From the NCBI RefSeq assembly GCF_026020075.1, contig NZ_CP102772.1:496001-560000 (forward strand): a stretch of 64,000 nucleotides of DNA. Reading direction: 5' to 3'. Below the pieces are notes generated by a model. The model was not told where the DNA came from. It made no database searches and saw nothing but the letters and a program-made list of their open reading frames with translations. This DNA comes from Bosea sp. NBC_00550 (lineage in GTDB: Bacteria > Pseudomonadota > Alphaproteobacteria > Rhizobiales > Beijerinckiaceae). Shown in pieces: positions 1 through 64,000 of this stretch (the stretch's first letter is position 1; every line of letters begins with the position of its first letter). The translations under genes were made by a program, and so were the position numbers.

Positions 1-384
1 CTCGCAGGCATCGGCCAGGATCGCCTTGTTCTTCCGCGCCCCGCCCTGAATCTCGCCTTCGCCCAGCCGCATGAACTGGCCGAGGTTCCAGCTTTGCGCA
101 ACCTCGGCGCAGGTCTCCTTGCGCACGAGATCGGCGAGGCGGCGCGAGAGATTGCCTTCTTCCGATTGGGGATAATGCCGGAACAGCAGATCGGCGATCG
201 ACAGGCCCAGAACACGGTCCCCGAGGAATTCGAGGCGCTGGTAGCTCGCCAGCCGCGAATCCTCGGCGCTCATATGCGTGAGCGCCGTGGCCAGGAGTGC
301 CTTGTCGTTGAAGCGGTGCCCGAGCGTGACCTCGAGCCGCGCGGTGTCGGGCGCCTTGCGCGCGGCTTCGCTGGCCTTGTTCAC
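1..384 (-). CDS. rnc: Ribonuclease III, N-terminal part (runs off left edge)
   Basis: Double-strand-specific endoribonuclease that processes rRNA precursors and structured mRNAs. The 128 codons present carry the RNase III signature RLEFLGDRVLG with its metal-binding acidic residues, followed by NLSRRLADLV; the dsRNA-binding domain lies outside the window. The start is a GTG at 384 overlapping the lepB stop as GTGA, so the two genes are translationally coupled. The lepB-rnc order (usually followed by era) is conserved in alphaproteobacteria. Identity is clear; only the C-terminal part is missing because of the window edge. Confidence 0.93.
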   Translation of the reverse strand, partial: MNKASEAARKAPDTARLEVTLGHRFNDKALLATALTHMSAEDSRLASYQRLEFLGDRVLGLSIADLLFRHYPQSEEGNLSRRLADLVRKETCAEVAQSWNLGQFMRLGEGEIQGGARKNKAILADACE

Positions 385-1148
385 TTGATGGTGCTGAACA
401 GACGGTTCCAGCGAACCGTGTAGGGCCATTCCCAGATCTTCCAGGCCGAAGCGCCGTCCTCGATCGAGAAGAAGATGATCTCGGCGCGCCCGACGAAATT
501 CTCGAACGGCACAAAGCCGACGCTGCGGTCGCGCGAGTCGAGCGAGTTGTCGCGGTTGTCGCCCATCATGAAGAAGTGGCCGGGCGGCACCTGGAACACC
601 TGGGTGTTGTCGAAGGTGCCGGTATCGCCTTCGCGCTCGATGATCTCGTGGCTGACGCCGTTCGGCAGCGTCTCGCGGTAGCGGATCACCGGTACGCTGC
701 GGCCCCAGTTGTCGCTGGTCACGTAATCCGCGATGCGCTCGCGCTTCACCGGCTGGTTGTTGATGTGGAGGATGCCGTCGATCATCTGGATGCGGTCGCC
801 AGGCAGGCCGATGACGCGCTTGATGTAGTCGGTAGAATTGTCGGTCGGCAGCTTGAAGACGGCGATGTCGCCACGCTTGGGCTCTGCCGCCCAGACGCGC
901 CCCGAGAACAGCGGCGGGCTGAACGGGATCGAGTGCTTGGAATAGCCGTAGGTGTATTTCGACACGAACAGATAATCGCCGATCAGCAGCGTCGGGATCA
1001 GCGAGCCCGAGGGGATGTTGAAGGGCTGGAACAGCAGGGTGCGGATGACGAGCGCAATGAGAAGGGCCTGAACGACGACCTTGATGGTCTCGAACACGCC
1101 GCCTTCTTCCTTGGCCGCCTTGCTTTTGCTGTCGACGTCGTTGGCCAC
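381..1148 (-). CDS. lepB: Signal peptidase I
   Basis: Inner-membrane serine protease that removes signal peptides from Sec and Tat substrates. There is one N-terminal membrane segment, then the catalytic-serine box PSGSLIPTLLIGD (Leu after the serine where Met is usual), the catalytic-lysine box YIKRVIGLPGD and the GDNRDNSLDSR box. I chose the GTG at 1148 (255 aa, ordinary for the family) because AGGAG lies 7 nt upstream; an ATG-initiated reading from 1349 would add an unlikely basic extension. It is coupled to rnc downstream. The opposite-strand aqpZ separates it from acpS, so it probably has its own promoter. Confidence 0.93.
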   Translation of the reverse strand: MANDVDSKSKAAKEEGGVFETIKVVVQALLIALVIRTLLFQPFNIPSGSLIPTLLIGDYLFVSKYTYGYSKHSIPFSPPLFSGRVWAAEPKRGDIAVFKLPTDNSTDYIKRVIGLPGDRIQMIDGILHINNQPVKRERIADYVTSDNWGRSVPVIRYRETLPNGVSHEIIEREGDTGTFDNTQVFQVPPGHFFMMGDNRDNSLDSRDRSVGFVPFENFVGRAEIIFFSIEDGASAWKIWEWPYTVRWNRLFSTIK

Positions 1149-1379
1149 CCGGGCGCTCCTGAGACTGCGATCCAGCGCGCGGTCTAGCCGACTATCGCGC
1201 CTGCGACAACGCGCAAGAGCAGTCTGGGGGGATGACGCTGCCGGATGGCGAATACATGGCCAGAACAATTCCAGTCTGAGAAAACGGCAAGAAAAAGCTA
1301 CGATTACCGGTCTCGGCAAGTTGACGATATCGTGTTTCGAGAACAGCATCGCGACCGTTCAACCTCTGAGGGAATCGCG

Positions 1380-2105
1380 ATGAGCATGAAGAAATATGTC
1401 GCCGAAGCCATCGGCACATTCTGGTTGACGTTTGCGGGTTGCGGCAGCGCGGTCATTGCTGCGGGGTTTCCGAATGTAGGCATCGGGTTGCTGGGTGTTT
1501 CGCTCGCCTTTGGCCTCACCGTCGTGACGATGGCCTATGCGATCGGCCATATTTCCGGTTGTCACCTCAATCCCGCCGTGACGGTCGGTCTTGCTGCCGG
1601 CGGCCGGTTTCCGGGCAATCAGGTCGTCCCCTACATCGTCGCACAGGTGGTCGGCGCGGTCGTCGCGGCCGGCCTCCTCTACGTCATCGCGCGCGGCGCT
1701 CCGGGCTTCGATCTGGCCAATGGCTTCGCCTCGAACGGCTATGGCGAGCATTCGCCCGGAAAATACAACCTCGTCTCCGCCTTCCTCATGGAAGTCGTCA
1801 TGACGATAATGTTCCTCTTCATCATCATGGGCTCGACCCACGGCAAGGCACCGGCCGGCTTCGCGCCGCTCGCCATCGGCCTGGGTCTCTGCCTGATCCA
1901 TCTCGTCAGCATTCCCGTGACGAACACCTCGGTGAATCCGGCCCGCAGCACCGGGCCGGCCCTGTTCGTCGGCGGCTGGGCGCTTGGCCAGCTCTGGCTG
2001 TTCTGGCTTGCTCCGCTGATCGGCGGCGCGCTGGGCGGCGTGATCTATCGCTGGCTGAGCGAAGAGCCGGGGGGTGTCGTCAGCGGCACGCAGCCGGCCG
2101 AATAA
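1380..2105 (+). CDS. aqpZ: Aquaporin Z
   Basis: Inner-membrane water channel of the MIP family, 241 aa. Two NPA half-helix motifs are visible (LNPAVTVG near residue 64 and VNPARSTGP near residue 186), with six predicted membrane spans and the N-terminal MIP-family pattern [17 protein letters not shown]. The ATG at 1380 follows GAGGGA. The gene sits in the opposite orientation between acpS and lepB, which are adjacent in many relatives, and ends in a strong terminator. It could in principle be a related MIP channel, but the motifs and length fit AqpZ. Confidence 0.92.
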
Positions 2106-2136
2106 GCCGGCTCGATCTTCTCCGACGAAAACCAAG

Positions 2137-2163
2137 GCCGGCGCTTTCAGCGCCGGCTTTTTT
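2137..2163 (+). terminator. Rho-independent terminator after aqpZ
   Basis: A nine-base perfect stem (GCCGGCGCT/AGCGCCGGC) with a 3-nt loop is followed by six T residues. It lies between the convergent aqpZ and acpS genes. Confidence 0.9.
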
Positions 2164-2180
2164 GTTCTGTCGCGCTCGTT

Positions 2181-2597
2181 CTACGCCGGTCTCTCGCCGT
2201 TGATAGGCCGGGCCTCGATCACGACGAAGGCCTGCGCCAGTGGCGGATCGTCCGTCAGCGAAACATGGACGATCGCCTCGAAGCCGGGCGGGGTCATGGC
2301 TTGCACCCGCTCCAGCGCGCCGCCCGTCAGCTTCATCGTCGGGCGCCCGCTCGGCAGGTTGACGACCTCCATGTCGCGCCAGAACACCCCGGCCCGCATG
2401 CCGGTGCCGAGCGCTTTCGAACAGGCCTCCTTGGCCGCGAAACGGCGGGCATAGGAAGCCGCGCGCGTCGCGCGGCGGTCGGATTTCACCCGTTCGCCCT
2501 CGGTGAAAACGCGGTGGGTGAAGCGCTCGCCGAAGCGTTCGAGCGAACGTTCGATGCGCCGGATGTCGCAGAGGTCGGAGCCGATGCCGAGGATCAT
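2181..2597 (-). CDS. acpS: Holo-[acyl-carrier-protein] synthase
   Basis: Transfers 4'-phosphopantetheine from CoA to the serine of acyl carrier protein. The 138-aa protein begins [16 protein letters not shown] (family pattern IGxDxxxIxRI) and contains [14 protein letters not shown], the magnesium-binding and catalytic segment. Both length and motifs are typical. It follows pdxJ on the same strand, as in many rhizobia, across a 62-bp gap filled by a palindromic repeat. The ATG at 2597 is the obvious start. Confidence 0.95.
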
Positions 2598-2611
2598 GCT
2601 CGGGATTTAGA

Positions 2612-2657
2612 GCATCGGCCCGGAAAGTGGAAACCGGTTTTCCGGCAAGGCCGATGC
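2612..2657. repeat. REP-like palindrome between pdxJ and acpS
   Basis: An imperfect long hairpin. The outer arms GCATCGGCC (2612-2620) and GGCCGATGC (2649-2657) are perfect complements, and an inner pair CCGGAAA/TTTCCGG encloses the core GTGGAAACCGG. Similar hairpins with this core are, as I recall, dispersed in Hyphomicrobiales genomes. It fills the intergenic gap and could act as an mRNA stem in the pdxJ-acpS transcript. Confidence 0.7.
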
Positions 2658-2659
2658 GT

Positions 2660-3412
2660 TCAAGGCGCTGCTGCGCGGCCTTCGTCCATGGCCTGCCGCA
2701 TCTGGCGGATGGCGGCTTCCAGCCCGATGAAGATCGCTTCCCCGATCAGGAAATGGCCGATGTTGAACTCGACGAACGCCGGGACAGCGGCGAGCTTGCG
2801 GGCTGTCTCGTAGTCGAGCCCATGTCCGGCATGGACCTCGAGGCCCATTTTGGCCGCATACGCTGCGCCATTCGCCAGCCGCCGGAATTCGGCCTCGGCC
2901 TTGGCCGCCTCGCCATCGACGACGGCGTGGCACCAGCTTCCGGTGTGCAGCTCGACGACCGGCGCGCCGAGTTTGGCCGCCATCGCGATCGGCGCCTCGT
3001 CCGGCTCTATGAAGAGCGAGACGCGGCAGCCAGCCGCTTTCAACTGCGCGATGCGCGGCGCGAGCTGTGTTTTCTGCCGGACGACGTCGAGGCCGCCTTC
3101 GGTGGTGCGCTCCTCGCGCTTCTCCGGCACGAGGCAGGCCGCATGCGGCCTCAGTCGCTCCGCCAATGCCATCATTTCGTCGGTGGCCGCCATCTCGAAG
3201 TTGAGCGGCTTCGTCAGTTCGTTGGCGAGGCGGACCATGTCGGCATCGCGGATATGGCGGCGATCCTCGCGCAGATGGGCGGTGATTCCGTCTGCGCCGG
3301 CGGCGATGGCGAGATGGGCCGCCCGAACCGGATCGGGCAGGGCGCCGCCGCGCGCATTTCGCACAGTGGCGACATGGTCGATATTCACGCCCAGACGCAG
3401 CCGTTCGGCCAT
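2660..3412 (-). CDS. pdxJ: Pyridoxine 5'-phosphate synthase
   Basis: Condenses 1-deoxy-D-xylulose 5-phosphate with 3-amino-2-oxopropyl phosphate, the ring-closing step of DXP-dependent vitamin B6 synthesis. The 250-aa TIM-barrel protein shows [16 protein letters not shown] at the N-terminus, [16 protein letters not shown], and the C-terminal [12 protein letters not shown] phosphate-binding region. It is the first gene of the minus-strand pdxJ-acpS run and is divergent from the HerA-like gene across a 227-bp gap that must hold promoters for both. Identification is secure. Confidence 0.96.
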
Positions 3413-3639
3413 GGTGCAAGCCCCCTTGGTAACTGCGCCGTGCTTAGACGAAACTGCGCCATCGGCTCAATGCAGGATTGTGATGGCGGCCTCACGATTT
3501 GTGATCGGTGCGGCGACGAGGCGATTTGCGATTTGATAACCGCGAATGCTTGTCGGTTATCTGTGAAGGTAATCGTAACCGGCCGCTTGTAACGTCAAGA
3601 GATCACTTCGCTAAATTCAGAGTCGAACGGTCGGGGCTT

Positions 3640-5346
3640 ATGCAACTCCCGTTGAAGAATGCGGCCTTCCACACCGATATCGCGCCGGACCGGCGCGACG
3701 CCGACCAGCCGCCGGAACGGGCGCTGGGGCGGGTGATTGCCTGCGACGGTTCGCGCGCCACCATTCTCAGCGCGGTCTCGACCGGGAACTGGCTGGCGGG
3801 CGACGCCTGGGCGATCGGCCGGATGATCTCGATCAATCTCGGCCAGAGCCGGATCGTGGCGCTGGTCTACAAGCTGCACGCCGTCGAGGCTGCATGGAGC
3901 GATGGCGACAATCCGATCCAGGTCGAGGTCGAGTTCCTCGGAGAAGTGCAGGAAAAGCCGGACGGCTCGGCGCGCTTCCAGAGCGGCATCACCAATTATC
4001 CGCCGATCGGCGCCGTGGCTCATCGCATCCGGACGGGCGATCTCGCACTCGTGCACGACCTCGGTGACCGAACGGCGGCCGAGATCGGCCATGTCACGCA
4101 GGATGCCAGCATCCCCGCCACCGTCAGCATCCAGGACATGCTGTCGCGCCACTTCGCCCTCGTCGGCACGACCGGCGTCGGCAAGTCGAGCGCGGTCTCG
4201 CTGCTGCTGCGCCGGGCTGTGGCGGCGCGCCCGCGCCTGCGTGTGCTCATTCTCGATCCGCACAACGAATACTCCGTCGCCTTTCCGGACCTCGCCCTCA
4301 CGATCGACGGCGAGGCGCTCGACCTGCCGTTCTGGATGTTCAAGCAGGAAGAGCTGGCCGATGTCGTCTTCCGCGGCCGGCCGGCTCTGGCTGACGAGCC
4401 CGACATCCTGCGCGAGGTCATCGCCGCTGCCCGCACGCGCTACCGCATCCCGAGTAGTCAGGAGCTGGCGCGCGATCTCGGTTCGAGCCTGCTCAAGCGC
4501 CCGCTCGATCTCGGCGCCGGGCGCGGTGTTCCAGAGCCGGCGCCGACGGCCGGCATCGATGCGGCGACTCCCTATCGCCTGAAGGATGCCTTCTCGGTCA
4601 TCGACGAGCTCATCGGTTTGCATGAGCAGCGCTGGCCGCGGGCGGCATTGCGCTCGCTGAAGGTGCGGCTGGAATCGCTCCATGCCGATCCGCGCTACCG
4701 TTTCATGTTCGGCCGCGCCAACATGTACGAGACGGTGGCGCCGATCCTCGGTCAGATCTTCCGCATCCCCATGCATGGCCGGCCCATCACCGCCTTCCAG
4801 CTCGGTGGCCTCCCGGGCGAGGTGGTCAATGCCGTGGCCTCTGTGCTGTCGCGGCTGGCCTTCGATCTCGCCATGGCGAGCCAGGGCGCCTGCGAGGTCC
4901 TCGTGCTCTGCGAGGAGGCGCATCGCTATGTGCCGTCCGACCCGGCGCTGGGCTTCTCCCCGACCCGCCAGGCGATCGCCCGCATCGCCAAGGAGGGCCG
5001 CAAATACGGCTGCTATCTCGGCGTGGTCACCCAGCGTCCGGGCGAGCTCGATCCGACGATCCTGTCCCAGTGCTCGACGGTCTTCGCGATGCGGCTGGCC
5101 AATGAGCGCGACCAGCAGATCATCCGCTCGGCGATCTCGGACGCCTCGGCCAGCACGATCAACTTCCTGTCCTCGATCGGCAATCGCGAAGCGATCGCCT
5201 TCGGCGAGGGCGTCGCCACCACGATGCGGATGCGCTTCGCCGAGCTCAAACCGCACGAATTGCCGGCGATGGGCGGCCGTGCGGGCGAGGGCGGCGGGCG
5301 GCTGGAACCGACCCTCGACGACATGGTCCGGCGCATGCGGGCGTGA
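3640..5346 (+). CDS. HerA-like DUF87 ATPase
   Basis: A 568-aa hexameric-type P-loop ATPase of the HerA/FtsK superfamily. The N-terminal ~150 residues look like a HAS-barrel domain. Walker A (GTTGVGKSS, residues ~176-184) is followed by LDPHNEYS, and Walker B is VLVLCEEAHRY (~420-429). HerA proteins are DNA-pumping or translocating ATPases, often paired with NurA nuclease in archaea and with defence effectors in bacteria; no such partner is adjacent here, the neighbours being pdxJ and rpoZ. The ATG at 3640 was chosen because the domain begins there; the longer reading from 3508 runs through the pdxJ-side intergenic DNA. Its cellular role is unknown. Confidence 0.85.
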   Translation: MQLPLKNAAFHTDIAPDRRDADQPPERALGRVIACDGSRATILSAVSTGNWLAGDAWAIGRMISINLGQSRIVALVYKLHAVEAAWSDGDNPIQVEVEFLGEVQEKPDGSARFQSGITNYPPIGAVAHRIRTGDLALVHDLGDRTAAEIGHVTQDASIPATVSIQDMLSRHFALVGTTGVGKSSAVSLLLRRAVAARPRLRVLILDPHNEYSVAFPDLALTIDGEALDLPFWMFKQEELADVVFRGRPALADEPDILREVIAAARTRYRIPSSQELARDLGSSLLKRPLDLGAGRGVPEPAPTAGIDAATPYRLKDAFSVIDELIGLHEQRWPRAALRSLKVRLESLHADPRYRFMFGRANMYETVAPILGQIFRIPMHGRPITAFQLGGLPGEVVNAVASVLSRLAFDLAMASQGACEVLVLCEEAHRYVPSDPALGFSPTRQAIARIAKEGRKYGCYLGVVTQRPGELDPTILSQCSTVFAMRLANERDQQIIRSAISDASASTINFLSSIGNREAIAFGEGVATTMRMRFAELKPHELPAMGGRAGEGGGRLEPTLDDMVRRMRA

Positions 5347-5448
5347 GTGCCGGCAGGCAAGCGCGAAATTCTTGCATCGCGGCGGCATTGCCTGTAAGGC
5401 CGTGCTCAATCCATTTCCCTGCATCGCTGAGATCGGAAGGAGCCGGCC

Positions 5449-5838
5449 ATGGCTCGCGTTACCGTTGAAGACTGCATCGACAAGGTCGAGAACCGCTTCG
5501 AGCTGGTGCTGCTCGCCAGCCACCGCGCGCGGATGATCCAGTCGGGCTCGTCGATCCTTGTCGCCCGCGACAACGACAAGAACCCCGTCGTCGCGCTCCG
5601 CGAGATCGCCGACGAGAAGCTGAAGCCTGAGGATCTGAAGGAAGACCTGATCCACTCGCTGCAGAAGCATGTCGAGGTCGACGAGCCGGAGCAGGAGACG
5701 GTGCCGCTGCTCGCCAGCCCCTCTGCCGCCGCGACGCCCGACAGCGAAGTCCAGTTCGACCGCATGAGCGAGGAAGACCTTCTGCGCGGCCTCGACGGCC
5801 TCGTGCCGCCGACCGAGAGCGCCGACGACGAGGACTGA
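5449..5838 (+). CDS. rpoZ: DNA-directed RNA polymerase omega subunit
   Basis: Small subunit that helps fold and assemble the beta' subunit of RNA polymerase. The 129-aa protein opens [20 protein letters not shown], the standard omega signature, and has an acidic, low-complexity C-terminal tail typical of alphaproteobacterial versions. A good ribosome-binding site (AAGGAG) precedes the ATG. It lies upstream of rel, the usual alphaproteobacterial order, but a terminator separates the two here. Both products bear on the stringent response. Confidence 0.96.
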
Positions 5839-5876
5839 TCCTCCTGCTGTGAATCGATTGTTCATTGTTTGACGCT

Positions 5877-5901
5877 AAAGCCCGGCAGTGCCGGGCTTTT
5901 T
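5877..5901 (+). terminator. Terminator between rpoZ and rel
   Basis: Stem AAAGCCCGGC/GCCGGGCTTT with a 3-nt loop (AGT), running into five T residues. It lies 39 bp after the rpoZ stop. Confidence 0.85.
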
Positions 5902-5993
5902 CATGCCCGCCTTCCGGAAAACGCCTTGCCGCCCCTGATGCCCGTGCCGATAATAATGTGTTGCAACGATCAAGGGATGAGGCAGGGGCCCGC

Positions 5994-8213
5994 ATGGGCA
6001 TGATGCGGCAATACGAGCTCGTTGACCGGGTCAGGAGCTACAATCCGAACACCGACGAGGACCTGCTCAACCGGGCCTATGTCTATGCCATGCGCGCGCA
6101 CGGCACGCAGAAGCGCGCCTCGGGCGACCCCTTCTTCGCCCACCCCCTCGAAGTCGCGGCGATCCTGACCGATCTGAAGCTCGACGACGCGACCATCGTC
6201 GCGGCCGTCCTGCACGATACGGTCGAGGATACGGCGGCGACGCTCGAAGAGATCGAGAGCATGTTCGGGCCGGATATCCGCCGGCTCGTCGACGGCCTCA
6301 CCAAGATCAAGAAGCTCGACCTCGTCTCGAAGAAGGCCGCGCAGGGCGAGAATTTCCGCAAGCTCCTGCTCGCCATCGCCGACGATGTCCGGGTGCTGCT
6401 GGTCAAGCTCGCCGACCGGCTGCACAACATGCGGACCCTGCATTTCGTCCCGCCCGAGAAGCGCCTGCGCATCGCCGAGGAGACGATCGAGATCTACGCC
6501 CCGCTCGCCGGCCGCATGGGCATGCAGGAGCTGCGCGAAGAGCTGGAGGAGCTCTCCTTCCGCCACATCAAGCCGGAAGCCCACGCCACCGTGACCAAGC
6601 GGCTGGAAGAGGTCACCGAGCGCGAGGGCAGGGTGATCGGGGAGATCGAGGACGATCTGAAGGGCAAGCTCGCCGCCAGCGGTATCCAGGCGCAGGTCTC
6701 GGGCCGCCGCAAGCGCCCCTATTCGATCTGGAAGAAGATGGAGCGGAAATCCGTCTCCTTCGAGCAGCTCTCGGATATCTTCGGCTTCCGCGTCATCGTC
6801 GAGAAGCCGGAGGATTGCTATCGCGTCCTCGGCATCGTCCACATGACCTGGCCGATGGTGCCCGGCCGCTACAAAGACTACATCTCGACGCCAAAGCAGA
6901 ACGATTATCGCTCGATCCACACCACCGTGGTCGGCCCCGGCCATAGCCGCGTCGAACTGCAGATTCGCACCGATTCGATGGACCGTATCGCCGAATACGG
7001 CATCGCCGCCCATGCGCACTATAAGGATGGCCGCACCGGCGAGCCGAGCCAGCTCGGCGACGAGAGCCGCGCCTATCAATGGCTGCGCCGCACCGTCGAT
7101 CTGTTGAACGAGGGCGACAGTCCCGAGGAATTCCTCGAGCACACCAAGCTCGAGCTCTTCCATGATCAGGTCTTTTGCTTCACGCCCAAGGGGAGGCTGA
7201 TCGCCCTGCCGCGTGGCGCCACGCCGATCGACTTCGCCTATGCCGTGCATACCGATGTCGGCAACAGCGCCGTCGGCGCCAAGATCAACGGGCGCATCGC
7301 CCCGCTGCTGACCGAACTGCAGAACGGCGACGAGGTCGAGATCACCCGTGCCGAAGGGCAGGCGCCGCCCGCGGCCTGGGAAGCGCTCGTCGTCACCGGC
7401 AAGGCCCGCGCCGCGATCCGCCGCGCCACGCGCACGGCGGTGCGCCGCCAATATGCGGGCCTCGGCCGCCAGATCCTCGAACGGGCCTTCTCCCGTGCCG
7501 AACGCGCCTTCTCGGACGACAAGCTGAAGGCCGCGCTGAAGCGGCTCGCGCGCAATACGGTCGACGATGTGCTCGCCGCCGTGGGCCGCGGCGAGATGTA
7601 TTCCGGCGACGTCGTGAAGGCGGTCTATCCTGATCTGGAACCGGAGAAGCGCGGCTCGCCCGAGGCGAAGCCTCCCTCCGGGACCAATGGCAAGGGCTGG
7701 TTCGAGCTGCGCCAGGGCGAGAACCTGAAGTTCAAGCTGCCGGGCGAGGCACCTTCCGACAGTGCGATTCCGATCCGCGGCCTCGGGCGCGACCTGCCTG
7801 TGCGCTTCGCTCCAAATGGCGGTGCCGTACCGGGGGATCGCATCGTCGGCATCCTGACGCCGGGCGAGGGAGTGACGATCTACCCCATCCAGTCATCGGC
7901 GCTCGCGGCCTTCGACAACGAGCCAGATCGCTGGCTCGATGTGCGCTGGGATCTCGACGACAAGGTGCCGCAGCGCTTCCCCGCTCGCATCGCCCTGAAG
8001 TCGATCAACGAGCCGGGCTCGCTCGCCCAGATCACCACCACCATCGCCGAGCATGACGGCAATATCGACGCCGTCTCGATGAACCGCCCGAATCCGGACT
8101 TCACCGACGTCACCATCGATCTGACGGTCTGGGACCTGAAGCATCTCTCGGCGATCATCAGCGAACTGCGCGAGAAGCGTGTGATCAGCCGGGTCGAGCG
8201 CGTGGTGGGGTAG
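5994..8213 (+). CDS. rel: Bifunctional (p)ppGpp synthetase/hydrolase
   Basis: The single long Rel/SpoT homologue that makes and degrades the alarmone (p)ppGpp. Domains in order: HD hydrolase with an intact His-Asp pair (HDTVED, residues 74-79), so degradation is expected; synthetase with RYKDYISTPKQNDYRSIH; TGS domain (CFTPKGRLIALPRGATPIDFAYA); and C-terminal ACT domain (residues ~660-735). From the ATG at 5994 it is 739 aa; Met codons at 6000 and 6003 are alternatives, and MMRQYELV is the usual start in relatives. GAGG and GGGG lie upstream. It follows rpoZ after a terminator, implying its own promoter. Confidence 0.94.
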   Translation: MGMMRQYELVDRVRSYNPNTDEDLLNRAYVYAMRAHGTQKRASGDPFFAHPLEVAAILTDLKLDDATIVAAVLHDTVEDTAATLEEIESMFGPDIRRLVDGLTKIKKLDLVSKKAAQGENFRKLLLAIADDVRVLLVKLADRLHNMRTLHFVPPEKRLRIAEETIEIYAPLAGRMGMQELREELEELSFRHIKPEAHATVTKRLEEVTEREGRVIGEIEDDLKGKLAASGIQAQVSGRRKRPYSIWKKMERKSVSFEQLSDIFGFRVIVEKPEDCYRVLGIVHMTWPMVPGRYKDYISTPKQNDYRSIHTTVVGPGHSRVELQIRTDSMDRIAEYGIAAHAHYKDGRTGEPSQLGDESRAYQWLRRTVDLLNEGDSPEEFLEHTKLELFHDQVFCFTPKGRLIALPRGATPIDFAYAVHTDVGNSAVGAKINGRIAPLLTELQNGDEVEITRAEGQAPPAAWEALVVTGKARAAIRRATRTAVRRQYAGLGRQILERAFSRAERAFSDDKLKAALKRLARNTVDDVLAAVGRGEMYSGDVVKAVYPDLEPEKRGSPEAKPPSGTNGKGWFELRQGENLKFKLPGEAPSDSAIPIRGLGRDLPVRFAPNGGAVPGDRIVGILTPGEGVTIYPIQSSALAAFDNEPDRWLDVRWDLDDKVPQRFPARIALKSINEPGSLAQITTTIAEHDGNIDAVSMNRPNPDFTDVTIDLTVWDLKHLSAIISELREKRVISRVERVVG

Positions 8214-8227
8214 GCGAGAATGGCGCC

Positions 8228-8319
8228 GTCATGCTCGGGCTTGACCCGAGCATCTCGTGACCAGGGCTTTCTCTGGAAAGAGATTCTCGGGTCTGCGCTT
8301 CGCTCCGCCCGAGAATGAC
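8228..8319. repeat. GTCAT...ATGAC intergenic palindrome, copy A
   Basis: A 92-bp element bounded by GTCATGCTCGGG and CCCGAGAATGAC, with two internal hairpins (GCTCGGG/CCCGAGC and TCTCGGG/CCCGAGA). It fills the gap between the convergent rel and LysR genes. It belongs to the same sub-family as the copy at 12987. Confidence 0.8.
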
Positions 8320-8333
8320 GCCGAGGCTGGAGA

Positions 8334-9173
8334 CTACCCGCGAAACGCCGCCGCCAATTCCCGCACGAAGGCGCTCGCGCGCGGTGTCGCGACATTGCTC
8401 CTGAGCACGACCTGCGAGGCGCCGAGCGCCGGCAGGCCCCAGTCCGGCCCGACATCGATCGTTCCGGCAGGCGCGATCCGCGCCGCCAGCGGCGAGACGC
8501 CGAGCCCGACCTGAACCGCCGCCGCGACCGCCGCCATGCCGCCGCCGATGAAGGCCTCGCGCCAAGAGATGCCGGCGCGGTCGAGCGTGTCGATGCCGTG
8601 CGCCCGCAGGCGGCAATCGGCGACGAGACTGACGAGGGGCACGGGCGCATCCGGTTGCCACACCAGGCTGCCTGCCGCAAACCAGCCGAAAGCGTCGTCG
8701 CGCAAGACCTCGCCCGTCCGCCCCGGCCCGATCCGGCGGACGATCGCGACATCGATCTCGCCTCGTTCGAACGCCTCTTCCAGCGCCCGCGACGACTCGA
8801 TCCTGAGGTTGATTACAATGCCTGGATCATGAGCGGACAGCCGCGCCAGCACGGCCGGAACCTCGGCGCCAACAGCCTGTTCGCTGATGCCGACCGCGAT
8901 TCGCTCGGTCGTGGCGGTGAAGGCGAGGAGCGCCTTGCCATGCGCCGCCATCAGGTCCTGTGCGGCCGGCAGAAAGCGTTCTCCCTCGGCCGTCAGCCGG
9001 ACCAGCCGGGGATGGCGCTGCAGCAGCAGGCGGCCGAGCCCATCCTCCAGCCGTTTCACCCGAGTCGAGACCAGCGACTGCGTCGTGCCGAGCGCCTCGG
9101 CGGCGCGCGTAAAGCTCTTCAGTTCGGCAGCGCGCAGGAAGGAGGCGACGGCGTCGATATCGAGCGTGCTCAT
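8334..9173 (-). CDS. LysR-family transcriptional regulator
   Basis: A 279-aa LysR-type regulator with an N-terminal winged helix-turn-helix (SFTRAAEALGTTQSLVSTRVKRLE, split by the recognition helix around residues 20-43) and a C-terminal periplasmic-binding-like effector domain. The ATG at 9173 is the natural start (MSTLDIDAVASFLRAAE). It is divergent from a tautomerase gene across a 112-bp intergenic region with an inverted repeat, the classic arrangement for control of the neighbour and of itself. The ligand is unknown. Confidence 0.87.
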   Translation of the reverse strand: MSTLDIDAVASFLRAAELKSFTRAAEALGTTQSLVSTRVKRLEDGLGRLLLQRHPRLVRLTAEGERFLPAAQDLMAAHGKALLAFTATTERIAVGISEQAVGAEVPAVLARLSAHDPGIVINLRIESSRALEEAFERGEIDVAIVRRIGPGRTGEVLRDDAFGWFAAGSLVWQPDAPVPLVSLVADCRLRAHGIDTLDRAGISWREAFIGGGMAAVAAAVQVGLGVSPLAARIAPAGTIDVGPDWGLPALGASQVVLRSNVATPRASAFVRELAAAFRG

Positions 9174-9185
9174 AGATCGTAATTC

Positions 9186-9212
9186 CGTATCTTTGATATC
9201 ATCAGAAATACG
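9186..9212. promoter_or_regulatory. Candidate LysR operator between divergent genes
   Basis: CGTAT (9186-9190) and ATACG (9208-9212) form inverted arms around the perfect 8-bp palindrome TGATATCA (9194-9201). The stretch is AT-rich against a GC-rich background and lies between the LysR gene and the tautomerase gene. Operator function is inferred from position and symmetry. Confidence 0.5.
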
Positions 9213-9285
9213 ATTTTCAGATCGATATCGCAAGCCTATGGTTCTTCTCGAAGGCGCGATCACGCGCCGCGAAGGAGACGACACC

Positions 9286-9669
9286 ATGCCCCTGATCCGT
9301 ATTTCCATGCGGCGCGGCCGCCCGGCTTCCGAGCCCGCCGCGATCATCGACGGCGTCTACAAGGCGTTGCGCGAAACCTTCGAGGTGCCGGAAAAGGACC
9401 TCTTCGCCGTCGTGCACCAGCATGATGCCGACGAGTTCGTCTTCGATGCCAACTATTTCGGCTTCAACCGCAGCGCGGGGCTGGTGATCATCCAGATCAC
9501 CGTCGCCAATACGCGCGGCGTGACGCAGAAGAAGAAGCTCTATGCCGCGATCGCCGAGAACCTCGCGCGCGAGCCAGGGCTGAAGCCCGACGACATCTTC
9601 ATCAACCTCGTCGAGGTCAAGCGCGAGGACTGGTCCTTCGGCGGCGGGATCGCCCAGTACGTGGCGTGA
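9286..9669 (+). CDS. Tautomerase family protein
   Basis: A 127-aa protein of the 4-oxalocrotonate tautomerase/MIF superfamily. It starts Met-Pro (MPLIRISMRRG), so after methionine removal Pro1 can be the catalytic base. It is about twice the 62-residue 4-OT unit and resembles the tautomerase-family proteins that carry VHQH and an EDWSFG segment near the end. A strong ribosome-binding site (GAAGGAG) precedes the ATG at 9286. Divergent LysR control suggests induction by an aromatic or keto-enol substrate, but the substrate cannot be read from sequence. Confidence 0.82.
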   Translation: MPLIRISMRRGRPASEPAAIIDGVYKALRETFEVPEKDLFAVVHQHDADEFVFDANYFGFNRSAGLVIIQITVANTRGVTQKKKLYAAIAENLAREPGLKPDDIFINLVEVKREDWSFGGGIAQYVA

Positions 9670-9696
9670 GGCGTCGTTTCCGCTCACCTCCGCGCC

Positions 9697-9801
9697 GTCA
9701 TCCCGGACAAGCGGCGAAGCCGTGCAGATCCGGGATCCATCGTAGAGCACCGGAACCCTACGATGGATCCCGGCGCTCCGCTTCGCTTCGGCCGGGATGA
9801 C
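9697..9801. repeat. GTCAT...ATGAC intergenic palindrome, copy C
   Basis: A 105-bp element starting GTCATCCCGG and ending CCGGGATGAC. Its centre holds a perfect inverted repeat, GGATCCATCGTAG ... CTACGATGGATCC. It lies between the tautomerase gene and recO and matches the sub-family of the copies at 18381 and 36751. Confidence 0.85.
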
Positions 9802-9851
9802 ATTGCACTGGAAATTGCAGCGACGACCCTCCCACTCTACATCCTGTCCTC

Positions 9852-10598
9852 ATGGAATGGACGGACGAGGGCACGATCATCGGCCTCAAGGCTCATGGCG
9901 AAAGCGCCGCGATCCTGGAGGTGATGACCCGCGACCATGGCCGCCATCTCGGGCTCGTCCGGGGCGGGCGCTCGGCCAAGGCTCAGGCCCCGCTGCAGCC
10001 GGGCAACAGCGTCTCGTTGACGTGGCGCGCCCGGCTCGACGAGCATCTCGGCGAATACAAGGTCGAACTGCTGACCTCCCATGCCGCAAGGCTGATCGAG
10101 GCGCCGGTCGCGCTCTACGGGCTGGCGACGGTTGCCGGCCTGCTGCGCCTGCTGCCGGAGCGCGATCCGCATCCCGGTCTCTACGAAGGGTTCTCGGTGC
10201 TGATCGCTCATCTCGACGAGCCGCGCCTCGCCCCCGCGCTGGTCGTGCGCTTCGAGCTCGCCATGCTGTCAGAACTCGGCTTCGGGCTCGACCTGGCGCG
10301 CTGCGCCGCGACCGGCTCGACCGACGATCTCAGCCATGTCTCGCCGAAGTCGGGCAAGGCGGTCAGCCGCCCGGCGGCGCAGCCCTATCTCGACCGACTG
10401 CTGGCGCTGCCGGCCTTTCTCGTCGAGGGGCAGGGCGGGCGCCAGCCATCGGCCGCCGATATTCTCTCGGGCTTCGCCTTGACCGGGTTTTTCCTGCGTC
10501 GGCACCTCTTCGAACCGCGCGGTTTGCAGGAGCCGCCGGAGCGCGCAAGGCTGGTTGAGCTGGCGACGCGCGCAGCCGCGAATTCATCCACCGATTGA
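9852..10598 (+). CDS. recO: DNA repair protein RecO
   Basis: Recombination mediator that helps load RecA on SSB-coated single strands in the RecFOR pathway. The 248-aa protein has the N-terminal OB-fold (WTDEGTIIGLKAHGESAAILEVMTRD, in two strands) and the helical C-terminal domain with FELAMLSELGFGLDL. Only one cysteine (C304-type positions are not recognisable) remains in the zinc region, as in many alphaproteobacterial RecO. It precedes parC by 122 bp on the same strand. In many relatives it follows era; here it is several kilobases from rnc and reads the other way. Confidence 0.92.
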   Translation: MEWTDEGTIIGLKAHGESAAILEVMTRDHGRHLGLVRGGRSAKAQAPLQPGNSVSLTWRARLDEHLGEYKVELLTSHAARLIEAPVALYGLATVAGLLRLLPERDPHPGLYEGFSVLIAHLDEPRLAPALVVRFELAMLSELGFGLDLARCAATGSTDDLSHVSPKSGKAVSRPAAQPYLDRLLALPAFLVEGQGGRQPSAADILSGFALTGFFLRRHLFEPRGLQEPPERARLVELATRAAANSSTD

Positions 10599-10720
10599 AC
10601 GCAAAATGCCGGTCCTGGCGTTTGCGCGCATGGGCGCGTACCTGCATTGTTCTGGCGGGCTGATTCGTGCTGTGCCATAGAGCATCACGCGAATTTCGAC
10701 GAGACGAGGGCTGACGAAGC

Positions 10721-12967
10721 ATGGGCAAACCGGTCGATCCGCCGCCGGAGGATGAATCCGAGCGCATCGATCTGAAATCGGCGCTCGAAGAGCGCTATCT
10801 CGCCTATGCGCTCTCCACCATCATGCACCGCGCCCTGCCGGACGCGCGCGACGGGCTGAAGCCGGTCCACCGCCGCATCCTGCACGCCATGCGGCTGCTC
10901 CGGCTCGACCCCGGCCAGGTCCACAAGAAATGCGCCCGCATCGTCGGCGACGTCATCGGTAAGTTCCACCCGCATGGCGACCAGTCGGTCTACGACGCGC
11001 TGGTGCGCCTCGCGCAGGATTTCGCCCAGCGCTACCCGCTCGTCGACGGGCAGGGCAATTTTGGCAATATCGACGGCGATAACGCCGCCGCCTACCGCTA
11101 CACCGAAGCACGCATGACCGAGGTCGCGCGGCTGCTCCTCGACGGTATCGACGAGGATGCGGTCGATTTCCGCGAGACCTATAACGGCGAGGACGAGGAG
11201 CCGGTCGTGCTCCCGGCGGCCTTCCCGAACCTGCTCGCCAACGGTTCGCAGGGCATCGCGGTGGGCATGGCGACCTCGATCCCGCCGCACAACGCCGCCG
11301 AGCTCTGCGACGCCGCGCTCTATCTGATCCAGCATCCGGAAACCTCCTCCGAACAGCTCATGACCTTCGTGCCCGGCCCGGATTTCCCGACGGGCGGCAT
11401 CATCGTCGAGACCCGCGCCTCGATGGCGGAGACCTATCGCACCGGGCGCGGCGCCTTCCGCACCCGCGCGCGCTGGATGAAGGAGGATCTAGAGCGAGGT
11501 GCCTGGCAGGTCGTCGTCACCGAAATCCCCTACATGGTCTCGAAGGGCCGGCTGATCGAGAAGATCGCCGAGCTGCTCAACGACAAGAAGCTGCCGCTGG
11601 TCGCCGATCTGCGCGACGAGTCGGCAGAGGACATCCGCATCGTCATCGAGCCGCGTGCCCGCAACGTCGATGCCAACCTGATGATGGAATCGCTCTTCCG
11701 GCTCTCGGAGCTGGAAGCGCGCATTCCGATGAACATGAACGTGCTGACCGGCGGGTTGGTGCCGCGCGTGCTTGGTCTCTCCGAGGCCTTGCGTGCCTGG
11801 CTGGACCATCGCCGCGACGTGCTGCTGCGGCGCTCGCGCTTCCGGCTCGGCCAGATCGAGAAGCGTCTCGAAATCCTGCGCGGCCTGCTGATCGTCTATC
11901 TCGATCTCGATCGCGTCATCAAGATCATCCGCGAGGAGGACGAGCCGAAGATCGAGCTGATGCGCTATTTCGAGCTCAGTGAGGTCCAGGCCAACGCGAT
12001 CCTCGACACGCGCCTGCGTGCCTTGCGCAAGCTCGAGGAGATGCAGCTCAAGACCGAGCTCGACGAATTGACCAAGGAGAAGGAGCAGATCGAAGGTCTG
12101 CTCGCCTCCGAGGTGACGCAGTGGAAGACCATCGCCTGGGACATCCGCCAGGTGAAGAAGACCTTCGGCCCGGAAACGGTGATCGGCAAGCGGCGCACCG
12201 ATTTCGCCGATATGCCCGAGACGACCGACATCGACCTGACCCAGGCCATGGTCGAGCGCGAGCCGGTCACGGTGGTCATCTCGAAGAAGGGCTGGATCCG
12301 CGCGCTGAAGGGCCATGTCCAGGATCGCTCCAGCTTCTCCTTCAAGGGCGACGACGCGCTCCAGACGGCCTTCTTCACCGAGACGACGGCAAAGGTGCTG
12401 GTGCTTGCCTCGAACGGCAAGGTCTTCACGCTCGACGCCTCCAAGCTGCCGGGCGGCCGCGGCTTCGGCGATCCGATCCGCCTGATGATCGAGCTGGAGG
12501 AGGCGGCCGAGATCGTCTCGGCTTTCGCCTACAAGCCGGGCTCCAAGCTGCTGATGGTGACCAGCGAGGGCAGGGGCTTCGTCGCGCCGGCCGACGATGT
12601 CGTCGCCAACACCCGCAAGGGCCGTCAGGTGCTCAATGTCGACGGCAAGGCGGTCGCGGTGCTGGCGGTTCCTGCGGAGGGCGACCATGTCGCGATCATC
12701 GGCGAGAACCGCAAGCTGCTCTGCTTCCCGATCTCGGAAGTGGCGGAGATGGGACGCGGCAAGGGCGTTCGCCTGCAGCGCTACAAGGATGGCGGCCTGT
12801 CCGACGCCAGGACCTTCAACCTCGCCGACGGCCTCACCTGGCTCGACACCTCCGGCCGGACCTGGACCGTGACGCAGGCCGATCTGCTGGAATGGCTCGG
12901 CCATCGCGCCGAAGCAGGCCGCCTGCCGCCCAAGGGCTTCCCGAAGAGCAATACGTTCGGGGGGTAG
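10721..12967 (+). CDS. parC: DNA topoisomerase IV subunit A
   Basis: Cleaves and rejoins DNA in the ParC2ParE2 decatenase. The 748-aa protein shows the catalytic tyrosine in YRYTEARM (Tyr127), [10 protein letters not shown] in the quinolone-resistance-determining region, and the shortened C-terminal beta-propeller typical of ParC rather than GyrA (no GyrA box QRRGGKG). The residue matching E. coli ParC Ser80 is Gln88 and that matching Glu84 is Asp92. The ATG at 10721 follows GACGAGGG. Identification is secure. Confidence 0.96.
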
Positions 12968-12986
12968 GCGCGGAGTACGACGAGGC

Positions 12987-13082
12987 GTCATGCTCCGGCT
13001 CTACCCGAGTATCTCTGGAAGGAGAGGCGCCTCATTCGGGAAGAGATTCTCGGGTCGCCGCTGCGCTTTGCCCGAGAATGAC
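12987..13082. repeat. GTCAT...ATGAC intergenic palindrome, copy B
   Basis: A 96-bp element that starts GTCATGCTCCGG and ends CCCGAGAATGAC, with the same GAGATTCTCGGGT segment as the copy at 8228. It lies just after the parC stop, before the convergent outer-membrane protein gene, where it may serve as a bidirectional mRNA 3' end. Confidence 0.8.
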
Positions 13083-13143
13083 GCAAGATCAAGGCTTTGC
13101 GCGGCGTTCCGGAATCACCTCCGCAGTCGCCTGAATCGAATCC

Positions 13144-13737
13144 TCAGCGGATCGCCTGGCCGAAGACACCCACCTCGACGCCGAGCGTGATCTTGTCGGT
13201 TACGGCCCATTCCACCCCGGCGCGCGCTTCCGGGCGCACGGCGATGTCGCTGCGGCTGAAGGGGGCCGCGAAGTCGGTCGCGCCATAGCGCCAGGTCTCG
13301 TTGGCGGCGCTCACGCCGACCTTGGTGTAGAGCAGCACGTCCGGCGTCACCAGCACACCTGTCTTGATCTGGAAGGCGCCGGCGAAGTCGCGCGTGTAGG
13401 CGGCGTTGCCGAAGCTCGGATAGCCGTAGCCGCCGATCGCGGGGGCGTAGTCGATCGCGCCGATGATGCCGTAGACGAAATTGCCCTCGCGCCGCATCGT
13501 CCCGGCCTCGAGCCCGAAGGTCGGCCCGGCGCTGGTGCGCATGTGCTTCGAGCTGGTCACCTGGAAGCCCGACGAGATACGGGCATAGGAACCTTCCCAT
13601 TTCGGCGAGAGACTCGGCTCGTCCCAGGCGAAGGAGGGTACGGCGGCGAAGCCGGTGAGGGGCAGGAAGGTTTGCGCCTCTGCCGCGCCGGTGAAGAAGA
13701 TCGAAAGCGCCGCAGCGGAAAGAAGCGGAAATCTCAC
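13144..13737 (-). CDS. Putative outer-membrane protein with signal peptide
   Basis: A 197-aa exported protein. From the GTG at 13737 the N-terminus reads as a clean signal peptide (MRFPLLSAAALSIFFTGAAEA, with cleavage before QTF); the longer reading from 13782 buries this sequence, so the GTG is preferred, with GAGGAT upstream. The mature part alternates hydrophobic and polar residues with aromatic strand ends, consistent with a small beta-barrel of the kind seen in rhizobial outer-membrane proteins. It has no close functional assignment. It is convergent with parC and faces a DUF2336 gene upstream. Confidence 0.7.
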   Translation of the reverse strand: MRFPLLSAAALSIFFTGAAEAQTFLPLTGFAAVPSFAWDEPSLSPKWEGSYARISSGFQVTSSKHMRTSAGPTFGLEAGTMRREGNFVYGIIGAIDYAPAIGGYGYPSFGNAAYTRDFAGAFQIKTGVLVTPDVLLYTKVGVSAANETWRYGATDFAAPFSRSDIAVRPEARAGVEWAVTDKITLGVEVGVFGQAIR

Positions 13738-13827
13738 GTCGAAGCCATCCTCGCGCAGAAGCGCCCTGCGGGAGGCTAGCATGAGGCGGGTCGAATGTCG
13801 CGGTTTTGTGGCGCGGCCACGGGTCGC

Positions 13828-14865
13828 TCAGGCGATCTTCGTCCTGAGCTTGAGGAAGCGCAGCGTCCGTTCCGCCGTTGCGAGATCGAGCTTGGCGTAG
13901 GCGTCGACATCGTCATCGATGTCGCGCGACGAGAAGTAGAGCCGCCGCGCGCGCAATTGCAGGATGGCGCGGAAGGCCGTGGTGCCGATCCCCAGCGCGC
14001 GGCAGGTGACGGCGATGCCGCTGGCATCCCGCTGCATCAGCACGCGCAGCGCCTGCTCGATCGAGATGTCGGATATCTGCGCCAGAACCTGCGCGAGATG
14101 GTAGGCGCGATCCTCGTCGGCCAGCATGGTGAGCACGTCGTCGACCTCGCGGACCTTCGCCGCAAGGTCGGAGAGCAGGAGCTTGACCTCGAGGCGCTGC
14201 TGGCGCGCCTGCCGGGCAAGCGAGACAGCTTCCTCCGTCGCGCTCGCGCTCGGGGCAGGTCCATCGGCGAACTGCTCGACGATCCGCAGCACGCGTTGCG
14301 CCCGGTTTGGTGCAAGGTCGGATCGGCGGGCGAGAGCGCCGGTGACCGCGGCGTCGTTACTCCCACGCTCGAGCAACCGGTCGAAGCCGCGATCCGAGAA
14401 GGCGGCGCCCTCATTGGCGCTGACGGTGTGCAACACCTTCTGGTCGCCGCGTTCGACGAGGATGTCCGTGACGCCCTCGGAGAGACGGGCGCGCTCGGCG
14501 ATGGCGACGAGGTGCTGCTGCGACTGGCTCACCGCGATGGCGGCGAGGTCGGTGTCCGTCAGCACAGGCGAGAGGGTCAGGACGAGCCGGGCGACCTCCG
14601 CATTGCTGTCGCCACCGAGCGTGACCGCGACGTTGTGCGGCAGCGTCGGCATGCTCGCCACGCGGTCGGCATAGCCCTTGCGCTCGTCGTCGCCGAGATG
14701 GGGAAGCGAGCTCGTCGCGATCTCCCCATAGTGATCCTTGACGGTGTCGCTGGGTTCCTGGTCGAGCAGGAACAGATCCGTGACGGCATGAAGCAACTGC
14801 CGGCGCGAATCCGACGACATGTCGGCCGGCATCCGGGTCAGGTTACGCAACATGAAGGCCCCCAC
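13828..14865 (-). CDS. DUF2336 domain protein
   Basis: A 345-aa soluble, helix-rich protein of the DUF2336 family, common in alphaproteobacteria and of unknown molecular function. The body contains repeated helical hairpins (LVLTLSPVLTDTDLAAIA; LLSDLAAKVREVDDVLTML) like a HEAT-type solenoid. No catalytic motif is evident. Met1 or Met5 could be the start. The neighbours give no operon partner. Confidence 0.72.
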   Translation of the reverse strand: MGAFMLRNLTRMPADMSSDSRRQLLHAVTDLFLLDQEPSDTVKDHYGEIATSSLPHLGDDERKGYADRVASMPTLPHNVAVTLGGDSNAEVARLVLTLSPVLTDTDLAAIAVSQSQQHLVAIAERARLSEGVTDILVERGDQKVLHTVSANEGAAFSDRGFDRLLERGSNDAAVTGALARRSDLAPNRAQRVLRIVEQFADGPAPSASATEEAVSLARQARQQRLEVKLLLSDLAAKVREVDDVLTMLADEDRAYHLAQVLAQISDISIEQALRVLMQRDASGIAVTCRALGIGTTAFRAILQLRARRLYFSSRDIDDDVDAYAKLDLATAERTLRFLKLRTKIA

Positions 14866-15007
14866 GGCAAAGCAGCGACGGCATCATGCCCGAACCAGCT
14901 TGATTTACTCTTAAGGCAACAGACTCGTTTTCTGGACAGCGGGATGGTGATGCCCCGCCGTCCAGCCCGTGGTGTACGTGCCGGCGCCTGCCAGCCGGTC
15001 TTCCAGG

Positions 15008-16369
15008 TTACGCACCTATAGGTTGCGTATTTCGTGTCAGGAGGTGATCGATCAGGGCCATCGCGATCAGCGACGCTCCGACCAGCGGGAAAACGAGCCC
15101 CCCGACCGCGAGCAGGCCGACGACAATGCGCAGCGTCCCCCTCTCCGCCGGCAGCGGCGGGACACCGAGCGAGCCCTGGGGCCGCCGCTTCCACCACATC
15201 ACCAGAGCCGAGACGGCCAGCAGGATGATCGCGAAGCAGACCGCTAGCATCAGGAGTTGGTTCGCCAGACCGAATTCCTGGCACATATGGACGTTGACGC
15301 CCCATTCCAGCGCCTTGCCGAGCGGTCCGTAGTCGGAAAAGCCCATGTCGAGCAGCGGCTTGCCGCTGTATTGATCCAGATGGATCACCCGCTGGAACGC
15401 CATGTCCTTCGGATAGACCGAGCCCGTGTAGACGCCGGCCGGACCGCTCGGGAGATTGACGGCATAACCCCGCTTCAGCCCGAGGCGATCGAAGGTCGCG
15501 ATGGCAGCATCGAGATCGATAGGCTTGCCTCCGGCGCCTGCCGATTCAGGCATCCTGGCCTGTTCGAGCGACCATGAGGTCGGCCCGGCATGGGCGAGGT
15601 GCTCGTCGGACATCGGCACGGCGACGCGGACACCGGCCGGATAGCCGAAATTGTGGCCGTTGGCCCATTGGTTGACCTTGGCTCCCCAGAGCACCGACCA
15701 GGGCATGCCGGTGATGGCGAGGAACAGGATGAAGCCGCCGGCGACGAACCCGGTCACGGCATGGAGATCGCGCCAGAACACCCGCTGGCGCGGCTTGCCG
15801 CGCACGGTGACGACACCGTCGCGCTGCTTGCGAGGCCACCACAGATACAGGCCGGTCAGGACGAGCAATATCGCCCAGCCGCCGACGATCTCGATGACGC
15901 CGTTCGCGATCGGCCCGAAATAGGCGAGGCTGTGCAATTGACGGATCACCCACATCAACGTGCCGCGATCGGGGATCTGGCCGAGGACGCGGCCGTCATA
16001 GGGATCGACATAGACCACCATCCGCGTCCCGGCAGCATCGCGCAGGGTGACCTCGGCCGACGCGGTCGCGGTCTCTGGAGGCACATATTTCACGGGCTGA
16101 CCGGGAAAGGCCCGCATGGCCTGCGCGACGATTTCGGTCGGCGGTCGCTCGGTTGTCTGTCGGGCCTCGACCTGCTTGACGTCGCGGTGGATCAGGCCGT
16201 CGATCTCGGCCCGGAACAGGTAGAGCCCGCCCGTCACGGCCAGCAGGATGAGGAAGGGCAGGGTGATGAGCCCGGCATAGAAATGCCAGCGCCAGACGGC
16301 GCGATAGAGGGATGCGGCTTGCCGGCCCGCGCGCTCGGGCGCGGCCGTAGCCGTGGAAACGGTTGTCAT
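15008..16369 (-). CDS. PepSY-associated transmembrane protein (PiuB-like)
   Basis: A 453-aa inner-membrane protein of the PepSY_TM family, members of which are linked to siderophore or iron reduction and to metal homeostasis. The N-terminal anchor (WRWHFYAGLITLPFLILLAVTG, broken by polar residues) begins with the family's W-x-W-H motif; three further membrane segments include HAVTGFVAGGFILFLAITG and a C-terminal pair around LLAVSALVMWWKRR. The ATG at 16369 follows AGGAA. It lies 34 bp after a small DUF2946-like gene on the same strand, so the two probably form an operon. Confidence 0.85.
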   Translation of the reverse strand: MTTVSTATAAPERAGRQAASLYRAVWRWHFYAGLITLPFLILLAVTGGLYLFRAEIDGLIHRDVKQVEARQTTERPPTEIVAQAMRAFPGQPVKYVPPETATASAEVTLRDAAGTRMVVYVDPYDGRVLGQIPDRGTLMWVIRQLHSLAYFGPIANGVIEIVGGWAILLVLTGLYLWWPRKQRDGVVTVRGKPRQRVFWRDLHAVTGFVAGGFILFLAITGMPWSVLWGAKVNQWANGHNFGYPAGVRVAVPMSDEHLAHAGPTSWSLEQARMPESAGAGGKPIDLDAAIATFDRLGLKRGYAVNLPSGPAGVYTGSVYPKDMAFQRVIHLDQYSGKPLLDMGFSDYGPLGKALEWGVNVHMCQEFGLANQLLMLAVCFAIILLAVSALVMWWKRRPQGSLGVPPLPAERGTLRIVVGLLAVGGLVFPLVGASLIAMALIDHLLTRNTQPIGA

Positions 16370-16403
16370 GAAAATTCCTGGTCTGAGCTGAAGGGGAAGG
16401 GCT

Positions 16404-16790
16404 TCAGGCCAGGGAAGGGGGAGCGCGGGCGCCGAGCGGATAGCCATGCGCTGCGGGAGCCGGGTCGGCGGCTGCCCGCGGAACGGAAACGATATGCGGC
16501 GCCGGCTCTCGCCGGGGGATCGCGAAGGGCACTGCGGGCGGTGGCAGCGCAGTCGCCGACAGACAGAGACTCGCGCAGCAATCGGGCAGCCTGCCGCCGC
16601 TGCTATCCGGAGCAGGCTCCGCCGGGGCGGTTTGGCCGGGCGCGCAAAGCGGATGCAGCAGAGTGGGCGAAGGCTGCGCCGATATCCCGGCGGCGAGCGC
16701 CGCGAGCGTCGTCTGCAGAACGACGACATAGACGGCCAGCAGCGCGATGGCGCTCCTGTGCCAGTTCGTCCGTCCTGTCGTCCCCTTCAT
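16404..16790 (-). CDS. DUF2946-like small membrane protein
   Basis: A 128-aa protein with a single N-terminal hydrophobic segment (residues ~14-35) and a proline/alanine-rich extracytoplasmic part containing several cysteines (HPLCAPG, PDCCASLCLSA). The cysteine spacing and position resemble DUF2946 proteins, often encoded next to TonB receptors or PepSY proteins in metal-handling loci. Here it precedes a PepSY-TM gene. A role in heavy-metal or heme/siderophore handling is inference from this pairing only. Confidence 0.6.
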   Translation of the reverse strand: MKGTTGRTNWHRSAIALLAVYVVVLQTTLAALAAGISAQPSPTLLHPLCAPGQTAPAEPAPDSSGGRLPDCCASLCLSATALPPPAVPFAIPRREPAPHIVSVPRAAADPAPAAHGYPLGARAPPSLA

Positions 16791-16852
16791 GCAGAAGCGC
16801 TTAGCCGATCCGTCGGGCCGGCGGAAGCGCGCAGCGTGACGCTGCCTTCTGT

Positions 16853-18052
16853 TCAGGCGGCCGGCAGGCAGGCCGGGCCGAGCGGCTCGAAGCTCTTATA
16901 GGTCAGGATGAATTCCTGATGTCCGAGTTCTTCGGACTTGGTCTTGCCGCCCTGGCCGAGCGAGACGACGAGGTCGCGGATCTCGGTGCCGACTTCGTCG
17001 AGGCCGGCCCGGCCTTCGAGGATGCGCCCGGCATCGATGTCCATATCCTCCGACATCCGGCGATAGGTCTCGGGATTGGCGCAGATCTTCACCACCGGCG
17101 AGATCGCCGATCCCACGACCGAGCCTCTGCCGGTGACGAACAGCACGCAATGCGCCCCGCAGGCGATCAGTTCCGCGATCTCGGCATTGTCGTTGATGTT
17201 GGGGAAGCCGAAGCGAACTTCGCCATCCGGCACGACGTCGAGCAGATAGAGCCCGCCGTGTGGCGGCACGTCGCCGGGCTTGATCAGGCCGGAGATCGGC
17301 GAGGCCCCGGATTTGGCATAGGCGCCCATCGATTTCTCCTCGATGGTCGAGAGCCCGCCCTCGGCATTGCCGGCGGCGAAGGAGCCGTAGCCCAGTGTCG
17401 CGTAATAGCGCGCTGCCTTGGCCACGGATTTCTCCAGCTCGGCGCCGAGTTCGGGCGTCACCGCGCGCGCCGCCATGATGTGCTCGCAGCCGATCAGCTC
17501 GCCGGTCTCCTCGAAGATGCAGGCGGCGCCCTCCGAGATGAGCTGGTCGAAGGCGCGCCCCGCCGCGGGGTTGCCGGTGATGCCGGAGGTGCCGTCGGAG
17601 CCGCCGCAGACCGTGCCCACGACGAGTTCGGACACCGCCATCGGCACCGTCTCCTGCGTGTCGAGCGCGATGCGCTGCTCCTCGACCCAGGCCCGGCCTT
17701 CGCGGATCGAGGCACGCGTGCCGCCGGTGCCCTGGATGATGATGGTCTTGACCGGCCGGCCGGTGGCGCGCACCGCCCGCTCCAGCGCGTATTTGTTGAA
17801 GCTCTCGCAACCCAGCGAGACCAGCAGCACGGCGCCGACATTCGGATGGGTGCAAAGCTGCTCCATCATCCGCTCGGCATAGGGGTTCGGATAGCACCCG
17901 GGGAAGCCGATGGCGTGGACGCCTTCCTCGCGCCAGGGCAGTGCGATCTCGCGCGCGACATGATGGGCGCACTCGACGAGATAGGCGACCGCGACGGTAT
18001 TGCGGATGCCCTTGCGCCCGTCGGACCGGAGATAGCCGCGCATCTCGCTCAT
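16853..18052 (-). CDS. UxaA-family dehydratase, large subunit
   Basis: A 399-aa protein of the altronate/galactarate dehydratase C-terminal family (also containing SuyB sulfolactate lyase). Family features include GYLRSDGRKGIRN, GFPGCYPNPYAE, VVGTVCGGSDGTSGITGNP and conserved cysteines suited to a metal site. In E. coli UxaA the SAF and catalytic parts are fused; here they are separate genes overlapping by 4 nt (ATGA at 18049-18052), the same split as SuyA/SuyB. The downstream side has no obvious terminator. The substrate (a sugar acid or sulfolactate-like hydroxyacid) is not determined by sequence alone. Confidence 0.82.
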   Translation of the reverse strand: MSEMRGYLRSDGRKGIRNTVAVAYLVECAHHVAREIALPWREEGVHAIGFPGCYPNPYAERMMEQLCTHPNVGAVLLVSLGCESFNKYALERAVRATGRPVKTIIIQGTGGTRASIREGRAWVEEQRIALDTQETVPMAVSELVVGTVCGGSDGTSGITGNPAAGRAFDQLISEGAACIFEETGELIGCEHIMAARAVTPELGAELEKSVAKAARYYATLGYGSFAAGNAEGGLSTIEEKSMGAYAKSGASPISGLIKPGDVPPHGGLYLLDVVPDGEVRFGFPNINDNAEIAELIACGAHCVLFVTGRGSVVGSAISPVVKICANPETYRRMSEDMDIDAGRILEGRAGLDEVGTEIRDLVVSLGQGGKTKSEELGHQEFILTYKSFEPLGPACLPAA

Positions 18053-18360
18053 GCCGAAGCTCCCTTGCGCTCGTCTTCCAAATGATAGGTCGGCGTGTAG
18101 TCGCTTCGCATGTTGTGGACATGGACATGTGCGCCGGCGGCGATCGCCTCGGTCGCCACACCGATCGGCGCGCCGTATTTCAGGATCTTCTCGCCGGCCG
18201 CGATGGCGCGGCGGGCGATCTTGTGGGCGAGCGCGATGTCACGGTCGAGCGCTGCCGGGCCCGAGCCGGTCTCCACCGTCTCGCCGGCCTTGAATCGCAC
18301 CCGCGCGACGAGGACATTGTCGCGCGGATCGAGCAGGATGAGGCGCGGATCGTGGGACAT
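18049..18360 (-). CDS. UxaA-family dehydratase, SAF-domain small subunit
   Basis: A 103-aa SAF domain protein matching the N-terminal region of altronate dehydratase or the SuyA subunit of sulfolactate lyase. Visible features are DNVLVARVRFKAGE, KIARRAIAAGEKILKYG and HVHVHNMRSDY, the last being the conserved end of the SAF domain. It is translationally coupled to the large subunit. The upstream RraA-family gene is on the same strand 150 bp away with an intergenic palindrome between them. Confidence 0.83.
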   Translation of the reverse strand: MSHDPRLILLDPRDNVLVARVRFKAGETVETGSGPAALDRDIALAHKIARRAIAAGEKILKYGAPIGVATEAIAAGAHVHVHNMRSDYTPTYHLEDERKGASA

Positions 18361-18380
18361 GGCGTCCTTTCCCTCTGGTC

Positions 18381-18490
18381 GTCATCCCGGACAAGCCGCC
18401 TTGGCGGCGCTGATCCGGGATCCAAGCCTGAACCTCTGCCAGCCGCGCTCCGGCATGGATCCCGGGCCTCCCTTCGGTCGCCCGGGATGC
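18381..18490. repeat. GTCAT... intergenic palindrome, copy D (one end degenerate)
   Basis: A 110-bp element starting GTCATCCCGGACAAG, with an internal GATCCGGGATCC and CATGGATCCCGGG pair. The right end reads GGGATGCCGG instead of ending ATGAC, so this copy is decayed. It lies between the RraA-family gene and the small dehydratase subunit, inside an apparent operon. Confidence 0.75.
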
Positions 18491-18510
18491 CGGCGCGGTT
18501 GGATTGTCTT

Positions 18511-19158
18511 TCAGAACTTGCCGTACTGCAGATAGGCCTTTTGCGGATCGGTGCCGGCCAGGATCGCGGTGCGGACCTTGTTCTCGGTATAGATAGCGGT
18601 CTCCGACTTCTCCAGAACCTCTTCGATGATCTCGGCGGGAATGCGAACGACACCGTCGCGATCGGCGAGGATGTAGTCGCCGGGGCGGATCCAGACATCG
18701 CCGATCTTGATCGGCTCGTCGACCGCCTTCGGCAGCCAGGCACCGACGATGTCGCGCGGAGTATAGGCCTTGAAATAGGCCTGGAAGCCCATCTCGACCA
18801 TGAACTCGGTATCGCGCGACAGGCCGTCGATGACGCAGCCGCGCACGCCCTTGTTCTTCAGCGTCTCGGCGGAAAGTTCGCCCATCAGCGCGATCTCGTT
18901 GGTGTTCGGCTGGCAGACCCAGACATGGCCGGCCTTGGCGGCCGACAGCAGGCCGGTCCAGCCCAGCAGCGTCTCATGCGCGTCGAATTCCCCGGTCTTG
19001 CCCTCCACCGTGAAGGCGGGGCCGGCAAGCTTCTGGCCCGGCAGGAGCGGGCGCAATTCCGGCGGCAGCACGAAATCCTTCAGCCCCATCGCCCGCATCG
19101 TGTCGTGGATGATGCCGGTGTAGCAACGCTCCAGCCGCTGCGTCAGGTCTTCGCTCAT
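18511..19158 (-). CDS. RraA-family protein (dimethylmenaquinone methyltransferase/aldolase type)
   Basis: A 215-aa protein of the RraA-like superfamily, which includes 4-hydroxy-4-methyl-2-oxoglutarate aldolases, oxaloacetate decarboxylases and the RNase E regulator RraA. The family core is present: RGCVIDGLSRD (the GxxxDGxxRD motif) and PGDYILADRDGVVRIP (metal and phosphate-binding loop). Proximity to UxaA-type dehydratase subunits points to a hydroxyacid or sugar-acid degradation pathway in which dehydration is followed by aldol cleavage or decarboxylation. That pathway role is inference. Confidence 0.82.
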   Translation of the reverse strand: MSEDLTQRLERCYTGIIHDTMRAMGLKDFVLPPELRPLLPGQKLAGPAFTVEGKTGEFDAHETLLGWTGLLSAAKAGHVWVCQPNTNEIALMGELSAETLKNKGVRGCVIDGLSRDTEFMVEMGFQAYFKAYTPRDIVGAWLPKAVDEPIKIGDVWIRPGDYILADRDGVVRIPAEIIEEVLEKSETAIYTENKVRTAILAGTDPQKAYLQYGKF

Positions 19159-19270
19159 GTTTCCTCCGGCGGGCCTTATCGCGGCGGGTTTGCCGCGCTG
19201 GCCGTTGGCGGCACAGTGCCGGGAGGGAGGGGGCGTCGCAAGCGCGTTTTCCGCGCGTCGCTGATGCGTT

Positions 19271-20068
19271 TCAATCGGTTGAATCGGCGCGGTCGACGCG
19301 CTCCCAGCCCTGCGGCATCAAACGCTCCTGCGGCAGGAAGCGAGCCTTGTAGGCCATCTTGGGCGAGCCTTCGACCCAGTAGCCGAGATAGACATAGGGC
19401 AGGCCGAGCCGCCGGGCGCGGGCGATATGGTCGAGCACCATGAAGGTGCCGAGCGAGCGGGCCTCCAACCCGGGATCGTAGACCGAATAGACCATGGAGA
19501 GCCCGTCGCCGAGCGTATCGGTCAATGCCATGGCGAAGAGGTCACCTTCGCCCCGCCCGGTGAAACCGGAATCAGGACCGCGGCGGCGATACTCGATCAG
19601 CTGGGTCTCGACATGAGTGTCCTCGACCATCATCGCGAAGTCGAGCGCCGACATCGTCGCCATTCCGCCATCCGGGTGGCGCTCGTCGAGATAGGAGCGG
19701 AACAGCGAGTAGTGCTCGGAGCGCGGCTGCGGCGCCCGGGCCTCGCCGATCAGATCGCTGTTATGCGCCAGCGCCCGGCGGAAGCCGCGCGAATAGCGGA
19801 AATCGTCGACGCAGATCCGTACGGAGATGCAGGATCGGCAGATCTCGCAGGCCGGTCGATAGGCGATGCTCTGCGAACGGCGGAAGCCGCCCTGGGACAG
19901 CACGTCGTTGAGCTCGCGCGCCCGCGAGCCGACCAGATGCGTGAAGACCTTCCGCTCCTCGCGCCCGGGCAGATAGGGGCACGTGGTCGGGGAGGTCAGA
20001 TAGAATTGCGGAGCATCCCGCAATGGGCGCGTCACGTCGGCTGGCTCCGGAATAGCTGCGCCGTTCAA
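19271..20068 (-). CDS. bpt: Aspartate/glutamate leucyltransferase
   Basis: Bacterial protein transferase that adds Leu to N-terminal Asp or Glu, creating an N-degron read by ClpS/ClpAP. The 265-aa protein has the ATE-type N-terminal cysteine region ([27 protein letters not shown]) and the GNAT-like C-terminal half with [24 protein letters not shown]. Length matches alphaproteobacterial Bpt. It stands between the RraA gene and a divergent methyltransferase gene. Eukaryotic arginyltransferase is the nearest paralogous family; bacterial context favours Bpt. Confidence 0.93.
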
Positions 20069-20191
20069 TGTAACATCGGCTGCGGCGGCAACAAGCTATG
20101 ACGATGGGGTATGCTACGCTCTGGAGTGATCTTGCAGTCGACATCTTCGCGGCGGCGACTGTGCGGCGAACCGGCGACCCAGGAGTGCGAG

Positions 20192-21022
20192 ATGCCCGGC
20201 GAGAAGGTGGCGCTCAGTGGCTCGAAGGAAACGCTCCTGATCACGCTCTGTGCGAAGGCGGGCGAAAGCCGGTTGCCTGATTCGCTGCTGGGAGACCACT
20301 TCGCCGCCGAGGCGATGGATCGGATCGACTATGATTTCTCCCGCTTGAAGATCGACCGCGACCTGATGATCGGCGTCGCGCTGCGTGCCCATGTGATCGA
20401 TGGCTGGACCCGGGACTTCATCGCTCGTCATCCCGAGGCGACCGTGCTGCATCTCGGTTGCGGGCTCGACAGCCGCATCTTCAGGATCGCGCCGCCCGCC
20501 GGCATCCGCTGGTTCGACGTCGATTTTCCTGATGTCGTCGCCTTGCGGCAGCGCCTCTATCCGACCTGCGAGAACTACGAATTGGTGGGATCGTCGGTGA
20601 CCGAGCCCGGCTGGATCGAGGCGGTGCCCCGGGATCGACCGACCTTGGTCGTCGCCGAGGGGCTGCTGCCCTATCTGCAGGCGCAGGACGTACCGGACCT
20701 GCTGGAGCGCGTGATCGGCCATTTCCCGGGCGGCGAGTTGGCTTTCGACGCCTATAGCCGCCTCGGGCTCTCCATGATCGCGTGGCAGCCCTCCGTGCGC
20801 TCCACCGGCGCGACATTGCACTGGGCGCTCGACGACCCGCAGGAACTGGTTCGGCAGTTTCCCCAGCTCGAACTCGTCCAGGAGCTGATGGGCTACGGTC
20901 CGGACGGACACGACCCGCGCCAGGTTGCGCGCATGTCGCTGCCGGCGCAGGTCGCCGTCCAGTTCTTCGGATGGATTCCCGCGCTGGCGAGGGCCGGCCG
21001 CCTGCTGCGCTTCCGCTTCTAG
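20192..21022 (+). CDS. Class I SAM-dependent methyltransferase, LCMT/TcmP type
   Basis: A 276-aa methyltransferase of the leucine-carboxyl/TcmP O-methyltransferase family. The SAM-binding loop VLHLGCGLDSR and the acidic FDVDFPDVVALR match this family, as does the later VVAEGLLPYL. The ATG at 20192 has AGGAG upstream and begins at the domain; the longer reading from 20111 overlaps the bpt-side promoter region. These enzymes methylate hydroxyl or carboxyl groups of small molecules; the substrate is unknown and no biosynthetic partner genes are adjacent. Confidence 0.8.
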   Translation: MPGEKVALSGSKETLLITLCAKAGESRLPDSLLGDHFAAEAMDRIDYDFSRLKIDRDLMIGVALRAHVIDGWTRDFIARHPEATVLHLGCGLDSRIFRIAPPAGIRWFDVDFPDVVALRQRLYPTCENYELVGSSVTEPGWIEAVPRDRPTLVVAEGLLPYLQAQDVPDLLERVIGHFPGGELAFDAYSRLGLSMIAWQPSVRSTGATLHWALDDPQELVRQFPQLELVQELMGYGPDGHDPRQVARMSLPAQVAVQFFGWIPALARAGRLLRFRF

Positions 21023-21027
21023 GGTTC

Positions 21028-21501
21028 TTACGCCCTGACGACGACGAACCCGGTCAGCAGGTCATGACCCATGCGCCGGTCGGCGCGGGCGAAGCCGCAG
21101 GCGACGTCGAGAAGCCAGAGCACGAAGGTGCCGGCCGCGACGTAGAACAGCAGCGCATGCACGGCTGCCGCAAGGCCATCCGGCCGGCCGCCATCGGCAG
21201 TCTCGACCCTCAAGCCCGCGACGCGCATGCCCCAGGTCGACTGGCGCCGCCCGCCGATCGTCAGCGCGGCATAGCCGAGCGCGGTCGCGACCGTCGCGAT
21301 CGGGATGAGGAGCCAGGTCGCGCCGAAGGTGACCACGCCAAGGAGGACCAGCAGAAGGAAGACCAGCCAGCCGAGGAAGAACAGCACGACGATGTCGATG
21401 AACCAGGCGAACAGCCTTGAGCCGAGAACGCCGCTGACGTTCTGGTAGGGGCGCTGTTCGAGTGCCGTGACCGGCGGCTGGCCGTAGCGGGTGTCGCTCA
21501 T
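21028..21501 (-). CDS. RDD-family membrane protein
   Basis: A 157-aa integral membrane protein. The N-terminal conserved arginine and aspartate of the RDD domain are visible in GSRLFAWFIDIVVLFFLGW, followed by two hydrophobic stretches, STWGMRVAGLRV and a last membrane segment ending in ADRRMGHDLLTG. Function of the family is poorly known; some members are implicated in ion transport. It is convergent with the methyltransferase gene (5-bp gap) and follows ilvA on the same strand. Confidence 0.82.
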   Translation of the reverse strand: MSDTRYGQPPVTALEQRPYQNVSGVLGSRLFAWFIDIVVLFFLGWLVFLLLVLLGVVTFGATWLLIPIATVATALGYAALTIGGRRQSTWGMRVAGLRVETADGGRPDGLAAAVHALLFYVAAGTFVLWLLDVACGFARADRRMGHDLLTGFVVVRA

Positions 21502-21558
21502 CGAGACTTCGATCCTCCATCGGCGCGCGAAATGCGTCGCCCGGCGAATAATGTTTGT

Positions 21559-22803
21559 TCAGCGTGCCGGTTCCGCAAGGCCGCGCGGCAGGATGCGCCG
21601 TGGCGCGAAGCCGTTTTTTGCAAGAACGTCCTCGATCGCGCGCGAATGCGCCTCGCCGCGCGTCTCGACGGTGACGTCGAGCGAGACGCCCTTGGCGGGA
21701 ACGTCGAGGAAGAGTCGGCCATGGCTGACCTCGAGGATGTTGGCGCCCTCGCTGCCCAGCAGGCTCGCGATCTTGCCGAGCAGGCCCGGCCGGTCGTTGC
21801 TGGTCAGGCGGAAGGCGACGATGCGGTCCTCGCGCTCCAGCTCGCGCACCATGATCGCGGCAAGCAGGCGGGTGTCGATGTTGCCGCCGCAGAGCACGAG
21901 CCCGACCTTGCGCCCGGCATAGCGCTGCGGCTCCTTCAACATCGCGGCGAGCCCGGCCGCGCCGGCGCCTTCTGCCAGACTGTGTTGAAGGCTCGCATAG
22001 GCATTGACCGCGCGCTCGATCAGATCCTCTCCGACGAGGACGATATCGCTGACGAGGCTCGATATCACCGGCAGGGTGAGCTGGCCGACGGTCTTGACCG
22101 CGATCCCCTCGGCCAGCGTCGGGCCGCCGATCGGGCGGTCCTGCGCATGCACGGCGTTGAAGAAGGAGGGATAGAGATCGGCCTCGACGCCGATCAGCTC
22201 GATGCCGGGCTTGATCGCCTTTGCCGCGATGGCATTGCCAGCCATCAGCCCGCCGCCGCCGAGCGGGATGATCAGCACGTCGAGATCGTGCGCGTCGGCC
22301 AGCATCTCCTGCGCCACCGTGCCTTGTCCGGCCATGACCGCCGGATCGTCATAGGGGTGGACGAAGACGAGTTGCTCCGCGCCGGCGAGCTCGCGTGCCT
22401 TGTGGCCGGATTCGTAGAGCGTCTCGCCGTGGAGCACGACGCGGGCGCCATGGGCGCGGGTATTCTCGACCTTCACCAGCGGTGTCGTCTCGGGCATCAC
22501 GATCGTCGCCGGGATGCCGAAGCGCTTGGCGTGATAGGCCACGGCTTGTGCATGGTTGCCGGCCGACATGGCGATGACGCCGCGCGCCCGCTCGCTCTCG
22601 CTGAGCGTCAGCAGCTTGTTGACCGCGCCGCGTTCCTTGAAGGAGGCGGTCGCCTGCATGTTCTCATGCTTCACCAGCACGGTCGCGCCCGTCAGCTCCG
22701 ACAGGCGCGGTGCCGGCACCAGCGGCGTGCGCAGCACGTGCCCGGCGATGCGGTTCGCGGCCGTGTCGATATCCTCGGGGGTGATCGCGAAAGCTTCGCT
22801 CAT
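21559..22803 (-). CDS. ilvA: Threonine ammonia-lyase, single ACT domain
   Basis: PLP enzyme that deaminates threonine to 2-oxobutanoate, the first committed step toward isoleucine. The 414-aa protein carries the PLP lysine motif ATASFKERGAVNKL, the phosphate-binding glycine loop IPLGGGGLMAGNA and a single C-terminal ACT domain (DRPGLLGKIASLLG). This shorter one-ACT form is distinct from the two-ACT E. coli IlvA. I chose the ATG at 22803 because GGAG lies 8 nt upstream; the ATG at 22815 is an alternative. Catabolic use is possible. Confidence 0.9.
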   Translation of the reverse strand: MSEAFAITPEDIDTAANRIAGHVLRTPLVPAPRLSELTGATVLVKHENMQATASFKERGAVNKLLTLSESERARGVIAMSAGNHAQAVAYHAKRFGIPATIVMPETTPLVKVENTRAHGARVVLHGETLYESGHKARELAGAEQLVFVHPYDDPAVMAGQGTVAQEMLADAHDLDVLIIPLGGGGLMAGNAIAAKAIKPGIELIGVEADLYPSFFNAVHAQDRPIGGPTLAEGIAVKTVGQLTLPVISSLVSDIVLVGEDLIERAVNAYASLQHSLAEGAGAAGLAAMLKEPQRYAGRKVGLVLCGGNIDTRLLAAIMVRELEREDRIVAFRLTSNDRPGLLGKIASLLGSEGANILEVSHGRLFLDVPAKGVSLDVTVETRGEAHSRAIEDVLAKNGFAPRRILPRGLAEPAR

Positions 22804-22830
22804 GATACGCTCCATTCGGATGTGGTGTCG

Positions 22831-24171
22831 CTAGACCTGCCGCGGTGTCAGATCGCCATCGCCGAAAAACCCGCCTGGGCGCAAGATCAGGACGATGGCG
22901 AGCAGCGAATAGACGGCGAGGTCGCGCTGTTCGATCGGCAAGGTCGACGACCAGGCGGTTTCGAAGACGGCGATGAAGAGGCCGCCCAGCGCTGCGCCGC
23001 TGACCGAGCCGATCCCGCCGAGGATCGCGGCGACGAGGGCCTTGAGTCCGAGCGAGAAGCCGCCCGCAAAGCCCATGCCGCCATAGATCACGGTGACGAT
23101 CACGCCGGCCATGCCGCAGACCGCGCAGGCGATGATGATGGCGACGTCGTGAACCGCGCGGGCATCGACGCCAAACAGCGCCGCAGTGTGCGCATCGTCC
23201 GACACGGCCCGCCAGGCCCGGCCATAGGCCGTGCGCCGGATCAGCGCGACGAGGCCAAGCGCCGTGCCGAGCCCGATGACGGCGAGCGCCAGCGACAGCG
23301 GGTTCAAGGTGAGGATGAAATCGCCGGCATGCGCCAGGGGAATCGGCGTGTTGAAGACGGGCGGCAGCCAGCGCATTTCCGGCCCCTGCACCAGCCTGAG
23401 ATACTCCGACATCGCGATGGCGAGCCCGATCGTGGCGATCAGCATCTGCTGGCCGCTGGCGCGTTCGAGATGGCGCAGCACGAAGCGGCCCATGGCGAAG
23501 CCGTGCAGGGCGCAGACGACGATCGCAACGGTGAAGGCGACGGCGAGTCCCGAGAGCGGTGTCGAGATCGCGAGCGACAGCAGGAGCGCCACGCCGACGA
23601 CGGAGGACAGCGCGCCCAGTGCCGCGAACTCACCGAAGCTGAGGATGATCCGTCCGGTCAGCCCATAGACGAGAGCATAGGCCGCGGCGAGCAGGCTGTA
23701 GATCGCCGCCGAGGGCAGGGCGCTCAAGCCTTGCTGCAGGCCGTAGGCGAGACCGCCCGGAATCGCCGGCAAGTCTTCGGCCGAGGGCGCGGCTGGGTCG
23801 GGAGGTGGTTCGGCCCGGTCTTCGAGATAGAAGCGCCGCAGCAGATAGAAGCTGGCATCGGCCATCGGGCGTCCGTCGGAGGCGATGCCGATCATGGCGC
23901 CGCGGCCGGGCCCGCTGCCTTCCCCGGCGAAAAGGCAATCGATGCTGCGATGGCGCGATATGCCGTCGCCGAGCTGGACCCGGTAGAGCAGCCTCAGCGC
24001 GCGACTGACCGGCCCCTTGGTCGCCCGTTCGATCTCGATGCGGGCATTCGGCGGATTGAGCGGCGGGATCGCCTGTCGGCAGAGCCGCATCTGGTCGGTG
24101 TCGAAATCCTCGCCGCACCCCGCGAGGGCGAGCAGGACAACAGCCAGAATCGGCAGGAGGAGCGGGCGCAT
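22831..24171 (-). CDS. LivH-type ABC permease with lipoprotein-like N-terminal extension
   Basis: A 446-aa protein. Residues ~155-440 are a branched-chain amino acid permease of the LivH family (GLSALPSAAIYSLLAAAYAL; GLTGRIILSFGEFAALGA; GLKALVAAILGGIGSV). The first ~20 residues form a type II signal peptide with lipobox LALAGC, followed by ~130 residues predicted outside the cytoplasm and containing cysteines, not part of LivH. No LivM, LivG, LivF or binding-protein gene is adjacent. The gene lies 27 bp upstream of ilvA on the same strand. Fusion versus start-site artefact: the extension and permease are in one uninterrupted frame with no internal ribosome-binding site that I could see. Confidence 0.8.
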   Translation of the reverse strand: MRPLLLPILAVVLLALAGCGEDFDTDQMRLCRQAIPPLNPPNARIEIERATKGPVSRALRLLYRVQLGDGISRHRSIDCLFAGEGSGPGRGAMIGIASDGRPMADASFYLLRRFYLEDRAEPPPDPAAPSAEDLPAIPGGLAYGLQQGLSALPSAAIYSLLAAAYALVYGLTGRIILSFGEFAALGALSSVVGVALLLSLAISTPLSGLAVAFTVAIVVCALHGFAMGRFVLRHLERASGQQMLIATIGLAIAMSEYLRLVQGPEMRWLPPVFNTPIPLAHAGDFILTLNPLSLALAVIGLGTALGLVALIRRTAYGRAWRAVSDDAHTAALFGVDARAVHDVAIIIACAVCGMAGVIVTVIYGGMGFAGGFSLGLKALVAAILGGIGSVSGAALGGLFIAVFETAWSSTLPIEQRDLAVYSLLAIVLILRPGGFFGDGDLTPRQV

Positions 24172-24275
24172 GTGCCGAGACGGTAGCGCTTGCCCGTGCG
24201 CATTGGAACACGAGGCTCAGGCTGCTGATGCTGTGCATAGTACGGACGATGCCGAAGAGCGTCGGGCTTCGCCTG

Positions 24276-24791
24276 TCAGCGTCGGAGCGGCAATCTCCGC
24301 AACACGCGCACGGGTGGCCAGGAAACGCACTCGACCGTCTCGAATGTCATGCTGAACGGCGCGACCGCTCGTTCGGCGAATTCAAGCGCCAGAGCGCGGC
24401 GCTCCGAGGGGATCGACATCGCAAGCGTAAGATGGGGCGTCCATTGCTTCGGTCGATAATGGGGATCGCACAATGTCGAACCGGCTGCTTTGTGCAGCCT
24501 GTCATGCATGTCGAGTAGATGCCGATCCGCTCGCGGCGACAGCCAGAGAACAATTGGATCGGTATCGAAAATGCCAATGCGATCGAATGTCAGGGCGAGC
24601 CGCTGACCCTCGATAGCTGCGGCGGCTGCGAAAAGCAGGTCCGGAGAAATCTGCTGATATCGGGCGAGCGTGATATGCGGTGGGTATGCCAGCGCCCGGA
24701 TCGAGGAAGTCGGCTCAAGCCGGGAGGCCTCGTCGACCAGCTCCCAAAATGGCAGCGCGTCGGACGTCGCGCTTATCGTGATGCCGAACAT
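24276..24791 (-). CDS. 2'-5' RNA ligase-like protein
   Basis: A 171-aa protein of the 2H phosphoesterase superfamily. The two characteristic HxT motifs are present: PPHITLARY near residue 38 and TPHLTLAMS near residue 118, spaced as in LigT/ThpR-type enzymes and cyclic nucleotide phosphodiesterases. These act on 2',3'-cyclic phosphate ends of RNA or nucleotides. It lies between hemB and the LivH-type gene, all on the minus strand but with gaps over 100 bp. Confidence 0.8.
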   Translation of the reverse strand: MFGITISATSDALPFWELVDEASRLEPTSSIRALAYPPHITLARYQQISPDLLFAAAAAIEGQRLALTFDRIGIFDTDPIVLWLSPRADRHLLDMHDRLHKAAGSTLCDPHYRPKQWTPHLTLAMSIPSERRALALEFAERAVAPFSMTFETVECVSWPPVRVLRRLPLRR

Positions 24792-24893
24792 GGCCAGAGC
24801 GACTCGAAAAAGTCTCGACGATTATGGCGGTGCCACGTGCCTTGACGAGGCATGGCCGGAACGAGACGTGCAGGAAAACCAGACGCGTCCCGC

Positions 24894-25952
24894 TCAGACC
24901 GCCGCTTTCAGCTTCTTCGCCACGCGCGGCGCAAAATAGGTCAGCACGCCGTCGGCACCGGCACGCTTGAAGGCCATCAGGCTCTCCAGCATCGCCTTTT
25001 CGCCGTCGAGCCAGCCATTGTTCGCGGCCGCCATGATCATCGCGTACTCGCCGGAGACCTGGTAGGCGAAGGTCGGCACGCGGAAGTGGTCCTTCACCCG
25101 CGCCACCACGTCGAGATAGGGCAGGCCGGGCTTGATCATCACCATGTCGGCGCCCTCTTCGAGGTCGAGCATCACCTCGGCGATCGCCTCGTCGGAGTTG
25201 GCCGGGTCCATCTGGTAGGTGCGCTTGTCGCCAATGAGGGTGGCGTTGGTGCCGATCGCATCGCGGAACGGGCCGTAGAAGGCCGAGGCATATTTCGCCG
25301 CATAGGCCATGATCTGCACGTCCTCATGGCCGTCGCCATCGAGCGCGGCGCGGATCGCCGCGACACGCCCGTCCATCATGTCGGAGGGCGCGATGACGTC
25401 GGCGCCGGCATCGGCGAGCGCCTGTGACTGCTGGACGAGAATATGGACGCTGGCGTCGTTGAGGACGCGCTCGCCATCCATGACGCCGTCATGGCCGTGC
25501 GAGGTGTAGGGGTCGAGCGCGGCGTCGCAGATGATGCCGATCTGCGGCACCTCGGCCTTGATGGCGCGCACCGCGCGGCACATCAGGTTGTTGATGTTGA
25601 ACGCTTCCGAGCCCGTCGGATCGCGCAGCGCCTTGTCGACGAAGGGGAAGGGCGCGATGGCCGGGATGCCGAGCGCGGCGGCCTCGGCGGCCTGCCGCAC
25701 GGCCTCCTGGATGTTGAGCCGGTCGACGCCGGGCATCCATTCCACCGGCGTGCGGGCGTCGGAGGAATCCATCAGGAAGATCGGCCAGATCAGGTCGTCC
25801 GTCGTCAGCACAGATTCCCGCACCAGCCGGCGCGACCATTCGGCCTTGCGGTTGCGGCGCATGCGGCGGGTGAGCCCGAGCGACGGCGCCGCGGGCGCCT
25901 CGTCCTGGCGGGAACGGGGAAGGGGGAAAGGCCGCACGACCCGGGATTCCAT
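24894..25952 (-). CDS. hemB: Delta-aminolevulinic acid dehydratase (porphobilinogen synthase)
   Basis: Condenses two 5-aminolevulinate molecules to porphobilinogen in heme synthesis. The 352-aa protein has the Schiff-base lysine region MVMIKPGLPYLD, the other catalytic lysine in AAKYASAFYGPFRDA and the magnesium-type metal segment around ICDAALDPYTSHGHDG rather than the zinc triple-cysteine site. The ~30-residue basic N-terminal arm is normal for octamer assembly. It is divergent from a 3-hydroxyisobutyryl-CoA hydrolase-like gene. Confidence 0.96.
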   Translation of the reverse strand: MESRVVRPFPLPRSRQDEAPAAPSLGLTRRMRRNRKAEWSRRLVRESVLTTDDLIWPIFLMDSSDARTPVEWMPGVDRLNIQEAVRQAAEAAALGIPAIAPFPFVDKALRDPTGSEAFNINNLMCRAVRAIKAEVPQIGIICDAALDPYTSHGHDGVMDGERVLNDASVHILVQQSQALADAGADVIAPSDMMDGRVAAIRAALDGDGHEDVQIMAYAAKYASAFYGPFRDAIGTNATLIGDKRTYQMDPANSDEAIAEVMLDLEEGADMVMIKPGLPYLDVVARVKDHFRVPTFAYQVSGEYAMIMAAANNGWLDGEKAMLESLMAFKRAGADGVLTYFAPRVAKKLKAAV

Positions 25953-26200
25953 GAAATCTGCCTCGAGCGATTAAAGGTAGGTGACCCGGCTTTCGTCATG
26001 CGGGCGAAGTCGGCGATGTCCTCCATACCACATCGGAATAATTCCAAAACAGGGCGCATGGTCGCAAGGCTTGGTCCAGCGCGACGCAACTCTTGCGGTG
26101 TCCGTCGGTGCGACGGGGCCAAGGCGGGCTGCCGTTCCGTCGCGTTGACAAGCCTGCCCCCGCCTTCCAGAACCGCAGCCATCGGAAGCGGGATCGGGCC

Positions 26201-27256
26201 ATGACGCAGGACCAGGAGATCATTTGCGAGATCCGCGGCGCCGCCGGCGTGGTGGTGCTCAACCGGCCGAAGGCGCTGAACGCGCTGAGCCTCGGCATGG
26301 TCCGCGAGCTCGCCCGCGCGCTCGATGCTTGGGAAGACGATCCGAAGGTCACCCGCGTCGTCGTCATCAGCACCAGCGAGAAGGCCTTCTCCGCCGGGGG
26401 CGACATCCGCTGGCTGCATGATTGCGGCAAGGCCGGCCGCTACGACGAGATGCTCGCCTTCTGGGGCGAGGAATACATCCTCAACCACCGCATCAAGACT
26501 TACCCGAAGCCCTATGTCGCGCTGATCGACGGCATCGTCATGGGCGGCGGCGTCGGCATTTCCCTGCATGGCAGCCACCGTATCGCCGGTGACCGCTACC
26601 TGTTTGCGATGCCGGAGGTCGGCATCGGCTTCTTCCCCGATGTCGGCGCCACCTATGCGCTGCCGCGACTGGCTGACGGCTTCGGCGGTTTCCTCGCGCT
26701 GACGGGGGAGCGGATCGGCGCGGCCGATGCGCTCTCGGTCGGGCTCGCGACCCATGGGGTGCCGAGCGAGCGGATGGCGGAACTGGCCGATGCGCTGACG
26801 GGCCGTGGCGCGCTCGACGAGATTCTCGCGGCTTTCGCTATGCAGCGCGGACCCGGCCCCCTGCAGGCGGAGCGGACCGTGATCGCCGATGCCTTCGGGG
26901 CAAAGGCCTTGCCGGAGGTGATGGAGCGCCTTGGCAAGTCGGCCACGGATCGCAGCGCCTTCGCCGGCAAGCTATCGCAGACGATCGCCGCGAAATCCCC
27001 GACGAGCGTCGCCGTCGCCTTCGAGCAGATGCGGCGCGGCGCCGGGCTCGATTTCGCCGAGGCGATGCGCACGGAGTTTCGCATCGTCTCGCGCATCGCG
27101 CGCGGCCATGATTTCTACGAGGGTGTGCGCGCCGTGGTGATCGACAAGGACCAGGCGCCGCGCTGGCAGCCGGCGACGCTCGACGCGGTCAGGCAGGCGG
27201 ATATCGACGCCTATTTCGCGCCGCTCGGCGCCGACGAACTCAAGCTGGAGGGCTGA
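26201..27256 (+). CDS. 3-hydroxyisobutyryl-CoA hydrolase / enoyl-CoA hydratase family protein
   Basis: A 351-aa crotonase-fold enzyme. VVVLNRPKALNALSLGM and FSAGGDIRWL form the oxyanion-hole N-terminal motifs, and the central GIVMGGGVGISLHG with AMPEVGIGFFPDVG carries the glutamate and aspartate pair diagnostic of 3-hydroxyisobutyryl-CoA hydrolase. This places it in valine catabolism. Its length, longer than a typical ~260-aa enoyl-CoA hydratase, supports that assignment. The ATG at 26201 was chosen over the longer reading from 26093, which lacks homology. Confidence 0.87.
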   Translation: MTQDQEIICEIRGAAGVVVLNRPKALNALSLGMVRELARALDAWEDDPKVTRVVVISTSEKAFSAGGDIRWLHDCGKAGRYDEMLAFWGEEYILNHRIKTYPKPYVALIDGIVMGGGVGISLHGSHRIAGDRYLFAMPEVGIGFFPDVGATYALPRLADGFGGFLALTGERIGAADALSVGLATHGVPSERMAELADALTGRGALDEILAAFAMQRGPGPLQAERTVIADAFGAKALPEVMERLGKSATDRSAFAGKLSQTIAAKSPTSVAVAFEQMRRGAGLDFAEAMRTEFRIVSRIARGHDFYEGVRAVVIDKDQAPRWQPATLDAVRQADIDAYFAPLGADELKLEG

Positions 27257-27258
27257 GC

Positions 27259-27699
27259 TTGGGGCTAGGCGGTGACGGCGAGGCCCTGCGCGGGGCGCGG
27301 GCTGGCGAGGATGGCGCAAAGCGGCAGGGCCGCTGGCGGCTCCTGCTCGTCTGGTTCCTGCGCCTGCTGTCGGCCTTCTGGCTGGCCAAGGGCCTGACCG
27401 CCTGGGCGGTGATCTTCGGCCTGCCCGGCAATCCGCAGCCGCCCTTCGAAAGCCGCCTGCTGAGCTATCAGGCCATCATCGTGTATTTCGCGGTGATCGA
27501 TCTCGTCGCTGCCGTCGGGCTCTGGCTGACCTCGACCTGGGGCGGCGTGCTCTGGCTGCTGGCCGCGATCAGCCAGATGCTGCTGAGCTTCTTCTTCCCG
27601 CGCTTCGTGCCGATGACCGTCTGGCTGATCGCCCTCTATATCGGGCTGATGGCGGTCTACTTCCTGGCGACCTGGGCGGCGGAGAACGAGGCCGAGTAA
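27259..27699 (+). CDS. Small membrane protein (DUF6163-like)
   Basis: A 146-aa membrane protein with four hydrophobic segments (around residues 30-52, 68-88, 92-110 and 116-136). It begins with a TTG at 27259, just 2 nt after the hydrolase stop, with GGAGG 7 nt upstream; no in-frame ATG offers a better start. The family is, as I recall, found next to ldtR in Hyphomicrobiales, but its function is unknown. It is probably cotranscribed with the hydrolase gene. Confidence 0.65.
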   Translation: MGLGGDGEALRGARAGEDGAKRQGRWRLLLVWFLRLLSAFWLAKGLTAWAVIFGLPGNPQPPFESRLLSYQAIIVYFAVIDLVAAVGLWLTSTWGGVLWLLAAISQMLLSFFFPRFVPMTVWLIALYIGLMAVYFLATWAAENEAE

Positions 27700-27725
27700 G
27701 TCGGCATGAGCGCGTGAACCGTTCC

Positions 27726-27765
27726 GTCACTCCGGGCTCATCGCTGCGCTATGCCCCGGAATGAC
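27726..27765. repeat. Short GTCAC...ATGAC palindrome (copy F)
   Basis: A 40-bp half-length relative of the intergenic palindromes: GTCACTCCGGG ... CCCCGGAATGAC. It lies in the 272-bp gap before ldtR. The rest of that gap (about 27790-27960) is AT-rich and probably holds the ldtR promoter. Confidence 0.6.
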
Positions 27766-27971
27766 GTCCTGAGGCCGCTCGATTGCGCCGAGTCATGGTA
27801 AGAATCGCTTTAGCTTAAGCGTTTCTGGCTTCACCTACGATTCACCCAAAGCGGTAAATCCCTGATTCATCCTGATATTTAAACTCGTTTTCATCCGCGC
27901 CAGCTTATGGTCTTTTTCAGAAGCGGACCAGGAGACAAATCCTGGCCGACACACAACAGGCGGGATATACC

Positions 27972-28484
27972 ATGAAAGCGAGCGTCAAGACTTCAGACGT
28001 TGCCAAGACTAGCGACGCCGAACTCAACGTGAAGCCTCTTTATCTTGAGTCTCTCACGCTGGTGGAGCGGCTGCATCGCCGCCTTCTCGATGTCATCAAG
28101 GATGAGTTCGAGCGCCGCGGTCGTGACGACGTCAACAGCGTGCAGGCTCTGCTGCTCTACAACATCGGCGACGCCGAGCTCTCCGCCAGCGAACTCAGGA
28201 CGCGCGGCTACTATCTCGGCTCGAACGTCTCCTACAACGTCAAGAAGCTGGTCGAGCTGGGCTATCTCCACCATGCCCGCTCGCGCATCGACCGCCGCTC
28301 GGTCCGCATCAGCCTCACAGACAAGGGCACGGAAGTGCACGATATCGTGAAGGGCGTCTACGACAAGCACGTCCGCACGGTCGAGCAGATCGGCGGCATC
28401 GCGGCCGATGATTTCGAGCGGATGAACAACGCCCTGCTGCGCCTCGAGCGCTTCTGGACCGACCAGATCCGCTACAAGCTCTGA
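27972..28484 (+). CDS. ldtR: LdtR-type MarR/winged-helix regulator
   Basis: A 170-aa winged-helix regulator of the MarR superfamily. The DNA-binding part is in residues ~55-125 (ELRTRGYYLGSNVSYNVKKLVELGYL). Its pairing with an L,D-transpeptidase downstream matches Candidatus Liberibacter asiaticus LdtR, which activates ldtP and influences osmotic tolerance. The spacing is 316 bp, with hairpins in the gap. The ATG at 27972 is clear. The name rests on family resemblance and context, not experiment here. Confidence 0.82.
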   Translation: MKASVKTSDVAKTSDAELNVKPLYLESLTLVERLHRRLLDVIKDEFERRGRDDVNSVQALLLYNIGDAELSASELRTRGYYLGSNVSYNVKKLVELGYLHHARSRIDRRSVRISLTDKGTEVHDIVKGVYDKHVRTVEQIGGIAADDFERMNNALLRLERFWTDQIRYKL

Positions 28485-28713
28485 GAAAACCGCGGCTTTC
28501 CGCGGTTCTGAAGATCACCTGCCTGTTGCGCGGTCGGGGCACAGCCTCGGCCGCGCCGGCACGATTCCGGCGAGGCGTTCGCCCCAACTGTGGTTTTGTT
28601 GCCATGCATCGGGCAAAACCATGCCATGCCCTAAATTCGCCTCTGTCATCACGCCTCGTTAACCGTGCTAGGACACCGTCGTCGGTCATGAGGTTGTTGC
28701 GGCAGTCCGCCGC

Positions 28714-28742
28714 AAACGTCGCCTTTTTGGCGACGTTTTTAT
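28714..28742 (+). terminator. Terminator hairpin ahead of ldtP
   Basis: Stem AACGTCGCC/GGCGACGTT with a five-T loop, then a run of T residues. It ends 59 nt before the ldtP start, so it can stop ldtR read-through or act as a leader attenuator if ldtP is transcribed from further upstream. Confidence 0.8.
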
Positions 28743-28758
28743 GCGGCCTGCCTGCATG

Positions 28759-28794
28759 CGTGTAGTCTTGAAGAGGCGCGTAGTCTTGAAGAGG
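28759..28794 (+). repeat. 18-bp tandem duplication in the ldtP leader
   Basis: Two adjacent copies of an 18-nt unit (CGTGTAGTCTTGAAGAGG, then CGCGTAGTCTTGAAGAGG), differing at one base. Each copy includes the Shine-Dalgarno-like GAAGAGG; the second copy is the one positioned for the ATG at 28801. Confidence 0.85.
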
Positions 28795-28800
28795 GAAGAG

Positions 28801-30045
28801 ATGTCGCAACTGAGCCTGACCCGCCGCGAAACCGTGCTGGCCCTTCTCTCGGGCGCCGCAACGGCCGCTGCAGCCCCGGCGCTCGCCCAGCAGGCCGAGT
28901 GGCGCCAGAGCTACGACGCGGGCATGCGCAATGCCGTGTTGCGCTCCTCGACGCCGATGCTGTCGTCCGAGTCGCTGCAGGCGACCGAGGAGGCGATCAC
29001 GGCCTACCGCGATCTCGCCGCGCGCGGCGGCTGGCCGCAGGTTCAGCTTCCCGATCGCATGAGCGTCGGTGCCAAGGGGCCGGGCGTGGTCGCCCTGCGC
29101 CGCCGCCTGATCGTCACCGGCGACCTCGATGCCGCTGCCGGCGACAGCCCGATCTATGATTCCTACGTCGAGGCCGGTGTCCGCCGCTTCCAGTCCCGCG
29201 TCGGGCTTTCGACCACCGGTACGATCAACCGCGCGACGGTGGTTGCGCTCAACGTGCCGATCGACCGCCGCATCCGCCAGCTCGAGACCAATGTCGTCCG
29301 GCTGCGCAGCTGGTCCGGCAATCTCGGCGGCCGCTATGTCGTCGCCAACATCCCCGCCGCGATGGTGGAGACGGTCGAGAACGGCCATGTCGCGACACGC
29401 CACGCCGCCGGCGTCGGCAAGATCGACCGCCAGTCGCCGCTGCTGCAGACCAAGATTCCGGAAATCAATTTCAACCCGACCTGGACGGTTCCCGCCTCGA
29501 TCATCCGCAAGGATCTGATCCCGAAGATGCGCAAGGAGCCGAGCTACCTCACCGAGAACAAGATCCGCATCATCTCGCCCAATGGCGGCGAGATTTCGCC
29601 CGCCAGCGTGAACTGGAATTCGGACGAAGCGACGCGCTACACCTTCCGGCAGGACCCGGGCGGCGACTTCAACTCGCTCGGCTTCGTACGCATCAACATC
29701 CCGAGCCCGCACGGCGTCTACATGCATGACACGCCGTCGAAGGGCATCTTCGGCGACGATTACCGCTTCGTCTCCTCGGGCTGCATGCGCGTGCAGAACG
29801 TGCGTGACTACGTCGCCTGGCTGCTGAAGAACACGGCCGGCTGGGATCGCGCCAGGATCGACGAGACCATCCAGTCCGGCCAGCGCGTCAATGCGCGTAT
29901 TTCCGACCCCGTGTCCTGCTACTGGGTCTATGTCACCGCCTGGGCGACCGCCGATGGCGGCGTGCAGTTCCGCGACGACATCTACAACAAGGACGGCCTC
30001 GGCCCCGCGCCGGTCGCAGCCCTGCAGGGCGATCAGGATATCTGA
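28801..30045 (+). CDS. ldtP: L,D-transpeptidase LdtP
   Basis: A 414-aa periplasmic YkuD-fold enzyme that forms 3-3 crosslinks in peptidoglycan or attaches proteins to it. The N-terminus has a twin-arginine signal-like sequence (TRRETVLALLSG ... APALAQQ). A peptidoglycan-binding domain follows (GVRRFQSRVGLSTTGTINRATV), then the YkuD catalytic part with HDTPSKGIFG and SSGCMRV (catalytic Cys328). The start at 28801 gives a proper signal peptide; the in-frame upstream ATG codons are spacer. It is likely controlled by LdtR, encoded just upstream. Confidence 0.9.
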   Translation: MSQLSLTRRETVLALLSGAATAAAAPALAQQAEWRQSYDAGMRNAVLRSSTPMLSSESLQATEEAITAYRDLAARGGWPQVQLPDRMSVGAKGPGVVALRRRLIVTGDLDAAAGDSPIYDSYVEAGVRRFQSRVGLSTTGTINRATVVALNVPIDRRIRQLETNVVRLRSWSGNLGGRYVVANIPAAMVETVENGHVATRHAAGVGKIDRQSPLLQTKIPEINFNPTWTVPASIIRKDLIPKMRKEPSYLTENKIRIISPNGGEISPASVNWNSDEATRYTFRQDPGGDFNSLGFVRINIPSPHGVYMHDTPSKGIFGDDYRFVSSGCMRVQNVRDYVAWLLKNTAGWDRARIDETIQSGQRVNARISDPVSCYWVYVTAWATADGGVQFRDDIYNKDGLGPAPVAALQGDQDI

Positions 30046-30070
30046 GGCTTCGGCTTTCGCTGCTTCTGGA

Positions 30071-30099
30071 AAAACCCGCCGGTCTCCGGCGGGTTTTTT
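30071..30099 (+). terminator. Terminator after ldtP
   Basis: Stem AACCCGCCGG/CCGGCGGGTT with a 3-nt loop (TCT) and a six-T run, 25 bp after the ldtP stop. Confidence 0.9.
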
Positions 30100-30197
30100 G
30101 TTGGCGCGGGATATCCGATCCTGACGTCGCGAATATCGCGGCAGGAAACGAGATCGCAGCTTGGATTTTTATGGTGATCTCACCAATCACTAGGGCG

Positions 30198-31409
30198 CTA
30201 GCCCTTCTTGCCCATTGATTTCACGCCCGCTGCCAGCCCCGCCGCGATCGCCATCGCAGCCAGAAGCAGAGCGGTGTTCCAGAACAACCCCCGATAGCCA
30301 TGTGCGGCGATCAGCGGCGTGCTGATCAGCGGAGAGCAGAACTGGCCGATGAAGATCGAGGCGGTCAGGATGCCGCCGGCCAGCCCTCGCGAGGAGGGCG
30401 GTGCGAGGTTCAGCGCGATGGCGATAAAGCTCGGCGACACCAGCGCGTAGCCGGCGCCGATCAGCAATGCCGCCGTAAACAACGCCGGAGCCGCCGCTGC
30501 GAAGGGCAACAGCGCGAAGCCGATCGCCATCGCGGCATAACCCAGCGTGAAGATGCCGGGATAATCGATCGCCCGCTGGATTCGCCGATAGAGCAGCGCG
30601 AAGCAGCCGCCGGAGATCATGAGCATGCCCAGAACCATGCCGGTCATGACCGCACTCTCATAACCCTGCATCTCCAGGAAGAACGAGATCTGGGTGGGCA
30701 TCAGGAAGAAGATCATGTTCGTCGCAGCCTGGAGCAGCACCAGCAGGGCGAGCAGGGCGCGCCAGGACGGATGTCCATCGTGGCCATTCATCGGTCTGCC
30801 GCCAATCACCGGCGCGCTGCGGGGCGGATCGGTGATGACCAGCCACATCAAGGGCAGGAAGATCGCGGCGAGTCCGTAGATGGCGAAGGGCAGGCGAGGG
30901 GATATCGACGCCACCCAGCCCGCCAGCGAGATGAAGATGAGCCCGCCGAAGTTCCGGGCGGAGATCTGCAAACCCGTCAGCGCGTTGCGATCATCCCCGC
31001 TGAAATAGTCGCCGATGAGCGCGGTCTGTGCGGTCATGATGAAGGCGACCGCGACGCCGAGGACGAGGCGGCTTGCGAAGATCGACGGCAGGTCCGGCAG
31101 GACGAGGCCGGCGCATCCGGCGATGACGAACAGGATGACGCCGGCCAGAAGCATCGCGCGCCGTCCGAATCGGTCCGCCACGATCCCGGCGAAGGGCGCG
31201 CAGAGCGCGACGCTGAGCGAGGGCGCCGGCACCAGCAGACGCGTCAGCATCGCCGCGTTCGGGTCGCCGGCGAACAGGCGCTCCAGTCCAGGCAGCGCCG
31301 GGCTGATCGTCGCATTGGCCATGGTGGTGAGCGAGGCCGCCATCAGCAAGGCGATGGCGCGCGGGTCTTGCCAGATCGGATTTTCTTTCGCTGTGACAAC
31401 GCTTTCCAT
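30198..31409 (-). CDS. MFS transporter
   Basis: A 403-aa major-facilitator protein with about 12 membrane segments. The loop 2-3 signature AGIVADRFGRRAMLLAG is the standard MFS motif A. It is divergent from a MerR-family regulator whose operator lies between them, the usual layout for an inducible efflux pump. The ATG at 31409 has GAGGA upstream; the longer frame from 31475 crosses the operator. The substrate is not readable, but drug or antiseptic efflux is plausible. Confidence 0.86.
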   Translation of the reverse strand: MESVVTAKENPIWQDPRAIALLMAASLTTMANATISPALPGLERLFAGDPNAAMLTRLLVPAPSLSVALCAPFAGIVADRFGRRAMLLAGVILFVIAGCAGLVLPDLPSIFASRLVLGVAVAFIMTAQTALIGDYFSGDDRNALTGLQISARNFGGLIFISLAGWVASISPRLPFAIYGLAAIFLPLMWLVITDPPRSAPVIGGRPMNGHDGHPSWRALLALLVLLQAATNMIFFLMPTQISFFLEMQGYESAVMTGMVLGMLMISGGCFALLYRRIQRAIDYPGIFTLGYAAMAIGFALLPFAAAAPALFTAALLIGAGYALVSPSFIAIALNLAPPSSRGLAGGILTASIFIGQFCSPLISTPLIAAHGYRGLFWNTALLLAAMAIAAGLAAGVKSMGKKG

Positions 31410-31455
31410 GATTTTTCCTCTTGCCGAAATCAACTGTCCGGCAGAGCCTACGAAT

Positions 31456-31469
31456 TCAAGTCGACTTGA
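31456..31469. promoter_or_regulatory. MerR-type operator palindrome
   Basis: A perfect 14-bp palindrome TCAAGTCGACTTGA between the divergent MFS and MerR genes, 9-46 bp from their starts. It resembles the SoxR-box core (CCTCAAGTTNACTTGAGG). MerR regulators bind such a dyad between the -35 and -10 elements. Confidence 0.7.
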
Positions 31470-31477
31470 GGTCAAGC

Positions 31478-31945
31478 ATGCTGTTGCTGGATATCGGTGA
31501 GGTCGCGGAACGCTCCGGCGTGCCGGCCTCGGCCTTGCGCTATTACGAGGAGATCGGCCTGATCCGCTCGGAGGGGCGGCGCGGGTTGCGGCGGCAGTAC
31601 GATCCCGATGTGCTGCTCAGGCTGTCGTTGATCGGCCTCGGCAAGACCGCGGCCTTCTCGCTCGAGGAGATCGCCGCGATGTTCGGGGCGGACGGGCAGC
31701 CGAACATCCCGCGCGAGCAGCTGCGGGCCCGGGCCAACGAATTGCAACGGCAGATGGTCGGCCTTAGGACGTTGCGCGACGCTCTGCGCCATGTTGCCGA
31801 CTGCCGCGCGCCGACTCACCTGGAATGCCCGACTTTCCGGGCGCTGTTGAAGACGGCCTCGCGCAGACCGCTCGTCTATCACCCGTCCCGACCGGATACG
31901 GAGAAGAAACTGCTGCCGAAGCGGCGAAAGCCGGTAGGTCGATGA
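31478..31945 (+). CDS. MerR-family transcriptional regulator
   Basis: A 155-aa MerR protein. The winged HTH is in LDIGEVAERSGVPASALRYYEEIGLI, followed by the wing and a coiled-coil dimerisation helix (REQLRARANELQRQM). The C-terminus has two cysteines (DCRAPTHLEC) but not the four-cysteine CX2CXCX5C cluster of SoxR, so redox sensing by an iron-sulfur centre is not supported despite the SoxR-box-like operator. It probably controls the divergent MFS gene. Confidence 0.85.
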   Translation: MLLLDIGEVAERSGVPASALRYYEEIGLIRSEGRRGLRRQYDPDVLLRLSLIGLGKTAAFSLEEIAAMFGADGQPNIPREQLRARANELQRQMVGLRTLRDALRHVADCRAPTHLECPTFRALLKTASRRPLVYHPSRPDTEKKLLPKRRKPVGR

Positions 31946-32064
31946 TGGCGACGGTGGCGTTGCCTGGTCGTGTCCATCTATCGCTTGGACAGCCTCACGG
32001 CACATGATAGGGAGCCCGCGACGGAGCCGGGCGCCCACCGGCCGTTGAACTTCAGGAGCCGGAC

Positions 32065-33363
32065 ATGACCGAAGCCGCGCTGGACAAGCACCTCTCGAAC
32101 TCGTTTTTCGGGGCCTCGCTGGCCGATGCCGATCCCGAGATCGCTCGTTCCATCGAGCTGGAGCTCGGTCGTCAGCGCGACGAGATCGAGCTGATCGCCT
32201 CGGAGAACATCGTCTCCCGCGCCGTGCTCGAGGCGCAGGGCTCGGTGATGACCAATAAATACGCCGAGGGCTATCCGGGCCGGCGCTATTATGGCGGCTG
32301 CCAGTTCGTCGACATCGCCGAGAAGCTCGCCATCGAGCGCGCCTGCCGGCTGTTCGGCTGCAGCTTCGCCAACGTCCAGCCGAATTCGGGCTCCCAGGCC
32401 AACCAGGGCGTCTTCATGGCGCTGATGCAGCCGGGCGACACCTTCATGGGCCTCGATCTCGCCGCCGGCGGGCACCTGACCCATGGCGCACCGGTCAACC
32501 AGTCCGGCAAGTGGTTCAACGTCGTCTCCTACGGCGTCTGCGTCGTCGACCAGATCATCGACTATGACGCGATGGAGCGGCTCGCGGTCGAGCATAAGCC
32601 GAAGGTGATCGTCGCTGGCGGCTCCGCCTATGCCCGGCACTGGGACTTCGCCCGCTTCCGCGAGATCGCCGACAAGGTCGGCGCCTACTTCATGGTCGAT
32701 ATCGCGCATTTCGCCGGGCTCGTCGCGGGCGGCGCGCATCCCTCGCCGTTCCCGCACGCCCATGTCGTCACCACCACGACGCACAAGACCCTGCGCGGCC
32801 CGCGCGGCGGCATGATCCTGACCAATGACGAGGCGCTGGCCAAGAAGATCAACTCGGCGATCTTCCCCGGCATCCAGGGCGGCCCGCTGATGCATGTCAT
32901 CGCCGCCAAGGCGGTCTCGTTCCTCGAGGCGCTGCAGCCCGAGTTCAAGACCTACGCCCATGCCGTCGTCGCCAACGCCAAGGCCCTGGCCGAGACGCTG
33001 AAGTCGAAGGGATTCGACCTCGTCACCGGCGGCACCGACAACCACCTGATGCTGGTCGACCTGCGCTCCAAGAAGCTGACCGGCAAGGCGGCGGAAGCGG
33101 CGCTCGGCCGCGCGCATATCACCTGCAACAAGAACGGCATCCCCTTCGATCCGGAGAAGCCGATGACGACCTCGGGCATTCGGCTTGGCACCCCGGCTGC
33201 GACCTCGCGCGGTTTCGGCATCGCCGAGTTCAAGCAGGTTGGCGAGCTGATCGCCGAGGTGCTGGACGGGCTCAGCCAGAACGGCGAGGAGGGCAATGCC
33301 GCCGTCGAGCAGGCCGTCACCGCCAAGGTCAAGGCGCTGACCGCGCGCTTCCCGATCTATTGA
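32065..33363 (+). CDS. glyA: Serine hydroxymethyltransferase
   Basis: PLP enzyme interconverting serine and glycine with tetrahydrofolate, the main source of one-carbon units. The 432-aa protein contains the PLP-lysine motif [18 protein letters not shown], the N-terminal [10 protein letters not shown] and the folate-site region. It starts the conserved run glyA-nrdR-ribD-ribE-ribH-nusB-thiL. The ATG at 32065 follows AGGAG. Confidence 0.97.
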
Positions 33364-33402
33364 CGTCGTTTCGAAGGGGCTCTGAGAAAGGTTAGCGGCT
33401 GG

Positions 33403-33897
33403 ATGCGCTGTCCCTATTGCGGCTCCCTCGACACGCAGGTGAAGGACTCCCGTCCCACCGACGACCACGCGTCGATCCGCCGCCGCCGGGTCTGCCCCGA
33501 TTGCGGCGGCCGCTTCACCACCTTCGAGCGCGTGCAGCTGCGCGAGCTCACTGTCGTGAAGCGCTCGGGCCGGCGCGCCCCCTTCGACCGCGACAAGCTG
33601 GAGACCTCGATTGCGCACGCGCTGCGCAAGCGCCCGGTCGCGCCGGAACGCATCGAGCGCATGGTCAATGGCATCGTGCGCCAGCTCGAAAGCTCCGGTG
33701 AGGCCGAGATCCAGAGCTCGGCCATCGGCGAGCTGGTGATGGAGGGGCTGAAAGGCCTCGACGACGTCGCCTATGTCCGCTTCGCCTCGGTCTACAAGAA
33801 CTTCCGCGAGGCCAAGGACTTCGAGGAACTGCTCGGCCAGCTCGGCACCATCGAGGAGGAGGGCGTCTCCGCCCCGCCGCCCCGCGCCGATGACTGA
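33403..33897 (+). CDS. nrdR: Transcriptional repressor NrdR
   Basis: Zinc-ribbon/ATP-cone repressor of ribonucleotide reductase genes. The 164-aa protein begins with the zinc ribbon [17 protein letters not shown] and second cysteine pair CPDCGGRF, then the ATP-cone ([20 protein letters not shown]). The C-terminal extension is ordinary. Its stop lies 5 nt past the ribD start, so the two are translationally coupled. Confidence 0.96.
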
Positions 33898-35080
33898 TCC
33901 CAAGGCGTTTTCGAGCGAAGCGGGGCCCGCTTCGCATCGGGAAAATGCGCCAGAACAAAGATCTGCGATCGACCGCGCCTTCATGCGCCAGGCACTCGCC
34001 TATGGCGCGCGTGGCCTCGGCACGACCGCGACGAACCCCTCAGTCGGCGCCATCATCACGCGCGACACGCCGGATGGCCCCGTGGTCGTCGCGCGGGGCC
34101 ATACCCAGCCCGGAGGCCGCCCCCATGGCGAGGCGCATGCCTTCTCGCGGGCGCGCGCGGCCTCGATGGGCGGCACGCTCTACGTCACGCTCGAACCCTG
34201 CTCGCATCGCTCGGTGCGCGGCGGTATCCCTTGTGTCGAGCACACCATCCTCTCCGGCGTGAAGCGCGTGGTCTCGGCGATGGCCGACCCGAACCCCTTC
34301 ATCGCCGGGCTCGGCCATGCCCTCCTGCGCACGGCCGGTATCGAGGTCACGGTCGGCGTGCTGGAGGAGGAGGCGCGGCAGGCGCATCGCGGCTATCTCA
34401 CGCGCATCACGCAGGGACGGCCGATGGTGACCTTCAAGATCGCCCGGACCGCCGACGGCTATGCCGGCGGGGCGGGGGGAGTTCCGCTTGCCGTATCGAG
34501 CCCGGTCGCAGGCGGCTGGGTTCATCTCCAGCGCGCGCATCACGATGTCATCATGCTCGGCATCGGCTCGGTTCTCGCGGACGACCCGCAGCTCACCGTC
34601 CGCCTGCCCGGCATGATCAGGCGATCGCCGATCCGCGTCATCCTGGACACGCATCTGCGCCTGCCGTTGACCTCGAAGCTCGTCCGCACGGCCCATGAGG
34701 TCCCCGTCTGGGTGATCGCGGCCGAGACTGCGCCGGTCGAGCCGGAGCAGGCGCTTGTCGCGGCCGGCGTCGAGGTCATGCGGGTTTCGATGGCCCCCGA
34801 CGGCCATCTCGACCTGGGCGAGGCCCTGACGCTGCTCGGCACGCGCGGCATCAACCGCGTCTTCTCCGAAGGCGGGCCGCGTATCGGCGAGAAGCTCGCG
34901 CTCGCAGGGCTGGCGGATGAGGTCATCGTCTCGACGTCCCCGAAAACGCTGGGGCAGCCCGGCATCGTTGCAGTGCGTCCGGGGCTTGCCGCTCGGCTTG
35001 CCGACCCCGATCTATACGGCCTTGTCGAGACCGGCATGATCGGTCAGGACCGTTTCGAGCATTTCACGAGGAGAGGCTGA
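33890..35080 (+). CDS. ribD: Bifunctional riboflavin deaminase/reductase RibD
   Basis: Second and third steps of riboflavin synthesis from GTP. The 396-aa protein has an N-terminal cytidine-deaminase-type zinc motif (HGEAHAF, later [15 protein letters not shown]) and a C-terminal reductase domain ([16 protein letters not shown]). The ATG at 33890 overlaps the nrdR stop by 8 nt. Residues ~5-20 before the deaminase fold are encoded by a palindromic repeat, so a second possible start, the ATG at 33983 ([11 protein letters not shown]), cannot be excluded. Confidence 0.95.
33905..33949. repeat. REP-like palindrome inside the 5' end of ribD
   Basis: The core GCGAAGCGGG-G-CCCGCTTCGC (33915-33935) is a perfect 21-bp inverted repeat flanked by GCGTTTTC and GAAAATGC arms with one mismatch. 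It resembles intergenic GCGTTTTCGAGCGAAG-type repeats I recall from Hyphomicrobiales, here read through as coding sequence. Confidence 0.7.
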
Positions 35081-35727
35081 TGTTCACCGGCATCGTCACC
35101 GCCATCGGCGAGGTCGTGGAGGCCGAGCGCAAGGGCCCCAGCCTCAAGCGCCTCGCCATATCCTGCCCCTATGAGGCGGAAGGCATCGCTATCGGCGCCT
35201 CGATCGCCTGCGCCGGCGTCTGCCTCACCGTCACCGCGCTTCGGCCCCGCACGGATGGCCAGCCCGGCTGCATCTTTCAGGTGGAAGCCGCGGCCGAGAC
35301 GCTGGCGAAGACGCTGGTCGGCGAGTGGGAGCCCGGCACGCTGGTCAATCTCGAGCGCTCGCTCAAGGTGGGTGACGAGCTCGGCGGCCACATGGTCGTC
35401 GGCCATGTCGACGGTCCCGGCCGCATCCTGAAGATCGACGCGATCGAGCCCGATCCGGACGAGCCCTGGGGCGCGACCGCCCGCTTCCATATCCGCGCCC
35501 CGCAGGGGCTGAAGCGTTTCATCGCGACGAAGGGCTCGATCTGCCTCGACGGCACCTCGCTGACCATCAACACGGTCGAGGACGATGTCTTCACCGTCCT
35601 GCTGATTCCGCACTCCTTCGCGGTCACCACCTGGGGGCAGCGCAAGGAGGGTGACTCCGTTCATGTCGAGGTCGATCTGATGGCACGGTATGCCGCGCGG
35701 CTTGCGGAGGCGCGCCCGCAAGGGTAA
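35080..35727 (+). CDS. ribE: Riboflavin synthase, alpha subunit
   Basis: Dismutates two molecules of 6,7-dimethyl-8-ribityllumazine to riboflavin. The 215-aa protein starts [12 protein letters not shown] and has the internal duplication of the family (two lumazine-binding repeats; second copy LMARYAARL near the end). The ATG at 35080 uses the last base of the ribD stop. It precedes ribH by 34 bp. Confidence 0.96.
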
Positions 35728-35761
35728 CCAGCCCGATCACATTCCAAGAAGGATAGAAGAA

Positions 35762-36271
35762 ATGGCCGGACCCCGGCAGACATCGGCCGACAAGGCCGCA
35801 ACTCCTGCCGTCGAGATCGACGGCGCGCGCGTCCTCGTGGTCGAGGCGCGCTTCTACGACAAGCTCGCGGACGAGCTCCTTGCCGGCACGACGGCGGTGC
35901 TGGAAGAAGCCGGCTGCCGCGTCGACGTCGTCACCGTGCCCGGCGCGCTGGAAATCCCCTCGGCGATCGTCATCGGCCTGCGCGCCGCCGACGAGGCCGT
36001 CGATCCCTATGAGGCGGTCGTCGCGCTCGGCACCGTCATCCGCGGCGAGACCGGCCATTACGACATCGTCGCCGGCGAGAGCTCGCGCGCGCTGATGGAT
36101 CTCTCGGTCGCCTTCGCGCTGCCGCTCGGCAACGGCATCCTCACCGTCGAGAACGAGGCGCAGGCCTGGGCTCGCGCCAACCGCTCCGAGATGGACAAGG
36201 GCGGCGGCGCGGCGGAAGCGGCGCTCGCCGTGCTGCGCTACAAGCGCTCCCTGGCGGAGCCGTCGCAATGA
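35762..36271 (+). CDS. ribH: 6,7-dimethyl-8-ribityllumazine synthase
   Basis: Makes lumazine from 5-amino-6-ribitylaminouracil and 3,4-dihydroxybutanone phosphate. The 169-aa protein contains [38 protein letters not shown] (catalytic His) and a C-terminal [10 protein letters not shown]. It overlaps nusB by 4 nt (ATGA). The first ~15 residues form a variable extension. Confidence 0.96.
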
Positions 36272-36735
36272 GCCGGGCCGAGATGCGGCGCGGGGCGCGG
36301 CTCTCGGTCGTGCAGGCGCTTTACGAGATGGAAGTCGGCGGCCGTGGCGTCGTCGAGGCGATGGCCGAGTTCGAGGCCTTCTGGATCGGCAAGGAGGTCG
36401 AGGAGATCGAGCTGCCGAAGGCCGAGCTCGCCTTCTTCCGTGATATTCTCGGCGGCGTCGTGCGCGAGCAGCGCCTGGTCGACCGCACCGTCGACGATCT
36501 CTTGGCCAACAACTGGCCGCTGAAGCGGGTCGAGGCCGTGGTCCGCGCGATCCTGCGTGCCGGGGCCTATGAGCTCGCCTTCCGCAAGGACGTGCCCGGC
36601 CGCGCCGTGATCTCCGAATATGTCGCGGTTGCGCGCGCCTTCTATGAGGGCGAGGAGATCGGCATGGTCAACGCGGTGCTCGACAAGATGGCGCGGGACT
36701 TCCGCGCCGACGAGTTCGACGCGCCGGCGGCGTAG
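36268..36735 (+). CDS. nusB: Transcription antitermination factor NusB
   Basis: RNA-binding partner of NusE in rRNA antitermination. The 155-aa all-helical protein shows [17 protein letters not shown] and the C-terminal [30 protein letters not shown], both typical. It is translationally coupled to ribH. The riboflavin-nusB linkage is widespread in proteobacteria. Confidence 0.95.
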
Positions 36736-36750
36736 TTTAATACCTCAACC

Positions 36751-36860
36751 GTCATCCCGGGCGACCGAAGGGAGACCCGGGATCCATGCCGGAGCGCTTT
36801 CGGATCGGGTTCAGGCATGGATCCCGGATCGACGCGGCTATGCCGCTTGTCCGGGATGAC
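36751..36860. repeat. GTCAT...ATGAC intergenic palindrome, copy E
   Basis: A 110-bp element beginning GTCATCCCGGGCGACC and ending TTGTCCGGGATGAC. Internal arms GGGATCCATGCC and GGCATGGATCCC are perfect inverted repeats. It fills the nusB-thiL gap. Confidence 0.87.
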
Positions 36861-36890
36861 CTTGGAACAGTTGCGGAGTTTAGCTGACCC

Positions 36891-37886
36891 ATGGCCGATA
36901 ACCAGCGCCCCGGCGAATTCGAGCTGATCGGCCGTTATTTCGCGCCGATCGCTGGGCCGGGCGGCTTGGGCCTTCTTGACGACGCCGGCCTGCTGCGGCC
37001 GGGCCGGGGCTACGAGGTCGTCGTCACCGCCGACGCACTCGTCGCAGGCGTGCATTTCTTCCCGGACGATCCGCCCGATGCGATCGGCTGGAAGGCGCTG
37101 GCGGTCAATCTCTCCGATCTGGCCGCCAAGGGCGCGAAGCCCGAAGGCTTCGTCCTGACGCTCGCCTTGCCGCGTGGCTGGACCGAATCCTGGCTCGCCA
37201 GCTTCGCGGCGGGCCTCGCCCGTATGGCCGAAAGCGGCGGCTGCCCGCTGGTCGGCGGCGACACCGTCTCGACCTCCGGGCCGCTCTCCCTGTCGATCAC
37301 CGCCTTCGGCACGGTTCCGGCCGGGCGCATGGTTCGGCGTGCCGGCGCGAAGCCCGGCGATATCGTGCTCGTCTCCGGCAGCATCGGCGACGGCGCGCTC
37401 GGCCTGAAGGTGCATGGCCCAGACAAGCCGGGCTGGGTCGCGAGGCTCGGTGCCGATGAACGGGCGTTCCTGGCCGATCGTTATCTGCATCCGCAGCCGC
37501 GGTTCATTCTCGCCGACGCCCTTCAACGCCATGCCTCGGCGGCGATGGACGTCTCGGACGGCCTCGTCGGAGACCTTGCCAAGCTGCTTGCCGCTTCGGG
37601 AACAGGCGCCGAAATCGATCTCGACGCCGTCCCGCTGTCTGGTTCGGCCCGCGCCGCGCTCATGGCCGATCCCGCGCTGGCGGAACTGGCCTGGACCGGT
37701 GGAGACGACTACGAAATTCTCTGCACGGCTTCGGAAGGGGAATATTCTGCCCTGATCGCAGCCGCGGCGGAGACGATGGTTCCGCTGGTGCCGATCGGCC
37801 GGATCACGGCAGAGGCCGGCGTGGTGACATATCGGGAGAAAGGTCAACCGCGCAGCTTTGCGCAGGGCTCCTTCTCTCACTTCTGA
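36891..37886 (+). CDS. thiL: Thiamine-monophosphate kinase
   Basis: Phosphorylates thiamine monophosphate to the active diphosphate. The 331-aa protein follows the PurM/ThiL fold: EFELIGRYFAP, DDAGLLRPG metal site, GWKALAVNLSDLAAKGAKP, and TGGDDYEILC near the end. It is read from the ATG at 36891. Its position after nusB is conserved. Confidence 0.95.
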   Translation: MADNQRPGEFELIGRYFAPIAGPGGLGLLDDAGLLRPGRGYEVVVTADALVAGVHFFPDDPPDAIGWKALAVNLSDLAAKGAKPEGFVLTLALPRGWTESWLASFAAGLARMAESGGCPLVGGDTVSTSGPLSLSITAFGTVPAGRMVRRAGAKPGDIVLVSGSIGDGALGLKVHGPDKPGWVARLGADERAFLADRYLHPQPRFILADALQRHASAAMDVSDGLVGDLAKLLAASGTGAEIDLDAVPLSGSARAALMADPALAELAWTGGDDYEILCTASEGEYSALIAAAAETMVPLVPIGRITAEAGVVTYREKGQPRSFAQGSFSHF

Positions 37887-37921
37887 CGGCGGCGCATCGC
37901 GGGCCGCGAGGCGGCGTTGTG

Positions 37922-39124
37922 ATGAACCAGCATGTTCCGGTCCTCGATGGCGACAGGCTCGCGAAGCGCAACGCGCTGGTGCTGGCCGGCGCGCAGGCGC
38001 TCGGCGGCGCCAACCCGGCGATCATCGTCTCGCTCGGCGGCATCGTCGGCGCGCAGCTCGTGGCGGACAAGGCCTTCGCGACGGTGCCGGTCAGCCTGCT
38101 GCAGCTCGGCATCGCGACCGGGGTCATTCCGGCCGCGATGGTCATGCGCCGGCTCGGCCGGCGCAGCGGCTATCTGATCGGCGCGCTCATAGGCGCCGCC
38201 GGTGCGAGCCTTGCGGCCGGCGGCGTCGCGCTCCAGCTGTTCTGGCTGTTCTGCTTGGGCACCTTCGTCTGCGGCCTCTACGGCTCCTTCGTCCAGAGCT
38301 ACCGTTTCGCCGCGGCGGACACGGCGAGCGACGGTTTCAAGCCCCGCGCCATTTCCTGGGTGATGATCGGCGGCCTCGCCGCGGGCATCATCGGCCCCCA
38401 ATCTGTGTACTGGACACGCGATCTCACGCCCTCGGCTCCCTTCGCCGCGAGCTTCCTCGCGCAAGGGCTGCTGGCGCTGCTGGCGATCGGGATCGTTTCC
38501 CAGCTACGCGCTCCGCCGGTCGCGACCGCGCGTTCCGGTGGCGGCCGCCCGCTCGGCGAGATCATGCGCCAGCCGAAGTTCATCGCCTCGGTGATTGCTT
38601 CCCTGGTCGCCTATGGCCTGATGAGCTTCGTCATGACGGCGGCGCCGATGGCGATGGTGGCCTGCGGCCATTCGGTCGGGGATGCCGCCCTCGGCATCCA
38701 GTGGCACGTGCTCGCGATGTTCGGGCCGAGCTTCTTCACCGGCCGCCTGATCGCCCGCTTCGGCAAGGGCACGATCACCTCGATCGGCCTGGTGCTCACG
38801 GCGCTTGCTGCCGTCGTCGGCCTCACCGGCCTCAGCGTGGGGCACTTCTGGCTGGCACTGATCCTGCTTGGCCTCGGCTGGAATTTCGGGTTCATCGGCG
38901 CGACCGCGCTGGTGACGGATTGCTATCGGCCGGAAGAGCGGGTGAAAGTGCAGGCGGCGAACGACTTCCTCGTCTTCGGCTCGGTTGCCATCGCCTCCTT
39001 CTCGGCCGGGGGGCTGCTCAGCCATGGTGGCTGGGACAGCGTCAACTGGCTCGTCTTCCCGCCTGTCGCCATCGCTCTCGCGATGGTTGCCTGGCAGCGC
39101 CTCCAGCGCCCGGCGGCCGCCTGA
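37922..39124 (+). CDS. MFS transporter
   Basis: A 400-aa major-facilitator protein with about 12 membrane segments and glycine-rich loops. An overlapping GTG at 37919 is an alternative start; the ATG at 37922 is preferred. It begins 35 bp after thiL and precedes an ureidoglycine aminohydrolase-like gene by 37 bp, so the transporter may carry a purine-degradation intermediate such as allantoin or allantoate. That substrate is inference from the pairing. Confidence 0.78.
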   Translation: MNQHVPVLDGDRLAKRNALVLAGAQALGGANPAIIVSLGGIVGAQLVADKAFATVPVSLLQLGIATGVIPAAMVMRRLGRRSGYLIGALIGAAGASLAAGGVALQLFWLFCLGTFVCGLYGSFVQSYRFAAADTASDGFKPRAISWVMIGGLAAGIIGPQSVYWTRDLTPSAPFAASFLAQGLLALLAIGIVSQLRAPPVATARSGGGRPLGEIMRQPKFIASVIASLVAYGLMSFVMTAAPMAMVACGHSVGDAALGIQWHVLAMFGPSFFTGRLIARFGKGTITSIGLVLTALAAVVGLTGLSVGHFWLALILLGLGWNFGFIGATALVTDCYRPEERVKVQAANDFLVFGSVAIASFSAGGLLSHGGWDSVNWLVFPPVAIALAMVAWQRLQRPAAA

Positions 39125-39161
39125 GCGCTGCGGCGCTTCGTCCATCCTTGGAGACATCCGA

Positions 39162-39962
39162 ATGACCAACCGCGCATTCCCGCCCGCGACCGGCCGCGTG
39201 CCGCCCGGCGCGATCGGCCATAATCGCGGCGTCGTGCGCTCCAACTACGCCTTCATGCCCCCTGAAGGCGTGCTGATCAGCCGCCTGCCGCAATACCGGG
39301 ACACGATCGTGCGCGTTCTCGCCGCGCCTGTCCTCGGCGCCTTCTTTGCCCAGTATGTGCTCGAGATCGCGCCGGGTGGCGGCACGCCGGCCGCCTTCAG
39401 CGAGGAAGGCGTCCAGCATTTCTTCTACGTTCTGTCCGGTGAAGTGAGCTTCGCAATCGAGGGTGCCGCGCCCCAAGGGATGGCCGCGGGTGGCTTCGCC
39501 TATCTCCCGCCGGCGACGCCCTTCACGCTGCGCAACGAATCGGCCGGGCCCGCTCGCGTCCTCGCCCTGCGCAAGCGCTACGAGGCGGCGCCTGGTCTCG
39601 CCATCCCCGAGCCGATCCTGTCGCATCAGGACGCGGTGCCGATGACGAATCACACCGGCATGGAAGGGCGCGCCTTCCAGTTCCTGCTGCCCTATGGCGA
39701 CATGCGGTTCGACTTCGAAATGAACCTGATGTGGTTCAAGCCCGGCGTCTGCTTTCCTGCCGTCGAGACCCATGTGATGGAGCACGGTCTTTATATGCTG
39801 GAAGGGCAGGGGCTCTATTTGCTCGGCGAGGACTGGCACGAGATCTGGGCGCAGGATTTCATCTGGATGGGTGGGTATTGCCCGCAACAATTCTATCCGA
39901 CCGGCCAAGTCGACGCCTGTTATCTGCTCTACAAGAACGTCAATCGCGACTTCGCGCTCTGA
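39162..39962 (+). CDS. (S)-ureidoglycine aminohydrolase-like bicupin
   Basis: A 266-aa bicupin matching the ureidoglycine aminohydrolase family (YlbA/AllE in E. coli, 261 aa). The second cupin has Glu202, His204 and His208 (ETHVMEH) and Gln242, with spacing identical to the manganese ligands of the plant enzyme. Ureidoglycine aminohydrolase acts in allantoin degradation. The MFS gene upstream is probably cotranscribed. The ATG at 39162 follows TTGGAGA. Confidence 0.85.
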   Translation: MTNRAFPPATGRVPPGAIGHNRGVVRSNYAFMPPEGVLISRLPQYRDTIVRVLAAPVLGAFFAQYVLEIAPGGGTPAAFSEEGVQHFFYVLSGEVSFAIEGAAPQGMAAGGFAYLPPATPFTLRNESAGPARVLALRKRYEAAPGLAIPEPILSHQDAVPMTNHTGMEGRAFQFLLPYGDMRFDFEMNLMWFKPGVCFPAVETHVMEHGLYMLEGQGLYLLGEDWHEIWAQDFIWMGGYCPQQFYPTGQVDACYLLYKNVNRDFAL

Positions 39963-40064
39963 GCTTTCGCGGGTCTGCCTGACATTCGACCAAATTTGTA
40001 AGCCGAGGCGTTTGCGCTCCTCGCCGAAACTTGCCACAAATTCGCCTGACACTGGCGACGCGGA

Positions 40065-40095
40065 GCGGGCCTTGAGTCTTTAGGGCCCGTTTTTT
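40065..40095 (+). terminator. Terminator between bicupin gene and hppA
   Basis: Stem GCGGGCC/GGCCCGT (one G-T pair) with an 12-nt loop, then six T residues. It separates the accessory pair from hppA. Confidence 0.7.
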
Positions 40096-40172
40096 CGCTG
40101 CCTGACGTCCAACGCTGCAAAGAGGAGCGACAGCGCTCCCGACGGCTCGGAAGCTCAAGGTCAGGAAAACGA

Positions 40173-42329
40173 ATGTCAGCTCTGCTTCTCATCATCATAT
40201 TGAGTGCGCTTTCCATAGCCTACGGCGTCTGGGCCTATGGCGATGTGATGAAGCGCGATGCCGGCAACCAGCGCATGCAGGAGATTTCCGGCGCGGTCGC
40301 CGAAGGCGCGCAGGCCTATCTCAAGCGTCAGTACATGACCATTTCGATGGTCGGCGTCGTGCTCTTCGTCGTACTCGCCTGGCTGCTCGGCAAATGGGTG
40401 GCGATCGGCTTCCTGATCGGCGCGGTACTTTCGGGCATGGCGGGCTTCATCGGCATGAACGTCTCGGTGCGCGCCAACGTCCGTACCGCCCAGGCGGCGA
40501 TGCAGTCGCTGGGTGAGGGCCTCGACGTCGCCTTCAAGGCCGGCGCCGTCACCGGCATGCTCGTCGCCGGCCTCGCGCTGCTCGGCGTCGCCGTCTACTA
40601 CGGCATCCTGACCTCCTATCTCGGCTTCGAGGCCTCCAGCCGCACGGTCATCGATTCGCTGGTGGCGCTCGGCTTCGGTGCCTCGCTGATCTCGATCTTC
40701 GCCCGTCTCGGCGGCGGCATCTTCACCAAGGGCGCCGACGTTGGCGCCGACCTCGTCGGCAAGGTCGAGGCCGGCATCCCCGAGGACGACCCGCGCAACC
40801 CGGCGACCATCGCCGACAATGTCGGCGACAATGTCGGCGACTGCGCCGGCATGGCCGCCGATCTGTTCGAGACCTATGCGGTGACGCTGGTCGCGACCAT
40901 GGTGCTCGCCGCGATCTTCTTCGCCGGCCAGCCGGTGCTGGGCACGATGATGCTCTATCCGATGGCGATCGGCGCGGCCTGCATCGTCACCTCGATCATC
41001 GGCACCTTCTTCGTGAAGCTCGGCGCCAACCAGTCGATCATGGGCGCGCTCTACAAGGGCTTCATCGCCGCTGGCGTGCTTTCGGTCGGGGCGATCGCGG
41101 CGGTGAACTACGCCATGTTCGGCGGCTTCTCGGCGTCCTTCACCACGGGGCAGGGCATCACCTTCACCTCGGGCGGCCTCTTCGGCTGCGCGCTGGTCGG
41201 CCTCGCGGTGACGCTGCTGATCGTCGTCATCACCGAATACTACACCGGCACCGGCAAGCGCCCGGTGGTCTCGATCGCCCAGGCCTCGGTCACCGGCCAC
41301 GGCACCAACGTCATCCAGGGCCTCGCGGTCTCGCTGGAATCGACTGCGCTGCCGACCATCGTGATCATCGCCGGTATCATCGTGTCCTATGGTCTCGCCG
41401 GCCTGTTCGGCATCGCCATCGCGACGACCGCGATGCTGGCGCTGGCGGGCGTGGTCGTGGCGCTCGACGCCTTCGGTCCCGTCACCGACAATGCCGGCGG
41501 CATCGCCGAGATGGCGGGCCTGCCCAAGGAAGTCCGCCACTCCACCGATGCGCTCGACGCGGTCGGCAACACCACCAAGGCGATCACCAAGGGCTATGCG
41601 ATCGGCTCCGCCGGCCTCGGAGCGCTCGTGCTCTTCGCGGCCTATACCTCGGACCTCAACTTCTTCATCGCCGAGGCCAACAAGGCGGGCTCGACCACCT
41701 TCCAGTACTTCAAGGGCGTGGTCGTCGATTTCTCGCTGTCGAACCCCTACGTCGTCGTCGGCCTGCTGCTCGGCGGCCTCATCCCCTTCCTCTTCGCCGG
41801 CATGGGCATGACCGCGGTCGGCCGCGCCGCCGGTTCGGTGGTGGAGGAGGTCCGGCGCCAGTTCAAGGAGAAGCCCGGCATCATGGCGGGCACGGACCGG
41901 CCCGATTACGGCCGTGCCGTCGACATGCTGACCCGCGCCGCGATCAAGGAAATGATCGTGCCGTCCCTGCTGCCGGTGCTGGCGCCGATCGTGACCTATT
42001 TCGTGATCTACGCGATCGCCGGCAAGAACAACGCCTTCGCCTCGGTCGGCGCCATGCTGATGGGCGTCATCGTCACCGGCATCTTCGTGGCGATCTCGAT
42101 GACCTCGGGCGGCGGCGCCTGGGACAATGCTAAGAAGAGCTTCGAGGACGGCTTCGTCGACAAGGACGGCGTGCGCCACATGAAGGGCTCGGAGGCGCAT
42201 AAGGCCTCGGTCACCGGCGACACCGTCGGCGACCCCTACAAGGACACGGCGGGGCCCGCCGTGAACCCGGCGATCAAGATCACCAACATCATCGCACTGC
42301 TGCTGCTGGCGATCCTGGCGCATTCCTGA
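40173..42329 (+). CDS. hppA: Membrane-bound proton-translocating pyrophosphatase
   Basis: An integral-membrane enzyme that couples pyrophosphate hydrolysis to proton export. The 718-aa protein has about 16 membrane segments and the signature motifs [27 protein letters not shown] and a C-terminal cluster ([15 protein letters not shown]). Lys469 in GNTTKAIT, with Thr three residues on, marks the potassium-independent H+-PPase subfamily. It follows the riboflavin/thiL run, its usual place in Hyphomicrobiales, although an accessory pair has been inserted here. Confidence 0.96.
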
Positions 42330-42353
42330 GCACAAGCATCTTCGCAAAAATCC

Positions 42354-42386
42354 AACCCGCGGCGAAGGCCGCGGGTTTTTCTTTTT
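42354..42386 (+). terminator. Terminator after hppA
   Basis: Stem AACCCGCGGC/GCCGCGGGTT with a GAAG loop, then a T-rich tract, 25 bp after the hppA stop. Confidence 0.9.
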
Positions 42387-42526
42387 GGCCAATGGTTTAG
42401 ATGCCGCAATTGACTCAGCTTCGCAGGCTCTTGAATCAGGCTGCGAAGCTACGGCCGGAACCGTAGCGTTCCCGCATGCATCGACGCGTCGCTGCTGTCA
42501 TGTTTCGCCAACCCAAGGAGAAACAT

Positions 42527-43453
42527 ATGTCGATGCAAGCGCTGGATGCCCCGGCCGCAACGCCGAACCGTGCCACCGAACTCGCCCTGCTGCTGGCGCT
42601 CGCCACGCTCTGGGGCGGCTCCTACACCTTCATCAAGATTGGTGTGGAGACCATTCCGCCGCTGACCCTGATCGCAGCCCGCACCCTGATCGCCGGTTTG
42701 ATCCTGCTCGCCGTCATGCGCTGGCGCGGCCTGCGCTTGCCGCGCGATCCCGTCATCTGGCGGCGCTTCCTGACGCAGGCCTGCCTCAACAGCGTCGTGC
42801 CCTTCACGCTGATCGCCTGGGCCGAGCGCAGCGTCGATGCGGGCCTCGCCTCGATCCTCAACGGCACCACGCCGGTCTTCGTCTTCCTGATCTCGCTGAT
42901 GTTGATGCCGGGGCAGCGCCCGGACTGGCGCAAGGGGCTCGGAGTCGGTGCCGGCATCGCCGGCGTCAGCCTGATCGTCGGCGTCGACGCCTTTTCCGGC
43001 CTTGGCCATGCCGTACTGCCGCAACTCGCCATCATCGCGGCGACGGTCGCCTATGCCTGCGCCGCCCTGTTCGGACGCAACTTCTCCGGCATGGATCCCT
43101 TGCTGCCCGCCGCAGGCTCGATGCTGGCCGGCACGGCCTTGCTCATTCCGGCGGCGCTGATCGTGGACCGGCCCTGGACCCTCGCTCCGTCGCAGGAATC
43201 GGTCATGGCGCTGATCGCCCTGTCCGTCTTCTCGACGGCGCTCGCCTTCGCCATCTATTTCCGCCTGATCCGCACGCTCGGCTCGGTCGGGACGACGGCC
43301 GTGTCCTATGTCCGCGTGCCGATCGGCGTCGTCATCGGCCTCGTCTTCCTGGGCGAGACTCTAAGCTCCACCGCCTGGGTCGGCCTCGGCTTCGTGGTTG
43401 TCGGCGTCATGGCGATGACGCTACCGGAGCGGCGCCCGGCCGTGGAGCGTTGA
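42527..43453 (+). CDS. EamA/DMT-family transporter
   Basis: A 308-aa protein with ten membrane segments in two EamA repeats (ALATLWGGSYTFIKIG in repeat one; LSVFSTALAFAIYFRLI in repeat two). Drug/metabolite exporters of this family carry amino acids, purines or other metabolites. The ATG at 42527 has AAGGAG 7 nt upstream; a longer reading from 42476 is unlikely. No substrate clue is present. Confidence 0.85.
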   Translation: MSMQALDAPAATPNRATELALLLALATLWGGSYTFIKIGVETIPPLTLIAARTLIAGLILLAVMRWRGLRLPRDPVIWRRFLTQACLNSVVPFTLIAWAERSVDAGLASILNGTTPVFVFLISLMLMPGQRPDWRKGLGVGAGIAGVSLIVGVDAFSGLGHAVLPQLAIIAATVAYACAALFGRNFSGMDPLLPAAGSMLAGTALLIPAALIVDRPWTLAPSQESVMALIALSVFSTALAFAIYFRLIRTLGSVGTTAVSYVRVPIGVVIGLVFLGETLSSTAWVGLGFVVVGVMAMTLPERRPAVER

Positions 43454-43687
43454 AGCCGAGGCGGGCTGATCGGGGCGGGCCGGGGGAGTCGCGGTACCGG
43501 TCTGCCTGGGCCGGCATCTGGGCCGAATTTCGCGGCTCCGACCGGTATTGGAGACCCACGTAAACGACTGTGCCGCCTGCCTTTGGTGAACGTTTTGATT
43601 AACCGTGGACTAAAACTGCGATTGCGGGAGGCCGAGGGCGAGATCATTCTGAATGCTGCAGCGCGAGCATTTGGAGCGGAAGCGATC

Positions 43688-44506
43688 ATGTCCCTGGCAA
43701 CCATGGCCCCGGTTCGCGTTGAGGCGACCTCGCAGGCCGTTGGGCCTGCACCCGCCTCCACCGCCGAGTACTTTCGCAGCGTCTCGCCGAACTGGCACTC
43801 GGAATGGGCCTGGGACAATTACGAGCCCACCATCCTCGGCATGGCCAGCCAGTTCGGCCTGCGCCGCATCTGCGAGATCGGTGGGGGGCGCGATCCCCTG
43901 TTCACGCAGGCGCAGGCGGCCGATGCCGGGATCGAGTTCATCGTGAACGATATCGATGCCGGCGAACTCGCATTGACGCCGCCCGGCCTGAAGACCGCGC
44001 ACTTCGACATCGCCGGCGACCTCACGGAGCCGGATGCGGTGCGCGGGAGCTACGACATGATGGTGTCCCGCATGGTCTTCGAGCATATCGACGGTGTCGA
44101 GCAGGCCTGGCGCAACATCCATGCCCTGCTGGCGCCCGGCGGCGTGGCGCTGGCCTTCTTTCCGACGTTGTGGGCGCCCGTCTTCGCGCTGAACCATATC
44201 CTGCCCGAGAACGCCTCGCGGGCGATCGTCCATGCGCTCTTTCCGGCGCGGCGCGACGGCGGCGGCGATCCGAAGTTTCCGGCGCTGTATGACTGGTGCC
44301 GTGGTAGCCCGGCACTGCTGACGCCGATGCTGAACCGAGCGGGCTTCGGCGACGTGCATGTCCAGCGCTTCTGGGGTCATGGCTATTTCGACCGCATGCC
44401 GGGCCTGAAGCAGCTCGACCATGCCTTCAATGCGCTCGCCGCGCGGATCGGCTGGAATCTGGTGACGACCTACCCCTATGTCGTCGTCCGCAAGGACCGT
44501 GCCTGA
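43688..44506 (+). CDS. Class I SAM-dependent methyltransferase
   Basis: A 272-aa methyltransferase. The SAM-binding motif ICEIGGGRDPLF (residues ~58-69), the acidic residue pair in VNDIDAGEL and FEHIDGVEQAWRNIHALLAPGG are typical of class I enzymes. The C-terminal region (WGHGYFDRMPGLKQLDH) is family-specific and unrecognised. ATG at 43688 is preferred over 43583. It lies alone on the plus strand between an EamA gene and the hydrolase gene. Confidence 0.75.
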   Translation: MSLATMAPVRVEATSQAVGPAPASTAEYFRSVSPNWHSEWAWDNYEPTILGMASQFGLRRICEIGGGRDPLFTQAQAADAGIEFIVNDIDAGELALTPPGLKTAHFDIAGDLTEPDAVRGSYDMMVSRMVFEHIDGVEQAWRNIHALLAPGGVALAFFPTLWAPVFALNHILPENASRAIVHALFPARRDGGGDPKFPALYDWCRGSPALLTPMLNRAGFGDVHVQRFWGHGYFDRMPGLKQLDHAFNALAARIGWNLVTTYPYVVVRKDRA

Positions 44507-44636
44507 GGCGCTGTCACGCGCGACCTGCCGACCACTGAGCCAAGCGCAGTTGTCCACCGTCTCCGCTCGGTCGATACTTGCCAGCTGACCCTACGTCACG
44601 CCACCATCAGGCATTGCCGCGTTGATGGGAGTCGTG

Positions 44637-44753
44637 ATGCGTGCTCTGTCGCGTAGTTCGGACGTTCCGCTTTCCAACCATGGCGCCGTGCTGTTGCGCG
44701 CCCTTGTCGTGGTTGTCGTCGCCATGGCGATCATAATTCCGCTGGCTGGCTGA
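44637..44753 (+). CDS. Possible 38-aa single-pass membrane peptide
   Basis: An open frame of 38 codons with a GGGAG ribosome-binding site and a C-terminal hydrophobic segment rich in valine and alanine (ALVVVVVAMAIIIPLAG). It has no recognisable family. Existence as a real peptide is uncertain; the membrane segment and good ribosome-binding site are the only evidence. Confidence 0.35.
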   Translation: MRALSRSSDVPLSNHGAVLLRALVVVVVAMAIIIPLAG

Positions 44754-44770
44754 AGCCGCTTGCCCGTATG

Positions 44771-44795
44771 AAAAAGCGGCGGGAGAGCCTGCCGC
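44771..44795 (-). terminator. Terminator after the MhqD-like hydrolase gene
   Basis: On the minus strand GCGGCAGG and CCCGCCGC flank a 4-nt loop (one G-T pair), followed by TTTTT. It lies just past the hydrolase stop. Confidence 0.75.
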
Positions 44796-44800
44796 CTTCC

Positions 44801-45424
44801 TCAGACCCGCGCCAGCCAGTCGCTCAGCAAGCCGAGATCTGCCTGGCCGAGGCCATGCCCGGCCGGCAGCACGCGATGCTCCACCAGCGCGCCGCTATCC
44901 TCGAGCTGGCAGGCGAGCCCTTCGGCATTGGCAGCCGGCACGATCGGATCGAGCGCACCCGAGAGAACCAGCACGGGCTTGCCGTTGAGCTGACTGCGCG
45001 GCGCATCCGAAAACGGCATCATCGCGCGTAGCAGGGCCGCTCCGGCCAGAACCTCCGGGCGCTGAAGCAGCATCGCCGCGGCGATGTTGGCGCCGTTAGA
45101 GAAGCCGAGCGCGACCGGGGCGGGGAGGCCGTAGCGCTCCCGCGCCTGAAGGACAAAATCGGCCAGTTCATCCGTGCGGCGGCGCAAATCGGCCTCGTCG
45201 AAGACGCCTTCGGCCAATCGGCGGAAGAAGCGCGGCGCAGCGCCTTCCAGAACCTTGCCGCGCGGCGAGAGCAGGCTCGCGCCCGGGGCGACGGTGCGGC
45301 CGAGCGACAGCAGGTCGCGCTCGTCGCCTCCGGTGCCGTGCAGCAGCAGGAGCGGCTTGCGGGCCGGATCGCTGCCCGGCTCGAAGACGTGGATGAAGTC
45401 AGTGTCGGTCTTCGTGTCGATCAT
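44801..45424 (-). CDS. Alpha/beta hydrolase, phospholipase/carboxylesterase type (MhqD-like)
   Basis: A 207-aa serine hydrolase of the phospholipase/carboxylesterase family. The oxyanion and nucleophile motifs are HGTGGDE and GFSNGANIAA (Ser near residue 109), with a final histidine in LPAGHGL. B. subtilis MhqD is a similar small hydrolase induced by quinones. The neighbours are a VOC dioxygenase and a DoxX protein, the same families as MhqO and MhqP. The ATG at 45424 is preferred over 45430, since GGGAG then sits 6 nt upstream. Confidence 0.78.
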   Translation of the reverse strand: MIDTKTDTDFIHVFEPGSDPARKPLLLLHGTGGDERDLLSLGRTVAPGASLLSPRGKVLEGAAPRFFRRLAEGVFDEADLRRRTDELADFVLQARERYGLPAPVALGFSNGANIAAAMLLQRPEVLAGAALLRAMMPFSDAPRSQLNGKPVLVLSGALDPIVPAANAEGLACQLEDSGALVEHRVLPAGHGLGQADLGLLSDWLARV

Positions 45425-45557
45425 GGTCATCTCCCTTGACGAAAGCGGAGCCGACCTGTCCCCAAGATGGCAGGCAGGTCGGTTTGCCGGCCGGTCTTCA
45501 CCGGTCCGCATGAGAGTCCTGCCGCCCGCCGGCTCATGGCCAGGCGGCAGGACGTGT

Positions 45558-46490
45558 TCAGCCGAGTTCGGGCAGCACCGCCTCGATCTGCTTGCGGTGC
45601 GCCTCCAGGCCGGGCGGCAGCTTCAGCGCCCGCCCGAGTTCGGCAGCCGGCTCATCGACCGCGAAGCCGGGGACATCGGTCGCGATCTCGAACAGGACAT
45701 GGCCCGGCTCGCGGAAGTAGACCGAACGGAAGTAGTTCCGGTCGCGCTGCTCCGTGGTGTGGATGCCATGGTTCTCAGAGAGGCGGCGGACCATCTCCTC
45801 CTGCGCGGCGTCGTCGGCCGCCCGGAAGGCGATGTGGTGCACGGAGCCCGCGCCCTGCCGGGCCGGCAGGAAGCCGCCGGCGACGCGCAGGTCGATCACC
45901 CCGCCGACCGTCGTGCCCTGTGCGGCATAGCGGATCAGCGTCTCCTCGCGGCCGACCTCGGCGAAGCCGAAGACGTCGCTCAGGATCGCAGCCGTCGGTG
46001 CCGCATCGGCCAGCAGCAGGCTGACGCTGTGGAAGCCGCGCAGCGCATGCTCCGCCGGGATGCCGCCTTCAGCCCAGGCCGGCTCCTTCTCGACGCCGGG
46101 CAGGCCGACGAGGGCGAGCCTCATGCCGTCCGGATCGCGGAAGCTCAGCACGCTCTCGCCGAAGCGCTTGATCGGCGCCTCATGCGGCACGCCCTGTTCG
46201 ACGAAGCGATGGGCCCAGTAGCCGATGGAGCCTTCGGGAACCCGGAAGACCGTCTCCTGCGTCTCGCCGACGCCGAGCCGGCCGGGAGCGGCATGCTCCC
46301 ACGGGAAGAAGGTCAGGATCGAACCCGGAGCCGCATCGGCATCGCCGAAATAGAGGTGATAGGTGCCGGGATCGTCGAAGTTCACCGTCTTCTTGACGAG
46401 GCGCAGGCCGAGCACGCGGCTGTAGAAGTCGAGGTTGCGGCGCGCAGGGCCGGAAATGGCGGTGACGTGGTGAAGGCCGTTGATCTGCAT
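45558..46490 (-). CDS. VOC-family ring-cleaving dioxygenase (MhqO-like)
   Basis: A 310-aa two-domain VOC protein. The first domain opens INGLHHVTAISG and the second contains GFHSVSLLLAD, with the metal ligands His and Glu near HHIAFRA and GHVLFEIATD. The family includes hydroquinone dioxygenase MhqO. It is upstream of the MhqD-like hydrolase on the same strand and divergent from a DoxX gene across a 191-bp region with an inverted repeat. The ATG at 46490 follows GGAGGA. The substrate is inferred, probably a hydroquinone or catechol. Confidence 0.83.
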   Translation of the reverse strand: MQINGLHHVTAISGPARRNLDFYSRVLGLRLVKKTVNFDDPGTYHLYFGDADAAPGSILTFFPWEHAAPGRLGVGETQETVFRVPEGSIGYWAHRFVEQGVPHEAPIKRFGESVLSFRDPDGMRLALVGLPGVEKEPAWAEGGIPAEHALRGFHSVSLLLADAAPTAAILSDVFGFAEVGREETLIRYAAQGTTVGGVIDLRVAGGFLPARQGAGSVHHIAFRAADDAAQEEMVRRLSENHGIHTTEQRDRNYFRSVYFREPGHVLFEIATDVPGFAVDEPAAELGRALKLPPGLEAHRKQIEAVLPELG

Positions 46491-46574
46491 GATGCTTGTC
46501 CTCCGAACATGTGGGGCGTCTGCCCTGTTGGCCGAAAGATTGGCCCGGAACCGCAAAAGCGCCAGAGGGAGTTG

Positions 46575-46590
46575 ATTGCAATTATGCAAT
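46575..46590. promoter_or_regulatory. Candidate LysR operator between VOC and doxX genes
   Basis: The perfect inverted repeat ATTGCA-ATTA-TGCAAT lies in an AT-rich stretch between the divergent VOC and DoxX genes, and fits the T-N11-A form of LysR-type sites. Its likely regulator is encoded downstream of doxX. Confidence 0.5.
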
Positions 46591-46681
46591 ATATGATGCT
46601 TCGATTTACAATTTGATTTGCGCAACGATCGGCCCAAAATCCTGACCCGAGACCAACCGGTCCTTTTCAGGAGACACCACC

Positions 46682-47107
46682 ATGATCGACAATCGCCTTG
46701 CCCCTTATGGCGCCCTCGGCCTGCGCGTCGCGCTCGGCCTGATGTTCATCGCACATGCCTATCTGAAGCTCGTGATCTTCACCCCCGCCGGCTTTGCCGG
46801 CTTCCTCGGGCAGGTCGGCCTGCCGGCGTTCCTGGCCTGGCCGATCATGCTGGCCGAGCTTCTCGGCGGCTTCGCGATCCTCCTCGGCTTCTATGGCCGC
46901 TATGTCTCGCTGGCGCTGGTGCCGATCCTGCTGGGCGCCCTGGCAGTCCATGCTCCCAATGGCTGGGTCTTCAACGCCCCGAACGGCGGCTGGGAATATC
47001 CCGCCTTCCTGGCGCTCACTGCCTTCGCCCACGCGCTGATCGGCGATGGCGCGCTGGCGCTGAAGTCCGGCCGCAGCGAATGGCAGGGCAAGCCGGCCAT
47101 TGCCTGA
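46682..47107 (+). CDS. DoxX-family membrane protein (MhqP-like)
   Basis: A 141-aa four-helix membrane protein of the DoxX family. ALGLRVALGLMFIAHAYLKL and LAWPIMLAELLGGFAILLGFYG are typical. MhqP of B. subtilis, in the mhqNOP operon, belongs to the same family and is induced by quinones. Here the DoxX gene is divergent from the VOC and hydrolase genes and followed by a LysR regulator gene. The ATG at 46682 has AGGAG upstream. Confidence 0.85.
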   Translation: MIDNRLAPYGALGLRVALGLMFIAHAYLKLVIFTPAGFAGFLGQVGLPAFLAWPIMLAELLGGFAILLGFYGRYVSLALVPILLGALAVHAPNGWVFNAPNGGWEYPAFLALTAFAHALIGDGALALKSGRSEWQGKPAIA

Positions 47108-47153
47108 GCGAGCGGCACTTGCTGGAACGGAAGCCTTGGCCAAGAGTGACCGG

Positions 47154-48116
47154 ATGATTCAATCCGCGAAGCCCTTGGCCTGGGACGATTTCCGCCTGAT
47201 CAAGGCCATCGCCGACAAGCGAGCGCTGCCGGCAGCCGCGGCAGCGCTCGGCGTCAACCACTCCACCGTCTTCCGCCGCCTCGGCCAGATCGAGGAGGCG
47301 CTCGGCGTCAGGCTCTTCGAGCGCCACCGCAGTGGCTATGTCGCGACGCCGGCCGGCGAGGAGATGATCCAGCTCGCAGCCCGCGTCGACGACGACATCA
47401 CTGCTTTCGCCCGTAAGCTCGCCGGCCAGGAGATCAAACCTGCCGGCGAGTTGCGCGTTGCGACCAACGACTCGCTGCTGGTCGACCTGCTGACGCCGCT
47501 CTTCGCCCGGTTTCTCGGGCAATGCCCGGACATCCGGCTGGACATGCTGATCGGCAACCAGGCGGCAAACCTTTCCAAGCGCGATGCCGACGTCGCGATC
47601 CGCGCCACCGACAACCCGCCGGAAACGCTGATCGGCCGCAAGCCGGCCCGCATCGCCTGGGCGCTCTATGGCCGCGCCGCCGATTTTCCCGATGCCGAGT
47701 CGCCGACGACGGAAAGCCTGTGGGAGCGCAGCTGGATCTCGCTGGGCGACCAGTTCACCATGCTGAGCGCCGTCCGCTACCTCGCCCGCCACGTCGCGCC
47801 CGAGCGCGTCGTCTACAAGCTCAACACCGTGCTTGGTCTTGCCGAAGCGGTCGAGGCCGGCATCGGCATCGGCTTCCTGCCCTGCTTCATCGGCGATACC
47901 CGCCCAGGGTTGACGCGGCTGGCACCGCCCGATCCGGATCTCTCCGCCGATCTCTGGCTGCTGACCCATCCCGACCTGCGGCATACTCCGCGGGTTCGGC
48001 TGTTCCTCGATTTTCTCGCCGTCGAGGTCGCGAAGCTGCGGCCGCTGATCGAGGGCGAACGTCCGATCGGACGCAGCTTACAGCCCGCTATCGCCTTGGC
48101 GGAGGAGGGCGCCTGA
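47154..48116 (+). CDS. LysR-family transcriptional regulator
   Basis: A 320-aa LysR-type regulator. The N-terminal HTH is in AAAAALGVNHSTVFRRLGQIEEALG, followed by the wing and the two-part effector domain (residues ~90-295). An alternative TTG start at 47100 overlaps the doxX end. Because it follows doxX and there is an inverted repeat in the upstream divergent region, it is the likely controller of the doxX/VOC/hydrolase cluster. Confidence 0.83.
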   Translation: MIQSAKPLAWDDFRLIKAIADKRALPAAAAALGVNHSTVFRRLGQIEEALGVRLFERHRSGYVATPAGEEMIQLAARVDDDITAFARKLAGQEIKPAGELRVATNDSLLVDLLTPLFARFLGQCPDIRLDMLIGNQAANLSKRDADVAIRATDNPPETLIGRKPARIAWALYGRAADFPDAESPTTESLWERSWISLGDQFTMLSAVRYLARHVAPERVVYKLNTVLGLAEAVEAGIGIGFLPCFIGDTRPGLTRLAPPDPDLSADLWLLTHPDLRHTPRVRLFLDFLAVEVAKLRPLIEGERPIGRSLQPAIALAEEGA

Positions 48117-48225
48117 AGAGCGCCTCTCGACGTCCGCCGAGGCTTGTTGCTGGCCTGGCGTCGGCAGGTTGCTTTCAGTCCGATGGTGATTGCCGGGGCG
48201 CTGACGCGCGGGCTACGATCGCGCC

Positions 48226-48396
48226 ATGGAGATCGTGGTCCCTCTCATCATCGGCTTGAGCCTGATCTGGTTGATCGGCCGTGGCGTGCCCTGGAACGCG
48301 AAAGTGATGACGATCGCTGTCACGCTCGTCATCATCGTGCTGATCGTTCTGCTGGAGCGCGGGGGGTACTGGCCTGAAGCGTGGCGGCGAAGCTGA
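48226..48396 (+). CDS. Small 56-aa two-segment membrane protein
   Basis: A 56-codon frame encoding two hydrophobic helices (IVVPLIIGLSLIWLIG and MTIAVTLVIIVLIVLL) separated by a short basic loop. There is no family match I recognise. It lies between the LysR gene and the convergent sugE gene. Hydrophobicity and length make it plausible, but it is not proven to be expressed. Confidence 0.45.
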   Translation: MEIVVPLIIGLSLIWLIGRGVPWNAKVMTIAVTLVIIVLIVLLERGGYWPEAWRRS

Positions 48397-48425
48397 CCCG
48401 CTTCGCTACAGCTCGCATTCACCCG

Positions 48426-48743
48426 TCAGGGCGAGACCAGCTTGAGCCCGACGATACCGGCGACGATCAGGCCGATGAAGGCCAGCCGCAAGGCGTTTGC
48501 CGGCTCGCCTAGCAGGGCGATGCCGAGGATCGCCGTTCCGATCGTTCCGATTCCGGTCCAGACCGCATAGGCGGTGCCGACGGGCAGCGATTTCAGCGCG
48601 AGACCCAGGAGTCCGAGGCTCACCACCATGCTGACAGCGGTGAACAGCGTCGGCATGAGCCGGGTGAAGCCATCGGTGTATTTCAGGCCGATGGCCCAGC
48701 CGACCTCAAACAGGCCCGCGACAAAGAGATAGAGCCAGGCCAT
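48426..48743 (-). CDS. sugE: Guanidinium exporter of the SMR family (SugE/Gdx)
   Basis: A 105-aa four-helix SMR transporter. The sequence [20 protein letters not shown], with Glu13 (the binding glutamate of SMR proteins) and the LKYTDGFTR loop, fits the Gdx/SugE subtype, whose members export guanidinium. The [11 protein letters not shown] motif also agrees. The start is the ATG at 48743 with AAGGAG 7 nt upstream; the longer frame is unlikely. A candidate guanidine-II riboswitch precedes it. Confidence 0.9.
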
Positions 48744-48750
48744 CGCGGCG

Positions 48751-48812
48751 CTCCTTGATGATGCGGCGCAGTCGTCCACGCGCGATATGGGAAGTTCCGA
48801 GGTCGCCCTCGG
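48751..48812 (-). promoter_or_regulatory. Candidate guanidine-II (mini-ykkC) riboswitch
   Basis: Reading the minus strand, a perfect hairpin CCGAGG-GCGA-CCTCGG (48812-48797) is followed after 15 nt by a second hairpin GCGTGG-ACGA-CTGCGC (48781-48766), then 9 nt and the AAGGAG of sugE. Two short hairpins with a CG-containing tetraloop ahead of an SMR gene match guanidine-II design. The second loop is the consensus ACGA; the first is GCGA, one base from the ACGR consensus, and the second stem has two wobble pairs. Confidence 0.5.
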
Positions 48813-48956
48813 TTTGGAAGCTATGTTGCGCGCCGATAACATCAACCGGCTGAATCTGGCGCGCGTGCAAGTTGTGCACAGTTGGCTCGCATACACATCT
48901 TGCCGCCTCACCGAGCCCCAAACTAGCTATGTCGTTGGGTAAGGGGTGGGGCTAAC

Positions 48957-49438
48957 ATGCTGAAAATTCGAGTTCTTATCGCGGTCGCCGTTTCGGCCGC
49001 ACTGGGCGGTTGCGCGACACGCGCGGGACGACGAGCCAGGTGACGATCACCAGCGAGCCGGCGGGAGCGGAGGCGCGGTCATCGCTGGGGCACGCCTGCA
49101 CGGCGACCCCCTGCACCTGGGAGGTGAGCCGGAAATCCGAGTTCGTCGTCAACTTCTCGAAGGAGGGTTATGCCGATCTGCAGGTGCCGGTTTCCACGCG
49201 CATCGCCGGGGCGGGCGCAGCCGGCTTCGCCGGCAATGTCATCGTCGGCGGCCTGATCGGCATGGGCGTCGATGCCGCGACCGGCTCGACGCTCGAACAC
49301 TATCCGAATCCGGTGCTCGCGAACCTGGTCCAGCACAGGAAGGCCGGTGCCGCGGCGCATCGCCGGCAAAGGCCTGCTGCACGCCGCGACCCCGTGGGTC
49401 GTCCCAGGATCGAGGAAGAAGCGCCGCCGCAGAGCTGA
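48957..49438 (+). pseudogene. PEGA-like lipoprotein gene with apparent frameshift
   Basis: From the ATG at 48957 the frame gives a lipoprotein signal and lipobox (MLKIRVLIAVAVSAALGGCAT), then stops at 49043. The conserved body (TTSQVTITSEPAGAEARSSLG ...) lies in a different frame that is open from 49010 to 49438. Intact homologues I recall read continuously from lipobox to TTSQVTI. A small indel around 49013-49030 would explain it. Either a mutation or a sequencing error is possible. Confidence 0.6.
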
Positions 49439-49446
49439 GCGACGGC

Positions 49447-49977
49447 TCAGGCCGCGTCGTCTGCCGGCTCCAGAGCGCGCTCGAGGATGCGCCTGCATTC
49501 CCCGAGCTCGTTCATCACGGCGGTCAGCACGGTGATGTCGTCGAGCCCTTCCGGGACAGGCTGGCGAGGTGGCGCAAAACCGGGCGCGGCCTCGTCGACC
49601 TGCATGGCCGCCGGGTTTTCGGCAGGCGCCGAGCCGGGTGCCGCCTGGCTCGCGCCGATCGGCCCTCCACGGCCAATCGCCTGGACATGGCGCGGCCCCT
49701 GCTCCTTGAGGATGCGCTGCAGGCCCTTGATCGTATAGCCTTCGCCGTAGAGCAGGCGCCGGATGCCCTTGAGCAGGGCGACGTCGTCAGGCCGATAGTA
49801 GCGGCGTCCGCCGCCGCGCTTCAGCGGCTTGATCTGGCTGAAGCGGGTTTCCCAGAAGCGGAGCACATGTTGGGGAATGTCGAGGTCTTCTGCGACCTCG
49901 CTGATGGTTCGAAAGGCATCTGGGCTCTTGGTGTCCAATTCGGCCTCGGTGTCGCCGGCGTGGAACTCCAGATTCAC
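49447..49977 (-). CDS. MerR-family regulator downstream of ihfA
   Basis: A 176-aa MerR-type protein. The HTH with wing lies in [23 protein letters not shown] and [16 protein letters not shown]; the C-terminal part is proline-rich, lower-complexity and ends in a helix ([17 protein letters not shown]). It starts with a GTG that overlaps the ihfA stop (GTGA at 49977), so it is translationally coupled. This ihfA-merR pair is conserved in alphaproteobacteria; targets are unknown. Confidence 0.85.
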
Positions 49978-50288
49978 TCAGTCTCACCCTCACCACTCTG
50001 CCCGTTGATGCGGGCCTTCATCACGTTCGAAGGCTTGAACACCATTACCCGACGCGGCTCGATCGGTACTTCAACGCCCGTTTTTGGATTACGCCCGATT
50101 CGCTCGCCTTTGTCTCGCACGACGAAGGAACCGAATGAGGATAACTTCACGTTCTCGCCGCGCGCGACCGCATCGCAAATCTCGTCGAGTACCACCTCGA
50201 CGAGCTTCGACGACTCCGTCCGCGACAAGCCGATCTTTTGATACACAGCCTCGCACAGATCCGCGCGAGTGACCGTTTGCCCCGCCAT
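49974..50288 (-). CDS. ihfA: Integration host factor subunit alpha
   Basis: DNA-bending protein that pairs with IhfB. The 104-aa protein has [44 protein letters not shown] and the DNA-contacting arm [13 protein letters not shown]. It lies in the conserved plsX-fabH-ihfA-merR run. The ATG at 50288 has AGGA upstream. Confidence 0.97.
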
Positions 50289-50477
50289 TCATATCCTCCA
50301 AGGCGTATTGCAGGCATCGGCGGTGACCGCCGGCCTTTCGCCATTACGGACGGCGGACGCTAGGCGCCCCCGTCGCGCGGGTCAATCCTCAAGCGTGGAT
50401 CTTGCGCCGGCTTTGGGGTGAATCAACCTGAAATGGCTGAGAATCGTAACAATTTGCGCGATTTCGCTGCCGCAGCG

Positions 50478-51461
50478 TCACCAGCGGATCAGGGCCGAGC
50501 CCCAGGTGAAGCCGCCGCCCATCGCCTCGACCAGGACGAGCTGGCCCGGCTTGATCCGGCCATCGGCATGGGCCTCCGCCAAAGCGAGCGGGATCGAGGC
50601 CGCCGAAGTGTTGCCGTGGCGGTCGACGGTGACGACGACATTGTCGTGGCTGATGCCGAGCTTGGTGGCCGTCGCGTCGATGATGCGCCGGTTGGCCTGG
50701 TGCGGCACGAACCAGTCGATATCTGCGCCGGAGAGGCCGGTCTGCTCGAAAGTGTGGCGCACCGTCTCGGCGAGATTGTTCACTGCGTGGCGGAAGACCT
50801 CCTTGCCCTCCATGCGCAGGAAGCCGACGGTCTTGGTCGAGCCCGCGCCGCCATCGACGTAAAGCTTGTCCTTGTAGCGCCCGTCCGAGCGGATATGGGT
50901 GGTGAGGATGCCGCGATCGGCGAGCGTTCCTTCGCCTGGTGCGGCCTTGAGCACGACGGCGCCGGCGCCGTCGCCGAACAGCACGCAGGTGGCACGGTCC
51001 TCCCAGTCGAGGATGCGCGAGAAGGTCTCGGCGCCGATCACCAGGGCGATCCTGGCGCTGCCCGTCGTCAGGAACTTGTCGGCCGTCGCCAGCGCGAAGA
51101 CGAACCCGGAGCAGACCGCCTGCAGGTCGAAGGCGGCGCCGCCATTGATCCCCAGCGCAGCCTGGATCTGGGTCGCCGTGGCCGGAAAGGTGTGGTCCGG
51201 CGTCGCCGTCGCCACGATGATCAGGTCGATCTCGGAGGGATCGATGCCGGCGTCCTCGATCGCCGCCTGCGCGGCCTTGAGGCCGACGATCGAAGTCGGC
51301 TCGTCATCGGCGGCGATGTGACGCTGGCGAATGCCGGTGCGCTGGACGATCCACTCGTCGGTGGTCTCGACGTGCTCGGCGAGTTCGGCATTCGTGACGA
51401 CGCGGGCGGGCAGATAGGAGCCGCAGCCGACGACTTGTGAGCGCAGAATGGACAAGGACAC
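50478..51461 (-). CDS. fabH: Beta-ketoacyl-ACP synthase III
   Basis: Condenses acetyl-CoA with malonyl-ACP to start fatty acid synthesis. The 327-aa protein shows the catalytic Cys-His-Asn set in [20 protein letters not shown] and [11 protein letters not shown]. It starts with a GTG at 51461, 6 bp after plsX, and is cotranscribed with it. The linkage to plsX is near-universal. Confidence 0.96.
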
Positions 51462-51467
51462 CGTTCC

Positions 51468-52526
51468 CTATTCGGCGACGGCCGGCTGCGCGGCGGGCAG
51501 CTCGGGGCGCGTGCTTGCGGCGACCATCTCGCGGACCTTCGCCATCAGGTCCTCGCGCGCCATCTCGTAGCCGAGCTCGGCTGCGCTGGCGAAGCCAATG
51601 GCATCCGTGCCGCCATGGCTCTTGATGACGATGCCTTCCAGCCCCAGGAAGACGCCGCCGTTGGATTTGCGCGGATCAAGCTTTTCCCGCAAGGCGGCGA
51701 AAGCCCCGCGCGCAAAGACATAGCCGATTTTGGCCATCAGCGAGCGATTCATCGCCGCGCGCAGATAGGACGCGATCTGGCGGGCCGTGCCCTCGGCCGT
51801 CTTCAGCGCGATATTGCCGGTGAAGCCCTCGGTCACCACGACGTCGACAGTACCCTTGCCGAGATCGTCGCCCTCGACGAAGCCGTGATAGCTGAGATGC
51901 GGCAGGTTGCTCTCGCGCAGGATGCGTCCGGCCTCCTTGACCGCCTCGACGCCCTTGATCTCCTCGACACCGACATTGAGCAGGCCGACCGTAGGCCGGT
52001 CGAGATCGAAGACGACGCGCGCCATCGCCGCGCCCATCACAGCGAGATCGACGAGGTGGCGGGCATCGGCGCCTATGGTCGCGCCGACATCGAGCACGAC
52101 GCTCTCGCCGCGCATTGTCGGCCACAGCGCCGCGATCGCCGGCCGGTCGACCTGCGCCATCGACTTCAGGCAGAATTTCGACATCGCCATCAGCGCGCCG
52201 GTGTTACCGGCCGAGACGGTGACATCGGCTTCGCCGGTCTTGGTTGCGTCGATCGCCCGCCACATCGATGATTTGTAACGGCCGTAGCGCAGCGCCTGGC
52301 TCGGCTTGTCGTCCATCTTCACCGAGACCTCGGTGTGGTGGAAGATCGTCACCGCCTTGAGCTTCGGATGCTGGTCGAGCAGCGGCAGAACCTGCTTCTC
52401 GTCACCGAATATCACGAAGCGTGCATCCGGGCGGCGCTCCAGCATCAAGGCGGCGCCTGGGATGACGATGGAGGGGCCGTGATCCCCGCCCATCGCATCG
52501 AGCGCGATTGTAACCGGTCTTGTCAT
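51468..52526 (-). CDS. plsX: Phosphate acyltransferase PlsX
   Basis: Makes acyl-phosphate from acyl-ACP for phospholipid synthesis. The 352-aa protein contains [13 protein letters not shown] at the start and the family motifs [15 protein letters not shown] ([11 protein letters not shown]) and [20 protein letters not shown]. It is followed by fabH. No rpmF is present upstream; a DUF177 gene is separated by 114 bp. Confidence 0.96.
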
Positions 52527-52640
52527 GGAGTTCTGGCGTGTCCCGGATATGGCCGACCTTCGATCCGGGACGGCTCATGGCCGGCCGGACAATAGCGACT
52601 TGGGCGGCTGCCGCAAGCCGCGCAAGAGGCGGCGAAAGCT

Positions 52641-53198
52641 TCAATCACTGCGTTTCAGCTTGGCAAGAGCGGCGAAAGGCGATTGCGCGCCGGCCTCCTC
52701 GGCAGGCACTTCAAAGCTCGCGCCCGGCTTGCGCGGGTAGGGGTCGAGCGCCAGCGCCGCGAATTCAAGCGTGACCCTGCCGAGATCGATGACGCCGTCG
52801 ACGATCGGCTCGGGCGGGTCGTCCTCGTTGAGCAGGACTTCGATGTCGATCTCGGCCTTGTCGCGCTCCGCGCGACGCGAGGCGGCTTCGTCCTCCGTCT
52901 CGGGCGCGAAGTCGAGCTTGACCGGCACGTCGAGCTGGACCGGAAAAGGATCGAGCGTGACGATGCATGTCTGATGCAGCCGTGCTGCGATTCGCCCCTC
53001 CAGCTTCACCCGGTCGCCGTTGCGGGACAGCTGATAGCGCGCCTCGAGGAATTCGAGCGAAGTGAGGCCGAGCATCGCCGCGATGGCCGCGAATTGCTGC
53101 GGCTCGGCGCTGACCGTGACCTCGGTACCGCGCTGGCGGATCGTCTCGACGCGGATCGGGTGACTCAGTGGCAGAACCGGCATGTGCTCAACTGTCAT
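52641..53198 (-). CDS. DUF177/YceD-family protein
   Basis: A 185-aa YceD family member. Family features include the charged DLxxxEFAALALDPYPRKPGASF segment near the C-terminus (in two blocks) and TLDPFPVQLDVPVKLDF. YceD proteins are implicated in 23S rRNA accumulation; in many bacteria the gene is linked to rpmF-plsX. It overlaps the cytochrome bc1 chaperone gene by 4 nt (ATGA), so the two are coupled. Confidence 0.85.
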   Translation of the reverse strand: MTVEHMPVLPLSHPIRVETIRQRGTEVTVSAEPQQFAAIAAMLGLTSLEFLEARYQLSRNGDRVKLEGRIAARLHQTCIVTLDPFPVQLDVPVKLDFAPETEDEAASRRAERDKAEIDIEVLLNEDDPPEPIVDGVIDLGRVTLEFAALALDPYPRKPGASFEVPAEEAGAQSPFAALAKLKRSD

Positions 53199-53734
53199 TG
53201 CGAGGCCTCCTCGCGAGAAAAAGCCGGAAACACATTCTCCTGGCTGAGAATGGCGGCAAGATCACGGTCGGCGAGCGCCGCCTGTGCTTGGCGGATATAA
53301 GCCGCGAGGCGAGGGGCGCCCTCCGGCGAGCAGGCATTGCGCCGCAGGGCTTCGGAGAGTGCATCGATCCCGGGGGAGGCCAGCGCCGCCTCATAGGCCT
53401 GGACGCGGCCATAGAACATCTGTCCGATCTTCTTCATGCGCTTGGGCACCGCGACATCGCTGATGCCACCATTGCGGAAGCCCAGCTCGAGATAGGCGAA
53501 GCAGGCGTCGATCAGCTCCTGCGCCAGCTCCGAGGCCGGCGCCGGCAGCTCGCGCAGGCGCCGCAGCACCAGCAGGACATGCAGCGCCAGCGATTCGAAA
53601 CGGCCCTCGAAGCTGTCGGGAATGCCGCCCTCGATATAGAGGCCGGGCTGGCGCGACGCCTCGGCGACGCGTCCGAAGAGCGCATCCACAGGGGCGCGCC
53701 GTGACGCGCGCTTGCCGAACAACCCGAAAATCAA
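53195..53734 (-). CDS. Ubiquinol-cytochrome c chaperone (CBP3-like)
   Basis: A 179-aa helical protein of the ubiquinol-cytochrome c chaperone family, needed for cytochrome bc1 assembly in mitochondria. LFGRVAEASRQPGLYIEGGIPDS and SLALHVLLVLRRLRE are typical. The start is the TTG at 53734 with GGAGG 7 nt upstream; an in-frame GTG further up is a less likely alternative. The TTG fits because the family domain starts there. It is divergent from bamE and coupled to the YceD-like gene. Confidence 0.83.
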   Translation of the reverse strand: MIFGLFGKRASRRAPVDALFGRVAEASRQPGLYIEGGIPDSFEGRFESLALHVLLVLRRLRELPAPASELAQELIDACFAYLELGFRNGGISDVAVPKRMKKIGQMFYGRVQAYEAALASPGIDALSEALRRNACSPEGAPRLAAYIRQAQAALADRDLAAILSQENVFPAFSREEASQ

Positions 53735-53869
53735 CAGTCCGCCTCCGCCCACCGCTCTCGCGGGCGTCCTTGCCTTGCCAAAGCCATCCTCGGGCGTTAC
53801 GCCAACCCTTACCCTTTTGACAAGCGGCTTGGGGTCCTCCCGAGCCGTGCTGCCCCGGATCGTGCCCGC

Positions 53870-54364
53870 ATGACCCACACTACCCGCCGCACGGCTCTGC
53901 TCGGAGCCCTCGCGACCTCTTCCCTGTTGCTGGCCGGTTGTGGACCTGATGCCGGCGGCTTCGTGTTGCCAACCTCGACCGGGATGAACGATACCTTCAC
54001 GCGCGGCTTCGTCATGGATGAGGGGTTGGTCGCGCAGATCAAGCCCGGCATGGATGTCCAGTCGGTGCTGCAGATCCTCGGCACGCCCTCGACCACCTCG
54101 ACCGTCGGCAACCGCACCTTCTACTATATCAGCCAGACCGTGCGCCGCCGTTTTCAGTTCCAGGATCCGCAGGTCATCGACCAGCAGGTGCTGGTCATCT
54201 ACTTCAACAAGAGCTTCAAGGTTGAGCGTATCGCCCATTACGGTCTGCAGGACGGCATCGTCTTCGACTTCATCAGCCGCACCACGCCGACCGGCGGCGA
54301 GGAGCAGAGCTTCCTGCGCAACCTCTTCCGCGGCGTCACCAAGTTCAACCCGCTCGGCAGCTAG
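53870..54364 (+). CDS. bamE: Outer-membrane assembly lipoprotein BamE
   Basis: A 164-aa lipoprotein of the SmpA/OmlA family, part of the BAM complex that inserts beta-barrel proteins. The lipobox is LLLAGC; the body contains IKPGMDVQSVLQILGTPSTTSTVGN (the conserved GMxxxxVxxxLGTP motif) and FYYISQTVRR. It is divergent from the CBP3-like gene across a 135-bp gap. Confidence 0.93.
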   Translation: MTHTTRRTALLGALATSSLLLAGCGPDAGGFVLPTSTGMNDTFTRGFVMDEGLVAQIKPGMDVQSVLQILGTPSTTSTVGNRTFYYISQTVRRRFQFQDPQVIDQQVLVIYFNKSFKVERIAHYGLQDGIVFDFISRTTPTGGEEQSFLRNLFRGVTKFNPLGS

Positions 54365-54385
54365 GCGGCTTTCGCTTCGCGATGC

Positions 54386-54418
54386 AAAAACCCCGCGGCC
54401 CAGGCCGCGGGGTTTTTT
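54386..54418 (+). terminator. Terminator after bamE
   Basis: Stem CCCCGCGGCC/GGCCGCGGGG with a 2-nt loop and a six-T run, beginning 22 bp after the bamE stop. Confidence 0.92.
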
Positions 54419-54856
54419 GTTGCGGGCGGGACAGCTGATTTCGAAGACGCGCGGCTTTCGGCGTGCAAATCCTGCATCTGCATGCACGAGAGCGTCAGGA
54501 GAACATCTGGCGGGGTTGGCGGCTGCAGAAGTTTGTTCGGGACGGCCGTGCGTTTCTCCGGCGACAACTGCGCGCGAGATGGGCGCTGGCTGGATAAGGG
54601 AACGAACCCACCGATCCGCTTCTTCAGCCTCGCGAGAACGTCGCCAGGCCCCGACCGCGTTTCGCTGCCTGATCGGCGCGAGAGCCATGGGCGGCGTCGA
54701 GAGCTCGCCGCTGGTCAAGATCCGAAACCAGATTGCAGACGCTGCCACGCCGGGAGGGTTGCCGGAAAGGGTTCGCCAGCGATGAGAATGGGCCGATGTC
54801 GCCCTAGTAAAGGCTTTCGATCGCGGTTGTTGGGTTAGGTCGGGTACGCAGAACTC
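54419..54856. other. Gene-free interval between bamE terminator and outer-membrane gene
   Basis: About 440 bp with no supported gene. Short open frames occur in several frames but lack ribosome-binding sites or recognisable residues. No further terminator or repeat stands out. Confidence 0.5.
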
Positions 54857-54887
54857 AAACAGCCCAGCGCGACGCGCTGGGCTGTTT
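54857..54887 (-). terminator. Terminator of the outer-membrane barrel gene
   Basis: A 14-bp perfect stem (AAACAGCCCAGCGC/GCGCTGGGCTGTTT) with a 3-nt loop lies 19 bp after the gene's stop. The run of T on the minus strand is short (TTT). Confidence 0.75.
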
Positions 54888-54906
54888 CAGATACAAATCC
54901 CTGGTA

Positions 54907-55638
54907 TCAGAATTTGTAATTCACGCCGACACGAAGAAGACCACCGCCACCGCTCCCATCGCTGGTTGCGGTATAGGTTCCGGCCGGAAGCACGCCGCCC
55001 GGCGCATTGACAAAGGCGCGGCTCTTTCGGCCTTCGCCCGTATCGACATAGAGACCTTCGATTTTGACGGTCCAATTGTTGGTGAAGGCGTATTCGACAC
55101 CGCCGCCGACGGTCCAACCGGCGTTGCTTGTTGCGTCACCGGTCAACGGGTTGGTGTTCAGGCCGCCATAGGCCAAGCCACCCGTGACATAAAACAGCGT
55201 TCGGTCGACAGCGTAGCCTAGACGGGCTCGGACGGTCCCGAAGTAGCTACCGTCACCGCCGCCTCTGCCAGCCCACCACGAATAGCCTCCCCAGGAGACG
55301 TTGCTGTTCGTCCCAACGTACTGGATGTCGGTCTCAAGGCCGTAAACGATTGAACCGGATTGCCAGTTATAGCCGATCTGGCCACCGCCTACGAAGGCAC
55401 CGTCGCCACCGCCCCCGCCCAAGATGCCGGACGAACCGGGCGTTGGTCCGGTGACGATGACGTCGCCGGAGTCGGCCCAGCCCACGCCCGCATTGAGGCC
55501 GACGTAGAAGCCGGTCCATGTGAAAATGGGCGCATATATAACCGGGGCCGGGGCCGCGCGAGGCGGAAGATCGGCCGCGAAAGCCGAGGAGGCCAGGCAT
55601 GTCGCGAGAAAGGTAGCGGATACAAGGCTTAAACGCAT
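54907..55638 (-). CDS. Outer-membrane beta-barrel protein (Omp25/porin family)
   Basis: A 243-aa exported protein. A signal peptide (residues 1-22, LATCLASSAFA, cleaved before ADLPP) is followed by a proline-rich linker and FTWTGFYVGLNAGVGW, typical of rhizobial and Brucella Omp25/31-like barrels. The last strand ends GVNYKF with terminal Phe, as needed for BAM recognition. It lies upstream of a strong terminator in a gene-poor region. Confidence 0.88.
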   Translation of the reverse strand: MRLSLVSATFLATCLASSAFAADLPPRAAPAPVIYAPIFTWTGFYVGLNAGVGWADSGDVIVTGPTPGSSGILGGGGGDGAFVGGGQIGYNWQSGSIVYGLETDIQYVGTNSNVSWGGYSWWAGRGGGDGSYFGTVRARLGYAVDRTLFYVTGGLAYGGLNTNPLTGDATSNAGWTVGGGVEYAFTNNWTVKIEGLYVDTGEGRKSRAFVNAPGGVLPAGTYTATSDGSGGGGLLRVGVNYKF

Positions 55639-56397
55639 GATATCCTCCCACGGTGGTCATTCACCGCCTAAATCGTTGCATATGAAGCTAGAGTGGTAAA
55701 CCTGAACGACTGGCGATCTTCCAAAGCAGCCCAAGAAATTTCTGTTAAGTGATATTTCGACAACTTGCCAATGCCGGGAATCGCGCCAGGCGCCGAGCGT
55801 TCTGGAACGGAGAAGGGCAGCAAAGTTGACCTATGATAAAATATTGGCCCCGGCGGAATGAGGGTAATCGCGCCTACTTATACAGATGCGGCTGCTCTTG
55901 GTGACTGGGCGCGAACGCTGATTCCTGGCCAGGCAGGGGGGCGATTCCATGAGCATCGGCAGTCCGTCTGCTTCGATATTGATGGTTCGGACTGCGCCAG
56001 AACCCAGTGAGGCAGGTCCGGGCTGACACGAGTGGCACAGTCCCACTTCTCGTCCCGCCGCTTCCAGCTCGCATGACGACTGGCGCAGGCCCCAGTTGGC
56101 CGTATCTCGGAACGGCCGCTGATCAACACGGCGCGGCATCGTCGGCCGCCGTCGCGCGGACGATCAGGCCTTCGTTAGCGCACTTGGCCCACAGGGATGG
56201 AAAGCCGAGGAGGCGGATCGCGCTTTGTCCCAAGCGTTGAAATTTCCGTGTGCACGGGTGCTTTGACGAGAATCGCGGATTGCTGCGGGAGAAAATCCGA
56301 GGTCACAATAGGAACCCCGGGTGAACCCAAGAGACAAAAAACAGCGCCGGCCCTTCGTTTCGAAGGGCTCCTAAGGGGCTGATTTTCTTGGGTTTTA
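55639..56397. other. Gene-poor interval before tRNA-Pro
   Basis: About 760 bp with no supported gene. The only open frames are short (under 105 codons) and carry no recognisable domain or plausible ribosome-binding site. Its right part contains the tRNA-side terminator. It may hold degenerate remains or an unrecognised RNA. Confidence 0.5.
56335..56368 (-). terminator. Weak terminator downstream of tRNA-Pro
   Basis: Perfect 8-bp stem GCCCTTCG/CGAAGGGC with an AAA loop; on the minus strand a T-run follows 7 nt after the stem. Confidence 0.55.
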
Positions 56398-56475
56398 TGG
56401 TCGGAGCGAGAGGATTCGAACCTCCGACCCCTTGTCCCCCAGACAAGTGCGCTAACCGGGCTGCGCTACGCTCCG
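56398..56475 (-). tRNA. tRNA-Pro (anticodon GGG)
   Basis: The cloverleaf is visible on the minus strand: acceptor CGGAGCG/CGCTCCG, D stem GCGC/GCGC, anticodon arm CTTGT-CTGGGGG-ACAAG with GGG at positions 34-36, T loop TTCGAAT, discriminator A and an encoded CCA. The length is 78 nt with CCA. Confidence 0.96.
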
Positions 56476-56954
56476 ACGGGTCGGCTTATAGTGGCGGGTC
56501 GCTGCAGATGCAATGCGCTTCGCAACGATCTTGAGCGCTCCTGCCTCCGAAGGTCCGCGGGAGATCGCGGTAACGTTATTTTGCACTGCAGCAAAATCGG
56601 GTGTCTCCCCCAAATGGGGGGTGCGGATCGCGCTTCCTTGGCGCAATCATGCCGGCGCGGTGTGGGAAACAGCAGTTATGAAACGCAGGCATCAGATGTC
56701 GATTATCGTGAGACGCGCCCAGATCCGCCGTGCCGCAGCCGGCAGGAAAGATGCCTTTCCGCCGCAGGAAGCCGGGCACCCCAGGCTCCGGCTGGTCTTT
56801 TCGAACAGCAGTCTCGAATATCTCAAGGCGAAGCCGGGGGACGAAGCCCGATCGCAGCCCCTCGAATAGACGCGCCATCGGCTCGCATCCGGCGATGCGG
56901 CCGTTCAGCAATCAGTCATCCGCAGTTTTCTTTCATGCGGCCGCGGCGGACGCT
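56476..56954. other. Interval between tRNA-Pro and zinc-ribbon gene
   Basis: About 480 bp without a supported gene. A 63-codon frame at 56678-56869 and other short frames are present but unconvincing. It contains an inverted repeat at 56578-56597. Confidence 0.45.
56578..56597. promoter_or_regulatory. Inverted repeat resembling a PhaR-type site
   Basis: ATTTTGC-ACTGCA-GCAAAAT: perfect 7-bp arms with a palindrome-like core. TGC/GCA-rich dyads of this form are bound by PhaR near polyhydroxyalkanoate granule genes in alphaproteobacteria. No phasin gene is evident here, so the assignment is tentative. Confidence 0.3.
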
Positions 56955-57209
56955 ATGTTCGTTGCGCGAAGGGCGTATGCGGGCGGGGTCGTGTTGAGGC
57001 AGGACTGGTTCCATTGCGAAGATTGCGGCTCTCCCGGGGTATCGATTCCTCGGTTGCTGACCGCTTGCAGCATCGTCTCTTGCGCCAATTGCGGCCGCAC
57101 GATCGGTTCCTGGGCGGAGTATCGCCGCCATATCGATCAGGCTCTGCGTGCGGAGCAGGCGCGCAGGGCAAGCCCGCTCGTCGTGGCGGATCCCATCGGC
57201 GTCGCGTAG
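56955..57209 (+). CDS. Small zinc-ribbon-like protein
   Basis: An 84-aa hypothetical protein. WFHCEDCGSPG and, 22 residues on, SCANCGRTIGSWAEYR give two CxxC pairs that suit a zinc ribbon. The start is uncertain: an ATG at 56955 is preferred, with an upstream in-frame ATG at 56895 possible. I do not know its function; similar short CxxC proteins are, as I recall, present in related genomes. Confidence 0.5.
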   Translation: MFVARRAYAGGVVLRQDWFHCEDCGSPGVSIPRLLTACSIVSCANCGRTIGSWAEYRRHIDQALRAEQARRASPLVVADPIGVA

Positions 57210-57260
57210 CCGGGATTGAAGCAACCGAGCCGCCGCCCAGCGCAGGCCGCTGAAAGGCCC

Positions 57261-58535
57261 TTAGTGGCTATCTTTGATTGCCACAGGTTCGGACAGGGCA
57301 GGGCGTGCTGCCTGGGCAGCCGGGTTGGGCAAGGCCGCCAGACCCCAGATCAGGCCGAGCATCAGGTAGAAATGGCGCCAATGGTCGGTATCGATCTGCA
57401 GGCCTTGCAGGATCGTGACGAACAGGACCGGCCATAGCACAACGGCATGCTGCTGCCAGGGCCGGCGCTGCAGGACGAGGCGCCAGCCGACATAGCAGGT
57501 CGCGGCCATCAGCCCCAGCCACGCCATTCCGCCCAGCCATCCATAGGAAGCGAAGGCGTTGATGTAGACGTTGTGAGGATCGTCGGTGAAGTACCAGCGA
57601 AAGCGCAGCGGCCCGAGGCCGTTCGGCGTATCGAGGAGAAGCGGGATCGAGCGAAGCTGGTTGCCAAAACGCCCGGTCACACCCTGGTCGTAGCTCTGGT
57701 CGAGGCTTGCCCGGGTCTCGAAGACATCGCGGATGTTCTCGAAGGAGAGGGCGACGGCAAGCGCGGCCGCGGCCGCCATGAATGCGACGAGCGTCAGCCG
57801 GACGACACGGCCGCGTTTGGCGGAGCTGGGAGCCGTCAGGAACGTCAACCCGACCATGAGGATGGCCGACGCCACCAGATTGCCCCAGGCCCCGCGGGAA
57901 AAGCTCAGGAAAAGCGCGAGGAGCGGGAGGCTGACCAGGACAAGCCCGCGAAAAAGCCCGGACTGCCCGGTCAGGACGCGGTGAAGCACATAGAGGATCG
58001 GCAGGACGAGGAAGGGCCCCAGGACGTTCGCGTCCTTGAAGGTGCCGGAAGCTCGCCCGTAGAGCGTGAAGACGCTGCCGAGACCGGCAATGTCGAAATA
58101 GCCGAGCACTGCGGCTAAACCCGCGCACCAGGCAGCGAAGAGATAGCCCTTCCACAAGGTTTCCAGCCGGCCCAGCGCATCATCCGCCATGATCGCGGCA
58201 AAGAAGATGCAGGTGATCATCAGATAGACCGAGACGGCCGTGAACCGGACGGAATCGGCCTCCTCCAACCATGGAATCAGCGAGAAGATGCCGCCGATGT
58301 TGTAGAGCAGCAGCAATACCGCCAAGGGCAGCAGCTTCTGCGAGAAGCGGATGCCGGTGACCGCGAAGACGAAGAGCGTCAGCAGGAACACGAACTCGTA
58401 GGGCGAGGGCTCGATCAGCGCGAATCCGCTCGATGCACCGAGGAGCCACAGCGTCGCGCGCTTGATCGCGGCATGTGAGATTGCGAGCCGGCGGGCCGGC
58501 GCCTGCTGCGACGGATGCTCGGCGAACGCGCTCAA
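57261..58535 (-). CDS. O-antigen ligase / polysaccharide polymerase (Wzy/WaaL family)
   Basis: A 424-aa inner-membrane protein with about ten membrane segments. The periplasmic loop in DPHNVYINAFASYGWLGG and upstream GRASGTFKDANVLGPFLVLP are typical of the O-antigen ligase/ExoQ polymerase family. It starts with a TTG at 58535 overlapping the preceding gene by 4 nt (TTGA). Lying in an exopolysaccharide locus, it is more likely a polymerase of secreted polysaccharide than an O-antigen ligase. Confidence 0.8.
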   Translation of the reverse strand: MSAFAEHPSQQAPARRLAISHAAIKRATLWLLGASSGFALIEPSPYEFVFLLTLFVFAVTGIRFSQKLLPLAVLLLLYNIGGIFSLIPWLEEADSVRFTAVSVYLMITCIFFAAIMADDALGRLETLWKGYLFAAWCAGLAAVLGYFDIAGLGSVFTLYGRASGTFKDANVLGPFLVLPILYVLHRVLTGQSGLFRGLVLVSLPLLALFLSFSRGAWGNLVASAILMVGLTFLTAPSSAKRGRVVRLTLVAFMAAAAALAVALSFENIRDVFETRASLDQSYDQGVTGRFGNQLRSIPLLLDTPNGLGPLRFRWYFTDDPHNVYINAFASYGWLGGMAWLGLMAATCYVGWRLVLQRRPWQQHAVVLWPVLFVTILQGLQIDTDHWRHFYLMLGLIWGLAALPNPAAQAARPALSEPVAIKDSH

Positions 58536-60085
58536 TATGCGTTCTCGTTCTTGGTCAGCAGCGAGAACGGCGTCTTGAACAGGATGTAGAGGTCGAGCAG
58601 CACCGACCAGTTCTCGATGTAGTAGAGATCGTGCTCGACGCGCCGCTGGATCTTCTCGTCCGTATCGGTCTCGCCGCGCCAGCCGTGAATCTGGGCCCAG
58701 CCGGTGATGCCGGGCTTGACCTTGTGGCGGGCGAAGTAGCCGTCGACGACCTGCTCGTAGGCGCGGTTTGCCGTCGAGGCGTGAATGGCGTGCGGGCGCG
58801 GGCCGACCAGCGACAGGTCGCCCTTGAAGACCACGTTCAGCAACTGCGGCAGCTCGTCGATCGAGGTCTTGCGGATGAAGCGGCCGACACGCGTGACGCG
58901 CGGGTCGTTCTTCGTCACCTGCGTGGCTGCCGCATAGTCGCTCTTGTCATGATAGAGCGAGCGGAACTTGAGGACGTCGACCGTCTCGTTGTTGAAGCCG
59001 TAGCGCTTCTGGCGGAAGAACACCGGCCCCTTGGAGTCGAGCTTGATCGAAATGGCGGTCGCCAGCATCACCGGCGAAAGCGCGATCAGCGCCAGCACGC
59101 CGACCACCTTGTCGAACATCCATTTGACGACAATGTCCCAGTCCGCGATCGGCCGGTCGAAGACGTCCAGCACGGGGACGGTGCCGAAATAGGAATAGGA
59201 GCGCGGCCGCAGCCTGAGTTTGGACAGATGTGCCGACAGGCGGATGTCGATCGGCAGCACCCAGAGCTTGCGCAGCATGGTCAGCAGCCGCGCCTCGGCC
59301 GAGATCGGCAAGGTGAAGATGACGAGGTCGAGCTTGGTCCGGCGGGCGAACTCGACGAGATCGTCGATCGTGCCGAGCTTGGGATAGCCGGCGACGAGAT
59401 CGGGCGAGCGCTCGTCGTTGCGATCGTCGAAGACGCCGCAGATGCGCAGACCCGTATCCCTCTGGCTCTCCAGGGCCCGGATCAGCGCCTCGCCGGCCTC
59501 GCCGCCGCCGACGATGGCGGTGCGCCGCTCCAGGCGGCCGTTGCGGGTCAGATGACGCACGCCGAGCATCAGGGCGATCCGGCCGCTGAGCAGTGCTGCG
59601 GCGCCGGCGAAATAGAAGCCGATCAGCCAGCCGCGCGAAACCTGGTCGCTGACCTTGAGGAAAAAGAAGACGGCTAATGTGATGAGGAACAGCATCGTCC
59701 AGCCGGTCAGCAGCCGGACCGCGCTGGGAAGGATGCTGCGCAGCGCACCGATCGGATAGAGCTGCAGGGCCTGGAAGACAGCGAGCGCGCCGATCGCCAG
59801 CGCCGGGATGGCGATCTGGTAGGGCAGGGCATAGTCGACCCTGCCGGCGACATAGAGCCAATAGATCAGGGCGCCCGTTCCTGCCACGGCAAGCGCATCG
59901 ACGAGCCGGGTGACCCCTTCGATCATCACCGGCGAGAGCGTCGGCTTGACCGGGATGGCGGCGATGCGCTCGGCGAGGGGATGAAAACGCCGCGTCTGGC
60001 CTGCATCCGGCCCGCCGAGCATCGTCGGCGTGGCCGAGGCGGCCGCGTCCGCCTTCATCATGTCGCGGACATCGAAAGTCCCCAT
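58532..60085 (-). CDS. Undecaprenyl-phosphate sugar phosphotransferase (WcaJ/ExoY type)
   Basis: A 517-aa priming enzyme for polysaccharide synthesis. The first ~280 residues contain four or five membrane segments and a Rossmann-like CoA-binding-type domain ([19 protein letters not shown]); the C-terminal domain has [32 protein letters not shown] and [20 protein letters not shown]. The start is the ATG at 60085, with GAGG upstream; TTG/ATG codons a few residues earlier are alternatives. It is translationally coupled to the polymerase gene. Confidence 0.9.
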
Positions 60086-60611
60086 GGCGTCCATCCTCAA
60101 CCCGGACGCAGCGCCGGGGCGCGGGCGATCCCGGTCGCGGTCTATCCGAAATTGCTCACGGAACGCTTAATCCGACAGCTCGTTGTTTTGCGGGATCGGT
60201 AGGAGATCTGCCGAAATCCAGGCGTTCCGGACCCGAAAAAGCGATCGTGGCCGACGTTGAAAACCATTAACGCAAAATCCTGATTTTGTCTCGGCGTGCC
60301 AATGGCTTGGCTGCAGGAAAAGTCACGTATAAATCAGGTCGATTCCCGTAAGTTATTGTTATTGCAAGTTATCGCGTGTTGACATTTGGCCTCGTGAAAG
60401 GCATATTCGGTCTCGATGAGTGTCTGAGAAGCATATATCGCCCGTTCAGGGCCTTGCGTCGGGAGCGTTATTTCGCTCATGGCGCCGATTGTCGAGGCTG
60501 GGCCTCAGCAACCGCTTCTTTTCGGACCTATCGATTTAAAACTCTAACGATTGCTTGGCTGTCCCTGCGTTGCATCCGCAACGTCCAGCGCCCGCTTCGC
60601 CTGTGTGCAAC
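60086..60611. other. Intergenic region with promoter, ahead of SMR pair
   Basis: About 525 bp between the priming glycosyltransferase (minus) and the SMR pair (plus). It is AT-richer than its surroundings. A 100-codon open frame at 60376-60678 overlaps it but lacks recognisable features. It contains a consensus-like promoter (60379-60407). Confidence 0.55.
60379..60407 (+). promoter_or_regulatory. Sigma-70-like promoter
   Basis: TTGACA (60379-60384) and CATATT (60402-60407) are separated by exactly 17 nt. It points toward the SMR pair, whose first start lies 205 bp downstream. Confidence 0.55.
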
Positions 60612-60977
60612 ATGTCTTTTCATTGGTTGGTTCTGCTCGCGGCCATCGCCGTCGAGATCGTCGCGACGGCTGCGCTGAAGTCGGTCGTCTCGGCACCATG
60701 GCTCGTCGGCACGCTGCCGCTGATCCTCATCGGCTTTTCCTTCGTTCTGCTCAGCATCGCGTTGCGCGTCATTCCGATGGCGGTGGCTTATGCCGTCTGG
60801 GAGGGACTCGGTATCGTCGGCATTGCCGTCATCGGCCATATCCTGTTCGGGGAGCATCTGACGGTTGGCCGCGCCCTCGGCCTCGCCGCGATCCTGGCCG
60901 GTATCCTTCTCATCGAGGCCGGTGTCGGCCATGGCCGCAAGCAGGACGAGCGGCTCGCCGATGGGAGGCTTGTGTGA
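60612..60977 (+). CDS. SMR-family transporter, first of a pair
   Basis: A 121-aa four-helix SMR protein. It keeps the conserved glutamate (AAIAVEIVATAALK) and the last-helix motifs. It overlaps the second SMR gene by 4 nt (GTGA) and probably forms a heterodimer, as in MdtI/MdtJ and other paired SMR systems. It lies on the plus strand inside an otherwise minus-strand polysaccharide locus. Confidence 0.82.
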   Translation: MSFHWLVLLAAIAVEIVATAALKSVVSAPWLVGTLPLILIGFSFVLLSIALRVIPMAVAYAVWEGLGIVGIAVIGHILFGEHLTVGRALGLAAILAGILLIEAGVGHGRKQDERLADGRLV

Positions 60978-61309
60978 ATGCCTCGTTCATTCAGGCCGCT
61001 CCCTTCCTCTGGCTGCTGCTGGCAGTCGCCTTCGAGATCGCCGGCACCTACCTGCTGAAGCTGTCGGACGGGATGAGCCGCCGCCTGATCGGCACGGGCG
61101 GTATCGTGTTCGTCATGGGCGCCTTCGCGGCCCTGGCGCAGGCGATCAAGGGCATGGACCTCGCCGTCGCCTACGCGGTCTGGGGTGGTGCGGGGCTCGT
61201 GATCACCGCGATTATCGGCGCGCTGGTCTTCGGCCAGCGCATCCGGCCGATCGGCTGGCTCGGCATTGTCCTGGTCATTGCCGGAGTGGCCGCGTTGAAG
61301 CTGGTCTGA
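60974..61309 (+). CDS. SMR-family transporter, second of a pair
   Basis: A 111-aa four-helix SMR protein starting with a GTG at 60974 that overlaps the first gene's stop. It has the conserved glutamate (LLAVAFEIAGTYLLKLSDG), AVAYAVWGGAGLVITAIIG in the third helix and LGIVLVIAGVAALKL in the fourth. It is translationally coupled to its partner. The substrate is unknown; polyamines and quaternary cations are known for other pairs. Confidence 0.83.
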   Translation: MNASFIQAAPFLWLLLAVAFEIAGTYLLKLSDGMSRRLIGTGGIVFVMGAFAALAQAIKGMDLAVAYAVWGGAGLVITAIIGALVFGQRIRPIGWLGIVLVIAGVAALKLV

Positions 61310-61316
61310 CGTCGCC

Positions 61317-62483
61317 TCAGATCGTGCAGCGCGCGGCCATCGCGTCGCGATAGGCATGGATGACGCCGTCGACCATCGAGTCGAGGCGGAAGTTCTCCCG
61401 GACATGCGCTGCCAGGTCGACGGCCTGGGCCAGTCGCTCCGCCTCGGGTGTCGCGAGCATGCTGCGGATCGCCTCGGCGAGGATTGCCGGGTCATTGGCC
61501 TTGATCAGCCGGCTGCTGTGCCGCGATCCGTAGATCTCGCCGATTCCGCCGACATCGGTGGAGATCAGCGGCTGCGCGGCGGCTGCAGCTTCCAGAATGA
61601 CGTAGGGCAGCGACTCAGCGCGCGACGGCAGCACCATCACATGCGCTCGCGCGAGCGCCTTGCGGATGGGACCCGGCGGTTCGAAGACGCATTGATCGGC
61701 GATGCCGCGCTCAAGCGTCATCTGCCGCAGTTCGGCCTCGTCCGGCCCGGAGCCGACGATCAGGATCCGCGGCGTCAACCCGTCGCGCCGGCGCAGCAGT
61801 GCAAGGGCGTCGATCAGCGTGTCCACCCCTTTGGCCGAGCGCAGCTCGCCGAGATACAGCAGGTCGAACCGAGATTCCCCATGGTCGATCGGTTCGAACT
61901 CCGCATCTGAGACGCCATTCAGGACGATGCGGTGGTCGGTCCGCGGCGGGTGGCCGATATAGGCTTCGAACCGGCCGGCGATGAAACGGCTCTCGAACAG
62001 GAAGAGGTCCGTCGCGCGTTCGAGCAAGCGCTCGACCGACATATAGACCTTATGCTCTGTGCTGCCGGGCTTGTAGTTGAAGCTGCCGCCATGAGGCGTA
62101 TAGGCTGTGATGTAGCGTCGCCGGGGTGAGAGCAGGGCCGGAAGCCGGCCATAGACGCCGCCTTTCGAGCCGTGGCAGTGCACCACATCGGGAGCCAGCC
62201 GGCGCTGCAGCGATATCGCCGACAGCTGTGCCTTGGCGTCGGCCAGGCTTGGATAGCGCGACATCGGCACGCGGGTCACGCCGAGCGTCAATTGACCCGA
62301 CAGCTCCCGGAAAACGTCGGTGGCCCGCTGCCCCCCGGTGTTCGCGTCGCAGAAGATGCCGACGGCATGCCCGCGTTCGCATTGGCCCCGCGCCACGTCG
62401 AGAACGTGACGAAAGAGGCCGCCGAGAGGGGCGCGGAAGACATGCAGGATTCGGAGAGGGCGCGGTTCGGCGGCATCCGTCAT
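61317..62483 (-). CDS. Glycosyltransferase family 4
   Basis: A 388-aa GT4 glycosyltransferase. The N-terminal domain has LHVFRAPLGGLFRHVLDVARGQ; the C-terminal has LLYLGELRSAKGVDTLIDAL and the nucleotide-sugar EX7E-type motif in PSRAESLPYVILEAAAAAQP. It lies in the exopolysaccharide locus, 19 bp after the export lipoprotein gene on the same strand. The sugar it transfers is unknown. Confidence 0.86.
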   Translation of the reverse strand: MTDAAEPRPLRILHVFRAPLGGLFRHVLDVARGQCERGHAVGIFCDANTGGQRATDVFRELSGQLTLGVTRVPMSRYPSLADAKAQLSAISLQRRLAPDVVHCHGSKGGVYGRLPALLSPRRRYITAYTPHGGSFNYKPGSTEHKVYMSVERLLERATDLFLFESRFIAGRFEAYIGHPPRTDHRIVLNGVSDAEFEPIDHGESRFDLLYLGELRSAKGVDTLIDALALLRRRDGLTPRILIVGSGPDEAELRQMTLERGIADQCVFEPPGPIRKALARAHVMVLPSRAESLPYVILEAAAAAQPLISTDVGGIGEIYGSRHSSRLIKANDPAILAEAIRSMLATPEAERLAQAVDLAAHVRENFRLDSMVDGVIHAYRDAMAARCTI

Positions 62484-62502
62484 GGCAGGATTCCGCGCGA
62501 CC

Positions 62503-63063
62503 TCAGAACCAGCGTTCCTTGATGACGATGGTGTCCCCGGGTTGGACCGGATAGGTGATCGGCACGATCGCCGTGACGGTCTGGCCTTCGATCTGGCGCG
62601 TGATTTCCGCCGAGGAGCGTTGGCCCCGCGGGGTAAATCCGCCCGCAATGGCAACCGCGGTCTGCACGGTCATGCCGTTCACGAAGGGGAACTGGCCGGA
62701 ATTGGTGACCTCGCCCAGCACGAAGAAGGGGCGATAGGTGTCGACCTCGACCGAGACCTTGGGCTCGCGCAGATAGCCGCCGCGCAGCTTGGCCTCGATC
62801 GCCTGGGCGAGCTGCTGGGTCGTGCGCCCTTGTGCCTCGACGGTGTTGATCAAGGGCATGGAAATCCGGCCGGAGCCGTCGACGGCATAGATGTTCGACA
62901 GATTGTCCTGGCCGAAGACGATGATGCGCAGCCTGTCGCCGCTGGCGAGCCTGTACGGGCCTGCCGGCTCGGCAAGCGTATAGTCCGACGCCGCGTACTG
63001 GGGCGCGCAGGCGCCCGTCAGCATGGCGGCGGCCAAGGCGAGAGAGGCGAGGCGTCGACTCAT
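62503..63063 (-). CDS. Polysaccharide export outer-membrane lipoprotein (Wza-like)
   Basis: A 186-aa protein with a lipobox-type signal (AAAMLTGACAP), a poly-export domain (YRLASGDRLRIIVFGQDNLSN) and a soluble-ligand-binding beta-grasp domain (FFVLGEVTNSGQFPFVNGMTVQTAVAIAGG, in two parts). It is short, like rhizobial ExoF-type exporters. The ATG at 63063 follows a GTG at 63066. It is divergent from the GumC/Wzc-like gene. Confidence 0.9.
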   Translation of the reverse strand: MSRRLASLALAAAMLTGACAPQYAASDYTLAEPAGPYRLASGDRLRIIVFGQDNLSNIYAVDGSGRISMPLINTVEAQGRTTQQLAQAIEAKLRGGYLREPKVSVEVDTYRPFFVLGEVTNSGQFPFVNGMTVQTAVAIAGGFTPRGQRSSAEITRQIEGQTVTAIVPITYPVQPGDTIVIKERWF

Positions 63064-63239
63064 CACAGGCTACCCATGCACGATATGCCCGAGCTTTAGG
63101 CGTGATATGGTTAACAAAGGCTTCCCGCAGTCGGTGGCAGCCGGAAGCGCGCCATCTTAACTGGGCAATAACCTTACTGAGGCTTCAATGACGCTGCGTC
63201 CTGCGAAGGGCGCGGGAGTTCTGCGTCCAGAGGTGTGTC

Positions 63240-64000
63240 ATGACCGCTCAAGCTGGGATTGAGGCGCGCGGCGTCGGCGAAAGCCGGGGCGACATGCTCG
63301 ACCTCTCCGCTCTGTGGGTCGCGATCAAGCGCCGCAAGCTCTGGATCATCGGGCCGACGGTTGCCGCGCTGGGTCTGTCCTTCCTCGCGGTCAATGTCGT
63401 GACGCCGCGCTATACGGGCGAGGCGCGGCTGCTTCTCGAAAACCGCGGCGGCTTCTATGCGTTGCCGGGCCAGTCCTTGCCGGACAGCTCCGGGCAATTC
63501 GATTCCGAAGCCGTGCAGAGCCAGGTCCAGGTCATCATGTCGCGTGATCTGGCGCGCGAGGCGATCAAGCGCATCGGCCTGGTCGGCAACCCGGAGTTCG
63601 ACTCCGGCGTCGGCGCTCTCAGCGCCGCGCGCAAGCTCGCCGTGATGATCGGGCTTGGCGGACATCCCGCTGACCGTTCGCCGGAAGAGCGTGTCATCGA
63701 GAAATACTTCGAGCGGCTGCTGGTCTTCCCGGTCGGCCGTTCGCGCATCGTCGCGATCGAGTTCACCTCGCGCGATCCCGCGCTCGCGGCGAAAGCGGCG
63801 AACACCATCGCCGAGACCTACCTGGAATTCCAGGAGGCGGCGAAGCAGGACAATGCCCGCAGCGCCTCCAACTGGCTGTCGACCACCATCGAGCCGCTTC
63901 GCAAGCGCGTCGCCGAGGCCGAGGCCAAGGTCGAGGATTTCCGCTCGAAGAACGGTCTGCTGGTCGGTTCCAATAACACGACGATCACCTCCCAGCAGCT
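63240..64000 (+). CDS. GumC/Wzc-like polysaccharide co-polymerase (runs off right edge)
   Basis: The first 253 codons of a chain-length/tyrosine-kinase type protein. A Wzz domain starts at DLSALWVAIKRRKLWIIGPTVAALGLSFLAV (one membrane helix, in two parts), followed by the periplasmic coiled-coil region ending in LRKRVAEAEAKVEDFR. The kinase part, if any, is beyond the edge. The ATG at 63240 is the natural start. It is divergent from the export lipoprotein gene across 176 bp. Confidence 0.85.
   Translation, partial: MTAQAGIEARGVGESRGDMLDLSALWVAIKRRKLWIIGPTVAALGLSFLAVNVVTPRYTGEARLLLENRGGFYALPGQSLPDSSGQFDSEAVQSQVQVIMSRDLAREAIKRIGLVGNPEFDSGVGALSAARKLAVMIGLGGHPADRSPEERVIEKYFERLLVFPVGRSRIVAIEFTSRDPALAAKAANTIAETYLEFQEAAKQDNARSASNWLSTTIEPLRKRVAEAEAKVEDFRSKNGLLVGSNNTTITSQQ

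Follow-up and report, generated by a model that had tools for sequence, protein, structure and literature searches.

A Divergent Guanidine-II Riboswitch Ortholog before sugE in Bosea, and Guanidine-II Elements before a Duplicate ATP-Synthase Subunit a Gene

Introduction

Is the pair of hairpins that stands before a sugE gene in this DNA (the window, a 64-kb stretch analysed as a whole) a guanidine-II (mini-ykkC) riboswitch, and has it kept the features of a working one? The first-pass annotation had raised it as a candidate, leaving room for a variant or for a chance pair of hairpins. The guanidine-II class was reportedly validated by Sherlock and colleagues in 2017. According to the literature on the family, each ACGR-looped hairpin of an intact element would help to bind one guanidinium, and the two loops would then kiss, which would free the ribosome-binding site and let the exporter be translated. 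The features of the window on which the question turns are as follows.

48426-48743, minus strand: sugE/gdx, a small multidrug resistance (SMR) family gene of SugE type, 105 aa (NCBIfam, Pfam)
48743, minus strand: ATG start codon of sugE, read from the letters
48751-48756, minus strand: ribosome-binding site AAGGAG, read from the letters
48766-48812, minus strand: the hairpin pair as a whole (P1, spacer and P2)
48766-48781, minus strand: P2 hairpin, 6 bp, GCGTGG-ACGA-CTGCGC, with tandem U-G/G-U
48772-48775, minus strand: P2 loop ACGA, canonical
48782-48796, minus strand: spacer of 15 nt between P1 and P2
48789-48794, minus strand: CTTCCC, a candidate anti-Shine-Dalgarno stretch within the spacer
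48797-48812, minus strand: P1 hairpin, 6 bp, CCGAGG-GCGA-CCTCGG
48803-48806, minus strand: P1 loop GCGA; ACGA or ACGG in intact relatives
48763-48815, minus strand: match to the genus model R1, 34.9 bits, E 9.5e-6
48767-48814, minus strand: match to Rfam RF01068, 18.2 bits

Results

The hairpin pair and its relatives

The identification of the downstream gene as SugE/Gdx was borne out. Its open reading frame scores 143.1 bits with the NCBIfam SugE model (cut-off 126), and Pfam places it in the SMR family. Among PDB sequences it matches chain 6wk5_B best (E 7.2e-33), an entry titled "Multidrug resistance protein, SMR family" that we take to be Gdx-Clo. A search of 67 same-genus genomes, the window's own included, found sugE at an identity of at least 79% in 56, and in all 56 the genes plsX, fabH, ihfA and merR stand upstream of it.

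The letters before this gene read exactly as the annotation had claimed: two minus-strand hairpins, 15 nt apart, precede the AAGGAG of sugE; the P2 loop matches ACGR, the P1 loop is off by one base, and the second stem has two G-T pairs, one U-G and one G-U. The architecture of 6 bp, 15 nt and 6 bp is that of the two-hairpin class, and the ribosome-binding site of a guanidine-related gene is close by, with 22 nt from the end of P2 to the ATG. In guanidine-II RNAs, as the text of one study describes them, the hairpins are G+C-rich and the spacer is mostly 13 nt or more (PMC5486947). No second pair of this kind (stems of at least 6 bp, RCGR loops, 22-46 nt apart) occurs on either strand of the window.

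A check against the Rfam mini-ykkC model, which the annotation had recommended, gave a divided answer. RF01068 aligned end to end, over all 48 positions of the element, yet the score was 18.2 bits (E 0.29 in a 601-base search), under the gathering score of 32 bits. When the whole window was scanned at gathering score, tRNA alone reached the threshold and the hairpin pair was missed; no other guanidine riboswitch family matched around the site at E up to 10. Because the case was open by Rfam alone, we consulted the orthologous leaders of relatives.

Two GG-ACGR-CC hairpins are kept in 33 of the 56 same-genus sugE leaders, and the orthologous leaders of four genomes of the genus (G016, G038, G024 and G041) score 32.2-36.4 bits with RF01068, at or above its cut-off. 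We built a covariance model, R1, from 32 of the 33 intact leaders, which had been picked from the leader alignment by eye and pattern; the window was left out, as was G041 because its P2 is shifted. On the 64-kb window R1 scored the element at 34.9 bits (E 9.5e-6), and the next best place at 17.0 bits. The R1 members themselves score 51.4-74 bits, by construction, and G041, with loops intact, 26.8 bits. R1 matches (E <0.05) also lie shortly before the gene at 45 of 80 named sugE loci, mostly from Alpha-, Beta- and Gammaproteobacteria.

Covariation of the two stems, another check that the annotation had suggested, held across genera and was thin inside the genus. Among same-genus leaders one pair is changed on both sides, a number reached by 370 of 500 shuffles; these leaders are too alike, so a wider set was needed. 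In other genera both stems covary, with 90 doubly changed cells against 24.0 +/- 4.5 after shuffling (0/500 shuffles reach 90), in an alignment that had been fitted to the structure and that comprised 57 matches from 54 of the 80 named loci, chosen for having matched and including about three stray rows.

The orthologous place before an orthologous gene, together with the R1 match, argues that the element is a guanidine-II riboswitch by descent. Judged by sequence and position, the window pair is thus a divergent ortholog of the class, and the annotation's candidate stands. A chance pair of hairpins might be read from the Rfam score below gathering and from the whole-window scan that misses the element, but it is extremely improbable: the orthologous leaders rule it out, the R1 E value is 9.5e-6, and the pair is unique in the window.

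Two further observations concern the genus. In 28 of the 33 intact leaders the third pair of P2 is unpaired (mostly U-U or U-C; for example L047 332-392), a genus-specific quirk of guanidine-II that is kept across species. In addition, three same-genus genomes carry RF01068 matches below the cut-off, at 24.7-25.5 bits (L262 1017-1070, minus; L263 991-1046, plus; L264 1027-1073, plus).

How the window copy deviates

The annotation's word "variant" was apt, as the GCGA loop breaks the ACGR rule that the P2 loop obeys. Compared with a similar intact leader, L017 of genome G024, the first base of the window's P1 loop has changed from A to G, and P2 has two C to U changes that make wobbles of a C-G pair and a G-C pair. 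The next pair outward of the six in P2 is also broken. Every one of the 98 loops in the 49 named leaders (of 80) that could be parsed is ACGA or ACGG and none is GCGA, in the output of a parser that took any first base but gave A-loops a bonus; the remaining 31 named loci yielded it no pair, some lacking the element and some having odd stems. Among the 56 leaders the window's is the only GCGA loop on a well-paired P1; G030 and G053 have these letters at the same place, where they lack a paired stem. The predicted energy of P2 is -5.6 kcal/mol in the window, compared with -10.4 in L017; the P2 that is commonest in the genus comes to -8.0. In the crystal structure, as reported in the text of PMC5486947, loop A7 hydrogen-bonds the partner's C11', stacks and shapes the pocket-forming turn, and altering either loop reduced the protection of both.

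The A to G change in the P1 loop and the two P2 wobbles suggest that the switch is probably weakened or being lost; that is, the window copy is homologous but probably impaired. It could instead be a fully working guanidine-II riboswitch in which GCGA is a tolerated P1 loop and sugE is still guanidine-inducible. This seems to us unlikely, though it deserves some weight. Both stems are kept and the P2 loop is canonical; P1 is predicted to be slightly more stable in the window than in L017 (-10.4 vs -9.0 kcal/mol); the distance from the P2 loop to the start codon, 28 nt, is also that of many intact kin; and the 28 intact relatives noted above live with an unpaired third P2 pair. The C and G of both loops, which form the kissing pairs in the crystal as described there (PMC5486947), are unchanged, and the available text of another study calls mini-ykkC loops "less rigidly conserved" (PMC2864571). 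Against a tolerated variant stand the absence of GCGA from every other well-paired P1 of the 56 leaders and from the 98 loops of other genera, and the stepwise loss seen in related species (below). GCGA is moreover a loop that we take to be of GNRA type, with its own fold.

The leader might now be constitutively ON, damage to the switch raising exporter expression without guanidine, and mutated guanidine riboswitches in B. licheniformis and E. coli strains are described in the text of a review (PMC12186494) as giving higher expression of the associated genes even without guanidine. We consider this doubtful for the window, where the ribosome-binding site is predicted to be partly paired (mean unpaired 0.41). 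Pairing of CTTCCC with AAGGAG is absent from the predicted minimum-energy fold of the window leader.

Decay in sister species and a second guanidine-II locus

The sugE leader is non-intact in 23 of the 56 same-genus genomes, the window included, and the forms that it takes are graded. In some leaders the stems persist and the loops are changed (ATGA and ATCG in G012 and G051, GGGA in G044, AAGA in G021); G025, G035 and G022 have lost one hairpin; G004, G048, G019 and others show no hairpin.

The window's own genome also has a second guanidine-II locus, outside the window.

G000:C1:2961558-2962829 (L055): second guanidine-II locus
G000:C1:2961628-2961942: gdx2, a SugE-like SMR gene
G000:C1:2961987-2962829 (L055 3988-4830): guanidine-II element (32.3 bits) and atpB2, a duplicate ATP-synthase subunit a gene

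The product of gdx2 is about 51% identical to the window SugE and scores 112.3 bits with the NCBIfam SugE model, below its cut-off of 126. The gene is flanked by guanidine-II elements, one of 25.5 bits before it, under the Rfam cut-off, and one of 32.3 bits behind it (RF01068). All 12 sugE-bearing genomes whose gdx2 has its own guanidine-II switch, the window's own included, have a non-intact sugE switch, against 11 of the 44 others (Fisher p 2.4e-6). Because the genomes are related, this association is weaker than that p value, and phylogenetic tests on a quick genus tree, in which 18 of 53 inner branches are open, disagree on its strength. Of the independent pairs, 3.9 pointed in the same direction, 0.0 in the opposite one, and 2.1 showed no difference (median p 0.125). 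A custom, roughly optimised Pagel-type likelihood test returned p 0.0012, which became 0.0008 when G063 was taken as a carrier and 0.018 when the window was scored as intact. The gdx2 of G063 has no RF01068 match and a weak R1 match before it (20.5 bits, E 0.011); G063 was not a carrier in the main count, and counting it gives 13/13 vs 10/43. In G033 and G049, gdx2 has no riboswitch match and the sugE switch is intact.

These counts make a link between decay of the sugE switch and the second locus suggestive. We infer that in the window genome the copy has drifted, leaving the switch weakened or on its way to loss, and that the guanidine response is carried by gdx2, which has guanidine-II elements of its own at another place on the chromosome. 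That the sugE element is a guanidine-II ortholog, probably weakened or being lost, with gdx2 taking over, is the reading that we consider quite likely. Counting against the compensation part of it, 11 of the genomes without riboswitch-gdx2 have a non-intact sugE switch as well.

Seventeen other SMR paralog loci (L245-L261) gave no guanidine-II match (Rfam, E up to 5). Two other SMR-like sequences occur in the window's genome: a distant SMR-family open reading frame at window 61004-61306 on the plus strand (G000:C1:557004-557306), 34% identical to the window SugE, and an SMR-like sequence in two pieces at G000:C2:35095-35280 (L056 1480-1781), on the second contig (0.58 Mb), which has no R1 match at E up to 2.

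A duplicate subunit a gene behind guanidine-II elements

The second riboswitch of the gdx2 locus is followed, 54 nt on, by atpB2. This is a full ATP-synthase subunit a (336 bits, NCBIfam PRK05815.2-4, cut-off 225), and the genome's other atpB, 60% identical to it, lies elsewhere. Two atpB genes are present in 10 of the 67 same-genus genomes, and each of the 10 second copies stands beside an SMR gene and a guanidine-II match; for three Bosea second copies the RF01068 score is 31.5-31.6 bits, just below the cut-off.

The arrangement extends beyond the genus. Among 397 sampled genomes of the order, more than one atpB gene is present in six others, and in five of these RF01068 matches over the cut-off 17-240 nt before the second one. 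The sixth, G237, has three atpB matches, none beside RF01068; its lone RF01068 match is on a fourth contig. A family sample of 151 genomes, probably Rhizobiaceae because a Shinella atpB groups with it, holds nine second copies that are 69-98% identical to a copy from Phyllobacterium. In eight of the nine an RF01068 match above the cut-off precedes the copy by 19-213 nt on the same strand; in G905, the ninth, a weak match of 25.0 bits lies in a similar place. All these distances run to the start of the protein match, the start codons being putative.

The Phyllobacterium copy is carried on a plasmid, pT1293b of Phyllobacterium sp. T1293 (NZ_CP088276.1), where an RF01068 match of 34.0 bits is followed after 95 nt by a lone atpB, with no exporter gene found beside it.

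L320 2363-3250, plasmid pT1293b: lone atpB, annotated "F0F1 ATP synthase subunit A"

In total, all 25 Rhizobiales copies that belong to two sequence types (16 in the subunit a tree described below and nine from the 151-genome sample) have a guanidine-II match upstream, one of them weak, a count that is favoured because the types were recognised partly through their riboswitches; the Phyllobacterium copy and that of G979 are 98% identical and so may not be independent. By comparison, 37 other atpB loci, among them L313 of G237, gave no RF01068 match (18 of the 30 best class-sample loci at gathering score, and sets of 10 and nine at E up to 1). Nor does any other atpB listed in the 151-genome sample lie within 1 kb of a listed RF01068 place, as compared row by row and by eye. 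The pairing of guanidine-II with atpB2 recurs across several Rhizobiales families, in two sequence types.

A different arrangement was seen in Sphingomonas parapaucimobilis (NZ_CP155756.1, L324), where an SMR transporter gene follows an F0 cluster (AtpZ/AtpI, A, C and further genes) at about 0.4 kb; this locus has no guanidine-II match.

Subunit a sequences of the duplicates

In the best tree, of 16 duplicate rows and 62 others, the duplicates fall into two groups, both starred. One comprises seven same-genus duplicates and lies beside most canonical copies of the genus; the other comprises nine from several families and lies beside the extra G237 copies and one copy from G378. The two groups may have a single origin, with which the starred branches alone are compatible.

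Around the essential arginine, members of the wider group have SRPxSHSVRLFAVMLAGH or a near variant, with G905 outside the pattern; the own genome's canonical subunit a reads SRPVSLSLRLFGNMLAGH at the same stretch. The valine of the wider group, four residues after the arginine, aligns with an asparagine in Paracoccus and yeast and, numbered from the arginine (aR210), falls at the E. coli aN214 position. It is present in 120 of 121 subunit a sequences (P0001 and the best 120 of 5637 homologs), and Ensifer, Shinella, Aquamicrobium, Phreatobacter and Brucella/Ochrobactrum are among the valine-type set listed in those best 120 of 5637. The window genome's own type keeps the asparagine. A second difference concerns a phenylalanine two residues before a conserved glutamine, presumably aQ252 by numbering: 56 of 61 other rows have it, against 1 of 16 duplicates (2 of 25 with the nine family-sample copies), and both duplicate groups mostly carry a smaller residue in its place. 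A fixed rule for columns separating duplicate from other subunit a sequences found two, and no more.

According to the text of a review (PMC9447477), aN214 and aQ252 adjoin aR210 at the proton input, the two channel pKa values are shifted by aN214L, and glycine or hydrophobic residues occur naturally at aN214 in some species. On our reading atpB2 would be a guanidinium-tolerant isoform; alternatively, it may serve gene dosage or have another use.

Discussion

The window riboswitch appears to be in the course of drifting, and its orthologs in sister species include both intact and lost ones, so that natural changes in a two-hairpin sensor can be put to the test. The second locus raises a broader idea. 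To our knowledge, the cause of guanidine toxicity to bacteria is not settled. If the ATP-synthase subunit that bears the essential arginine has a guanidine-controlled duplicate, the proton channel becomes a possible target. We propose, tentatively and with a little less than even confidence, that Rhizobiales including this genome make an alternative F1Fo subunit a (atpB2) on sensing guanidine, many of them together with a guanidinium exporter, and that this isoform would keep the ATP synthase running when the normal one is disturbed by guanidinium, which mimics the side chain of the essential arginine at the interface of subunit a and the c-ring. If this is true, guanidine toxicity would have a concrete target in bioenergetics, guanidine-II riboswitches would control genes of a new kind, and the drifting sugE switch of the window would be one end of a rewired regulon.

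We found no literature that joins guanidine riboswitches with ATP synthase, atpB or its duplication. "ATP synthase" is absent from the main texts of PMC12186494, PMC7266159, PMC2864571 and PMC7736828; the available text of PMC5486947, PMC7544219, PMC3766115 and PMC9447477 names no ATP-synthase gene under a guanidine riboswitch; and that of PMC9971707 mentions ATP synthase only under Na+-I riboswitches. The association of guanidine-II with atpB2 is thus unreported in the main texts searched and may stand in supplementary gene lists. Nothing useful was found in the octylguanidine literature. The mini-ykkC regulons described in the text of PMC3766115 comprise multidrug transporters and urea/agmatine use.

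Comparison with Known Systems

The window element resembles the guanidine-II riboswitches of RF01068 in its two short G+C-rich hairpins, 15-nt spacer, ACGA loop in P2 and place adjoining the ribosome-binding site of an SMR gene. It differs from them in a P1 loop that is GCGA rather than ACGR, in the tandem G-U of P2 and in its score of 18.2 bits. Like the window, the genome's own second locus has an element before a SugE-like SMR gene; unlike the window, it has kept its ACGR loops, and a second riboswitch follows before the duplicate subunit a. Guanidine-I, -III and -IV riboswitches are described in the literature as having the same ligand as guanidine-II and similar target genes, with different architectures. 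Na+-I riboswitches, too, stand before ATP-synthase genes, and some ATP-synthase components are said in the text of PMC9971707 to be under their control. Ligand, RNA class and target are different there, whereas the guanidine-II elements described here precede a duplicate subunit a alone, often beside an SMR exporter.
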